Positions 1 through 44,044 of a DNA stretch of 44,044 nucleotides are shown in pieces. The stretch covers positions 1 to 44,044 of IMG/VR virus record IMGVR_UViG_3300042691_033264; one strand, 5' to 3'. This DNA comes from a virus. Position numbers and translations under genes: made by a program. The notes beneath the pieces were generated by a model. The model was not told the DNA's origin and did not search any database. It worked only from the letters and a program-made list of their open reading frames with translations. The stretch's first letter is position 1. Every line of letters begins with the position of its first letter.

Positions 1-207
1 GAAAAAACATTCAAAGAAATACACCCTGATAAAAACGAAAATAGTAAAGATATTCCATTAAAAAACGGACTAACACTAAGCTATAAACAATGGAAAAATA
101 ATATAACTAGAGAAGCTGTTAAAGAATGGAGTGGTGTGTTGAGCGATGGTACTACAAAAAAGTTTATAAATAAATTTGCACAACAACAAGGATTACCAAC
201 CATATGA
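1..207 (+). CDS. C-terminal end of an unknown protein (5' truncated)
   Basis: The open frame enters from the left edge and ends with TGA at 205-207, giving 68 C-terminal residues (starting EKTFKEIHPD, ending QQQGLPTI). It is hydrophilic and rich in Lys and Asn, with no membrane segment and no motif I recognise. It overlaps the next start by ATGA, so the two are probably translationally coupled and co-transcribed. The start and most of the protein lie outside the window, so no function is proposed. Confidence 0.7.
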   Translation, partial: EKTFKEIHPDKNENSKDIPLKNGLTLSYKQWKNNITREAVKEWSGVLSDGTTKKFINKFAQQQGLPTI

Positions 208-1016
208 TAAACGAATGTATTATTGTATCAAAAGAAATTGGTGATAAGTTTATCTTAGCTAAGAATAGAGATAGAGCTTATAATCCATCTTTGGAAATTG
301 TTCACACTATTATTGATGGTGTGGAAGTTGCATATCTACATGATTTAGTTACCGATTGGAGTGAAGGATTAAACGAAAAAGGTATTGGTGTTGTAAACTC
401 AGCACTACTTGTTGGACATGATGAAGCCGAGCATAAAATTGTAAAGAAAGGTGGTAAGCCAGGACCTGATGGTGATAAGATGAGAAACATCATCAAACAA
501 CCAACACTTAAACAGGCAATCAAAGCTGCAATCACTTATAAAGGCAAGAGTGGATTATCTTTAAAGGGTCATACATTTGTATCATCTCCAAAACATATGG
601 TTAGTATTGAAACTACATCAAAGCATAAGCCTGATATTAAATTACAAAATACAGAATCACCGGTTGTTCGTACAAATCACGGACATATGTTTACCGATGC
701 AGGTTATACACATGGTGAAAAATATCTAAGTTCTAAAATGAGAAAAATATCAGCTGAAAAATCAGTTGATAAAGTTGAAGACTGGACCGAAATAGCACAG
801 GCTATGAGAAAAGAATTCTTTCCAAATAGACCACAACTTAATATGAAAAGAGATACAGAAGAAATGTCAACATCATCTCAAACGGTAATGAATCTAACTG
901 ACCGTATATTACAAATAACATACTTTAAGAACAAAGTAAACGAATTTAAAGGTATTAATAAACAACTACCTGATGGGTATCAGCCTAAGATTAAAATTGA
1001 GATAATTTCAGTTTAA
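204..1016 (+). CDS. Ntn-hydrolase-like protein (C45/choloylglycine hydrolase-like)
   Basis: 270 residues. The N-terminus (MINECIIVSKEIGDKFILAK, then NRDR) has the layout of Ntn hydrolases of the acyltransferase/choloylglycine hydrolase or NRDE type: a Cys close to the start (Cys5), a beta hairpin, and an N-R-D motif. Families of this fold use the N-terminal Cys to cleave linear amides, often after removal of preceding residues. Supporting later segments are LNEKGIGVVNSALL (about residues 56-69) and VVRTNHGHMF (about 153-162), which resemble the Asn-containing strands of the fold. Substrate is unknown. Cys5 being the nucleophile is inference, and it would require removal of MINE. The start overlaps the upstream gene by ATGA. 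No signal peptide is seen, so a cytoplasmic or virion role is equally possible. Confidence 0.6.
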   Translation: MINECIIVSKEIGDKFILAKNRDRAYNPSLEIVHTIIDGVEVAYLHDLVTDWSEGLNEKGIGVVNSALLVGHDEAEHKIVKKGGKPGPDGDKMRNIIKQPTLKQAIKAAITYKGKSGLSLKGHTFVSSPKHMVSIETTSKHKPDIKLQNTESPVVRTNHGHMFTDAGYTHGEKYLSSKMRKISAEKSVDKVEDWTEIAQAMRKEFFPNRPQLNMKRDTEEMSTSSQTVMNLTDRILQITYFKNKVNEFKGINKQLPDGYQPKIKIEIISV

Positions 1017-1038
1017 TCCCAACTTTTTATACAATACA

Positions 1039-1046
1039 TATTTATA
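1039..1046 (+). promoter_or_regulatory. Late-promoter-like box TATTTATA
   Basis: TATTTATA lies 21 bases before the ATG at 1068, in the only gap between the Ntn-hydrolase-like gene and the baseplate block. It is one of a set of near-identical boxes in front of structural genes. No -35 element is visible. Promoter function is inferred from position and recurrence. Confidence 0.55.
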
Positions 1047-1067
1047 GACATACAAAAATGATAGAGT

Positions 1068-1460
1068 ATGTCAACAGATTTCGAGTTATTTAAAGGAAAA
1101 AACCTTAGTTCTCTTTTTGAGGACATTTATACAAACCAAGTTTCTAAAAAACAAAAGATATCGGCTTTAATAGAAGAATTAAAGAAGATGATTAAACACG
1201 CTGGTGATGTAGCCGCTGTTGGTCCTATATTATCTTCATTAATTGATAGTTCGGTTAAGAATGATGACCAATTAGTTAAATTGGCAACAATTGCTCAAAA
1301 GATAATAGCATCTGAAAAGAAATCAGAAGGACAAGATGGTTTCTTAACTGAATTTGAAAAGAATCAACTTCTTAAAGAGTTAGAAGAAACTAAAATTGAA
1401 GTTGAAAGAGTGGATGATTTAGAATTTGAATTAGAAGAACTTAAAAAAGCAGTAAAATAA
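1068..1460 (+). CDS. Small helical protein opening the baseplate block
   Basis: 130 residues, predicted almost entirely helical. The C-terminal third (about residues 92-130) is a Glu/Lys/Leu-rich coiled coil, and the middle (KHAGDVAAVGPILSSLIDSS) looks like an amphipathic helix pair. No known domain is recognised. It is the first gene after a late-type promoter box and lies 3 bases before the gp5-like gene, so an accessory, chaperone or hub role in baseplate assembly is plausible but unproven. The ATG at 1068 is chosen because an upstream ATG at 1058 is in another frame. Confidence 0.7.
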   Translation: MSTDFELFKGKNLSSLFEDIYTNQVSKKQKISALIEELKKMIKHAGDVAAVGPILSSLIDSSVKNDDQLVKLATIAQKIIASEKKSEGQDGFLTEFEKNQLLKELEETKIEVERVDDLEFELEELKKAVK

Positions 1461-1463
1461 ATT

Positions 1464-2705
1464 ATGCAAAATCCACAATCAACAGCAGTAGCGGTTTCGC
1501 AAACACCTGGTTCAAAACAACCTATGGGGTTTGGTATTGTGTATTCTATTATACTTGATGAAAATCATCCTTATTTAAAAAACGCAGGTGATAATCAAAT
1601 AGAAGTAAAAGGACAATCTTCATATATAGGAGCTGTTCAATATAGAATTGTTGGACAACCATCATCAGATGATGCATCATTACCGCTTGCATTCCCATAC
1701 GATAAAAATTTTAAAACATTACCTGTTGTAAATGAATCGGTAGAAATTATTCAAAACAACGGAGTATCTTATTATAGAAGAATAGGAAGTGAAAGAACAC
1801 CAAATGTAGATTCAAAAAAAACTATTATATCGGAACTATTTCCACCGGAAGAACAACCTGTTGATAAAAAGAAAAATTATCAAACGGTTGGTGCAACTGG
1901 AACTGAAATGAGTAATGTAAATGAATCATCAAAATATGATAAGTATGGTGATTATTTCGAAGAACAACCTGGTATACATAAATTAAAAATGTATGAAGGT
2001 GATACTCTTATAGAAACTAGATTTGGACAATCTGTTAGATTTTCTGGATTTAACAATCCAAACAATATTTTTTCACCTACAATAATATTAAGAAATTCTG
2101 AAAATGCAGAATCAAAGAAGAAAGAAATCAAACTACCATCAGAAGAAGATATAAACAGAGACGGAAGCGTTATTGTATTATCAGCTAATCAATATCAATT
2201 ACCATTTCAACCGGGAACAGTAGATGATAAAGGTTCTACGGATTTTGAAACAAAACCAAATACATTTAAATCATATCCTTCAAAATTAATTGGAGACCAA
2301 ATATTGATAAATTCTGGTAGAATAATACTTTCAGCAAAAAATGCTGAAATGATTTTTTATTCAAAAAAGAATTATGGATTTATTTCTGATGGGGCGCTAT
2401 CAATTGATAATAAATTAGGAGTTGATGTAAATGTAGGGGATGTTACAAATTATACAACTAACGATAGAGATATTAATTTAAATACTGGTAACGGAAAAAT
2501 AAATTTAGGAAATACCAAACTTGAACCATTGGTAAAAGGAGATGTGTGGGTATCTATAATGGAAGAATTAATTGATGCAATAGTACAACAAGTTTATTTA
2601 ACACCATCGGGTCCATCTGCAACAGGTCCCACAAACGTTCCAAAATTTAATAGTATAAAGTCTAAATTAAAATCTGCATTAAGTGAATTAAACAAAACAT
2701 CTTAA
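1464..2705 (+). CDS. 5: gp5-like baseplate hub protein without lysozyme domain
   Basis: 413 residues. The first 120 or so residues (GFGIVYSIILDENHPYLKN, then SYIGAVQYRIV, then the LPLAFPYDKNFKTLPVVNESVEI region) match the OB-fold that starts T4 gp5, which joins the hub to the spike. The rest is beta-rich and includes GDTLIETRFGQSVRFSG (about residues 173-189), typical of gp5-like proteins in marine T4-like phages, and ends near NTGNGKINLGN followed by a helical tail. T4 gp5 (575 residues) has a lysozyme between the OB-fold and the beta-helix. None is seen here, and the two following genes supply hydrolases instead. Hub assignment is good; the detailed trimer/spike role is inferred from the family. 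Confidence 0.72.
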   Translation: MQNPQSTAVAVSQTPGSKQPMGFGIVYSIILDENHPYLKNAGDNQIEVKGQSSYIGAVQYRIVGQPSSDDASLPLAFPYDKNFKTLPVVNESVEIIQNNGVSYYRRIGSERTPNVDSKKTIISELFPPEEQPVDKKKNYQTVGATGTEMSNVNESSKYDKYGDYFEEQPGIHKLKMYEGDTLIETRFGQSVRFSGFNNPNNIFSPTIILRNSENAESKKKEIKLPSEEDINRDGSVIVLSANQYQLPFQPGTVDDKGSTDFETKPNTFKSYPSKLIGDQILINSGRIILSAKNAEMIFYSKKNYGFISDGALSIDNKLGVDVNVGDVTNYTTNDRDINLNTGNGKINLGNTKLEPLVKGDVWVSIMEELIDAIVQQVYLTPSGPSATGPTNVPKFNSIKSKLKSALSELNKTS

Positions 2706-2706
2706 A

Positions 2707-3909
2707 ATGTCTTGGGAAACGTTTAAGCAAAATATACTAAGAATAGCTCAAAATCCAGAAGCAATTAATGATATAGATATTATTGCATCTGCATATGCTA
2801 CTGAATATGATGCGGCAGTAAAAAGAGGTAAGGATAATTTATTTCAAGCTAAATTAAAAACAGGAAATTCTGGTTCTTTAAAAGAATTGTTTAAAGCAGC
2901 TTTTGAAAAAGGAAATTCTCAAACACAACCATATGATTTGGTTGGTGAAATGGGTAAAGGAGTGTTGGCATATTGGGCAGGAGCGCAATTAGACCCAACA
3001 ACAGTACCAAACCCTTCGGTAACGCCACCTGCAGTTGGTGCTGTACAAAATATACAAATTACATCTATATCGTGTTTAAATTCTGGAAATTGGCAACCAC
3101 CAGCCCCATTTATTGGTGAGCCGGATTTGAGAAACGAAAATGAAAAAGATGATGATACGCCTGATACCGAAATAGGAGAAACTGAAGAAATTTTAGGAGA
3201 AGTTCCAATAGATGAAGAAGTTTCTGAACCTGAAGTAATCGAAGATGTATCTGAAGAATTAAATTTAGAAGCAGAAGAAGTTAATATAGAATTAAAAGAT
3301 GAAACACCAGCGCCACCAAAGACTGGTGCGGAAGATGTTATTCCTAAAATATCAAAAAATGTAGGTGCTACTGCACCACCAATACCACCTGGTTTGGCAC
3401 AATATGCAGTTGGCGGTAAGAATGGACAAATACCTACAAATAAATTAGGAAATATTGATTCATCTTATGGTAGTGGAGTTTTACACATAGAGGCTGCTAA
3501 GATGTATAATAAAATGATAGCTAAAGCTAAAAAAGATGGAGTACGATGGAGAGTATCATCTACATATAGAGATTTAGCAGGACAGCAAGCTTGTTTTTCA
3601 AAATATGGAGCTGGTAGTGCTGCTAAGCCAGGCTATTCACCACATGGATGGGGATTGGCTTTAGATTTTGGCGAAATATGTGGAATGCAACAAGATAGAG
3701 CTAAAGCATTAGGACAAAATAGAGCATCTGCAGGAGCTGCAAGATATACAAGAGAAAATTCAAAAATTTATCAATGGTTAGCTAAAAATGGTCCAAATTA
3801 TGGTTGGTATAATCCATACAGATTAGCTGATGGTGCGGGTATGGATGAGGCGTGGCATTGGGAATATTGGGGATTTTATACACTAACAAAAGAACAAAGA
3901 GAATCATAA
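2707..3909 (+). CDS. Tail-associated M15 (VanY/D-Ala-D-Ala carboxypeptidase-like) peptidase
   Basis: 400 residues in three parts. Residues 1-115 form a phage structural module (QPYDLVGEMGKGVLAYWAGA) that I take as the virion anchor. Residues 135-205 are a very acidic Glu/Asp/Pro linker. Residues 225-400 are an M15B metallopeptidase: the zinc ligands H313 and D320 lie in SPHGWGLALDF (HxxxxxxD), and the C-terminal EAWHWEYWG supplies the catalytic E and the third ligand H384. SSTYRDLAGQQA is the family's substrate-side strand. It should cut stem peptides of peptidoglycan. Its place directly after the lysozyme-less gp5-like gene, 3 bases before the GH19 gene, argues for wall penetration at infection rather than a holin-dependent endolysin. 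No signal peptide is seen. Confidence 0.85.
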   Translation: MSWETFKQNILRIAQNPEAINDIDIIASAYATEYDAAVKRGKDNLFQAKLKTGNSGSLKELFKAAFEKGNSQTQPYDLVGEMGKGVLAYWAGAQLDPTTVPNPSVTPPAVGAVQNIQITSISCLNSGNWQPPAPFIGEPDLRNENEKDDDTPDTEIGETEEILGEVPIDEEVSEPEVIEDVSEELNLEAEEVNIELKDETPAPPKTGAEDVIPKISKNVGATAPPIPPGLAQYAVGGKNGQIPTNKLGNIDSSYGSGVLHIEAAKMYNKMIAKAKKDGVRWRVSSTYRDLAGQQACFSKYGAGSAAKPGYSPHGWGLALDFGEICGMQQDRAKALGQNRASAGAARYTRENSKIYQWLAKNGPNYGWYNPYRLADGAGMDEAWHWEYWGFYTLTKEQRES

Positions 3910-3910
3910 A

Positions 3911-4879
3911 ATGTCAGCAATTCCACCAACTAAAAATCACGAGTTATTAATTGATGAGTTTATAAGATACGCTCAGCAACATCTTACCACAGTTAGTGGT
4001 ATTGTTAATACAATCTCATCATATCCGCCAGTAAATACACCGGGACCTGGAGTTGCTAATTGGCAAGGATATTCGGTAGACCCACCAAATCCACCAACAC
4101 CAGAAGTTAGTACTGAAGAAATTGAAATGACTGATGCACAATTATTAGCATCGGAAGAAGCTAGTGCAAATGGAGCAAATATAAATGAAGCAACAGCTGC
4201 AGCATTTGATGAGGAAACTGTTGTAGAACCAACAACTCCAGAAGAAACAGCAGAGGTAGAAGCAGAATTGCAAGAAGTTCAATTAGAATCTGAACAAGAA
4301 GCAGCTAATACACCAGACCCACCAATTTCACAAGAAGAAAAGCCAAAAGATAATATACAACAAGAACCAAATTTTAAAAGTAAATTAAAAGTTCCAAATG
4401 AATTAGTATTAGCTATGAGAAAATATGGTATAGCTAGAACTCCATTAGAACGAGCACATTTTTTAGCACAAACTAATCATGAATCTGGTAATTTTATATA
4501 TAAGCAAGAAATAGCTTCTGGAGCTGCTTATGAAGGTAGAAAAGATTTGGGTAATACTCAACCTGGTGATGGTCCAAAATATAAAGGAAGGGGATATATA
4601 CAATTAACCGGAAGAGCAAATTATAGAAAATTCGGACCAGCGGCTGGTGCAGATTTTGAAGGAAATCCTACAATAGTTGGTTCTAAATATTATGCTGACA
4701 CGGCATGTATGTTTTGGAAATCTAACAGATTAGGTGAAAAATGTAAAGATTCATCAACAACAACTATAAAAGTAATAACTAAAAGAATAAATGGTGGGTA
4801 TAATGGTTTGGATGATAGAATACGAAAATTTACAAGTTACTGGACAGATTTACAAAAAGATAACACATTGTGGGCTTAA
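3911..4879 (+). CDS. Tail-associated GH19 chitinase-like muramidase
   Basis: 322 residues. Residues 1-65 are a short structural module (FIRYAQQHLTTVSGIVNTI). Residues 70-155 are an acidic Glu/Pro-rich linker like that of the preceding gene. Residues 158-322 are a glycoside hydrolase family 19 domain: E191 in LAQTNHESGNF is the expected catalytic acid, and KGRGYIQLTGRANYRKFG is the family signature. KRINGGYNGLDDR near the end matches the GH19 substrate-binding Asn-Gly-Gly strand. Phage GH19 enzymes cut the glycan backbone of peptidoglycan. With the preceding M15 peptidase it forms a glycan-plus-peptide cutting pair next to the hub. The pair probably shares a transcript with the gp5-like gene (1-base gap). 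Confidence 0.88.
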   Translation: MSAIPPTKNHELLIDEFIRYAQQHLTTVSGIVNTISSYPPVNTPGPGVANWQGYSVDPPNPPTPEVSTEEIEMTDAQLLASEEASANGANINEATAAAFDEETVVEPTTPEETAEVEAELQEVQLESEQEAANTPDPPISQEEKPKDNIQQEPNFKSKLKVPNELVLAMRKYGIARTPLERAHFLAQTNHESGNFIYKQEIASGAAYEGRKDLGNTQPGDGPKYKGRGYIQLTGRANYRKFGPAAGADFEGNPTIVGSKYYADTACMFWKSNRLGEKCKDSSTTTIKVITKRINGGYNGLDDRIRKFTSYWTDLQKDNTLWA

Positions 4880-4902
4880 TTCCCAAAAATAATCCATTTA
4901 AA

Positions 4903-4910
4903 TATTTATA
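4903..4910 (+). promoter_or_regulatory. Late-promoter-like box TATTTATA
   Basis: TATTTATA lies 19 bases before the ATG at 4930, in the 50-base gap after the GH19 gene. It has the same spacing class as the boxes at 1039 and 19784. It would drive the gp25-gp6 baseplate wedge block. Confidence 0.55.
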
Positions 4911-4929
4911 AACATAACAATAAACAAAT

Positions 4930-5406
4930 ATGAATACTGATAAACTTTTAAAAGCTATTCAAATCTTAGTTCAAGAAGAAGTTAAACAACAATTACCAGC
5001 TCTAATTAAAGAGGGAGTTAAAGCCGAAATGAAAAAAATGATGGCTGAGGGAAAGGTTGTAAAACCTAAATCTGAAGGTTTGAGCATGGCTAAAGCTATC
5101 TTAGGTGATGATGAACCTAAAAAGCAAATTAAACAAGAATCATTTAGTAAAAATCCAATGATTAACCAAATCCTTAATGAAACTAGAGCTGCAGTATCAA
5201 ACGATGGTGGTTTTAGAACTATGAGTTTTGGACAAGGTGATATGGGTTCAATTGTTGGTAGAACTGCTATTGCAGAAAAAATGGGTTATGGTGAATTCGC
5301 TAGTGGACCTCAAAAAAGTGGATTGGGTGTTCAAACTGGCGTAGCTGAACTAGATAAAGCTTTCAATAGAGATTATTCTGAGCTTGTTAAAAGATTTAAA
5401 AAGTAA
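4930..5406 (+). CDS. Virion-associated protein preceding gp25 (unknown function)
   Basis: 158 residues. The N-terminal 45 residues form an amphipathic helix (ILVQEEVKQQLPALIKEGVK), followed by a Lys-rich stretch and a Gly/Met-rich, probably flexible middle (FRTMSFGQGDMGSIVGRTAI). The C-terminus is helical. I recognise no catalytic motif. It is first after a late-type promoter box and its stop overlaps the gp25 start as TAATG, so it is probably a baseplate-wedge partner or assembly factor. That role is inferred from context only. Confidence 0.7.
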   Translation: MNTDKLLKAIQILVQEEVKQQLPALIKEGVKAEMKKMMAEGKVVKPKSEGLSMAKAILGDDEPKKQIKQESFSKNPMINQILNETRAAVSNDGGFRTMSFGQGDMGSIVGRTAIAEKMGYGEFASGPQKSGLGVQTGVAELDKAFNRDYSELVKRFKK

Positions 5407-5834
5407 TGGCAATTGTATTAGGTCAAAAATTAGTACAAGACACTAAAAAATTTGATGATTTTGCGGTGGGTATAACTTTGCCTATTCAAATTGGAAATAC
5501 TGCTTTCAATCAAAGTTTTAAAACATTTGACCAAGCAAGTTCTAATATAAAAAATTTGTTACTTACAAAAAAAGGTGAAAGAATAATGCAACCTGAATTT
5601 GGAAGTGGATTGCAAGAATTGTTATTTGACTTTAATGACGATAGTTTAGCTGAAAAAATAGAAGAAACTATAACAAATGCAATAGAAACTTGGTTACCTT
5701 ATATAACAATACAACAAATTGATGTGGAAGCATCAAACTATGATAAAGATACAAATTCAGTAAAAATATCAATAAAATTTAGTATATTAGGTAATGCTGA
5801 GTTAAACACAGTAACATTTAATGTAGCTTCTTAA
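5406..5834 (+). CDS. 25: gp25-like baseplate wedge protein
   Basis: 142 residues, close to T4 gp25 (132). It has the GPW/gp25 fold signature: SNIKNLLLTKKGERIMQPEF (residues about 45-64) followed by GSGLQELLFDFND, equivalent to the conserved (R)xPxFG-L-xx-LFE core, then a helix and the terminal beta strands (SVKISIKFSILGNAE). gp25 is a conserved wedge component of contractile tails that contacts gp6 and helps nucleate sheath assembly. The next gene is gp6, as expected from the conserved order. Start ATG at 5406 overlaps the upstream stop (TAATG). Confidence 0.92.
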   Translation: MAIVLGQKLVQDTKKFDDFAVGITLPIQIGNTAFNQSFKTFDQASSNIKNLLLTKKGERIMQPEFGSGLQELLFDFNDDSLAEKIEETITNAIETWLPYITIQQIDVEASNYDKDTNSVKISIKFSILGNAELNTVTFNVAS

Positions 5835-5844
5835 TAATTAAGAT

Positions 5845-7881
5845 ATGTCAATAACGATAACAAATAGAAATTTTAAAAATAAAGGAAAAGATATAAAATA
5901 TCTTAATAAAGATTTTTCTTCTTTTAGAAATAATCTTATTGAATTTGCTAAAACATATTTTCCAAAAACTTATTCTGATTTTAATGAATCATCGCCAGGT
6001 ATGATGTTTATTGAAATGGCATCATATATAGGAGATTCTTTATCTTACTATATAGATGATACACTAAAAGAATCTTTAATGGTATATGCGGAAGACCCGC
6101 AAAGCGTTTTAGCACTATCTCAATATTTAGGATATAAGCCAAAAGTATCATCCCCAGCAGTAACAACTTTATCGGTTTATCAATTAGTACCTTCTGTTGG
6201 TACTGGAATTAATAATATACCTGATTCAAAATATTATTTAAGAATCAAAGAAGGTATGTTAAGTAAATCTTCAAAAGCAGGTATTATATTTAGAACAACG
6301 GATATAGTAGATTTTTCAGATGAAACTGATAGAGAAATAACAATCTATCAAAGAGATGCAAATACCGGTGAACCATTATTTTATTTAGTAAAAAAATATG
6401 TACAGGCTATATCTGGTGAATTAAAACAAAAAGAAGTAACTTTTGATGCATATTCTCCATTTCAAAAAATTATATTGGATGATACAAATATAGTTGATAT
6501 ATACGATGTTAGAGATGGTAACGGAAATAAATGGTACGAAGTTCCATATTTGGCACAAGAAATGGTTTTCTTAGACGAACCAAATTTAGAAAAAAATGAT
6601 CCTGATTTATATCAGTTTAAATCAACAGTACCATTTATATTAAAAACTATAAAAACATCAAGAAGATTTGTTGCTAAAGTAAATCAAAATAATACAACTA
6701 CAATACAATTTGGAGCAGGAGATTCAACCGCATCGGATGAGCAATTAATTCCAAACCTTAAAAATGTAGGATTAGGATTACCAAATTCTATTGATAGATT
6801 GGATGAATCTTTTGACCCAACAAACTTTTTGAAAACAAAAACTTATGGAACATCTCCATCAAATACAACAATGACAGTAAAGTATTTAGTTGGTGGTGGG
6901 GTTGCATCAAATATTACAGTTGGTGAATTGACCAGAGTAAATAAAATAGAATTTGATGAAGATACGGAAGCATTTACAAGTGCAGAAAAAGCTATATACA
7001 ATACAGTTAAAAGTTCTGTAGCAATTGATAATGAAGTTCCTGCAACCGGTGGTAAGGGTTCTGAAAGTTTAGAAGAAATAAGACAAAACGCATTAGCATT
7101 TTTTGGTGCACAAAATAGAGCAGTAACTGCAAAAGACTATCAGGTTAGAGCTTTATCTATGCCTGCAAAATATGGAGCAGTTGCAAAAGCTTACGCTGTT
7201 GCAGATGGTACATTAGATAACAATTCACCATCATCTATATTAGCTTCACCAAATCATTTGCAAGAATTTACGGATTTGGTTATGAGCTTTGTTAATAAGC
7301 CAGATTCGGAAGAACCAACTCAGCAAAGTGTAAAAGAAGAAATTACAAAATATTTGATTGGTAAAACTTCAAATGAAAATGAAAAGAACAATCCATTTGC
7401 AATAAATCTTTATTTATTAGGATATGATAATAATGGAAAACTTACAAATTTAAACAGAGGTGTTAAAGAAAATCTTAAAACCTATTTAAACGAATATAGA
7501 ATTCTTACCGATGGTATTAATATGAATGATGGTTTTGTTATAAACATCGGACTTGAATTTGAAATTATAGTATTTAGTAATTACAATAAAAGTGAAGTTC
7601 TTTTAAAATGTATAAATGAATTAAAAGATTATTTTAGTATTGACAATTGGACATTTAACCAAACAATAAATTTAAGTGAGGTTGAACTACTTATAGCAAA
7701 TGTAGAAGGAGTATCTTCAGTACCTATGCTAAAAATTGTTAATAAATGTGGTGGAAAATATTCATCAAATTCATATAATATAGAGGCTGCAACTAAAGAT
7801 AAGATTGTTTATCCATCTTTAGACCCTTCGGTTTTTGAAATTAAGTTTCCTGACTCAGACATTAAAGGTAGAGTAAGATAA
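5845..7881 (+). CDS. 6: gp6-like (gpJ family) baseplate wedge protein
   Basis: 678 residues, near T4 gp6 (660). The N-terminus (IKYLNKDFSSFRNNLIEFAK, then YFPKTYSDFNESSPGMMFIEM) is the classic gp6/gpJ start, in which a helix and the SPGMMFIE turn pack in the wedge. The central RSVTAKDYQ-like segment (NRAVTAKDYQVRALSMPAKY, about residues 429-448) is the family's best-conserved block. gp6 dimers form the inner ring that opens during sheath contraction. It sits directly after gp25, and its stop overlaps the next start as TAATG at 7879-7883. Translation is contiguous, with no frameshift. Confidence 0.93.
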   Translation: MSITITNRNFKNKGKDIKYLNKDFSSFRNNLIEFAKTYFPKTYSDFNESSPGMMFIEMASYIGDSLSYYIDDTLKESLMVYAEDPQSVLALSQYLGYKPKVSSPAVTTLSVYQLVPSVGTGINNIPDSKYYLRIKEGMLSKSSKAGIIFRTTDIVDFSDETDREITIYQRDANTGEPLFYLVKKYVQAISGELKQKEVTFDAYSPFQKIILDDTNIVDIYDVRDGNGNKWYEVPYLAQEMVFLDEPNLEKNDPDLYQFKSTVPFILKTIKTSRRFVAKVNQNNTTTIQFGAGDSTASDEQLIPNLKNVGLGLPNSIDRLDESFDPTNFLKTKTYGTSPSNTTMTVKYLVGGGVASNITVGELTRVNKIEFDEDTEAFTSAEKAIYNTVKSSVAIDNEVPATGGKGSESLEEIRQNALAFFGAQNRAVTAKDYQVRALSMPAKYGAVAKAYAVADGTLDNNSPSSILASPNHLQEFTDLVMSFVNKPDSEEPTQQSVKEEITKYLIGKTSNENEKNNPFAINLYLLGYDNNGKLTNLNRGVKENLKTYLNEYRILTDGINMNDGFVINIGLEFEIIVFSNYNKSEVLLKCINELKDYFSIDNWTFNQTINLSEVELLIANVEGVSSVPMLKIVNKCGGKYSSNSYNIEAATKDKIVYPSLDPSVFEIKFPDSDIKGRVR

Positions 7882-8966
7882 TGGCATATTATTTTTTAAC
7901 AGCATCAAAAGATGCAACGATTTATCTTCAACAACCCAATCAAAATACTGGGTTAGATGAGATATTAGAAATTAGCAAAGTTTATTATGGAAATATTAAA
8001 GATATATCGCATACTTTAATTAAATTTGAATTAGGATACTTATCTCAATCATTATCTTCTGGTAATTTTTCTATGAGCGATGCAACTTTGATAATGAGAG
8101 AAACAAAAACAGAAGAAATTCCTTTAAAATATTCATTATACGCTGATGCTATTAGTGGTAGTTGGGAAATGGGAAAAGGAACTAGATTTGATAATATTTC
8201 AACTCAAGGTGTAACTTGGAATTATAGAGAAGGAGATTCAAAATTAGATTGGTTAGAAAACAATTTTAACTCATACACAACAGCTAGTATTAATAGTGGT
8301 ATTGGTGGTACTTGGTGGACTGGATATGGTTCATCTCAAAATTTTGATTATCAAACCGCTGATATTAATATGGATGTAAAGGATGTATTAAAAGCATGGA
8401 TGAGTGGTTCTATCCCTAATGATGGATTTATATTAAAATTTGCAAATTCCTCAAATTCTAATTCTGTTGAAAGCGATACTATGGATTATGGTATTATCAA
8501 ACTATTTAGCAAAGAAACAAATACAATATATCAACCTAAAATAAGAATAGGTTGGGATGACCAATCTTTTTCACCAGGCTCCTTAACAGCATTATCAGCA
8601 AATGATATTAAAGTTGGAATTACAAATTTAAAGAAAGAATATAAAGTTGGAACAACTCCTAAATTAAGAATTTTTGGTAGAGAATTATATCCATTAAAAA
8701 CTTTTTCAAATTCTTTTTCATATAATACAATAAAGTATTTACCAGAGACAACATATTATCAAATAAGAGATTTTGCTTCAAATGATATTATAATTCCTTT
8801 TGGAAATTATTCTAAAGTAAGTTGTGATTCTGATGGAAATTATATTAAACCAAATTTTTCAAATTGGGAAGCTGGTAGAGTTTATAAAATAGAATTTAAA
8901 ATTGATTCTAATGGAGATTCTCAATACTTTGATGATGAATTAACATTTAAAATTGTAAAAGATTAA
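7881..8966 (+). CDS. DNRLRE/CBM-like beta-sandwich baseplate or tail protein
   Basis: 361 residues. Residues 1-225 follow the pattern of DNRLRE-type (disaggregatase/CBM96-like) modules: a strand with SKDATIYLQQPNQNTG, then LIKFELGYL, then SDATLIMRET, a Trp-rich stretch (GSWEMGKGTRFDN, GVTWNYREGD), and DVKDVLKAWMSGSIPNDGFI with QPKIRIGW closing the domain. Such modules are beta sandwiches common in secreted adhesins and polysaccharide-acting proteins. The C-terminal 130 residues are also beta-rich but unassigned. Position after gp6 suggests a wedge-periphery or appendage-attachment part (T4 has gp7 and gp8 there). Sugar binding is possible but untested. Confidence 0.65.
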   Translation: MAYYFLTASKDATIYLQQPNQNTGLDEILEISKVYYGNIKDISHTLIKFELGYLSQSLSSGNFSMSDATLIMRETKTEEIPLKYSLYADAISGSWEMGKGTRFDNISTQGVTWNYREGDSKLDWLENNFNSYTTASINSGIGGTWWTGYGSSQNFDYQTADINMDVKDVLKAWMSGSIPNDGFILKFANSSNSNSVESDTMDYGIIKLFSKETNTIYQPKIRIGWDDQSFSPGSLTALSANDIKVGITNLKKEYKVGTTPKLRIFGRELYPLKTFSNSFSYNTIKYLPETTYYQIRDFASNDIIIPFGNYSKVSCDSDGNYIKPNFSNWEAGRVYKIEFKIDSNGDSQYFDDELTFKIVKD

Positions 8967-8968
8967 AT

Positions 8969-9982
8969 ATGTTAAAAACAGGTCTACAAAATGAACAAAA
9001 GGTAGGTGAAATTTTAGTAAGTGGTTCTTTAGCCATAAAAACTAAAAATTCATTTGGCGTCCATATATTTAGCGGTTCGGTTGTAGATGATGGTATTGTA
9101 ACTGGTAAATTAACAAAACCAAAATATAAAGAATCTGAACTTTTAAAATCAATAGATACTACAATTATAGAACTAATTCCAGTAGAACCACCTGTTTTAC
9201 CTGAAATGGTTTTAAAAAGTTTGTATGATGCTGCACTTCAAGAAATAGCTAATAGAGATGTAATAATAACTAGATTAAATACGGAGATATTAGATTTGAG
9301 AGCAAAAGTCAAAGAATTAGAAATAGTAACTCAAAGTTTATTAATTCAATTGGATGCAAAAGATTTAGTAGTAGCATCGGCAGAAAATCAAACACAACAA
9401 GCAAATTCTAAAGTTGGTAGTACAATTGTAGAACTTCAAAATTCAATACAAAAAGCAACAGCAGAATCTATTCAGAGAGTTTCTTTATTTGCAAGAAATC
9501 AAACTTTAGAAAAGCAAGTAGAACAATTAAGAGAGGAATTATTTGGAAAAGCAGCAAAAATACAAGAAGGATATAAAGTAAGTGAAGATTTTGGGGCAAA
9601 GGTTGTTAATATATCTGATAAATCATATCCTGATATTACTTTTAGAGCTAGAGGTAAAGATGATGGTAAGGGTATTTGGATAAATGGACCTGAATTAAGA
9701 GTTGTTAATTTTACTAAAAAACCAGTAACAATATCGTTTTCTCAAGATGGTGCAATTGCAGGTATATTTAATTCTATTTCATCTCTAACATTACAACCGG
9801 GTGAAAATAAAGGTTTAAAGTTATCAACAATTAATAGTAAAGTTGATGGATTTGCTCCAAGCGCAGGATTTAGTTTTGTTGGTGATAGTGAATATAATGG
9901 AAATTTAGTTTTAAAATCAGAAAAAGGAACTTTAAATATTCCTGTAGCATTACAAAAACAAAGTGGAAATCAATGGGGCTAA
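8969..9982 (+). CDS. Coiled-coil plus beta-domain structural protein (unknown)
   Basis: 337 residues. Residues 1-60 are beta-like with SGSLAIKTKNSFGVHIFSGS. Residues 75-195 are a long coiled coil (RLNTEILDLRAKVKELEIVT and later EKQVEQLREELFGKA). Residues 205-337 are a beta domain (VRFTKK-like strands, FVGDSEYNGNLVLKS). This head-stalk-head layout suggests a trimeric connector or short fibre at the baseplate rim. No T4 counterpart is recognised. It is tightly packed between its neighbours (2 bases upstream, 11 downstream), consistent with one transcript. Confidence 0.7.
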   Translation: MLKTGLQNEQKVGEILVSGSLAIKTKNSFGVHIFSGSVVDDGIVTGKLTKPKYKESELLKSIDTTIIELIPVEPPVLPEMVLKSLYDAALQEIANRDVIITRLNTEILDLRAKVKELEIVTQSLLIQLDAKDLVVASAENQTQQANSKVGSTIVELQNSIQKATAESIQRVSLFARNQTLEKQVEQLREELFGKAAKIQEGYKVSEDFGAKVVNISDKSYPDITFRARGKDDGKGIWINGPELRVVNFTKKPVTISFSQDGAIAGIFNSISSLTLQPGENKGLKLSTINSKVDGFAPSAGFSFVGDSEYNGNLVLKSEKGTLNIPVALQKQSGNQWG

Positions 9983-9993
9983 AATAAATAAAA

Positions 9994-11556
9994 ATGGCAA
10001 TAAAAACTTTTAAAGATATTATTGATTATAAAGGATACCGAATAAACTCAAAAGATAGAAAAATTTTTGAGGAAGGTAATTTACAAACTTTTTTTGGGTT
10101 TGGTGAAAGTGATGCTATTGAATTTATTGTTTATGATGTAAATGATAATCAACTTCCACAAATTAATGATGAATTGGTTAGGTATGTACCAATGACAACT
10201 CAAAATATTAAAGATTATTTTTTAGTTGCAGAGGGAACTTTATTTCAAAAAAATCAATTTCCATCTGAATATTTTGTTGATGCCGAGAGATTATTAAGAG
10301 AAGCTGGGTATGATAATGGTATATTTAAAACTCAAATTACTCTATTGAACAAAAGAGTTGGTAGTGAAAAAAACCAAGACAAACTTTGGATTTCAGAAAT
10401 ATCGCCATCAAGAACAGAGGTAAGGTTATTTCCAATTAGAAATGCAACTTACAATAATCCTGAATTAGAAAAACGATATAGCATGTTTATTGCAAATCAA
10501 CAATTTAGAGATGATGTAATAAATTCAGCATTTATTTTTATTGAAAAAATAACACCCACAACAATAGGTGAGTTTATAAGAGGAAAATATACCGATGCTT
10601 GGTTTGAAAAATTTAAAGTAGAATATAAAATAACTAATTTTGATTCTTTAGTAACTAACATATATAATAAATTTATTGAATCTGCTACATATGCATTTAC
10701 AAATAGAAATTCAATAATTAAAAGTAATAATTACGGTAAACCATTAAGTACAAAACCAAAATTAGATTTATCTAAAAATGAAATTAAAGATATATGTAGA
10801 ATGCTTTTGACAAATGCAGTAGATTATTATCTTACAAATTTAGAAATTAAAAAAACAGCAACTTCTGAAACAAAAACAGATTCAAGTGTAGATAATGTTT
10901 CTGATATTATGAAGAAATATACATCAAGTACAACAATTGATACTTCTATGCCTGAAAGAAAAATTGTTAAAATAGAAAAACCAATTATTGAAGATAAGCA
11001 ATTGGAATTTAAAAGAAAATTGAAAAAAGAGCTTCCTATTATAATAGATACTCCGCCACCAATTGAAACTCCAATTGAATCTCCACCATATCAAGAACCA
11101 CCTGTTGTTGTTATTGAGGTTCCTGTTCCTAAAAAGCAAATTCCTATTTTAATTGAAGAAGATTCTCCACCACCTATTATTTATACGCCGGTAGAGGATG
11201 TTCCTGTTTATATACCAAAGGTTGAACCAGAAATAAAACCGGAAGTGCCCGTTTTTATTCCTAAAAATGAAATACCAATTATAATACAAACAGATTCTCC
11301 GCCACCAATTATTTCTGTACAACAAACAGAAACAAATGTACCTATGGCAGATATACCATTACCTGTTGTAGAAATACCAGTACCAACTGGAGATACACCA
11401 ATTGTTATAACATATTCTAAACAAGTACCTGGTACCAATGTAGATATTACACCAGTAGGTGGTGGTAGTGGGCCTGCAAATACTAGAACTGTTGAATATC
11501 AAAATAAAGCTGGGGAAACTGTTATTGAAGAAGTTCGTTTTGAAATTAATGAGTAA
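9994..11556 (+). CDS. Baseplate-region protein with Pro/Ile/Glu-rich repeat tail
   Basis: 520 residues. Residues 1-300 are an ordinary mixed alpha/beta domain with no recognised family (starts KTFKDIIDYKGYRINSKDRK). From about residue 345 to 490 it becomes a periodic extended segment with recurrent units PIIIDTPPPIE, PILIEEDSPPPII and PIIIQTDSPPPII separated by VPVYIPKVEP-like spacers. A short Gly-rich turn and a beta hairpin (RTVEYQNKAGETVIEEVRF) end the protein. The repeat should form an extended polyproline-like rod or tether. It lies in the baseplate operon just before the 1751-residue protein, so a spacer or tether for that protein is a reasonable guess. Confidence 0.7.
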   Translation: MAIKTFKDIIDYKGYRINSKDRKIFEEGNLQTFFGFGESDAIEFIVYDVNDNQLPQINDELVRYVPMTTQNIKDYFLVAEGTLFQKNQFPSEYFVDAERLLREAGYDNGIFKTQITLLNKRVGSEKNQDKLWISEISPSRTEVRLFPIRNATYNNPELEKRYSMFIANQQFRDDVINSAFIFIEKITPTTIGEFIRGKYTDAWFEKFKVEYKITNFDSLVTNIYNKFIESATYAFTNRNSIIKSNNYGKPLSTKPKLDLSKNEIKDICRMLLTNAVDYYLTNLEIKKTATSETKTDSSVDNVSDIMKKYTSSTTIDTSMPERKIVKIEKPIIEDKQLEFKRKLKKELPIIIDTPPPIETPIESPPYQEPPVVVIEVPVPKKQIPILIEEDSPPPIIYTPVEDVPVYIPKVEPEIKPEVPVFIPKNEIPIIIQTDSPPPIISVQQTETNVPMADIPLPVVEIPVPTGDTPIVITYSKQVPGTNVDITPVGGGSGPANTRTVEYQNKAGETVIEEVRFEINE

Positions 11557-11567
11557 AAAATAGAATA

Positions 11568-14500
11568 ATGATAGAGCAAGAATTTAATAATTATTTATTG
11601 GATGATTCCGTACCACTACAAGGAATATCTTTTGGTGGTGGCTCTGGATTTATTGGAAGCCCTGTTGTGGGTGGACTGGATTATGGATTTTCGGGTGTTG
11701 CAATACCATCAAGAACAGATGTAATTCAAACAACAACATCTGGTCAAAATATAGGAAATGGATATATACCATTAACAAATCAAGGTGGAGCAGCAAACAC
11801 AAATGTTATATACGCACTTAGAATTTCATCAAATGTAAATGGAGCAGCTGTTTTTATAAATGGAGAAAATTTATTTCAAACAACCCCATATGTAGTAAAC
11901 AAAAGTTTAAGTGAAATACTTTTAAATCAATTAGAAATTACTCTTGAAAAACAAGGATATTCAACATCTGAAAAATATGTATTGAGTGTTGTTGAAAATC
12001 CAAATTTTCAAATTCCTATAACAGTTAATCCATACGATAGTTTATTTGGATATGCAACCAGAGGAATATTAGATTTATCAAATGCAGCATTATCATATTC
12101 AACAACACCATTATACACATTAAAAATAGATTACCAAATTTCAGGTATATCACAACCTTATCAATATGATATTGATTCTAGAATAAAAGAATTACAATTC
12201 TCAGAATTAAAAGCCGATAAAGTTGTAGTGATAGAAGAACCACAAATTCTAGAAGATAGTATTGTAAATGTAAAAATAAATTTGCAAGGAATTGATGGTT
12301 CTGTTGAAATTGTAAAACAAGCAATTGGTTTAACGGCTAGACTAGTACCAACTGTAATTAAAAGTGGTACAAATGAAATTTTATTGAATACTAATGAAAA
12401 TTATATTTTAAAAGTATCCGATGCAGCATATAGAATAACATCAGTAGAGCATAAAAATTTAGACAATATATTAAAAAATGCAGAAGCTTTAGGAAATGAA
12501 AGTTTAGTTTATGAATTTAATGCATTTGCTGGGGATGTTATAAATGTTGTTTCAACAGAAATACCAATAGCGCAAACTATTGATTTTGCAAAACTTTCTT
12601 TAACAAATGCTGAAACAAAAAGAGAGTATAACATTAATTCAAAATCCGATTTACCAATTGGTTTAATAAAAGAAAGTGATGTTTCTCAAATTAAAGTATA
12701 TGTAAATGAAAAAGAAATAGAATTTGCAGTTCCATCGGAAAAGCAATTTGTTATAGCTTTACCTGCTAATTCATTTAGTAAAATTGGTGTATATAAAGTT
12801 TTAATAGTACCATCTAATACTAGAGGTGATGGTGAATTTTTAGAATTAGCAATAAATGTAGTTGATGAATTTTATGTAGGTGTTCCTGATATAAGAAATA
12901 TAACCTATCCATCTAAACTATTTGGACCAGATTATGTTGGAACTAATGTTGATTTTTCAATTTCATACGATTCTATAAATACGGATTATGTTAGAATATA
13001 CAAATCCGGAACAGACAAATACATAAAAGCATCTGCTAGTGGAAGGGTAGATTTAAATTTTCAAGAATTATTAAATTTAGATAGAAATGCAACTTTTGAA
13101 GATGCCGATAAAATTTCTATAAGTTTAATTTTAATACCATATAATGAACAAGGTAATGAAGTTGTAACTGGTAAAGAAGAATTAATAACAATTAATTTTG
13201 ATAAAGGTGATTTAACAATTCCAAGAGATTTAGCTATTAATAGAATTACTGAAGGATTTGTTAAACAATTTGATGATTCAGTTTTCAATGTAGATACTTC
13301 AAAATATTTAACACACTTACTTCATTTGGGTAAAGGTGATAATAAAGTAATTACAACTTGGACTGGGCACAATAGTTCATTAATTTTAAAATTATATGAA
13401 CCATTACCAACATCGGTACAACCAAATCAGCAAGTTTTTATTTCAAAATTACAAGCAAATCCTATTATTGAAACAATTACAATAAGTGGAGTTGATACAT
13501 CGTTTTGCCCACCATTAAAAGGACCTAATTTTTCTTTAGAGCCTGATAATGGAATTGGTTATAAAGTATTTGATGAATTAATTGCAAGTGGTTCTCAAAC
13601 ATCTACGGATTTAATTAATAAATTTGCAGAACAAAACACAATAGATACGGAAAAGTTAAATATTCAGTATGTAAGTGGTTCTGATTATGTTTGGGATAAT
13701 TTTGTTCATTTTGGCTCTGGTGAAGAAAGAGCTAATAATTTTTATTATAAAATAAAAGTATTAGAAAACTTAACAAATAAATACAAAGAACTTTACGCAG
13801 ATACTTTTACTCCACCTTATGAATCATATCAAGCGGCATTATTAACAGAAGATGCTGGCGGTGCTGGTACACCTGAAATAGATGGTGATGAAGAAATTCT
13901 TACGGAAGATAGTTTATATTCATTAAACTGGGAAGTTTATCAGCAAAAAGGATTATCACAAACAGAAGAATTAGAAGCATTAGCTACAAAAATAAATAAC
14001 TTAGTAAGAAGTTTTGATGGATTTGAAAAATGGTTGTATAAAACAGAACATCCATTAGCATTTCCAAAAGAAAATTATGTAGCGCCAAATGGTAATGTAT
14101 TTAGAGTAATAAAATCTTGGCAAAATTTATCATCAATTAGTTGGTTAGAATTTGCATCAAATTCGGGTGCTTTATTTGATGTGGATAATCCACATTCAAT
14201 GAAAAATAATATGCCTGAATATTTGGTGGAAGATTATGAAAACGCAGAGTTTTTATTATTCTTAGATATGATTGGCCAACACTTTGATATATTATGGTGT
14301 TATATAAATGCTTTAAAAGCAAATAAAAATTTAGAACATAAGCAAGATATTGGTATATCAAATGCTATGGTATATCAAATGTTAGATTCTTTAGGTTGGA
14401 ATGGAAAAAGAGCTTTTGATTCTCAATTCCTTTGGGAGTATGCATTTGGTACAACGAAAGATGGTGGATACAAATATGGAAGAAGTTTAGAAGATGCAAA

Positions 14501-16823
14501 TAACGAAGTTTGGAGAAGAATATTAAATAACTTACCATATCTATTAAAACATAAAGGTACGGCTAGAGCTATGAAGGCTGTAATGGCTTGTTATGGTGTG
14601 CCACAATCTATGTTGACAATAATGGAATTTGGTGGACCTCAAGATCCAACAAAAGGTGGCTCATCTAAATTTACATTTGAAGATAGAACAGCTGCAATTT
14701 ATTTAAAAGATGACTCAAGTGTAAAAATACCTTGGAAAGTTATACCTGGTTTTGGTGATTATCCAAATGCGGTTGAATTTAGAATTAAACCAACATACAA
14801 ACCAAATCCATCATATACATTAATTAGTGGTAGTGAATGGAGTTTGGATTTAGTACAAACCACCGGTTCATTTGCAAAATTAGAATTAAATTTTGGTGGT
14901 GATGAATCAACTAGTACTTATTTTGATGAACCATTCGTAAGCGCTTCCGTAACAGCTTCATATTATATATCTTATATTAATGATGAACCATATGCATACG
15001 GACCGGATTACAAAACAGGTAGTTTAGATTTTCCTGTTTCAACTGAATATTATTCAAATGTTTTAATTAATAGACATAACAATGCCGATTCATCTTCTTG
15101 GTTTGAGGTTTGGTTAGCAACAACAAATGGTACTAGAATTACAACATTTGTTAGTATGTCACTTCAAACGGATGATACTGAATGGGAAACTGGTTCTTAT
15201 TTACAAATTGGTGGTAATAATTTTGAAGGAAATTTAGATGAATTCCGTTTATGGAAAACACCATTACTACAAAGTAAATTTGAAAATCACACATTGTTTC
15301 CAGATGCAATTAATGGAAACTCATATACAGCATCTACTGCTGATTTAGTATTCCGTTTAGATTTTGAATATCCAAAAGATAGAACTTTAGATATTGGTAT
15401 TAAAAATGTATCAATAAATACAAGTTATGATGAGGCATATGCATCAGCAAGTATGATGTATTCTGCACCAACATATCCATATCAATATACACCATATGAT
15501 AGAACTGTAACAGCTACTGTTCCATCTTTAGGATTTACATATTCAAATAAAATACGTTTTGAATCAGCATCTTTAGTTACTGACCTTTCTTATAAACAAA
15601 GAGCAACCAAAAAAGCATTTGACCAAGCTCCTATTGACTCATCTCGTTTAGGATTATTTTTCTCTCCAATTAAGGAATTAAATATGGATATCTTAAAAGC
15701 ATTTGGTGATTTCAATATTGATAATTACATAGGAGACCCATCAGATGAATATAAAGATAGATATAAATCTTTAGATGATTTAAGAGGATATTACTTTGAT
15801 AGATTGGATAACAGAGATATCTATGAATATATTAGATTGATAAAGTATATTGATAAATCTTTATTTGAAGTTTTAGCAGATTTAGCTCCTGCTAGAGCAA
15901 AAATATCAAAAGGATTATTGATAGAACCTCACTATTTAGAGAGAAGTAAAACTAAATGGACAAAACCAGAATCATTAAGAAATGATTACGAAACAAAAAT
16001 AAACACAGCAGATGATACGCTTGTTGAATTGGAATATTTAGTTGAAGAAACATTAATAAATAATGAAGATGTAGCATCACTTTCAGCAGATTTACCTAAT
16101 TATGATTCTGCAATTGATACTAATGATAATATTATTTTAGAAGGAACTAATCCAAACTACGATGGTACAATAGTTTATAATTTAAGTGATAATATTGAAA
16201 CAGCATTCCCAACATATCCAAATACTGGTTCTGCAAATATTGAAGTTCCAAACGGAGCAACTTTACTTGGTAGTGCAGATGTGTTCACATCTGTACAAAT
16301 TGGTATGGAAAGAGATTCTTTAGCAAATGCTGGTTTTGGAATATACGCTAAAAAAGGTAATGGTATTGTTAGAAATTGGGAAGGTGTTTTTGGTAATGCA
16401 GAAACAACGGGAAGTAGGAAATCAATATTCTTAGTAAAAGAACAATACACAGAATATATTAATGAACAAATATCTGGATACCCAGTTTCTGGATATCAAC
16501 CAGGTGACCAAGTAAAGTATAAAAAACAGCCTGTAACTAAATACAAATATAGAGTATCTATTTTACCTTTTAGTGGTAGTGTTCAAATTGGAAATGATAT
16601 AGTAGAAGTACAATCGGTAAATGGATATTTACCAACTCACTATCGTTATAAAAATAATTTAACGGAAGGTATGATACGTTCTTTCTGGAAAGGTTCTGTA
16701 CAAAATGCAGCAACCACACCTGATGGTTTAGAACCAGTAGAAACATTTACAACTAATCCTAACATTCTTAGAGTTGCTAAGACTGGTAGAGGTAGTGGTG
16801 AACCAATACTTGAAGTTGATTAA
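11568..16823 (+). CDS. Giant baseplate/tail protein with PEGA-like, tail-protein-I-like and LamG-like regions
   Basis: 1751 residues. A Gly-rich start is followed at about residues 85-140 by a PEGA-like beta domain (NVNGAAVFINGENLFQTTPY, then LEKQGYSTSEKY). Several Ig-like beta repeats fill about 230-620. About residues 855-1020 are helical; WRRILNNLPYLLKHKGTARA and MKAVMACYGVP resemble the gpI/gp7-type wedge motif in which LP..LK.KGT precedes a short helix and G.P. About 1060-1290 look like a concanavalin/LamG sandwich (GGNNFEGNLDEFRLWKTPL). The C-terminus mixes helices and beta. It is the last gene before the intergenic promoter at 16846. I infer an outer-wedge (gp7/gp10-like) or fibre-bearing role. 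The exact T4 equivalent is uncertain. Confidence 0.72.
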   Translation: MIEQEFNNYLLDDSVPLQGISFGGGSGFIGSPVVGGLDYGFSGVAIPSRTDVIQTTTSGQNIGNGYIPLTNQGGAANTNVIYALRISSNVNGAAVFINGENLFQTTPYVVNKSLSEILLNQLEITLEKQGYSTSEKYVLSVVENPNFQIPITVNPYDSLFGYATRGILDLSNAALSYSTTPLYTLKIDYQISGISQPYQYDIDSRIKELQFSELKADKVVVIEEPQILEDSIVNVKINLQGIDGSVEIVKQAIGLTARLVPTVIKSGTNEILLNTNENYILKVSDAAYRITSVEHKNLDNILKNAEALGNESLVYEFNAFAGDVINVVSTEIPIAQTIDFAKLSLTNAETKREYNINSKSDLPIGLIKESDVSQIKVYVNEKEIEFAVPSEKQFVIALPANSFSKIGVYKVLIVPSNTRGDGEFLELAINVVDEFYVGVPDIRNITYPSKLFGPDYVGTNVDFSISYDSINTDYVRIYKSGTDKYIKASASGRVDLNFQELLNLDRNATFEDADKISISLILIPYNEQGNEVVTGKEELITINFDKGDLTIPRDLAINRITEGFVKQFDDSVFNVDTSKYLTHLLHLGKGDNKVITTWTGHNSSLILKLYEPLPTSVQPNQQVFISKLQANPIIETITISGVDTSFCPPLKGPNFSLEPDNGIGYKVFDELIASGSQTSTDLINKFAEQNTIDTEKLNIQYVSGSDYVWDNFVHFGSGEERANNFYYKIKVLENLTNKYKELYADTFTPPYESYQAALLTEDAGGAGTPEIDGDEEILTEDSLYSLNWEVYQQKGLSQTEELEALATKINNLVRSFDGFEKWLYKTEHPLAFPKENYVAPNGNVFRVIKSWQNLSSISWLEFASNSGALFDVDNPHSMKNNMPEYLVEDYENAEFLLFLDMIGQHFDILWCYINALKANKNLEHKQDIGISNAMVYQMLDSLGWNGKRAFDSQFLWEYAFGTTKDGGYKYGRSLEDANNEVWRRILNNLPYLLKHKGTARAMKAVMACYGVPQSMLTIMEFGGPQDPTKGGSSKFTFEDRTAAIYLKDDSSVKIPWKVIPGFGDYPNAVEFRIKPTYKPNPSYTLISGSEWSLDLVQTTGSFAKLELNFGGDESTSTYFDEPFVSASVTASYYISYINDEPYAYGPDYKTGSLDFPVSTEYYSNVLINRHNNADSSSWFEVWLATTNGTRITTFVSMSLQTDDTEWETGSYLQIGGNNFEGNLDEFRLWKTPLLQSKFENHTLFPDAINGNSYTASTADLVFRLDFEYPKDRTLDIGIKNVSINTSYDEAYASASMMYSAPTYPYQYTPYDRTVTATVPSLGFTYSNKIRFESASLVTDLSYKQRATKKAFDQAPIDSSRLGLFFSPIKELNMDILKAFGDFNIDNYIGDPSDEYKDRYKSLDDLRGYYFDRLDNRDIYEYIRLIKYIDKSLFEVLADLAPARAKISKGLLIEPHYLERSKTKWTKPESLRNDYETKINTADDTLVELEYLVEETLINNEDVASLSADLPNYDSAIDTNDNIILEGTNPNYDGTIVYNLSDNIETAFPTYPNTGSANIEVPNGATLLGSADVFTSVQIGMERDSLANAGFGIYAKKGNGIVRNWEGVFGNAETTGSRKSIFLVKEQYTEYINEQISGYPVSGYQPGDQVKYKKQPVTKYKYRVSILPFSGSVQIGNDIVEVQSVNGYLPTHYRYKNNLTEGMIRSFWKGSVQNAATTPDGLEPVETFTTNPNILRVAKTGRGSGEPILEVD

Positions 16824-16845
16824 GATTGAAAATAATAAATGGTTA

Positions 16846-16853
16846 TATTTATT
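16846..16853 (+). promoter_or_regulatory. Late-promoter-like box TATTTATT
   Basis: A TATTTATT variant in the context GGTTATATTTAT, 28 bases before the ATG at 16882. The same GGTTATATTTAT context recurs at 19779-19790. It would serve the 16882 and 17523 genes, whose transcript would end at the hairpin at 18782-18804. Confidence 0.5.
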
Positions 16854-16881
16854 TTAGAAATAAAGCATAAAATAATATCAA

Positions 16882-17508
16882 ATGGCATATTTAGATAATA
16901 CCGAAATAACAGTAGATGCAATTTTAACCAAAAAAGGTAGACAAAAATTAGCATCAGGTCAATCTTTAAACATCACAAAGTTTGCTTTGGGAGATGATGA
17001 GATTGATTATACATTATACGAAGCAGCGCACCCAAAAGGCTCAGCTTATTATGATTCAGCAATTAGAGCAATTCCTGTAACAGAAGCATCACCTGATGAA
17101 ACTCAAGTATTGAGATATAAATTAGTGACTCTTCCAAAAGGAACAACACAAATCCCAACTGTAAGATTGGGCGTACCTTCAATAGCTGTAAATCAAACTG
17201 AAGGTGGTGTTGCACTTTCTCCAACTACATCTCCTGCTGGAAACACTAACGCAGGTTACACTGTAGTTTTAGCAGACCAAAGAGCTGGTACTGTAGTTGC
17301 AACAAGAGGAGCTGCAAGTGGTAACGGAACTGTTCCTGTTTTCTTAGGAGAAGAAATAACAACAACTGCACAAGTTGTAAATGGTTTAGAATTCAGATTC
17401 ACACCAAATCCAAACTTGACAATTGATATAGCAACAACACTTACTGTATATGGTAATGAAACCGGTGGTTCTCAAACAATACCAGTAACTGTAACTTATA
17501 AAGCATAA
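16882..17508 (+). CDS. Virion protein of the tail/appendage region (unknown)
   Basis: 208 residues. The first 65 residues (LDNTEITVDAILTKKGRQKL, then ITKFALGDDEIDYTLYEAAH) resemble an N-terminal module I associate with tail or neck proteins of marine T4-like phages, starting with a TKKGR loop and a FALGDDEIDY turn. Residues 100-208 are Thr/Val/Gly-rich beta, likely one or two Ig-like sandwiches (NTNAGYTVVLADQRAGTVVA). No enzyme motif is seen. Own late-type box upstream; 14 bases separate it from the next gene. Confidence 0.7.
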   Translation: MAYLDNTEITVDAILTKKGRQKLASGQSLNITKFALGDDEIDYTLYEAAHPKGSAYYDSAIRAIPVTEASPDETQVLRYKLVTLPKGTTQIPTVRLGVPSIAVNQTEGGVALSPTTSPAGNTNAGYTVVLADQRAGTVVATRGAASGNGTVPVFLGEEITTTAQVVNGLEFRFTPNPNLTIDIATTLTVYGNETGGSQTIPVTVTYKA

Positions 17509-17522
17509 AATAGATATATAAA

Positions 17523-18761
17523 ATGGCATTAATTACAGACCCTAATATAACCGCCCAAATTAGAGATTTAGCTAATACGGGCACAGTTGATTCAAATCAA
17601 TTGGTAACATTACTTAATAGTGTTCTACCAGCTGGGCAACAAATAGCAACCAACGCTGGTGTTACAAATGGTATATACAAAAGATTTGGTGATTTTGATA
17701 AAGTAAACGCAAAAGTTGAAGTAGTAACAACTGGTTTGTGGACTGGAGATTCTGGTTCATTAGGAAACATTTATACAGCATCTGCACAAATGTTAGGAAC
17801 TAGCGGATATTACTACGCAAATGTTTACGATTACAATCCGGTTGCATACGCTGATTCTGCGGAAGTACAATTTGCAGTTGCATATGGACATGTTAATGGA
17901 AGTGGTTCAATGAATCTTGCAGATAATGATAATGCACTTTTAGCAACAAAAGCAACATATGCACAATATCGTTCAATGTTGTTAGACCCAACTGATACTA
18001 AATTTTCATTTGAAAATGCATCTGGTATTTCAACCGATGCTAATGGAATTTATGTAATCAATATAGCTAGAGGAAGATTCAGAGAGAAGATGGATGCTGG
18101 TAACTGGTCAATGAAATTGGCTGGTTCTAATGGTACATTTACTTTCATTGATAATAGTGGAAAGAAATTTGGAGATGATTTGGGATTAAGTGGTAGAACA
18201 TTTAAAGTTGTTTCTGGTTCTTTAGAATTAGGAACTGAAAATGAAGCAACTATAAATACTACTACTGATGCAACAACTGGAGAAGGATATGGTTTATTCT
18301 ATCCTGATAGAGGTGTTATTGTACTTAACGCAAAAGCAATTGGTTCTACCGTTGGAACAATAGACGCATTCAGAGCATATACTAAAGATGGTTCTTATTT
18401 AATAAGTGGAAGTTTAAGTGGTTCGCATGCACAAGATAGAGAACAATTTAATCATTTAAGATTGGTAAAAGCTATTGGAGCTGGTGGTGATTTTGAAGCA
18501 AGAAGAACTGAAAACATTTCAACACAACATTTCTTTGTAAGAGCAACAAATAGAGAATTTAACTATTCAAATAATCCTACTTACATAGATACTGATGGAT
18601 ACTTTGTAGAAACAACATTTGAAACTGACCCACAAACTTATATTACAACTGTAGGATTGTATAATGATTCAAATGAACTATTAGCAGTAGCTAAAACTTC
18701 TCAACCAATTGTTAAATCATTTGATAAGGAAGTTCTTATAAAAGTTAAATTATCCTTCTAA
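17523..18761 (+). CDS. Virion structural protein, paralogue of the 18837 gene
   Basis: 412 residues, beta-rich, Gly/Ser/Thr-rich, with no enzyme motif. The last 110 residues align by eye with the end of the protein at 18837-19778: FFVRATNREFNYSNNPTYID against FISVLENEFNVSQNPSAVYE, then YITTVGLYNDSNELLAVAKT against YITTIGLYDDELNMVAVAKL, then a closing V-K-L or V-R-F strand. Both also carry a DRGVIVLN/DRGLIILT segment. The shared end is probably an attachment domain. A strong intrinsic terminator follows 20 bases after the stop, which suggests abundant, independently controlled expression of a major tail or appendage component. Confidence 0.75.
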   Translation: MALITDPNITAQIRDLANTGTVDSNQLVTLLNSVLPAGQQIATNAGVTNGIYKRFGDFDKVNAKVEVVTTGLWTGDSGSLGNIYTASAQMLGTSGYYYANVYDYNPVAYADSAEVQFAVAYGHVNGSGSMNLADNDNALLATKATYAQYRSMLLDPTDTKFSFENASGISTDANGIYVINIARGRFREKMDAGNWSMKLAGSNGTFTFIDNSGKKFGDDLGLSGRTFKVVSGSLELGTENEATINTTTDATTGEGYGLFYPDRGVIVLNAKAIGSTVGTIDAFRAYTKDGSYLISGSLSGSHAQDREQFNHLRLVKAIGAGGDFEARRTENISTQHFFVRATNREFNYSNNPTYIDTDGYFVETTFETDPQTYITTVGLYNDSNELLAVAKTSQPIVKSFDKEVLIKVKLSF

Positions 18762-18781
18762 TAGAGTATATTTTTAATACG

Positions 18782-18805
18782 AAACCCCCGAAAGGGGGTT
18801 TTTTA
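18782..18805 (+). terminator. Strong rho-independent terminator
   Basis: A perfect 8-bp stem (AAACCCCC at 18782-18789 with GGGGGTTT at 18794-18801) capped by a GAAA tetraloop, running into a T tract (18799-18804). It is the clearest terminator in the window. It isolates the 16882-17523 transcript from the next gene, which has its own promoter box 10 bases further on. Confidence 0.93.
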
Positions 18806-18814
18806 TTTAAGAAA

Positions 18815-18822
18815 TATTTATA
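18815..18822 (+). promoter_or_regulatory. Late-promoter-like box TATTTATA
   Basis: TATTTATA ends 14 bases before the ATG at 18837 and begins 10 bases after the terminator's T tract. Because transcription from upstream should stop at 18804, the 18837 gene needs a promoter here. This is the best positional argument that the box is a true promoter. Confidence 0.65.
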
Positions 18823-18836
18823 TAAAATAAAAATAA

Positions 18837-19778
18837 ATGTTCAAAGAAATTCCAAAATCAGATATTATAACAAGACCTATGAAGGTCTATAAGGAATGGA
18901 GTTTAGATGAGAATGATATATATCCTATTTTTGGAAAAAATCCAAACAATACATTAATTGATATTGATGCTGATGAAAAAAGCCATGGATTTGTTAAAAA
19001 AATATTATATGAATCAATAAAATCTCAATTTTACACAAATCCAGCTACATCATCAATATTGACTGAAGTTGGAAAACGTAAATCGTATGCTTCAAATGAT
19101 GAAAGAATTTTAAGAGATGATATAGCAGTAATTTCAATACCACAAATATTTTATGGAGAAGGTATTAAAATTGGAACTGTGACTTTAGAAGATGAACAAA
19201 CTGGTAAAACATATTCAGATGATGGGTATTCAAATCTTTTAGATTCTGGTAGTAATGTTGCTGGTAATATTTTTTATGATAGAGGTCTTATTATTCTTAC
19301 AAGAGATATAACAAGTGGTTCTATATTATCTCAATTTACATTAAATTATCGTTCAACAAAAACATTATATGAAAACGAAATTTTTATATCGGTTTTAGAA
19401 AATGAATTTAATGTATCACAAAATCCATCAGCTGTTTATGAAGATGGTGGTACTATAATAACAAAAATAATTCAAAGGCCTGGTTCAACAAAAATTGATG
19501 ATTTGGTAACATCATCATTCTACGATTCTGGAATTAAATGGATTAGAAATTCAAAATACGCATATCAATCTCAGATAAATCCAAGTAAATTTGGAAGTTT
19601 TGATGATTATGAATATAGTTCATCTTTAGACCCAACTGGTTCTTATTTGGCACCATATATTACAACAATTGGTTTATATGATGATGAATTAAATATGGTT
19701 GCAGTGGCAAAATTACCAAAACCAATAAAATCATTACCGGATTATCCTGTTAATTTTATTGTTCGTTTTGATACATAA
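18837..19778 (+). CDS. Virion structural protein, paralogue of the 17523 gene
   Basis: 313 residues. N-terminal region unique (FKEIPKSDIITRPMKVYKEW). From about residue 110 it is beta-rich, with DRGLIILTRD and FISVLENEFNVSQNPSAVYE, and ends with YITTIGLYDDELNMVAVAKL and a terminal VRF strand. These blocks align by eye with the 17523 product in the same order, so the two probably descend from a duplication and share a virion-attachment domain while the N-terminal parts diverged. It is transcribed on its own, between the terminator at 18782 and the promoter box at 19784. No enzyme motif is seen. Confidence 0.75.
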   Translation: MFKEIPKSDIITRPMKVYKEWSLDENDIYPIFGKNPNNTLIDIDADEKSHGFVKKILYESIKSQFYTNPATSSILTEVGKRKSYASNDERILRDDIAVISIPQIFYGEGIKIGTVTLEDEQTGKTYSDDGYSNLLDSGSNVAGNIFYDRGLIILTRDITSGSILSQFTLNYRSTKTLYENEIFISVLENEFNVSQNPSAVYEDGGTIITKIIQRPGSTKIDDLVTSSFYDSGIKWIRNSKYAYQSQINPSKFGSFDDYEYSSSLDPTGSYLAPYITTIGLYDDELNMVAVAKLPKPIKSLPDYPVNFIVRFDT

Positions 19779-19783
19779 GGTTA

Positions 19784-19791
19784 TATTTATA
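19784..19791 (+). promoter_or_regulatory. Late-promoter-like box TATTTATA
   Basis: TATTTATA in the context GGTTATATTTATA, 20 bases before the ATG at 19812. The box begins 5 bases after the preceding stop codon. It would drive the small genes at 19812, 20007 and possibly 20427. Confidence 0.55.
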
Positions 19792-19811
19792 TTAGTAAAT
19801 AATACAAAAAA

Positions 19812-20003
19812 ATGGCAAGTATCTTAGAAATGTACGAAAAATCATTACCAAAAGCTGGAAAGGCTGATACAAAAGGTGGTGACAAAACTAAAATAGAAGC
19901 TGATGGCGGCTTGAATTTATCTAAAGATGATAAAGCTTTATTTAAAGCTAGAGGTGGTACATTAAATGAAAAGAAATACTCTGATAGTATTACAAAGAAG
20001 TAA
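19812..20003 (+). CDS. Small Lys/Asp-rich phage protein (unknown)
   Basis: 63 residues, very hydrophilic (EMYEKSLPKAGKADTKGGDK, later LFKARGGTLNEKKYSD), with no hydrophobic core large enough for a globular fold. It is likely extended or helical, perhaps a DNA- or virion-associated accessory peptide. It is supported as a gene by its late-type promoter box 20 bases upstream, its A-rich leader like its neighbours, and 3-base spacing to the next gene. Function unknown. Confidence 0.7.
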   Translation: MASILEMYEKSLPKAGKADTKGGDKTKIEADGGLNLSKDDKALFKARGGTLNEKKYSDSITKK

Positions 20004-20006
20004 TTA

Positions 20007-20414
20007 ATGTCTTGGAAATTTAAGGGAAATATTGTTACAGAAGAAAACACTCCAGAGGGTGCGATTGGTTTTGTCTATAAAATCGTACATATCCCTACTG
20101 GTAAATTCTACATTGGTAAAAAATCATTAACACAAACAAGAAGGTTAAAACCTTTAAAGGGAAAGGTTCGTAAGAGAGTTGTAAGAAAAGCATCCGATTG
20201 GGAAAAGTATTACTCATCTAACGAATGGATAAAAGAGCAAGTAAAGGCTGGAAACGCCGGAGATTTTGAGAGAGAGATTATTCAGTTCTGCTTTTCCAAA
20301 AAATCATTAACTTATTGGGAAGTTTGGTGGCAATTCAAATTAGATGTTTTGATGGACCCGCAATCTATTAATGAAAATTTAATGGGAAAATTCTTTCGAA
20401 AGGATATATATTAA
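20007..20414 (+). CDS. GIY-YIG (SegE-like) endonuclease-like protein
   Basis: 135 residues. GFVYKIVHIPTGKFYIGKKS (about residues 21-40) is a divergent GIY-YIG strand pair (the first half reads FVY), followed by a basic loop (LKPLKGKVRKRVVRKASDWE) and KYYSSNEWIKEQVKAGNAGD. LTYWEVWWQFKLDVLMD supplies a conserved Glu near the expected metal-binding position, and NLMGKFFRK ends the domain. This matches the SegE-like GIY-YIG proteins widely carried by T4-like phages. Known relatives are homing-type or free-standing nucleases. It lacks a clear DNA-recognition extension, so it may be a housekeeping phage nuclease rather than a mobile element. Confidence 0.8.
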   Translation: MSWKFKGNIVTEENTPEGAIGFVYKIVHIPTGKFYIGKKSLTQTRRLKPLKGKVRKRVVRKASDWEKYYSSNEWIKEQVKAGNAGDFEREIIQFCFSKKSLTYWEVWWQFKLDVLMDPQSINENLMGKFFRKDIY

Positions 20415-20426
20415 TAAACAAACGTT

Positions 20427-20630
20427 ATGACTTTAGATGAAATTTGTAAAAAGTACGGTATCTCAGATTCTTACTTAAACTCAAAAGATGATGCACATTC
20501 AATTGCTGCTGCATCACTTGTAGACCTCAAAGGTATGGTATTAAATAATACACCAAGAGAACAAATAGCTAATAAATTACAATTTTTAGCTGATTTCTTA
20601 TATGATGTAAAGAATTCAACATTCGGATAA
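20427..20630 (+). CDS. Small helical protein (unknown)
   Basis: 67 residues, predicted helical (SIAAASLVDLKGMVLNNTPR, then EQIANKLQFLADFLYDVKNS). No motif recognised and no signal peptide. It is the last gene before the host-type promoter at 20636 and follows the GIY-YIG gene by 12 bases. Coding status rests on the full ATG-to-stop frame between tightly packed genes and on phage-like codon use; function cannot be assigned. Confidence 0.6.
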   Translation: MTLDEICKKYGISDSYLNSKDDAHSIAAASLVDLKGMVLNNTPREQIANKLQFLADFLYDVKNSTFG

Positions 20631-20635
20631 TAATA

Positions 20636-20667
20636 TTTGGTTATATCCCAAAAAATTTGTATATTTG
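20636..20667 (+). promoter_or_regulatory. Bacteroidota primary-sigma promoter for the replication genes
   Basis: TTTG at 20636-20639 and TATATTTG at 20660-20667 with exactly 20 bases between them. This fits the Bacteroidota housekeeping promoter form TTTG and TAnnTTTG. The predicted transcript start, a few bases after the -7 box, leaves a leader of about 20-25 bases to the ATG at 20697. It contrasts with the TATTTATA boxes before structural genes and suggests early expression by unmodified host polymerase. Confidence 0.8.
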
Positions 20668-20690
20668 TATAAGTTTTTGTGTATATAACC
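20639..20690 (+). promoter_or_regulatory. Inverted repeat flanking the primase promoter, possible operator
   Basis: GGTTATAT at 20639-20646 and its exact reverse complement ATATAACC at 20683-20690 bracket the -7 box. The left arm touches the -33 element and the right arm lies in the leader. An 8-bp exact pair in AT-rich DNA can arise by chance, so the operator reading is tentative. Confidence 0.35.
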
Positions 20691-20696
20691 TAAAAT

Positions 20697-21632
20697 ATGC
20701 TATCCGGTAGGAACAAATTAAAAATAATCACTATATTAGACTCTGCATTGGGGGTTGGTTCATCCTTAAAAAGAAATGAACAGGCACATCATTGTCCATT
20801 TTGTAACCACCACAAAAAGAAGTTGCAAGTAAACTTAGATACTCAAAGATGGCATTGCTGGGTATGTGATTCTAAGGGAAGAAGTATCCAATCCCTACTC
20901 CGCAAACTTAATGTGGATTTGAGGGATATCGCTGTTGTAAAAGATGTATATGGTGATGAGCCAGAATACGATACAAAAGAGGAATATGTAGCTAAGTTAC
21001 AATTACCTTCTGAATTCAAACAATTATATTTCTGTCCAAAGAGTATTAACCCAGCCTATAATCAGGCATTACACTATTTAAATAAAAGAGGTATCACCAA
21101 AGCTGACATCGTAAAATATAACATCGGATATTGTGAAGATGGTGTATATGGTGGAAGGGTTATTATCCCTTCTTACGATGAGAATGGTGACCTTAATTAC
21201 TTTGTAGCCCGCTCATTCTACGAAGATGAAAAGATGAAGTATAAGAACCCACCAATAAGCAGAGATGTTATTGTATTTGATGGTATGGTTAATTGGAACG
21301 AACCAATTACCTTAGTTGAAGGTGTGTTTGATTCATTCTCAGTCAAAAGAAATGTAATTCCATTATTGGGGAAATTCTTACTAAGCAAACTCAAAAATAA
21401 AATATTAGAAAAGGGTGTTAAGGATGTAACAATTATGTTAGATGCCGATGCTGTTGAAGATTCTACAAAGCATACTGATTGGTTTATGAAGAATGGTATT
21501 AAAGTTCGTAATATCATTCCAACTGATAAGGATGCTGGTGAGATGGGTTTTCAAAAAGTAAACGAACTACTAAAAGATGCCAAAGAGACAAGTTGGGAAG
21601 ATTTGATGATGGCAAAATTAAATAATATATGA
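20697..21632 (+). CDS. 61: DNA primase, T4 gp61-like
   Basis: 311 residues (T4 gp61 has 342). The zinc-binding domain has C33-P-F-C36 and C54-W-V-C57, as in CHC2-type primases. The linker region YLNKRGITKADIVKYNIGYC is the usual primase element before the RNA-polymerase core, with RVIIPSYDENGDLNYFVARS. The TOPRIM metal site is LVEGVFD (about residues 205-211) plus MLDADA (about 247-252). It should lay RNA primers with the replicative helicase at the fork. A host-type promoter lies upstream and the start of the recombination nuclease gene overlaps its stop (ATGA at 21629-21632), so the two are co-expressed. Confidence 0.9.
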   Translation: MLSGRNKLKIITILDSALGVGSSLKRNEQAHHCPFCNHHKKKLQVNLDTQRWHCWVCDSKGRSIQSLLRKLNVDLRDIAVVKDVYGDEPEYDTKEEYVAKLQLPSEFKQLYFCPKSINPAYNQALHYLNKRGITKADIVKYNIGYCEDGVYGGRVIIPSYDENGDLNYFVARSFYEDEKMKYKNPPISRDVIVFDGMVNWNEPITLVEGVFDSFSVKRNVIPLLGKFLLSKLKNKILEKGVKDVTIMLDADAVEDSTKHTDWFMKNGIKVRNIIPTDKDAGEMGFQKVNELLKDAKETSWEDLMMAKLNNI

Positions 21633-24600
21633 GTAAATTAAAAACAATTTATCACATTGCGGATATACACATCCGTAACATCAAAAGACACAAAGAGTTT
21701 AGAGAAGTATTCTACTCTATGTTTGAGGAGATTAATAAAAGAGGAACTGATGATGCTATTATTTACTTAGCTGGAGATATAGCTCATGCTAAATTGGAAA
21801 TGAGCCCTGAATTGGTTAAGGAGATTAGTTGGTTATTAACTGAATGTTCTAATACATGCCCAACTATTATGATTGCTGGAAATCACGATTGTAATATGAA
21901 CAATTCGGACAGATTAGATGTACTTACTCCAATTGTGGATGCATTAAAATTACCAAATCTACATTACCTAAGAGATACATCAATTTTTTCATATCAACAA
22001 TGTCAGTTTGGTGTATTTTCAATATTTGATAATCAATCTAATTGGCCTAAAGCAGAAGATTTAAATGCAGAAGTTAAAATTGCATTATTTCACGGACCTG
22101 TTGATAACTCTACAACCGATGTGGGTTATGTAGTTAGTAGTAGACACTTCACAACTGATATATTTGATGGATACCATTTAGCTTTATTGGGTGATATTCA
22201 CAAAAGACAAGAAATGATTTCACCTAAAGGATGTAAAGTAGTTTATGCTGGTTCATTAGTACAACAAAACTTCGGTGAGAGTTTAGATAAGCACGGATTT
22301 TTAGCTTGGGATTTGGAAACAATGACTTACGAAGAAATTGATTTACCAAACGATTATGGATATTACACTTTAGATGTTGATGGTGGAATTGTGCCGGATG
22401 TAACTGATATGCCCAAGTTCCCTCGTTTAAGAGTGAGAGTAACTAATACGGATACCGCAGATACTAAGAGAATGATGGCGGACATTACGGCAAAGTATGG
22501 TGTTGAGGACTTTACAATAATTAGAACGGATACATTCAATAAGAAAAAAACCAACGATAGAGAAGCAAGGTTGGAAGTTGATACTGTAGCTGATATAAAC
22601 CATCAAAACTCTTTAATAGGTGAATATATCGAGCGTATGATGCCATTTGTGACAAAAGAGGACTTGGAAGGTATAGAAAAAATCAATAGAGATATTAATA
22701 GTAGAATAAGTGCGGACGATACTCAAAGAAACATAAGCTGGAAGCCGGTAAGATTTGAATTCTCCAATATGTTCAGTTACGGAGAGGACAATGTAATCAA
22801 TTTTGACAAAGTAAACGGACTAATGGGATTATTCGCACCAAACGCACAAGGTAAATCATCTCTATTTGATGCAATCTCATTCTGTTTGTTTGATAAGTGT
22901 AGTAGAGCTTATAAGGCATCTGCAATAATGAACAATCGTAAATCAGATTTCCATTGTCAACTAGATTTCTCTATTGATGGGGTACAATACCATATCCGTA
23001 GAGAGGGCAGAACTATTAATAAGGGAAAGAATGTAAAGGTGGATGTGGACTTTTGGAGAGATGGTGATAGTGGAAGGGAATCTCTAAACGGAACGGAAAG
23101 AAGGGATACCAACCAAGTCATTGAAGGGTATGTGGGCCGTTATGAGGATTTCGTAATGACTGCACTTTCCTTACAAGCTAACAATGCCTTATTCATTGAT
23201 AAATCACAATCGGAGAGAAAGGACTTGATGGCTCAGTTTATGGGACTAGATGTGTTTGATAAGCTGTATGAAACGGCTACAAATGATATTAAGGATGTGA
23301 ATGCACTTATCAGAAATTTCAAAAGGACGGATTTTACGACTGAACTTGCCCAAAAGGAAACCGACTTGGTTGAGAAACAAAATCAATTAGATGAATTAAA
23401 TTCTAAAGTAGAAGGATTTACTGAATCTAAAGATGAATGTGTTAAAAAAATTACCGAATTAAGTAAAGAGATTACACCGGTTGATTCTAAACTAAACATA
23501 ACGGCGTTAGAGAAATCCGAAACAACAATTAATGAAAAGATTGAACATAATAAAATCTTAATTAGTACAAAGGAAGATAATATCCAAACATATACCCAAA
23601 TGCTATCGGAAGTATCTCAATCTATTAACGAACATGCTATTGTAAACGGAATGGATATTGATGAAGCTAAAAAAGAGTGGGATTTGGCAAAAGGAAAGAT
23701 TGCAGATGTTCAACAACAAATAGATAAATTGGAATCTTTATATGAAGCTAATTTAGAAAAGTTAAAACACTTAGCAGAGCATGAGTATGACCCTAATTGT
23801 GAATTTTGTATGAATAATGTATTTGTTAAAGATGCAATAGCAACTAAAGAATTTGTCAAAAAGCAAGAATCTCAATTAGAAACCCTTAATATAGCACATG
23901 GTGTATTAATTAAAGCAAGTGAACCTTTAGCAGAAGTTGAAGATATTTGGGAAAGATTAAATACATTAAGAAACAAATATAAGCAAGGTGAAATTCTTAT
24001 TCAAAAATCAGAAGCAGAATTAGATGGTATGAAAACAACCGCACAATTGTTACAAACTCAATTAGATGCTGTTATTCAAAATAAACAATTATATCACGCT
24101 AACGAAGCAACAATTATTCATAATAAGGAATTGGAATCTCAAATATCTCAGATTGAAATCCAAAAGAAAGATTTTGAAAAGAAAATTTCTGAAACAAACA
24201 AAACAATTTTAAAATTGACAGGTGAGATTGGTTCTATTAATACTTTTATAGATTCTACAAAAAGTAAAATGGAAGAAGTTAAAGAATTAGAAACTAAAAA
24301 CGATTTGTACACATATTATTTAGATGCGGTTAAGAAAGATGGTGTACCGTATGAACTAATATCTAAAGCACTTCCAGCAATTGAAAATGAAGTAAACAAT
24401 ATATTAGGACAAGTGGTAGACTTCTCAATATCAATGGATACTGATGGAAAGAACATTAACGCTAAAATCGTTTACGAAGACCAGGAGTGGGCTCTTGAGA
24501 TGTGTAGTGGTATGGAGAAGTTCATATCGGGATTAGCGATTAGAGTGGCTCTAATTAACATATGCAACCTGCCTAGACCTAACTTCTTAGTAATTGATGA

Positions 24601-24775
24601 GGGATTTGGAACTTTAGATGCTGATAATCTATCTTCATTGTTTATGATGATGCAATATCTTAAAACCCAATTTGATTTCATTTGGGTAATTTCTCACTTA
24701 GAACAAATGAGAGATATTGTGGATGGGTTAATTGAGATTAAAAAGATAGATGGATTCTCTAAAATTAAATTTTAG
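21629..24775 (+). CDS. 46/47: Single-chain Mre11-Rad50 (gp47-gp46, SbcDC) recombination nuclease fusion
   Basis: 1048 residues in one uninterrupted frame. Residues 1-340 are the Mre11/SbcD/gp47 phosphoesterase: IADIHIR (D12, H14), LAGDIAH (D50), AGNHDCN (N85, H86), FHGPVD (H155) and LGDIHK (D189, H191). Residues about 370-1048 are Rad50/SbcC/gp46: Walker A in APNAQGKSS (403-411), coiled coils with a zinc hook C724-E-F-C727, an ABC signature CSGMEKFISG from C959, and Walker B FLVIDEGFGTLD around 985-997. T4 uses separate proteins of 339 and 560 residues. The complex processes DNA ends for recombination-dependent replication. The fusion fixes 1:1 stoichiometry. No internal stop or restart is evident. 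Confidence 0.95.
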   Translation: MSKLKTIYHIADIHIRNIKRHKEFREVFYSMFEEINKRGTDDAIIYLAGDIAHAKLEMSPELVKEISWLLTECSNTCPTIMIAGNHDCNMNNSDRLDVLTPIVDALKLPNLHYLRDTSIFSYQQCQFGVFSIFDNQSNWPKAEDLNAEVKIALFHGPVDNSTTDVGYVVSSRHFTTDIFDGYHLALLGDIHKRQEMISPKGCKVVYAGSLVQQNFGESLDKHGFLAWDLETMTYEEIDLPNDYGYYTLDVDGGIVPDVTDMPKFPRLRVRVTNTDTADTKRMMADITAKYGVEDFTIIRTDTFNKKKTNDREARLEVDTVADINHQNSLIGEYIERMMPFVTKEDLEGIEKINRDINSRISADDTQRNISWKPVRFEFSNMFSYGEDNVINFDKVNGLMGLFAPNAQGKSSLFDAISFCLFDKCSRAYKASAIMNNRKSDFHCQLDFSIDGVQYHIRREGRTINKGKNVKVDVDFWRDGDSGRESLNGTERRDTNQVIEGYVGRYEDFVMTALSLQANNALFIDKSQSERKDLMAQFMGLDVFDKLYETATNDIKDVNALIRNFKRTDFTTELAQKETDLVEKQNQLDELNSKVEGFTESKDECVKKITELSKEITPVDSKLNITALEKSETTINEKIEHNKILISTKEDNIQTYTQMLSEVSQSINEHAIVNGMDIDEAKKEWDLAKGKIADVQQQIDKLESLYEANLEKLKHLAEHEYDPNCEFCMNNVFVKDAIATKEFVKKQESQLETLNIAHGVLIKASEPLAEVEDIWERLNTLRNKYKQGEILIQKSEAELDGMKTTAQLLQTQLDAVIQNKQLYHANEATIIHNKELESQISQIEIQKKDFEKKISETNKTILKLTGEIGSINTFIDSTKSKMEEVKELETKNDLYTYYLDAVKKDGVPYELISKALPAIENEVNNILGQVVDFSISMDTDGKNINAKIVYEDQEWALEMCSGMEKFISGLAIRVALINICNLPRPNFLVIDEGFGTLDADNLSSLFMMMQYLKTQFDFIWVISHLEQMRDIVDGLIEIKKIDGFSKIKF

Positions 24776-24941
24776 GATTAACTGGTAATATATTTTTAGG
24801 TAGAGGTTTCTTTGAGGCTTCTACCTTTTCTTTTATAAGGGTTTCAACTAACCCATTTATTTTATACCCTTTCTCTTTACAAAACTCCTTCAAAAGTTGA
24901 TGTATATCGGCATCAATTTGAATCATTGCGTATTTTTTCAT
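24765..24941 (-). CDS. Ribbon-helix-helix DNA-binding protein, 58 residues
   Basis: This is the only reverse-strand gene. ATG is the complement of 24939-24941 and TAA that of 24765-24767. The product begins MKKYAMIQIDADIHQLLKEF and continues CKEKGYKINGLVETLIKEKV, then a Pro/Lys-rich tail. A short beta strand (YAMIQID), helix A (ADIHQLLKEFCKEKG), a turn (YKIN) and helix B (GLVETLIKEKVEA) give the full Arc/CopG/ParG-type ribbon-helix-helix dimer fold, with alternating strand residues expected to enter the DNA major groove. It overlaps the end of the Mre11-Rad50 gene by 11 bases and diverges from the fibre gene across 87 bases. A transcription regulator role is inferred from the fold. Confidence 0.85.
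   Translation of the reverse strand: MKKYAMIQIDADIHQLLKEFCKEKGYKINGLVETLIKEKVEASKKPLPKNILPVNPKI
24799..24834 (+). terminator. Probable intrinsic terminator after the recombination nuclease gene
   Basis: GGTAGA at 24799-24804 pairs with TCTACC at 24820-24825; inner wobble and GC pairs extend the stem to about 9 bp with a 9-base loop. It runs into TTTTCTTTT (24826-24834). It would end the primase/nuclease transcript 24 bases after its stop, although it lies inside the opposing ribbon-helix-helix gene. The stem is moderate, so confidence is limited. Confidence 0.45.
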
Positions 24942-25001
24942 TACTTCTTTATTTTTCTTTAGAATTCTATATATAATTATGGAGATAAAAAATTATCCCA
25001 A

Positions 25002-25009
25002 TATTTATT
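25002..25009 (+). promoter_or_regulatory. Late-promoter-like box TATTTATT
   Basis: TATTTATT lies 19 bases before the ATG at 25029, in the 87-base divergent gap (24942-25028) between the ribbon-helix-helix gene and the fibre gene. The rest of the gap is AT-rich, with no clear host-type promoter on either strand. Confidence 0.5.
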
Positions 25010-25028
25010 TTATATAATAGAAAAATAA

Positions 25029-28000
25029 ATGGCAGTAATAAAGAAATACGCAGATGTATTAACTCAAAATTTAACTTTGTTTCAAACGTATATCACAGAT
25101 ACGGCTCCAAATTCTAAGTATTTTAAAATTACAGAATTTAAGGATACATTTACTGGTGGTAAAAACGGATTTTTGATAGAAGGTTCTGAACACTTAAAAG
25201 AATCAACAGAAATAAAGATTCAAATTTTAGATGTAAATGGTGACCCTATTTACTATGAACCTGGTAATGGTGTTCCTGAATATTATGAAGGTACATCAAA
25301 ATTGGTTGCTGTTTATATATACGAAGATACACCAATTGGTTCTGCAAAAATTACAATATTAGGTGAATTAAAAACTTATGTAGATGATAATGGTATTGTA
25401 CAACAAATACCAGATGAATGGAAAAATGTATATAATTTAAAATGGGAAAAAGATTTTCAGGTAAATAGATTATTATCTAATGAAGATAAAGTAAGATTTT
25501 ATAGAAGACCTGTTGTAAACATTGAAGAAATTGTAAAACCAATTTATTCTAATGTTGTAGCAACAAAAACACAAAAAGGATATATTGATGGTATTTCTCA
25601 AGCACCAATCCAAGGACAGCCATTAGTAAATTATACATCACCAGCATCATATCTTTTACAAATAATTGATGATACCAATTGGACAGGTTCTGTAGTTGAT
25701 ACATATTTACAAACTGATTTAGGATATTCACCTTTAGTTACTGAACTTGTAAATAATAAGGAATTAATAGTACAAACTCCATATACTTCAAATGGATTGG
25801 TTGCAAATTTTAGTAATGTAGGATATACGGCATCATTTAATTATACAGAAGGTGTTGATAATTTAAAAACAGCCTTAACCGGTTCATTTGCAAAAATAGA
25901 ACTTACTGATTTAACAACATTTGTTGGTGATTGTGCTAGAGTTAAGATATTTAGAAAATCTCAATCCGATTTATCTGATTATCAATTTGTACAGGAAATA
26001 AAATTAGAATCAAATGAACTATTGGTAGATTTAGAAAGTACTTTAAAAAATCAAGAATATTATGGTATTTTTGATGGTAATAATCATAAAGAGTATTGGA
26101 TAACATCATCAAATAGTTTAACAACGGAGTTTAATCAGACTTATTTATTTGATTCTATAAAATTAGATGGTAGTGCGGTATCATCTACTTATTTTTATAC
26201 ATCAAAATCACTTTTATTAACGGAAGGTATTGAATATAGTTTACAATTTGATTCTAGAATTCAACAAAATATATCTCAAAACTATTTTATAAGAGCATTT
26301 ATAAGTGGTTCTAGAACAACAAATATAAATGGAAATGCAACAATAGTGCAAGTTGAGCAAGATATCATAAAAATAAATTCTTCAAATGCACTTTTACAAA
26401 AGCAAATAAAAATACAAAACTTTACATCGGAAGAAATTGATAATGCTAAATTATATTTTGAAGTAATTGGTTCTGGTTGGTATATTGCAAATATTAGTTT
26501 AACAGCAGCGCAAGAAACCGCATATTCACCAGATGAAATTACTTTTATACAATCAGTTCCTAGAAGTTTACCAATTGAAACATTTGATTATCGTTTTGAA
26601 TTTTATGATATAAACAATAACTACATTCCTGTTTTAGTTGAAGCAAGTAAAACATTTGATGGTGGTAATTTACAAACTATTAGAAAACAATTAAGATTAA
26701 TACCATCGGCAACAGGATTTCAATTTGATTCCGGTTCTAATCCAGTTCCACCTACTGTTATTACTGTTGAAATAGAAAAAACATTATTAACTGGTTCTGT
26801 AACATTTACATCTCAGTCATATGACTTTTTTGGAAATGCACTATCGGGCTCAGATTATACTGCTTCTTGGACTGGTCAGCAATATCCTGGTAGATTGGAT
26901 AATATTACTGGGGCAACCCCATTTTTAACTGTTGCAAATTTTACAGGTTCAAGAACCGATATTAATGTTCAATTGGTAACTATAACGGGTGAATGTGAAG
27001 GATATACTGATACGATAAACATTTACAAAATATTAGATGGATTTGGTGGGGTAAATCATATTATAAGACCATATAGAGGGACTCAAATTAGAAATAGTAG
27101 TACCGCATCTTTAGAAATACAAGCAGTTAGAATAGATGGTATAAACGATATTCTTTTAAATGCCGGTGCTCAGAAAAATTTTGGAAATATTCAACTGCAT
27201 GTTATTTCAAAGTCATTAGAAGGAATTGAAAAATTTGTAAACCTTGCATATGTTACTCAAAGTAATATGTTTGAAGGATTGACAACGGGTTCAATTGGTA
27301 CACAAGAAATTAATTATAATGCAACTTTTACTAGAGATTCAATTGATTTTAGAAGAATAATTTATTTAATGCCATCATCATCAGCAGCTGGTAAATTTGC
27401 GTATGAGGCATCTTCTTCCGTTTTAGCATCTATTGTATTGGAAGACTTGCAAGATGGATTAGATAGTGGTAAAGTTGTATTTAATGCAGATTCTTTTACA
27501 ATTAATCCTAGACTAGATATTGAATTTAAACCTGTTTTTGCATTTGCAACCGCATCATTTGCAAAAAGAGCAACTGCTGGAGAAAATGAATATATAACAT
27601 CATCGTTTCAGGTTTATCCATCAATGTCAATTAATAAAGATTATGTGCCTGAATATTGGATGTATTATCATACACAAAGTTTAGACCCAACTCTTACTGT
27701 TACTGCTATTGATGATAATAAATTAGTTATACCATCACAAGTTCCATCAAATTCTAATGTAAGAAGTCCTTTACAACAAACTAAAAATCTAACATTAACT
27801 TTTACATATACAGAACCTTGGACTTCAGCATCGGTAAGTTTTGATAAAACATTTACAATTATACCTGAAGGTAAACCAGGAGATGAAACTATTATATTTG
27901 AAATAAATCCAATTAGTGTAAATTTAAAAGCAAATTCAAGAGGTGATGTAACAAGCTATGACCAATCGGCTACGCAAATTAGATTAAAGCAAGGTTCTCG

Positions 28001-31000
28001 TTATTTAAAATTTAATAAAACAAGAACAGCAGGTACTTTCTATACAGCATCTCGTTCAATTAATTCCGATTTTTGGATTACAGGTAGTAATATAATGACT
28101 GGAAGTTGGATTGATAATGTACCTTTAGGGTCTGCTTATGATGAGTATCTTTTAGTAGGAAACGCAAGTAAATTTAATGATTTAAGTGGTAGTATATTAT
28201 ATAATTTAGAAATACAACCATATTATACATCTTCGGTATATACATCAAGTATAACTCAAAATTATACAAAAACATTAGATGGACCAGAACCAATACAAAT
28301 AATTATTTTACCTACATCTGTTGCGTTAAAAGCAGATGAAGTTGGTTATGTACCATTAGAAAATTATACGGCAGCAAATACTAAAATTCAAGTAAAAGAA
28401 GGTAATGATTTTTTAAGATTTACAACACAATCAACCGCACCTGGAACTTGGAGAATTAATAGAGTTGAAACAACGGGGTCTTTAAATGTTTGGAATATAA
28501 GAACTGGTTCGTTATCATCATCATCATTAGACACTGCAACTTTAAATTTTAATAGATTTGATTATCCTTATGTATCGGCAAGCGCAGTTTACACAATTCA
28601 AGTGTATCCATACGCATTAGGAGCTGGACATTTATACACATCATCAATTTATACTCGTACACAAACATTTACAAAAACTGTTGCACCACCAAATGCACGT
28701 TCAGTTGATTTAAAGGCATCATCATATACAATAAATTACAATAGAGATGGATTTAAAACAACTCCTGAAGGTGGTGTTGATTTAACAGCAACTGCCTTTA
28801 ACACAACAGGCTCTGTTTGGTTTAGATGGTATTATATAGATGTGGATGGAAGCGAACAAGTTTGGCAAGGACCAGACCCAGAAACAACAGTAGGTGCAAA
28901 AGAAGCAATTCTTAATATAGATGCATCAGATGCTGCTGGGCCTGGTGAAAATAAAACTTGGAAAGTTAAAATTTGGGATGGGGATCCTGATGGAACTAGT
29001 CCAATAGCTGCTGGAAATAAACCTGTTAGAGCAGAAGGACAATTAACAATTACTGGTGTTAAAGCTGGAGCAGATGCATATAAAATTGTTGGAACTAACG
29101 AAAACACATCTATATCAGGAGACCTTTGGACAAAAAATCTAAATGGAACTGCAATTAGATTAACAACTTTTAAAGGTACAACTGAATTAGAAAATGTAAC
29201 AAAAAGTATTGTAACAAATAATGGATACCCCACACCAATACAACCTGATGATTACGATTATTTGGGTAATTTAATTGGTAATTTAGGATATTCATCCGCA
29301 TCTATTTATTCAAAATCAAATTGGGTAACTCAAAGTATAAGTAGATTCACAACTACCCCGGCACAAGCTCCTAATTTATCCGATTGGAGAAAATGGGGTG
29401 TTTCTCAATCTGCAGAAATTGTTTATAAAATTGATTTTGAAAATGGAAGACAATCTCAATTTGTAACACAATCTCTATCAGTACAATATACACCACCAGC
29501 TCCATATAATGTATATATGACGAATGAAAATTCGGCAATAGTTAATAGAGTTTCTGGTGAATTGGAGTTTAATAATACTGGTACTGTAATAAAAGCTTAT
29601 AGAGGTAATACTGAACTTACACATAAACCAAGTGGATTTAGTGGACCTCAATGGGATGCTTATGATGAAGTTGGATATCCAAATCAATATGTAGTTTCAA
29701 TACTTTCATATTCATCACATTTAGCATTACCATCTCCGTATAACACACCAAATGCTATACTTCCTGGTAATCCGGCATATATGCCACCTATTGTTGGTTG
29801 GACAGCGCCTGAAACTAATTTAACCGGAGAAATTGTTTATCAAATAGATTGTGAATATGTTTCTGGAAGTATTAGTAGACCTGGAACTACATTGTTTAAA
29901 ACACAATCATTCTCTGTTCAATTTGAAGGAGCAGTTGGGCCTGGTATTGTAATGAGAGGTGAATGGAGTGACCAAACCGATTATATAGGAATGGTTGAAA
30001 CAACAAATAATCGTAGAGATGCGGTAATTTACAATGCAGTGCCTGGCACCACATCGTATTACGCAGCTGTTAGTGGTTCGGGTCCTAACACATATGTAAA
30101 TCCAACAACTTCTACTTTTTATGTTGGTGGTTCACCACCTGCTGGGTTTGTTTTAATTGGAGATAAACAACCTGATACCGAACTTGACTATTGGGAATAT
30201 TTGGGACAAGAAGAATTCTTTGTGGCAGCTAAGATTGCAATTTTTGAAGAATCTTATGTTAAGAATACAATTAATGTTGGTACTAAAAATGGTACTGGTG
30301 CATTTGCAAATATTGTAATAGCTGGTGGTAGAACTGACCCATATATTGCTATCGGACAAAATGCAACAGTAGGTACTGCTGGTATTGGTGGTTCATCTTT
30401 AAATCCTGGTGGTTCGGTTATTGGATACGAAAGACCTGGTATATTCTTAGGAATTTATGAGCAACCAATTGGTTCTGGTGGTACAACTGGAAGATTTTCA
30501 ATTGTAAATGGAGCGGGTGATAGATATCTAAAATGGAATGGTAGCAGTTTGGAAATTGCAGGAGATATAACTGTAACCGGTGGTAACGCCGCATCTCAAG
30601 CTGGCGTAAGTGGTTCGATAGCATCTGGTTCTTATACATCTATTAATGTTGCGGCGGTTCAAACAGCTGTAGCTGTAAATGCACTTAGTGGGTCATTGGG
30701 TGCTATGGCAGCGATTAATTCAATCAATAGTGGTAACGCTACTACATTTATTGGACCTGGTGTAATTGTAGCAAATATGTTTGCTGGTACAGCAATTCAA
30801 TCTACAAACTATGTAGCTGGTTCTGACCCACTATTTGCACAAACTGGTACATTTATAAACTTAGCCGGAAGTTCGGTTAGAATGCAAGGATTTGCAGTTG
30901 ATAGTTCAGGAAACGCACATTTTAAAGGAGCACTTAATGCAGCAACTGGAACTTATAGTGGTTCTATGAGTGTTGGTACTGGTGCTAACTCAATTACAAT

Positions 31001-32480
31001 GGCTAATGGTGTATTAAGTGGACCTGGCTTTACTTTGAGTACCTCTGGATTGTCTGTTACAAATGCAAGCATTGCTGGTACAATTAACGCAAATGCTGGT
31101 TCTATTGGTAACTGGACAGTAGATTCCGATACTGGAAATTTGAGAGATAGTACAAATAGAATTTTCTTTGACCCATCTTTACCTGGATTGGCAATTAAAG
31201 AAAGTGGTACAACTCGTCTTAAAGTAAACTATGGTGCATTGACTGATTTGGGCGGTTCATCTATAAGTTTATCCGCAGAATCTTTAGTTTATACTAATAG
31301 TTACGCATCTTCTGTTGGAGTTAGTATTGATGTGGAAAGTACAGGACAAAACTTTACTGTACCTGCGGGGTACTATGTAGATTCTAGTGTAGTGTTTCCA
31401 TCCGCAGCGGCCGTAATAGATTCTTTCAATAGACAAGGTTATATGGACTTGTATTGGGGATATAGAATTTATGATGGTGCAACCTTAGTTTCCGAAGTTA
31501 TTATTGCTTCAGATTGGTGGAATGGTGGAGTTGATGAAACTTATGCAAATTTTAATGGATATACTGGAACATTTGGATTCTCACCACCAAACTCAGCCTC
31601 AACTACATATACATTTAAAACATTCTTTGTTTGCCAAGGATTTCAATATAATACTGGTGGTAGTGGTTCTGGATTTAGTGTAACCTTTAGTGAAACAACA
31701 CCAGCAATATCGGCAACATCAAATATAAATGTTGTAGAATTAACAAATGATGGTATTCAAGTTGCAACATCAACAGATAGATATATAAAGTTAAAAAGAG
31801 AAAATAGTTCGGCTGCTGCTGTATTGGAATCTAAAGGATTTTTGAAAATTATTGGAGATGGCTCAACCACACCAATTCAAATATCTGGAACAACTGGTGG
31901 AACCGCTATTGATATAGCTAGTAGTACTGGTATTATTAATACAAATAATAATAGTATTACAATGGGAACTGGCCAATTAACTTGGAAATCTAGTAATTTA
32001 AATAATGCTAGTTTAACTCAAACAACTCAAGGTGGACAAACATTTCCTACTGTATATTTACAAAATTTATATAGTGCAGGTGGTGGTACTATTAGAGGAT
32101 TGGAAGTATCATTATCAAACTGGACAATTGGTAGAGGTACTTCATCTAGAAGATTAAAATACGATATTCAAAATTGGACACCTACAAATTTATTAGATAC
32201 TATAAATAATATTCCTGTAAGAACATTTTATTGGAAAGTAGATGAGCAGTTGGAAAATCCAGAACTACAAATTGGTATGATTGCAGAAGAAGTTGTTGAT
32301 GCTGGATTACCACATTTGGTAGATTATGAATGGTTTCCAAAAGACCCAACTGATCCTGATGGAGAAAAGGAATATTTAACAGCTGGTTTTGATAAAGTAG
32401 GATTGACGTTTGTTTTATGGAAAGCAGTTCAAGAATTAACTAAAAAAGTTAAAGATTTGGAAAATAAATTGGGTTCTTAA
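25029..32480 (+). CDS. Giant tail fibre with C-terminal S74 self-cleaving chaperone
   Basis: 2483 residues. The N-terminal 180 residues are a probable virion-anchoring domain (FQTYITDTAPNSKYFKITEF). The shaft is Ser/Thr/Gly-rich beta with tandem Ig-like repeats: two units around 27890-28290 and 28300-28690 (FEINPISVNLKANSRGD against IILPTSVALKADEVGY) and two around 29080-29300 and 29510-29720 (GTNENTSI against MTNENSAI). From about residue 2370 there is a Peptidase_S74/endosialidase intramolecular chaperone. In TSSRRLKYDI a Ser five residues before the Lys fits the Ser-Lys dyad; GMIAEEVVDAG and a terminal coiled coil follow. The chaperone should trimerise the fibre and then cleave itself off. 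The long Thr/Ser surface makes it a candidate acceptor for the downstream sugar operon. Confidence 0.9.
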   Translation: MAVIKKYADVLTQNLTLFQTYITDTAPNSKYFKITEFKDTFTGGKNGFLIEGSEHLKESTEIKIQILDVNGDPIYYEPGNGVPEYYEGTSKLVAVYIYEDTPIGSAKITILGELKTYVDDNGIVQQIPDEWKNVYNLKWEKDFQVNRLLSNEDKVRFYRRPVVNIEEIVKPIYSNVVATKTQKGYIDGISQAPIQGQPLVNYTSPASYLLQIIDDTNWTGSVVDTYLQTDLGYSPLVTELVNNKELIVQTPYTSNGLVANFSNVGYTASFNYTEGVDNLKTALTGSFAKIELTDLTTFVGDCARVKIFRKSQSDLSDYQFVQEIKLESNELLVDLESTLKNQEYYGIFDGNNHKEYWITSSNSLTTEFNQTYLFDSIKLDGSAVSSTYFYTSKSLLLTEGIEYSLQFDSRIQQNISQNYFIRAFISGSRTTNINGNATIVQVEQDIIKINSSNALLQKQIKIQNFTSEEIDNAKLYFEVIGSGWYIANISLTAAQETAYSPDEITFIQSVPRSLPIETFDYRFEFYDINNNYIPVLVEASKTFDGGNLQTIRKQLRLIPSATGFQFDSGSNPVPPTVITVEIEKTLLTGSVTFTSQSYDFFGNALSGSDYTASWTGQQYPGRLDNITGATPFLTVANFTGSRTDINVQLVTITGECEGYTDTINIYKILDGFGGVNHIIRPYRGTQIRNSSTASLEIQAVRIDGINDILLNAGAQKNFGNIQLHVISKSLEGIEKFVNLAYVTQSNMFEGLTTGSIGTQEINYNATFTRDSIDFRRIIYLMPSSSAAGKFAYEASSSVLASIVLEDLQDGLDSGKVVFNADSFTINPRLDIEFKPVFAFATASFAKRATAGENEYITSSFQVYPSMSINKDYVPEYWMYYHTQSLDPTLTVTAIDDNKLVIPSQVPSNSNVRSPLQQTKNLTLTFTYTEPWTSASVSFDKTFTIIPEGKPGDETIIFEINPISVNLKANSRGDVTSYDQSATQIRLKQGSRYLKFNKTRTAGTFYTASRSINSDFWITGSNIMTGSWIDNVPLGSAYDEYLLVGNASKFNDLSGSILYNLEIQPYYTSSVYTSSITQNYTKTLDGPEPIQIIILPTSVALKADEVGYVPLENYTAANTKIQVKEGNDFLRFTTQSTAPGTWRINRVETTGSLNVWNIRTGSLSSSSLDTATLNFNRFDYPYVSASAVYTIQVYPYALGAGHLYTSSIYTRTQTFTKTVAPPNARSVDLKASSYTINYNRDGFKTTPEGGVDLTATAFNTTGSVWFRWYYIDVDGSEQVWQGPDPETTVGAKEAILNIDASDAAGPGENKTWKVKIWDGDPDGTSPIAAGNKPVRAEGQLTITGVKAGADAYKIVGTNENTSISGDLWTKNLNGTAIRLTTFKGTTELENVTKSIVTNNGYPTPIQPDDYDYLGNLIGNLGYSSASIYSKSNWVTQSISRFTTTPAQAPNLSDWRKWGVSQSAEIVYKIDFENGRQSQFVTQSLSVQYTPPAPYNVYMTNENSAIVNRVSGELEFNNTGTVIKAYRGNTELTHKPSGFSGPQWDAYDEVGYPNQYVVSILSYSSHLALPSPYNTPNAILPGNPAYMPPIVGWTAPETNLTGEIVYQIDCEYVSGSISRPGTTLFKTQSFSVQFEGAVGPGIVMRGEWSDQTDYIGMVETTNNRRDAVIYNAVPGTTSYYAAVSGSGPNTYVNPTTSTFYVGGSPPAGFVLIGDKQPDTELDYWEYLGQEEFFVAAKIAIFEESYVKNTINVGTKNGTGAFANIVIAGGRTDPYIAIGQNATVGTAGIGGSSLNPGGSVIGYERPGIFLGIYEQPIGSGGTTGRFSIVNGAGDRYLKWNGSSLEIAGDITVTGGNAASQAGVSGSIASGSYTSINVAAVQTAVAVNALSGSLGAMAAINSINSGNATTFIGPGVIVANMFAGTAIQSTNYVAGSDPLFAQTGTFINLAGSSVRMQGFAVDSSGNAHFKGALNAATGTYSGSMSVGTGANSITMANGVLSGPGFTLSTSGLSVTNASIAGTINANAGSIGNWTVDSDTGNLRDSTNRIFFDPSLPGLAIKESGTTRLKVNYGALTDLGGSSISLSAESLVYTNSYASSVGVSIDVESTGQNFTVPAGYYVDSSVVFPSAAAVIDSFNRQGYMDLYWGYRIYDGATLVSEVIIASDWWNGGVDETYANFNGYTGTFGFSPPNSASTTYTFKTFFVCQGFQYNTGGSGSGFSVTFSETTPAISATSNINVVELTNDGIQVATSTDRYIKLKRENSSAAAVLESKGFLKIIGDGSTTPIQISGTTGGTAIDIASSTGIINTNNNSITMGTGQLTWKSSNLNNASLTQTTQGGQTFPTVYLQNLYSAGGGTIRGLEVSLSNWTIGRGTSSRRLKYDIQNWTPTNLLDTINNIPVRTFYWKVDEQLENPELQIGMIAEEVVDAGLPHLVDYEWFPKDPTDPDGEKEYLTAGFDKVGLTFVLWKAVQELTKKVKDLENKLGS

Positions 32481-32492
32481 CAAAAAGATATA

Positions 32493-32500
32493 TATTTATA
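32493..32500 (+). promoter_or_regulatory. Late-promoter-like box TATTTATA
   Basis: TATTTATA in TATATTTATATA, 12 bases before the ATG at 32513. This is the shortest spacing of the set. It would drive only the 85-residue gene, because the sugar operon has its own host-type promoter directly after it. Confidence 0.5.
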
Positions 32501-32512
32501 TATAAAAATAAT

Positions 32513-32770
32513 ATGGAAAAACATACTGAAAAATTAGAAGAATCTTTAGTAGAAAAACTAAAAGAACTTAGAACCAAACAAAATGAGTTAATTGTTAGTA
32601 TAGGACAAGTTCATTTAGAGTTAAAACAAATGAACAATGTAATGCAATCTATGGAATCACAATATCTAACAATTACGGCAGAATTAAACGATAAATTGAA
32701 TGATTTGGAAAAGAAATATCCAAATGGTGAAGTTGATTTAGTTGATGGTACTGTTATTTATGAAAAATAA
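32513..32770 (+). CDS. Small coiled-coil protein, paralogue of the 36559 gene
   Basis: 85 residues. Residues 1-70 are a continuous coiled coil (EKLEESLVEKLKELRTKQNE). The end, DLEKKYPNGEVDLVDGTVIY, matches by eye the 36559 product (AIDDKYPQGRINLADGTIMY). In both, a coiled coil runs into a YP-G-x-(D/N)L-x-DGT-Y motif, so they are likely duplicates. Coupling to the fibre gene upstream (32 bases) suggests a fibre-assembly or attachment role, but no family is recognised. Its stop is immediately followed by the TTTG of the next promoter. Confidence 0.75.
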   Translation: MEKHTEKLEESLVEKLKELRTKQNELIVSIGQVHLELKQMNNVMQSMESQYLTITAELNDKLNDLEKKYPNGEVDLVDGTVIYEK

Positions 32771-32802
32771 TTTGGTAAAATCAAAATAATTTAGTATATT
32801 TG
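32771..32802 (+). promoter_or_regulatory. Bacteroidota primary-sigma promoter for the sugar operon
   Basis: TTTG at 32771-32774 and TATATTTG at 32795-32802, again exactly 20 bases apart and with the same -7 sequence as the primase promoter. The ATG at 32812 is only 9 bases after the -7 box, so the mRNA would have almost no leader. This also argues against the in-frame TTG at 32800, which lies inside the -7 box. Confidence 0.8.
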
Positions 32803-32811
32803 TTACAATTT

Positions 32812-34989
32812 ATGGGAAAGAAAAAGTTACTCTATGTATGTCCACATCTATCTACTGGTGGACAGCCACAATACACATACAAACAAATAAAACACTTTAT
32901 AAACGATTTTGAAATACAAGTTGTTGAAATAAATAATAGTGGTGGTACGGCTTTTGTTGTTCAAAAAAATAGAATAAAATCTTTAGTAACATTACATACA
33001 TTGGGTTCGGATAAATCTGAGATAATTTCTATAATAGATAATTTTAAACCTGATATTATACATTTTCAAGAAATACCTGAATTTGATTTATCAACTGATA
33101 TTTTGGAAAAAATATTTAAAAAGGATAGAAATTATTTTATAGTAGCATCAACGCATGGTTCTTTTACAAATCCCGATGATATATACTATCATCCAGATAG
33201 ATATGTTTTGGTATCGGAGTGGAGTAGATTAAAATTTGAAAATACAGGTGTAGAAACTGTATTATGGGAATATCCAATAGAAAATTATACTTTTGATAAA
33301 ATTGCCGCACAAAATGAATTAGGTTTTGATTCAACTTGGAAACATATATTAATGGTTGGTTTATTTTCACCTGGCAAAAACCAAGCTGAAATATTTGATA
33401 TAGCAAGGCAATTGGAAAAATATAAAATTAAATTTCATTTTGTTGGAAACCAAGCTATGAATTATGAAGAATATTGGAGACCTTTAATGGAATTTGTTCC
33501 TGATAACTGCCACATATGGGGAGAAAGAAACGATGTTGATACATTTTACGCAGCTTCTGATATGTTTTATTTTAGTTCTAAATTAGAATTGAATCCACTA
33601 TCAATAAAAGAGGCACTTTCTTATAAACTTCCTTGTATATTTAGGAAGTTGCACACTTACTTAGATACCTATGATAATAATCCATTGGTTACATATATAA
33701 ATGATGATTTAAAATTAACCAAAAGAATTATATTAGAAAAATTAAATCCTGATTTTTATGAATTGCCTGGTTGGTTTTCATATCAAGATTTATATGATGA
33801 AGTTGTTGAAAAAGTTCCACCATTTGCAAATGTAGTAGAACTTGGAACATGGTTTGGGAAATCAACAAATTATTTAGCTAGTAAAATTAAAAAATCTAAC
33901 AAAAAAATAAATTTCACAACAATTGATACTTTTAAAGGAACTGATGATGAAGATTTGCATAAAAGTATTGTTAAATCATTCGATGGTGATATATTTTATG
34001 AATTTATAGATAATACTGTGCTATCGGAAAATTATGAAACATTTAATATAATAAAAGATACATCTAAAAACGCAGCAAATCAATTTCAAAATTGTAGTAT
34101 TGATTTTATGATGATTGATGCAGGGCATACTTTTGAAGATGTTACAAATGATTTGAACATATGGTATAATAAAATAAAACCTGGCGGATATATTACAGGA
34201 GATGATTATGGTGGAAGTTATTTTCCTGGTGTAACAAAAGCAGCTGACGATTTTTTCTATAAACAAATAGCAAGAGGTAATCGTTCTTATATTAGAAAAA
34301 AGCCAAGAATACAAATTAAACATATGTTGACTAGGCCGGATGATATGAGAGAAAGAGTATCCATTCAATCTATAAAACAATTAGAAAAATATGGAATGGT
34401 TTATCAACCAATTGTAAATAAAGTTTATGAAGGATTGGCACCTGCAGAAAATTGTAGAAGACCCGAACATTTAAGTAAAGATAATAAGCCAGGAGAATTA
34501 TATCCTGGTGCTGGTCTTGGTTGGATAACTGGTAGGCACTATGGTTGTTATTTAGCACATAGAAACGCATTAGAAACTATGGATGACGAAAATTTTGATT
34601 ATACTTTAATATTTGAAGCAGATGCATTTATCTATACTGGTTTAGAAGAATTTGTTAATATAGTTCATAAAGCATGTTTTATATCCGAAAGAGATGATGT
34701 TTATTATATAGGATTGGCAGATAATCCATCTAAAGGTAAAGATAAAATAGATGAATTATTTTCAAAGACAGCTTATAATCAAGACCTAGCACATGCTTAC
34801 CTAATACCAAATCGTACTAAGAGTTGGTGGATGGATAGATTGGTTGATTGTGGGTGGGATGTTGGTGACCTTTGGTATAACCATGTATTTTACAATCATC
34901 CAAAAAATAGATATACAACTAATAAGGTATATAGTAAGCAAGCAGAAGGATTTTCTCTTCTAGATTTAACAGTTAAAACTTGGAGTTAA
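32812..34989 (+). CDS. GT4 glycosyltransferase / class I methyltransferase / GT25-like fusion
   Basis: 725 residues from the ATG at 32812 (a TTG four codons upstream falls inside the promoter). Residues 1-315 are a GT-B glycosyltransferase of GT4 type: STGGQPQYTY loop near residue 14, HILMVGLFSPGKNQ (178-191), and the E-x7-E motif E259-LNPLSIK-E267. Residues 335-475 are an SAM methyltransferase: VVELGTWFGKST (341-352), acidic D372 in TIDTF, DFMMIDAGHTFED (431-443) and IKPGGYITGDDY (455-466). Residues 500-725 resemble GT25 enzymes: GCYLAHRNALE (578-588) and the acidic triad E602-A-D604. It probably builds and methylates a short glycan. Substrates are unknown. Its stop overlaps the next start (TAATG). 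Confidence 0.85.
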   Translation: MGKKKLLYVCPHLSTGGQPQYTYKQIKHFINDFEIQVVEINNSGGTAFVVQKNRIKSLVTLHTLGSDKSEIISIIDNFKPDIIHFQEIPEFDLSTDILEKIFKKDRNYFIVASTHGSFTNPDDIYYHPDRYVLVSEWSRLKFENTGVETVLWEYPIENYTFDKIAAQNELGFDSTWKHILMVGLFSPGKNQAEIFDIARQLEKYKIKFHFVGNQAMNYEEYWRPLMEFVPDNCHIWGERNDVDTFYAASDMFYFSSKLELNPLSIKEALSYKLPCIFRKLHTYLDTYDNNPLVTYINDDLKLTKRIILEKLNPDFYELPGWFSYQDLYDEVVEKVPPFANVVELGTWFGKSTNYLASKIKKSNKKINFTTIDTFKGTDDEDLHKSIVKSFDGDIFYEFIDNTVLSENYETFNIIKDTSKNAANQFQNCSIDFMMIDAGHTFEDVTNDLNIWYNKIKPGGYITGDDYGGSYFPGVTKAADDFFYKQIARGNRSYIRKKPRIQIKHMLTRPDDMRERVSIQSIKQLEKYGMVYQPIVNKVYEGLAPAENCRRPEHLSKDNKPGELYPGAGLGWITGRHYGCYLAHRNALETMDDENFDYTLIFEADAFIYTGLEEFVNIVHKACFISERDDVYYIGLADNPSKGKDKIDELFSKTAYNQDLAHAYLIPNRTKSWWMDRLVDCGWDVGDLWYNHVFYNHPKNRYTTNKVYSKQAEGFSLLDLTVKTWS

Positions 34990-36134
34990 TGATATACGAT
35001 AATTTGAAAAAAAATCTATCTAATAAAATTGATAAACAAAATAAAGTAACTTATCATTTTGTAAGAGGTCCATTTGTAGAAATAAAAGGACCAAAAACCG
35101 CAAAATATACTGTTGAATTTATAGATAACAATAATAATGAGTTGAAATATAAAACAACTATAAGTAATAATTGTTGGTGTAAGTGTAATATAGAATATTT
35201 TGTAGATTGGAAAATAAAAATTTATGAAAATGAAAAGTTATGGAATGAATTCAACTATAATGCTTCTGATAAAAGAGTTTACATAGCATTGGATTCAAAA
35301 GCATTAGGTGATACGTTATCTTGGTTTCCTTATTTTGAAGAATTTAGAAAAAAACATAATTGTAAATTAGTTGTATCAACATTTATGAATGATTTCTTTT
35401 CATCCGAATATAAAGAAATACAATTTATAAAGCCGGGCGAAACAGCAGATAATTTATACGCAATGTATTGTGTTGGATTGTTTTATAATGAAGATAATTC
35501 TATAAATTTATTTAAAAATCCAGTTGACCCAAAGACAGTAACACTTCAAAAAATGTGTTCTGATATTTTAGGATTATCATTTAAAGAAATAAAACCAAAA
35601 TTAAAAAGAAAAAATCCACCATTAGAAAAAATTAATCAAATTTGTATTGGTGTATTTGGAACTGCTCAATCAAAATTTTGGAATAATCCCACTGGGTGGC
35701 AAGATGTTGTTGATTGGTTAAATAGTAAAGGATATACTGTTAAACTTATATCAAAAGAAGATGATGATTATATGGGTAATAAACTACCTCATGGAATTAT
35801 CAAACATCCAAACGGTCCTATTGAATTGGTTATGGATGAATTAAAAAAATCTAAAGCTTTTATTGGTATTGGTAGTGGATTAAGTTGGTTGAGTTGGGCA
35901 TTGGATGTACCAACTGTTTTAATAAGTGGATTTTCATATGATTGGGCCGAAATGGAAGATTGTATTAGAATAACAACTCCAAAAGGAAAATGTGAAGGAT
36001 GCTTTAATCGTTTAAGATTAGATGCTGGTGATTGGAATTGGTGTCCGGACCATAAGGGAACTGAAAGACAATTTGAATGTACCAAATCAATTACTTCCGA
36101 AATGGTAATCAAAGAATTGGAGAAATTTTTATAA
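34989..36134 (+). CDS. TibC/Aah-like protein O-heptosyltransferase
   Basis: 381 residues from the ATG at 34989 in the TAATG overlap (a TTG start three codons upstream is possible). It follows the autotransporter strand-loop-strand O-heptosyltransferase family along its length: a beta N-terminal domain (HFVRGPFVEIKG, YTVEFID), YIALDSKALGDTLSWFPYFE with catalytic-type D108, FGTAQSKFWNNPTGWQDVVD, FIGIGSGLSWLSWALDVPTV, and the four-Cys iron finger C335-EG-C338, C352, C364 with GDWNWCPDHKG. TibC and Aah transfer heptose from ADP-heptose to Ser/Thr of autotransporter adhesins as dodecameric rings. No autotransporter gene is present, so the acceptor here is unknown. The neighbouring fibre is the obvious candidate. 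Stop overlaps the next start (TAATG). Confidence 0.9.
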   Translation: MIYDNLKKNLSNKIDKQNKVTYHFVRGPFVEIKGPKTAKYTVEFIDNNNNELKYKTTISNNCWCKCNIEYFVDWKIKIYENEKLWNEFNYNASDKRVYIALDSKALGDTLSWFPYFEEFRKKHNCKLVVSTFMNDFFSSEYKEIQFIKPGETADNLYAMYCVGLFYNEDNSINLFKNPVDPKTVTLQKMCSDILGLSFKEIKPKLKRKNPPLEKINQICIGVFGTAQSKFWNNPTGWQDVVDWLNSKGYTVKLISKEDDDYMGNKLPHGIIKHPNGPIELVMDELKKSKAFIGIGSGLSWLSWALDVPTVLISGFSYDWAEMEDCIRITTPKGKCEGCFNRLRLDAGDWNWCPDHKGTERQFECTKSITSEMVIKELEKFL

Positions 36135-36523
36135 TGCAAAAAATTTGGATAAATGGAACTTTTGATGTTTTACACATTGGCCATATCAGGCTTATGTTAC
36201 ATGGTGCATCCTTGGGCACCTTACGAGTGGGGATTGATACGGATGAAAGAGTTTGTTCAAAAAAAGGAGTGGGAAGGCCGTTCAATACGCTGGCTGACCG
36301 TATGGAGTTTGTATCCGCTATCAATGGTGTTGATTCTGTGGTGTCTTTTGGAACTGATGATGAATTGGTAGAAAGAATAAAAGAATGGGGACCTGATATT
36401 ATGGTAATTGGAAACGATTACAAATATCACCAAATTATAGGAGTTGAATATGTTCCGAAAATAGAATTTTTTGATAAGATACCAGGGTTTAGTACAACAA
36501 ACATTTTAAAAAATAAAAAGTAA
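36134..36523 (+). CDS. HldE C-domain-like heptose-phosphate nucleotidyltransferase
   Basis: 129 residues from the ATG at 36134, which shares its A with the preceding stop. The cytidylyltransferase fold is clear: INGTFDVLHIGHIRL with H14-I-G-H17, ADRMEFVSAINGVDSVVSF (54-72), GPDIMVIGNDYK (86-97) and STTNIL (120-125). The block GRPFNTLADR and the GNDY-x-x-H-x-I-I-G turn fit the adenylyltransferase half of HldE (RfaE domain II) better than TagD, so ADP-heptose is the likely product. It should supply the donor for the O-heptosyltransferase next door. No HldE kinase half, epimerase or GmhA/GmhB is in the window, so precursors would come from the host. The first 200 bases look richer in G+C than the flanks. 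Confidence 0.82.
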   Translation: MQKIWINGTFDVLHIGHIRLMLHGASLGTLRVGIDTDERVCSKKGVGRPFNTLADRMEFVSAINGVDSVVSFGTDDELVERIKEWGPDIMVIGNDYKYHQIIGVEYVPKIEFFDKIPGFSTTNILKNKK

Positions 36524-36529
36524 TATAGT

Positions 36530-36537
36530 TATATATA
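36530..36537 (+). promoter_or_regulatory. Variant late-type box TATATATA
   Basis: TTATATATAC at 36529-36538, 21 bases before the ATG at 36559. The same ten bases occur at 39382-39391 before another gene at similar spacing. It is placed where TATTTATA stands elsewhere, but simple AT runs are common here, so confidence is low. Confidence 0.35.
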
Positions 36538-36558
36538 CAAAAACAAAAACAATAATTT

Positions 36559-36954
36559 ATGGCAGAATTAGATAAAATTCCACAAAAAACTTCAGTTGAT
36601 ATTGAAACTGTACAATTGGATGAATCTGTTGTTGAAAACGTTAAAAAATTAAATAACGATATTTCAACAGTTATTCAAAGATTTGGAGAAATTTATATCA
36701 GAAGAAATGAACTTCAGGCTGATTTAAAAAGATTGGATGACTTGCAAATTCAATTTGATGATGAATTCGCTGCTAAAAATGCAGAATTGAGAGATGTGTT
36801 GGATGCGATAGATGATAAATACCCACAGGGTAGAATAAACTTGGCAGATGGTACTATTATGTATCAGCCTGGTGCACCAACTAGAAAGCAAATGCAGACT
36901 CAACAACAGCAGCAACCTCAGCAACCATCATCAATGAAAGTGGTAAAAGAGTAA
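36559..36954 (+). CDS. Small coiled-coil protein with Gln-rich tail, paralogue of the 32513 gene
   Basis: 131 residues. Residues 25-90 form a coiled coil (NDISTVIQRFGEIYIRRNEL). It is followed by DAIDDKYPQGRINLADGTIM, the same YP-G-x-(D/N)L-x-DGT-Y motif that ends the 32513 product. An extra C-terminal tail is Gln/Pro-rich (KQMQTQQQQQPQQPSS), encoded by CAA/CAG runs that may be slippage-prone. It is transcribed after the sugar operon and before the nucleotidyltransferase fusion. Function unknown. Similarity suggests a duplication of a fibre- or virion-associated coiled coil. Confidence 0.75.
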   Translation: MAELDKIPQKTSVDIETVQLDESVVENVKKLNNDISTVIQRFGEIYIRRNELQADLKRLDDLQIQFDDEFAAKNAELRDVLDAIDDKYPQGRINLADGTIMYQPGAPTRKQMQTQQQQQPQQPSSMKVVKE

Positions 36955-36960
36955 TCCTAA

Positions 36961-36968
36961 TATTTATA
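36961..36968 (+). promoter_or_regulatory. Late-promoter-like box TATTTATA
   Basis: TATTTATA ends 16 bases before the ATG at 36985. It begins 6 bases after the previous stop codon, in a 30-base gap that holds little else. Confidence 0.55.
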
Positions 36969-36984
36969 TAGTATAGAAAACTAT

Positions 36985-39357
36985 ATGAAAGGATTAGCAA
37001 AATTTTTAGTAGAAACAATATTGGGAGAAGCGGACCAAATGGACAAAGTAGTTGTTGTCTATTCTGGCCGCTTTCAACCTTTTCATAAGGGTCATTACGC
37101 AACATATGACCATTTGATTAAGAAGTTCGGAAAGGATAATGTATATATAGGAACTTCAGATGTAACCGATTCGAATAAATCTCCATTTGGGTTTAAGGAA
37201 AAGAAAGCTATAATGCAAAAGATGTTTGGTATCCCATCAAACAAAATCTTTAATGTACGAAACCCATACGCCCCAGAAGAAATATTAAATAAATTTAATT
37301 CAGATACAACTGGTTTTATAACTGTTGTAGGTGAAAAGGATTCATCACGTTTAGGTGGTAAATACTTCACTCCATATAAAGGTAAAGTAACTGAACCTTA
37401 TTTGGATAGAGGATATGTTTACGCAGCACCTTCACAACCAAATCCTATTAGTGGAACGGATGTTCGTTATTGGTTAAGTAGTGGAAGTGAGGCTGAAAGA
37501 AAAAAGAATTTTACAAAAGCATATCCAAAGTTTGATGACCAAATATTCAAAATGATTACTCTTAAATTGAAGAAATTAAAAGAGTGTATTAACGAAGAAA
37601 TCAAATTGAATGTAAAAGTTGGTGACCAAATTCTAATGGGTAAATTTAAGAACAAAAAAGTTGTTGTTAAATCCATAGGTAAAGATGAGTGGGGAATGCC
37701 AACAATCAATGGTAAGAAAGCTGTAACATTTCGAATTCCTAAAAAAGATATTAAAGAAGGATTGGGTGGTGGAGCTGGTGTTGGTTTAAGTTTAGCTGGT
37801 GGATATATAAATGGTGCACCAAATCCAAAAGATGTTAAGAAATTAAAATCAAAGTTGGATAAAGATGGTAGTGAAGAATACCAACCAGTAAAAGAAGACC
37901 AAATACCTGGCGGATTGGCAAAGGGAAAAACCCTAATTGATTTGGCTAAGAAGTGGGATAGTAAAGGATACTATGACCCAAAACAATATGCAGCAGAATA
38001 TATTAAACCTAAATTAATGAAAGGTATTAAGGTTGAAATGGAACACACAACTGATGTTCGTATTGCAACTGAAATAGCTATGGACCATTTGTGGGAAGAT
38101 ATTAACTATTATGATAAATTAGCTAAAATAGAAAAACCAACAAACGAAGGTTTAATTTTAGAAGGTGGAGCTTATGGACATATGGCACATCCATTTGATA
38201 TTGAAATGGGTTTAACATTTGGTGACCTTAAACAAATTGTAGTAAGAGCACTAAATGGTGATTTGGAATTGGCAAGAGAGAAGACTGATGGGCAAGCATT
38301 AGCAGTTAGTTGGGTAAATGGTAGATTAGTTGCAGCTCGTAACAAATCACACCTTAAAAACAAAGGAGCTGGTGCTATGACAATAGGACAGGTAGCAGAT
38401 AAGTTTGCTGGTAGAGGTGGATTGACTGATGCATATAATTTTGCTATGAGTGACCTTTCAAAGGCAATAGGAGCACTTTCTGAGCCACAAAGAAAAATGA
38501 TATTCAAAGGTGGTAGTTGTTTTATGAATTTGGAAGTAATATATCCAACTTCGGTAAATGTAATTCCATATGGACAACCATTATTAGTATTTCACGGAAC
38601 TTTTGAATATGATAACGAAGGAAATGTAATTGGTGAAAATCAACAAGCAGCTAGAATATTGGCTGGTATGATTAAGCAAGTAAATGGACATGTTCAATCT
38701 AAATACACAATTCAAGGACCACCAATACAAAAACTTCCTAAATCAGAGCATCTTGCTAAGTTACAAGGAAAATATATTTCTATGATTAGTAAACTACAAT
38801 CAGAATTTGGATTATCCGATTCTGATGGTGTAGCTGATTATCATCAGGCTTGGTGGACTAAGTTTGTAGAAAAAGGTGCAAAGAAATTAGATACACAAGA
38901 AAAAATAGGATTGGTTAAAAGATGGGCTTTTGGTGATAAATCATTCCGTATTAATACAATCCAAGATGCAAAATTAAAAGCTTGGGCTGAGCAAACCGAT
39001 AAACAAGACCAACAAAAGATTTCAAAACAAAATCTAATGAAGTTTGAAGAAATATTCTTAGGAGTTGGTGCAGATGTTTTATCATTTATGAGTTCGGTAT
39101 TAACAGCAAATCCAGAATCGGCTAAACGCCAAATGGTTAGTAGACTTGAATCTTCAATACAACAAGTAAAAGCAAGTGGTGACCCCAAAAAGATTGCAAA
39201 ACTTAAATTAGAATTGGAAAGATTAAATGCTTTGGGTGGATTTGATAAAATAGTACCAAATGAAGGTATTGTGTTTGTATATGGTGGAAACACTTACAAA
39301 TTAACCGGCGCATTTGCTCCGTTAAATCAGATTTTGGGTATATTCTTTGAAAAGTAA
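36985..39357 (+). CDS. NadM-like nucleotidyltransferase fused to a ligase-like adenylation domain
   Basis: 790 residues. Residues 20-200 are a nucleotidyltransferase of the NadM/cytidylyltransferase type: YSGRFQPFHKGHY with H34-K-G-H37, SGTDVRYWL (156-164) in place of the usual ISSTxxR. Residues 205-262 are a small basic beta module (VKVGDQILMGKFKNKKVVVK). About 300-385 are helical (EHTTDVRIATEIAMDHLWED). From about 395 to the end there are polynucleotide-ligase-like motifs in order: K433-T-D-G (motif I), CFMNLEVIYP (512-521, possible III), EGIVFVY (760-766, IV) and YKLTG (771-775, V). The arrangement suggests nucleotidyl transfer on both ends, and covalent lysyl-AMP chemistry in the second half. 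Substrate is unknown. Related proteins occur near head genes of marine T4-like phages (recollection, not checked). Confidence 0.72.
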   Translation: MKGLAKFLVETILGEADQMDKVVVVYSGRFQPFHKGHYATYDHLIKKFGKDNVYIGTSDVTDSNKSPFGFKEKKAIMQKMFGIPSNKIFNVRNPYAPEEILNKFNSDTTGFITVVGEKDSSRLGGKYFTPYKGKVTEPYLDRGYVYAAPSQPNPISGTDVRYWLSSGSEAERKKNFTKAYPKFDDQIFKMITLKLKKLKECINEEIKLNVKVGDQILMGKFKNKKVVVKSIGKDEWGMPTINGKKAVTFRIPKKDIKEGLGGGAGVGLSLAGGYINGAPNPKDVKKLKSKLDKDGSEEYQPVKEDQIPGGLAKGKTLIDLAKKWDSKGYYDPKQYAAEYIKPKLMKGIKVEMEHTTDVRIATEIAMDHLWEDINYYDKLAKIEKPTNEGLILEGGAYGHMAHPFDIEMGLTFGDLKQIVVRALNGDLELAREKTDGQALAVSWVNGRLVAARNKSHLKNKGAGAMTIGQVADKFAGRGGLTDAYNFAMSDLSKAIGALSEPQRKMIFKGGSCFMNLEVIYPTSVNVIPYGQPLLVFHGTFEYDNEGNVIGENQQAARILAGMIKQVNGHVQSKYTIQGPPIQKLPKSEHLAKLQGKYISMISKLQSEFGLSDSDGVADYHQAWWTKFVEKGAKKLDTQEKIGLVKRWAFGDKSFRINTIQDAKLKAWAEQTDKQDQQKISKQNLMKFEEIFLGVGADVLSFMSSVLTANPESAKRQMVSRLESSIQQVKASGDPKKIAKLKLELERLNALGGFDKIVPNEGIVFVYGGNTYKLTGAFAPLNQILGIFFEK

Positions 39358-39382
39358 TTGTTTTATTTAATTTTGATATACT

Positions 39383-39390
39383 TATATATA
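39383..39390 (+). promoter_or_regulatory. Variant late-type box TATATATA
   Basis: TTATATATAC at 39382-39391, 18 bases before the ATG at 39410, identical over ten bases to the box at 36529. The 52-base gap shows no host-type promoter. Confidence 0.35.
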
Positions 39391-39409
39391 CGAATATATT
39401 AAGTATAAT

Positions 39410-40102
39410 ATGGCAAAAGAATTCAATAAGAAATTTATGCATCCAACTCGTAGAAAGTTGGTAGATATGGTATTGCATGGTAAGGAATATGATAAAGACA
39501 CCCAAATATCATTTGCAAACGCTGATTCAGTAAGAGAAAACAATCGTAAAAAGGAAATAGGAGAAATTTGGACTGATTCTCAGGGTAAAACTTGGGAGCA
39601 AAAAGAATATGGTAAAATTAGAATTAATGAACATTCTGAAACCATGGCTGATGTAAGAGCTTATTTAGACAAATTAAATAGTTGTTCATCGCAAGATTGT
39701 AATACAATAAAACTTAGTAGAGCAGATAAAAAATTAATATCTAAAACTGGATTTTGTGCAACATGTTTGGCAAAAAAAGAATTGGTTATTAAATTAGATG
39801 GTTTATGGGAAGCATATGAAGATTATAAAATATATTCTAATATGATTTCATATGGTAAAGAAGTTGTGGCTCAATTTCAGCAAGCTTACAACGATGCAAA
39901 GCAAGAATATGAGGTAGTTCAAGAAGATGGTAAACTTGAAAAATGGGCTATGGAAAGAGATGTTGATGAATTAAAAGCAGAAATACTTTCTGATATTACT
40001 AGATTTGAAGAAGAAATAGAACTTGCTAAAAAATTAAGAAATGAGGCTTGGGAAAAATTAAAAGATAAAGGTTACGATTTAGTAAAAGCACCGATAGATT
40101 AA
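39410..40102 (+). CDS. Zinc-knuckle, coiled-coil protein in the small-terminase position
   Basis: 230 residues. Residues 1-80 are basic and include EIWTDSQGKTWEQKEYGKIR. Residues 92-120 hold a probable zinc site with two Cys pairs, C-SSQD-C and C-AT-C, separated by about 20 residues (TIKLSRADKKLISKTGF). Residues 125-230 are helical and end in a coiled coil. It ends 2 bases before the large terminase, where T4 has gp16, so it may be the DNA-recognition subunit. But gp16 is a ring-forming helical protein without a zinc site, so homology is not evident. Function is inferred from position only. Confidence 0.65.
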   Translation: MAKEFNKKFMHPTRRKLVDMVLHGKEYDKDTQISFANADSVRENNRKKEIGEIWTDSQGKTWEQKEYGKIRINEHSETMADVRAYLDKLNSCSSQDCNTIKLSRADKKLISKTGFCATCLAKKELVIKLDGLWEAYEDYKIYSNMISYGKEVVAQFQQAYNDAKQEYEVVQEDGKLEKWAMERDVDELKAEILSDITRFEEEIELAKKLRNEAWEKLKDKGYDLVKAPID

Positions 40103-40104
40103 TT

Positions 40105-41706
40105 ATGGCTACGGCAACTGGAATAACACAAAAGAAATCCCTAAAGGAGATTATTGCAGAAGAATACAAAAAGTGTGCGGTAGACCCGATTCACTTTATG
40201 AAAAAATATTGTATGATTCAGCATCCGGTGAGAGGTAAGATACCTTTTCACTTATTTCCATTTCAGGAAAAAACTCTAACACAATTTGCAAATAATAGAT
40301 TTAATATAGTATTGAAATCACGTCAAACTGGTATCTCAACCTTATCGGCTGGATACGCACTTTGGAAAATGATATTCAATTCGGACTTTAATGTATTGGT
40401 TATTGCAACAAAGCAAGATGTGGCCAAAAACTTAGTAACAAAAGTAAGGGTAATGCATGAATTACTTCCTTCTTGGTTAAAAGGTGGTTCTTTGGAAGAT
40501 AACAAACTTTCACTTCGTTTACAGAATGGTTCTCAAATTAAAGCGATTGCATCTTCACCTGATGCAGGACGTTCTGAAGCACTTTCCTTACTTATATTTG
40601 ATGAGGCTGCGTTCATTGATGATATTGATGAGATATGGGTAGCGGCTCAATCAACTCTATCTACGGGTGGTAGTTGTATTGCACTTTCTACTCCGAATGG
40701 TGTGGGTAATTGGTTTCATAAAACTTGGTTAGGTGCTGAAGAAGGACAAAATCCATTCAATACAATCAGATTACACTGGACAGTTCACCCTGAAAGAGGG
40801 CAGCAATGGAGAGATGAGCAGGAAAAACTATTAGGACAAAAGAAAGCAGCACAAGAGTGTGATTGTGACTTCGTATCTTCTGGTGATACAGTTATTGACC
40901 CAGAATTATTAATGTTCTATAAAGAATCATATTGCCAAGAACCTTTAGAAAGAACTGGATTTGATGGAAACCTTTGGAGATGGGAATATCCAACGCCAGG
41001 TGGTTCTTATATGGTAATTGCCGATGTGGCCAGAGGAGATGGTTCGGACTATTCCGCCGCTCACGTTATGGAAATAAACACTTGTACACAGGTTGCAGAA
41101 TACAAAGGAAAGGTGGATACTAAGGATTTTGGAAACTTCTTAGTAGAATTATCCACACAATATAATGATGCTTTACTTGTAATAGAGAATGCAAACATTG
41201 GCTGGGCAGCTATTCAGCAAGTAATAGATAGAGGATATAAAAACTTATTCTACATGAGTAAGGATTTAAAGTATGTAGATGTTGAAAACCAAATGAGAAA
41301 TAAATATCGTGCCGATGAAAGGGGCATGGTAGCTGGATTCTCAACTACTTCTAAGACTAGACCATTGATTGTATCTAAGTTAGATGAATATTTTAGAGAA
41401 AAAGCGGTAACTGTTCGTTCTAATCGTTTGATAGATGAATTGTTTACTTTTATCTTTATGAATGGTAGAGCAGAAGCTATGAAGGGTTATAACGATGACT
41501 TAGTGATGGCATTTTGTATTGGATTGTGGGTAAGAGATACCGCACTTCGTTTAAGACAAGAAGGTATAGACCTTACAAAGAGGGCGTTGGGCGGCATTTC
41601 ATCAAATCAACAATACAGTGGAGTTTATGGACCTTCAGATAGAAATGATAATCCTTGGAAGATGAGAATTGGTGATGATTTTGAAGATTTAACTCAATGG
41701 TTATAA
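40105..41706 (+). CDS. 17: Large terminase subunit, T4 gp17-like
   Basis: 533 residues (T4 gp17 has 610). ATPase: Walker A-like KSRQTGIST (71-79), Walker B LLIFDEA (162-168), coupling motif STPNG (195-199). Nuclease (RNase H-like): D307 in IADVARGDGSDYS, E361 in LLVIENANIGW and the Asp pair 464/465 in YNDDLVMAF. It packages DNA into the prohead through the portal and cuts concatemers in headful fashion. Motif order and spacing are intact. Start ATG at 40105 follows the upstream stop by 2 bases. It is followed by a promoter-like gap and the portal gene, whereas T4 has sheath and tube genes in between. Confidence 0.96.
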   Translation: MATATGITQKKSLKEIIAEEYKKCAVDPIHFMKKYCMIQHPVRGKIPFHLFPFQEKTLTQFANNRFNIVLKSRQTGISTLSAGYALWKMIFNSDFNVLVIATKQDVAKNLVTKVRVMHELLPSWLKGGSLEDNKLSLRLQNGSQIKAIASSPDAGRSEALSLLIFDEAAFIDDIDEIWVAAQSTLSTGGSCIALSTPNGVGNWFHKTWLGAEEGQNPFNTIRLHWTVHPERGQQWRDEQEKLLGQKKAAQECDCDFVSSGDTVIDPELLMFYKESYCQEPLERTGFDGNLWRWEYPTPGGSYMVIADVARGDGSDYSAAHVMEINTCTQVAEYKGKVDTKDFGNFLVELSTQYNDALLVIENANIGWAAIQQVIDRGYKNLFYMSKDLKYVDVENQMRNKYRADERGMVAGFSTTSKTRPLIVSKLDEYFREKAVTVRSNRLIDELFTFIFMNGRAEAMKGYNDDLVMAFCIGLWVRDTALRLRQEGIDLTKRALGGISSNQQYSGVYGPSDRNDNPWKMRIGDDFEDLTQWL

Positions 41707-41732
41707 AATGTAGGTGTTTTGATAATTATTGA

Positions 41733-41767
41733 TATTTATGGTATATGTCAAAATACAAAAAGGAGAC
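41733..41767 (+). promoter_or_regulatory. Late-type box and an unusual Shine-Dalgarno that sets the 41773 start
   Basis: TATTTATG at 41733-41740 is a one-base variant of the late box. AAGGAGACC around 41760-41768 is a good Shine-Dalgarno, ending about 5 bases before the ATG at 41773. It is the only clear Shine-Dalgarno I noticed in front of a gene here. It fixes the start 18 codons inside the longest frame (41719). Confidence 0.65.
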
Positions 41768-41772
41768 CAAAA

Positions 41773-42210
41773 ATGATTAAATTAACAAATATCTTAAAAG
41801 AAGATGAATACATAGATAAAGCGTATTCAAAAGGAGATACTCCGGCTGATAATCCAATTGATGATTATGATGAATTGGATGTAGAGCAAGAAGATATGGA
41901 TGATTTTATAGCATATCTTAAATCTTACTCTCAATCTTTGGATGAAGCTGGATGTAATTGTGTTTATGAAGCTGAATACCAAGGTAGAGAAGTTAAATTA
42001 GGTAAGCCAATGGCAGGTGACGTAAAGAAGTTTAAAGTTTACGTTAAAAATCCTAAAACTGGTAAAGTAATTAAAGTAAACTTTGGACAGAAAGGGGTAA
42101 AAATTAAGAAAAATAATCCTGGTAGAAGGGCTAATTTTAGAGCAAGACACAATTGTGATAATCCTGGTCCAAGAACCAAAGCAAGATATTGGTCTTGTAG
42201 AAAATGGTAA
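41773..42210 (+). CDS. Small basic head-region protein with FRARHNCD...ARYWSCR tail
   Basis: 145 residues from the ATG at 41773, preferred over 41719 because of the AGGAG just upstream and because 41719-41772 carries the promoter-like box. Residues 1-55 are acidic (DELDVEQEDMDDFIAYLKSY). Residues 70-100 are a basic beta segment (KFKVYVKNPKTGKVIKVNFG). Residues 110-145 end with FRARHNCDNPGPRTKARYWS followed by CRKW, a Cys/His/Trp-containing tail that I associate with head-region proteins of marine T4-like phages. The N-terminal MIKLTNILKE resembles the capsid-core/prohead-targeting starts of such phages. Its place between terminase and portal suggests a prohead core or DNA-contact role, unproven. 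Confidence 0.7.
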   Translation: MIKLTNILKEDEYIDKAYSKGDTPADNPIDDYDELDVEQEDMDDFIAYLKSYSQSLDEAGCNCVYEAEYQGREVKLGKPMAGDVKKFKVYVKNPKTGKVIKVNFGQKGVKIKKNNPGRRANFRARHNCDNPGPRTKARYWSCRKW

Positions 42211-42218
42211 AATAAATT

Positions 42219-43997
42219 ATGGCAGAAGAACAAAATGTAGATGATAGAAGTTTCTTTGGGAGACTTAAAAAATTATTTTCAACAAATGCTATTGTAACCA
42301 TTGATAAAGATGGTAAACGTAGGGTAGTTGATGTTGAAGATAGACAAGCTAATACCAACTTTGTAAATCTAAGAGATAGATATACAAAATTACAACGTTC
42401 ATACTTTGAAACTCATCAGGGTGCGCAATCAATGGCATACCATCAAGTTCGTAGAGAACTTTTTAGAGATTATGATGCTATGGATATGGACCCAATTATT
42501 GGTTCTGCTTTAGACATATATGCAGATGAGAGTACAACTAAGAACGAATATGGTGATGTACTTCAAATCAAATCCACAAATGAGAACGTAAGAGAAATAC
42601 TTCACAATCTATTCTATGATATAATGAATGTGGAGTTTAACTTATGGCCTTGGATTAGAAACTTAGTAAAATATGGTGATGCTTTCTTAGCATTGGAAAT
42701 TATGCCTGGCAAAGGTATCATCAACGTAGCACCACATTCAACATATAATGTAGAAAGATTGGAAGGTACTGACCCAAACAATCCTGATTATGTAAAGTAT
42801 AAGGTTGAATTAGACCGTTTTGGTAAAAAAGAATATGAGCAATATGAAATGGCTCACTTCAGAATGTTATCAGATACTAACTTCCTTCCTTATGGTAAAT
42901 CAATGATTGAAGGTGCAAGAAGAATTTGGAAACAATTATCTCTTATGGAAGATGCGATGTTAATCCATCGTATTATGAGAGCACCTGAAAAGAGAGTATT
43001 CAAAATAGATATAGGTAATATCCCACCGCAAGAAGTGGATAACTATATGCAAAAGATTATCAACAAAATGAAAAAAACTCCATTTGTTGATAAAAATACT
43101 GGTGATTACAATTTAAAATACAATATCCAAAACCTTACTGAAGATTTTTTCCTACCTGTTCGTGGTAGCGATAGTGGTACATCAATTGATAACTTACAAG
43201 GTTTAGACTACGCAGCAATTGAAGATATTGATTACCTAAAGAATAAATTATTTGCAGCACTAAGAGTTCCAAAAGCATATCTATCTTATGATGAGAATGT
43301 AAATGGTAAGGCTACATTGGCTGCAGAAGATGTTCGTTTTGCAAGAACTATTGAAAGGATTCAAAGAACAGTTGTTAGTGAATTGGCAAAAATTGCAGTA
43401 GTTCACTTAGCATCAAATGGTATTGAGGATTCGGAAATGACAAACTTTGAATTGAGTTTGACAAACGCTTCTACAATATATGAGCAAGAAAAAGTAAACT
43501 TATGGTCTGAAAAAGTAAGATTAGCATCTGACGCAAAAGCATTAAATATGTTATCATCTGATTGGGCTTATCATAATATCTTTGGATTATCACAAGATGA
43601 GATTGATATTGAGAGAGCTAAGGTAATCTTAGACCTAAAAGATAGATTCAGACATACTTCAATTGAACAGCAAGGACAAGACCCTGCCAATCCACCACAA
43701 CAACAAAATGTGGAAGAAGAAATCAGTAAATTAAAGACTGAAATTGAATTAAATAGAGGGGTTGGAAGGCCAAAAGAAGGAAACACTTATGGTAAAGATA
43801 AGCATCCATATGGTAGAGACCCATTAGGAGATAAGGAAAATCATAAAGAAAGAAAGAGAGAAGATAGAGTATTAAACACAAACGCTAAAAAGCTAGCAAG
43901 AGAATATATAAACGGAATTTCATCAAAAAAGAAGGTTTTATCTGAAAAATCAGGTATGCTTGATGAAAAAAACTTATTAGATGAATCTAAAATTTAA
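42219..43997 (+). CDS. 20: Portal vertex protein, T4 gp20-like
   Basis: 592 residues (T4 gp20 has 524). The gp20 family blocks are present: YFETHQGAQSMAYHQVRREL, DYDAMDMDPIIGSALDIYAD (about 84-103), FNLWPWIRNLVKYGDAFLAL (about 139-158), LPYGKSMIEGARRIWKQLSL, then LMEDAMLIHRIMRAPEKRVF and NLTEDFFLPVRGSDSGTSID (about 307-326). The C-terminal 110 residues are extended, Lys/Glu/Asn-rich and probably exposed (GRPKEGNTYGKDKHPYGRDP). The dodecamer forms the DNA entry ring, initiates prohead assembly and docks the terminase. Start ATG at 42219, 8 bases after the preceding stop. Confidence 0.95.
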   Translation: MAEEQNVDDRSFFGRLKKLFSTNAIVTIDKDGKRRVVDVEDRQANTNFVNLRDRYTKLQRSYFETHQGAQSMAYHQVRRELFRDYDAMDMDPIIGSALDIYADESTTKNEYGDVLQIKSTNENVREILHNLFYDIMNVEFNLWPWIRNLVKYGDAFLALEIMPGKGIINVAPHSTYNVERLEGTDPNNPDYVKYKVELDRFGKKEYEQYEMAHFRMLSDTNFLPYGKSMIEGARRIWKQLSLMEDAMLIHRIMRAPEKRVFKIDIGNIPPQEVDNYMQKIINKMKKTPFVDKNTGDYNLKYNIQNLTEDFFLPVRGSDSGTSIDNLQGLDYAAIEDIDYLKNKLFAALRVPKAYLSYDENVNGKATLAAEDVRFARTIERIQRTVVSELAKIAVVHLASNGIEDSEMTNFELSLTNASTIYEQEKVNLWSEKVRLASDAKALNMLSSDWAYHNIFGLSQDEIDIERAKVILDLKDRFRHTSIEQQGQDPANPPQQQNVEEEISKLKTEIELNRGVGRPKEGNTYGKDKHPYGRDPLGDKENHKERKREDRVLNTNAKKLAREYINGISSKKKVLSEKSGMLDEKNLLDESKI

Positions 43998-44015
43998 TAA
44001 AGAAAAATTTGTTTA

Positions 44016-44023
44016 TATTTATA
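44016..44023 (+). promoter_or_regulatory. Late-promoter-like box TATTTATA at the right edge
   Basis: TATTTATA in GTTTATATTTATATG, 18 bases after the portal stop. Its downstream gene lies beyond the window; by analogy with T4 this would be prohead core, protease or capsid genes. Confidence 0.5.
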
Positions 44024-44044
44024 TGTGTTAGTTTATAGGGTAGA

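Follow-up and report, generated by a model that had tools for sequence, protein, structure and literature searches.

A window of 44,044 nt (IMGVR_UViG_3300042691_033264, positions 1 to 44,044; the whole stretch of DNA analysed here) from a T4-like freshwater phage contains, at 32812-36523, three genes that we read, at somewhat better than even chances, as a virion-protein glycosylation cassette, in which TibC-type heptosylation of the phage's own fibres would be accompanied by further glycan building. The features of the locus are as follows:

25029..32480, + strand: 2483-residue fibre, a possible acceptor, with a C-terminal Peptidase_S74 chaperone domain at residues 2372-2431 (PF13884, 6.7e-11)
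32513..32770, + strand: small ORF of 85 residues between the fibre and the glycosylation genes, in the same place in relatives
32812..34989, + strand: 725-residue ORF, GT4-methyltransferase-GT25-like fusion (domain matches)
32812..33786, + strand: GT4 (GT-B) glycosyltransferase domain, fusion residues 1-325 (PF00534, 9e-13, above cut-off)
33787..34326, + strand: class I SAM methyltransferase domain, fusion residues 326-505 (PF13578, 1.4e-18)
34327..34986, + strand: GT25-like (GT-A) domain, fusion residues 506-725 (PF01755, 6.9e-4, below cut-off)
34989..36134, + strand: TibC/Aah-type O-heptosyltransferase, 381 residues (TIGR04414, 3e-83, above cut-off; AF2 pLDDT 91, TM 0.86 to 4rap)
35310..35312, + strand: D108, predicted catalytic base, equivalent to TibC D110 (44/44 phage and 6/6 bacterial sequences)
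35991..36080, + strand: putative four-Cys iron finger, C335, C338, C352 and C364 (alignment)
36134..36523, + strand: HldE-C/HldC-like nucleotidyltransferase, 129 residues (TIGR02199, 6e-24, below cut-off; phrog_7878, 1e-32)

All three ORFs of the cassette described in the first-pass annotation are present at 32812-36523, and adjoining ORFs overlap by one base (TAATG) at both junctions. The cassette had been placed directly after the fibre; in fact the 85-residue gene intervenes, which has just weak coiled-coil-type matches and is possibly a fibre chaperone. Purifying selection on the cassette domains is clear (dN/dS 0.05-0.13) and the three-gene arrangement is seen again in dozens of contigs, with gene fusions in unrelated phages; the cassette is therefore not a product of chance.

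The 381-residue protein scores 279.9 bits against TIGR04414 (cut-off 200), compared with 317.4 for the homologue of Mel-JY01 and 304.7 for that of LR756501, and was matched by phmmer to TibC (PDB 4rap) with an E-value of 2e-54. Comparison of its AlphaFold model with TibC, a check proposed earlier, gave the TM-score of 0.86 listed above, versus about 0.5 to WaaC/WaaF. The assignment as a TibC/Aah-type O-heptosyltransferase, with predicted enzyme activity, is thus upheld. Residue correspondence was taken from the alignment output of the PDB search. D108 aligns with TibC D110, whose mutant D110A is inactive (PMC4358343), and the four Cys align with TibC C339, C342, C358 and C370. The finger is invariant in 44 diverse phage and 6 bacterial sequences, and neither it nor D108 varies among 58 distinct sequences of close phages; T225, K229, W300 and F362 are likewise kept in 44/44 phage sequences. 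The TibC/Aah family (BAHT, TIGR04414, PDB 4rap/4rb4) is further characterised by a dodecamer and a beta-hairpin thumb with two hydrophobic residues. The paired thumb-tip hydrophobics (Y261-M262) occur in every close relative and in most of the diverse phages, and the N-terminal beta region is shared as well.

These features make it quite unlikely that the cassette alters the host's LPS, capsule or exopolysaccharide, with the TibC-like protein being an LPS-type heptosyltransferase. A weak Glyco_transf_9 match would suit such a role, as would cyanophages with HldE-C-like, kinase and phosphoheptose isomerase genes, where no TibC relative was found; the fold comparison, however, disfavours an LPS-type identity, and the protein has the N-terminal barrel region specific to TibC as well as the thumb residues and the iron finger. 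Neither a placement in a non-heptosyl GT9 branch nor an unconserved Cys finger, named earlier as contrary evidence, was seen: profile and fold searches both point to TibC, and phage relatives retain the finger.

Three of four donor-site residues are kept, T225, K229 and W300, which correspond to the phosphate- and heptose-contacting Thr-226, Lys-230 and Trp-305 of TibC. Arg-286 of TibC contacts adenine, is required for activity and is highly conserved in the BAHT family; its equivalent here is V281, and the position holds Arg in 3/44 phage versus 6/6 bacterial sequences. The stereo-determinant Pro-300 is Gly here and Gly or Ser in phages. Phage TibCs form one branch, apart from the few bacterial TibCs sampled. 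Because Arg-286 is replaced, we place the protein in a divergent phage branch related to BAHTs and not among standard BAHTs, and ADP specificity is not assured, the residue being other than Arg in 41/44 phages.

The 129-residue protein scores 84.5 bits against TIGR02199, below the equivalog cut-off of 181.5 and still its best NCBIfam family, and carries the nucleotidyltransferase motifs HIGH (residues 14-17; 36173-36184) and STTNI (near the C-terminus). Judged by sequence, it probably catalyses the ADP-heptose-forming step. An HldE-C gene lies immediately 3' of TibC in 45/78 scorable close loci, accompanied by an HldA-like kinase in 30, while the adenylyltransferase is missing at this site in 33/80 relatives. 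Many relatives carry the additional kinase and others have neither donor gene. The kinase matches also stay below the equivalog cut-off, with a heptose family as best NCBIfam match by a wide margin for both donor genes. Unrelated GT4-TibC fusions (L179, L180, L199 and L200) are again followed by the HldE-C/HldA pair, and in Lachnospiraceae the neighbours of TibC include a complete HldE as well as a GmhB-like phosphatase. TIGR00441 found no GmhA in 16 contigs, and SIS_2, a broader model, gave a single match above cut-off in 20 contigs, on L189 (343 kb); GmhB was absent by TIGR01656 in 20 contigs, and neither was found in clade contigs. A complete phage-encoded ADP-heptose pathway is therefore rejected for the contigs searched. 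Of the ADP-heptose synthesis annotated initially, an HldE-C-like last step is found in the window, whereas the remaining steps are absent from it and many relatives lack even the adenylyltransferase at this site.

Alternatively, the TibC homologue might use another nucleotide sugar or transfer another sugar to fibres, the nucleotidyltransferase and kinase making that donor. The replaced adenine contact, the change at Pro-300, the sub-equivalog HldE-C and HldA matches and the 33/80 relatives without either donor gene would fit this account, but the invariant phosphate and heptose contacts, the margin by which the heptose families lead and the recurrence of donor genes with TibC in unrelated phages and Lachnospiraceae argue for heptose, and we consider another sugar unlikely.

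Regarding the fusion protein, the GT4 and methyltransferase parts were confirmed by profile matches, while the GT25 part falls under the Pfam gathering cut-off (PF01755, 20.0 versus 24 bits). This domain has an EAD motif at the position of GT25's acidic DxD-type motif. Its model (AF2 pLDDT 67) covers a stretch that started too late and omits the likely first strand, and the best PDB matches of this low-confidence, incomplete model are to COLGALT1 (E 1e-4, TMq 0.46-0.54). The methyltransferase domain is missing in relatives L032-L034, L056, L167 and L212 and is dispensable. Phage glycosyltransferases commonly glycosylate DNA (PMC12619734) and GT-B fold matches to T4 alpha-glucosyltransferase were obtained; these are distant (TM about 0.3), however, and the fibre-region location and TibC-specific features make it highly improbable that the cassette glycosyltransferases modify phage DNA bases; a gene for base hydroxymethylation was likewise not noticed in this block.

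The cassette is a core part of the tail-fibre gene region in a large group of lake phages. It was found upstream of terminase in 22/22 terminase-selected relatives (in L168, a seeming exception, TibC is located farther upstream), so an accessory, optional status is rejected. In unrelated phages, TibC mostly occurs as a fusion with GT4 or methyltransferase domains, close to fibre-like genes, which lie at most four genes away in 28/34 diverse loci and account for 25% of genes at distance 1-5 from TibC versus 5% from distance 6 onwards (p 3e-9). No report of a TibC/O-heptosyltransferase in phages was found in our literature search.

This setting bears on whether the cassette acts on a surface protein of the host (an adhesin or other beta-solenoid) in infection, thereby blocking superinfection or changing host behaviour. 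The TibC/Aah enzymes that have been characterised take bacterial autotransporters as substrates, for example TibA and AIDA-I in the case of TibC (PMC4358343), and in Paraburkholderia a Ser/Thr-rich gene of 1745 residues comes after a TibC relative. Modification of a host protein does not, however, predict an association with phage-encoded (G-S/T-S)n fibres, and the gene is core, sits in the structural block beside fibres instead of among accessory genes, and keeps its fibre neighbourhood in diverse phages; we assign this explanation a low probability. Host receptor masking, one of the roles suggested initially, is less likely for the same reason, the cassette being core and sited among virion genes. 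The first-pass annotation had proposed heptosylation of a virion or host surface protein: the TibC-type enzyme, the donor-activating gene and the GT/MT domains near the fibre stand, whereas the adjoining fibre is the weaker acceptor candidate.

More specifically, this 2483-residue fibre, described as Ser/Thr-rich, contains 19.7% Ser+Thr versus 10-20% in other structural proteins of the window, an ordinary composition barely above theirs, and holds no (GxS)n runs; it was rejected as a specially Ser/Thr-rich acceptor. The known autotransporter acceptor repeat TIGR04415 was also rejected, with no match above cut-off in the phage contigs tested and a single sub-threshold match of 14.7 bits. Longer relatives encode giant (Gly-Ser/Thr-Ser)n fibres elsewhere in the genome, tens of kb from the cassette in the clade. 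Collagen-type repeat proteins occur in 13/14 TibC-phage contigs of at least 100 kb versus 2/10 controls. In the reverse test, TibC was present in 17/30 contigs picked only for the (G-S/T-S)n repeat versus 0/20 random contigs (p 1e-5), and in repeat-selected contigs it was nearer the repeat than expected by chance (p 3e-4). Shared ancestry or a shared host group may account for part of this association. Because TibC carriers strongly tend to encode giant glycine-serine-rich fibres, these phages probably sugar-coat their own fibres, and the giant fibres appear the better acceptor candidates.

From these features we infer a route, in a host that is probably a member of the Bacteroidota. The HldE-C-like protein would convert heptose 1-phosphate of the host into the donor; in some relatives the HldA-like kinase joins it, and others would depend wholly on the host for donor. 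Before or during tail assembly, the TibC-type enzyme would use ADP-heptose to heptosylate Ser hydroxyls on fibre proteins that the phage itself encodes, with Gly-X-Ser/Thr-rich fibres as the likeliest substrates; Ser, and not Thr, is the residue that TibC modifies (PMC4358343). Further sugars would be attached by the GT4 and GT25-like domains, and the methyltransferase domain, if present, would cap or decorate the glycan. The phage may benefit through a collagen-like fibre that is stiffer or better protected, or through tuned adsorption. A narrower proposal, which we hold tentatively and think rather doubtful, is that phages have a branch of TibC-type enzymes whose dedicated role is the O-heptosylation of giant Gly-Ser/Thr-Ser collagen-like tail fibres. 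The coat, extended by the GT4 and GT25-like enzymes, would stabilise or protect a proline-poor repeat fibre, and the system would represent a viral counterpart of collagen glycosylation derived from a bacterial adhesin-modifying enzyme.

Beyond its separate branch and residue changes, the phage system differs from TibC/Aah in having no TIGR04415 acceptor and in its linkage or fusion to GT4, GT25-like and methyltransferase domains and linkage to phage fibres. Cyanophages P-SSM2 and P-TIM68 likewise combine a carbohydrate kinase with a homologous HldE-C-like nucleotidyltransferase (37-43% identity), but have isomerase, epimerase or carbamoyltransferase genes and no TibC relative that we found. 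As for collagen systems, COLGALT1 is the best, though weak, fold match of the GT25-like domain, and Gly-X-Y repeat fibres occur in the same phages as the cassette; the repeats are, however, Gly-Ser-Ser and not Pro-rich, and this likeness, drawn from sequence, does not imply lysine hydroxylation or a triple helix. BclA is a glycosylated collagen-like protein. We know of no TibC-type enzyme in mycobacteriophage virion glycosylation. There, as summarised in PMC12619734 citing Freeman et al. 2023, phage glycosyltransferases are also thought to decorate their own structural proteins, at capsid and tail-tube C-termini, unlike the fibres, heptose donor gene and aquatic clade considered here.

Protein heptosylation is known from a few bacterial adhesins and phage virion glycosylation from very few phages, and fibre sugar-coating by these lake phages is probably a mode undescribed so far. 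If correct, a large lake-phage group and many unrelated phages, huge ones included, would sugar-coat their fibres by a dedicated enzyme family. Gly-Ser-Ser fibres, so far unexplained, would thereby gain a function, and one reason for ADP-heptose genes in phages would be at hand. The phage TibC-type family has been masked by annotations such as 'methyltransferase FkbM', and Mel-JY01 is an isolated TibC-positive phage.

The + strand of this 44,044-base virus record bears T4-like structural genes (portal, terminase, baseplate-type proteins and fibre). The fibre gene is followed by an 85-aa ORF, the three cassette genes and then the packaging genes. The relevant features are:

25029-32480, + strand: fibre, 2483 aa, Peptidase_S74 at the C-terminus
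32812-34989: cassette gene 1, a 725-aa fusion of GT4 (PF00534, 9e-13), methyltransferase (PF13578, 1e-18) and GT25-like (under cut-off) domains
34989-36134: cassette gene 2, matching TIGR04414, the TibC/Aah O-heptosyltransferase equivalog (279.9 bits, cut-off 200), and TibC in the PDB (2e-54)
36134-36523: cassette gene 3, with the adenylyltransferase domain of HldE as its nearest family (84.5 bits, under the equivalog cut-off)

Each junction of the cassette genes is a TAATG overlap with one shared base, as the first-pass annotation described; its placement of the genes directly behind the fibre needs correction, since the 85-aa ORF intervenes.

The adjacency singled out in that annotation recurs in other phages: a protein search returned 80 close IMG/VR loci with a common gene order (fibre, small ORF, GT fusion, TibC, donor genes that vary, then on the packaging side a 131-aa protein, a cytidylyltransferase-like protein, terminase and portal). 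Because this search itself selects for TibC, terminase was used as a selector, on contigs partly overlapping those of the first search. TibC was present in 22/22 terminase-selected loci with sufficient upstream DNA, seen directly in 21 and located 13 kb upstream in the last (L168). The cassette is thus core, not optional, in the clade, and purifying selection acts on all its domains (dN/dS 0.05-0.13). Among the nearest cultured phages, Flavobacterium phage immuto (terminase 57%) lies outside the four TibC-positive phage records; in Microcystis phage Mel-JY01 (terminase 54%), TibC forms the C-terminus of a 1226-aa protein. That protein (PP395634.1, 4750-8430) carries GT4 and TibC domains under the annotation 'methyltransferase FkbM', which hides the TibC part.

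An AlphaFold2 model of the 381-aa protein, built from 42 relatives (pLDDT 91), matches TibC over almost the full chain (TM 0.86, versus about 0.5 for LPS heptosyltransferases). Using TibC residues important for function (PMC4358343), we matched D110, T226, K230, W305 and F368 to D108, T225, K229, W300 and F362, C339/342/358/370 to C335/338/352/364, and the thumb pair F265/V266 to Y261/M262. D108, T225, K229, W300, F362 and the four Cys do not vary across the 44 diverse phage sequences compared, bearing out the D108 and four-Cys finger (C335, C338, C352, C364) noted initially; Y261/M262 is retained in most. Arg-286, which touches adenine and is required in TibC (PMC4358343), is Val in the window, non-Arg in 41/44 phages and Arg in 6/6 bacterial sequences compared, and the stereo-determinant Pro-300 is Gly in the window. 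In a quick FastTree analysis, phage TibCs form one group (support 0.92), and the few bacterial sequences sampled fall outside it. Given these replacements and this grouping, the window protein belongs to a phage branch related to the TibC family, with an altered nucleotide pocket.

Despite the lost Arg, ADP-heptose may be the donor, mainly because donor-gene pairing with TibC recurs. TibC is followed by an HldE-C-like gene plus a PfkB kinase in 30/80 loci (best kinase family heptose-7-phosphate kinase TIGR02198, 92 bits against a cut-off of 345), by HldE-C alone, as in the window, in 15/80 and by neither in 33/80, with 2/80 unscorable. The pair also stands behind GT4-TibC fusions of unrelated phages (L179, L180, L199, L200). 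As donor genes are partial or missing and no GmhA or GmhB was found in the clade contigs searched, heptose precursors must presumably come from the host, as must ADP-heptose itself in many relatives. Related donor genes are present in cyanophages but a TibC relative was undetected there, so donor genes alone are no sign of TibC. In Lachnospiraceae genomes (L086, L087, L243), a TIGR04414 protein is encoded next to a full-length HldE, with a GmhB-like phosphatase gene also adjoining; to our knowledge, classical autotransporters are not known from this family. In the clade relative L167, the HldE-C-like gene and the HldA-like gene flank a 2OG-Fe(II) oxygenase-like gene (3468-4064; PF13640, 22.8 bits, under cut-off).

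A search that used the TibC domain of Mel-JY01 as query hit 300 stretches, 299 of which encode relatives. Across 34 diverse loci, TibC is mostly one part of a longer polypeptide that also has GT4 or methyltransferase domains, and 28 have a fibre-like ORF within 4 genes. Fibre-like genes, defined by composition (S+T >=18%, G >=7%, >=100 aa) and not by family match, account for 25% of the genes found 1-5 positions from TibC versus 5% beyond (p 3e-9). Two phage contigs (G251, G252) hold two or three TibC-like stretches each, some adjoining, possibly reflecting gene duplication serving several acceptors.

Many fibres of TibC phages contain long (Gly-Ser/Thr-Ser)n runs. The window's 2483-aa fibre has none; longer same-clade relatives have open frames of 3000-4700 aa with runs up to 813 residues, and genes so placed would lie out of reach of the 44-kb window. 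In L254, L255 and L256 (contigs G002, G001, G003), giant repeat-fibre proteins are followed by a conserved small-gene set. The Collagen family exceeded its cut-off in 13/14 TibC-positive contigs (>=100 kb) versus 2/10 TibC-negative phages. In the reverse test, contigs >=60 kb were picked solely by a DNA pattern for 13 (Gly-Ser/Thr-Ser) triplets, and random contigs by arbitrary AT-rich words; TibC was found in 17/30 versus 0/20 (p 1e-5). TibC lies within 10 kb of the repeat in 9/16 (2.7 expected; p 3e-4). The TibC-negative phages and the random contigs, as control sets, are both unmatched for host and phylogeny, and the effect size is therefore uncertain. The best fold matches of the GT25-like domain are collagen galactosyltransferases, a weak though suggestive result. 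The main rival, that the enzyme modifies the host surface instead of phage fibres, predicts neither this link to repeat fibres nor a cassette that is core and sits in the fibre block.

What the computation establishes is the enzyme's family and fold, its key residues, and the cassette's core status, location and co-occurrences; sugar, acceptor and benefit we infer. The TibC-type enzyme would O-heptosylate Ser on the phage's own fibres, the fused GTs would lengthen the glycan and the methyltransferase would cap it, and the glycan may stabilise or shield the long fibres. PHROGs holds no family matching the window TibC-type protein. Virion glycosylation is already known for mycobacteriophages (work cited in PMC12619734), whereas we found no report of TibC-type enzymes in phages among openly licensed papers.

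Shine-Dalgarno-like motifs precede 3/28 window genes, which is chance level, and leaders are A-rich. This combination fits Bacteroidota and suggests a Bacteroidota-type host. We take the phages to be freshwater from the isolates and the nature of the contigs' source samples. Elsewhere in the window, 36985-39357 encodes a 790-aa protein with a NadR/NMN-adenylyltransferase-like N-terminus and DUF5661, whose middle part differs strongly in length from relative to relative (about 790 to 1330 aa or more). A small ORF at 20007-20414, in the gap between structural and replication genes, resembles a GIY-YIG-type nuclease by eye, and L168 has ORFs like it, similarly judged.
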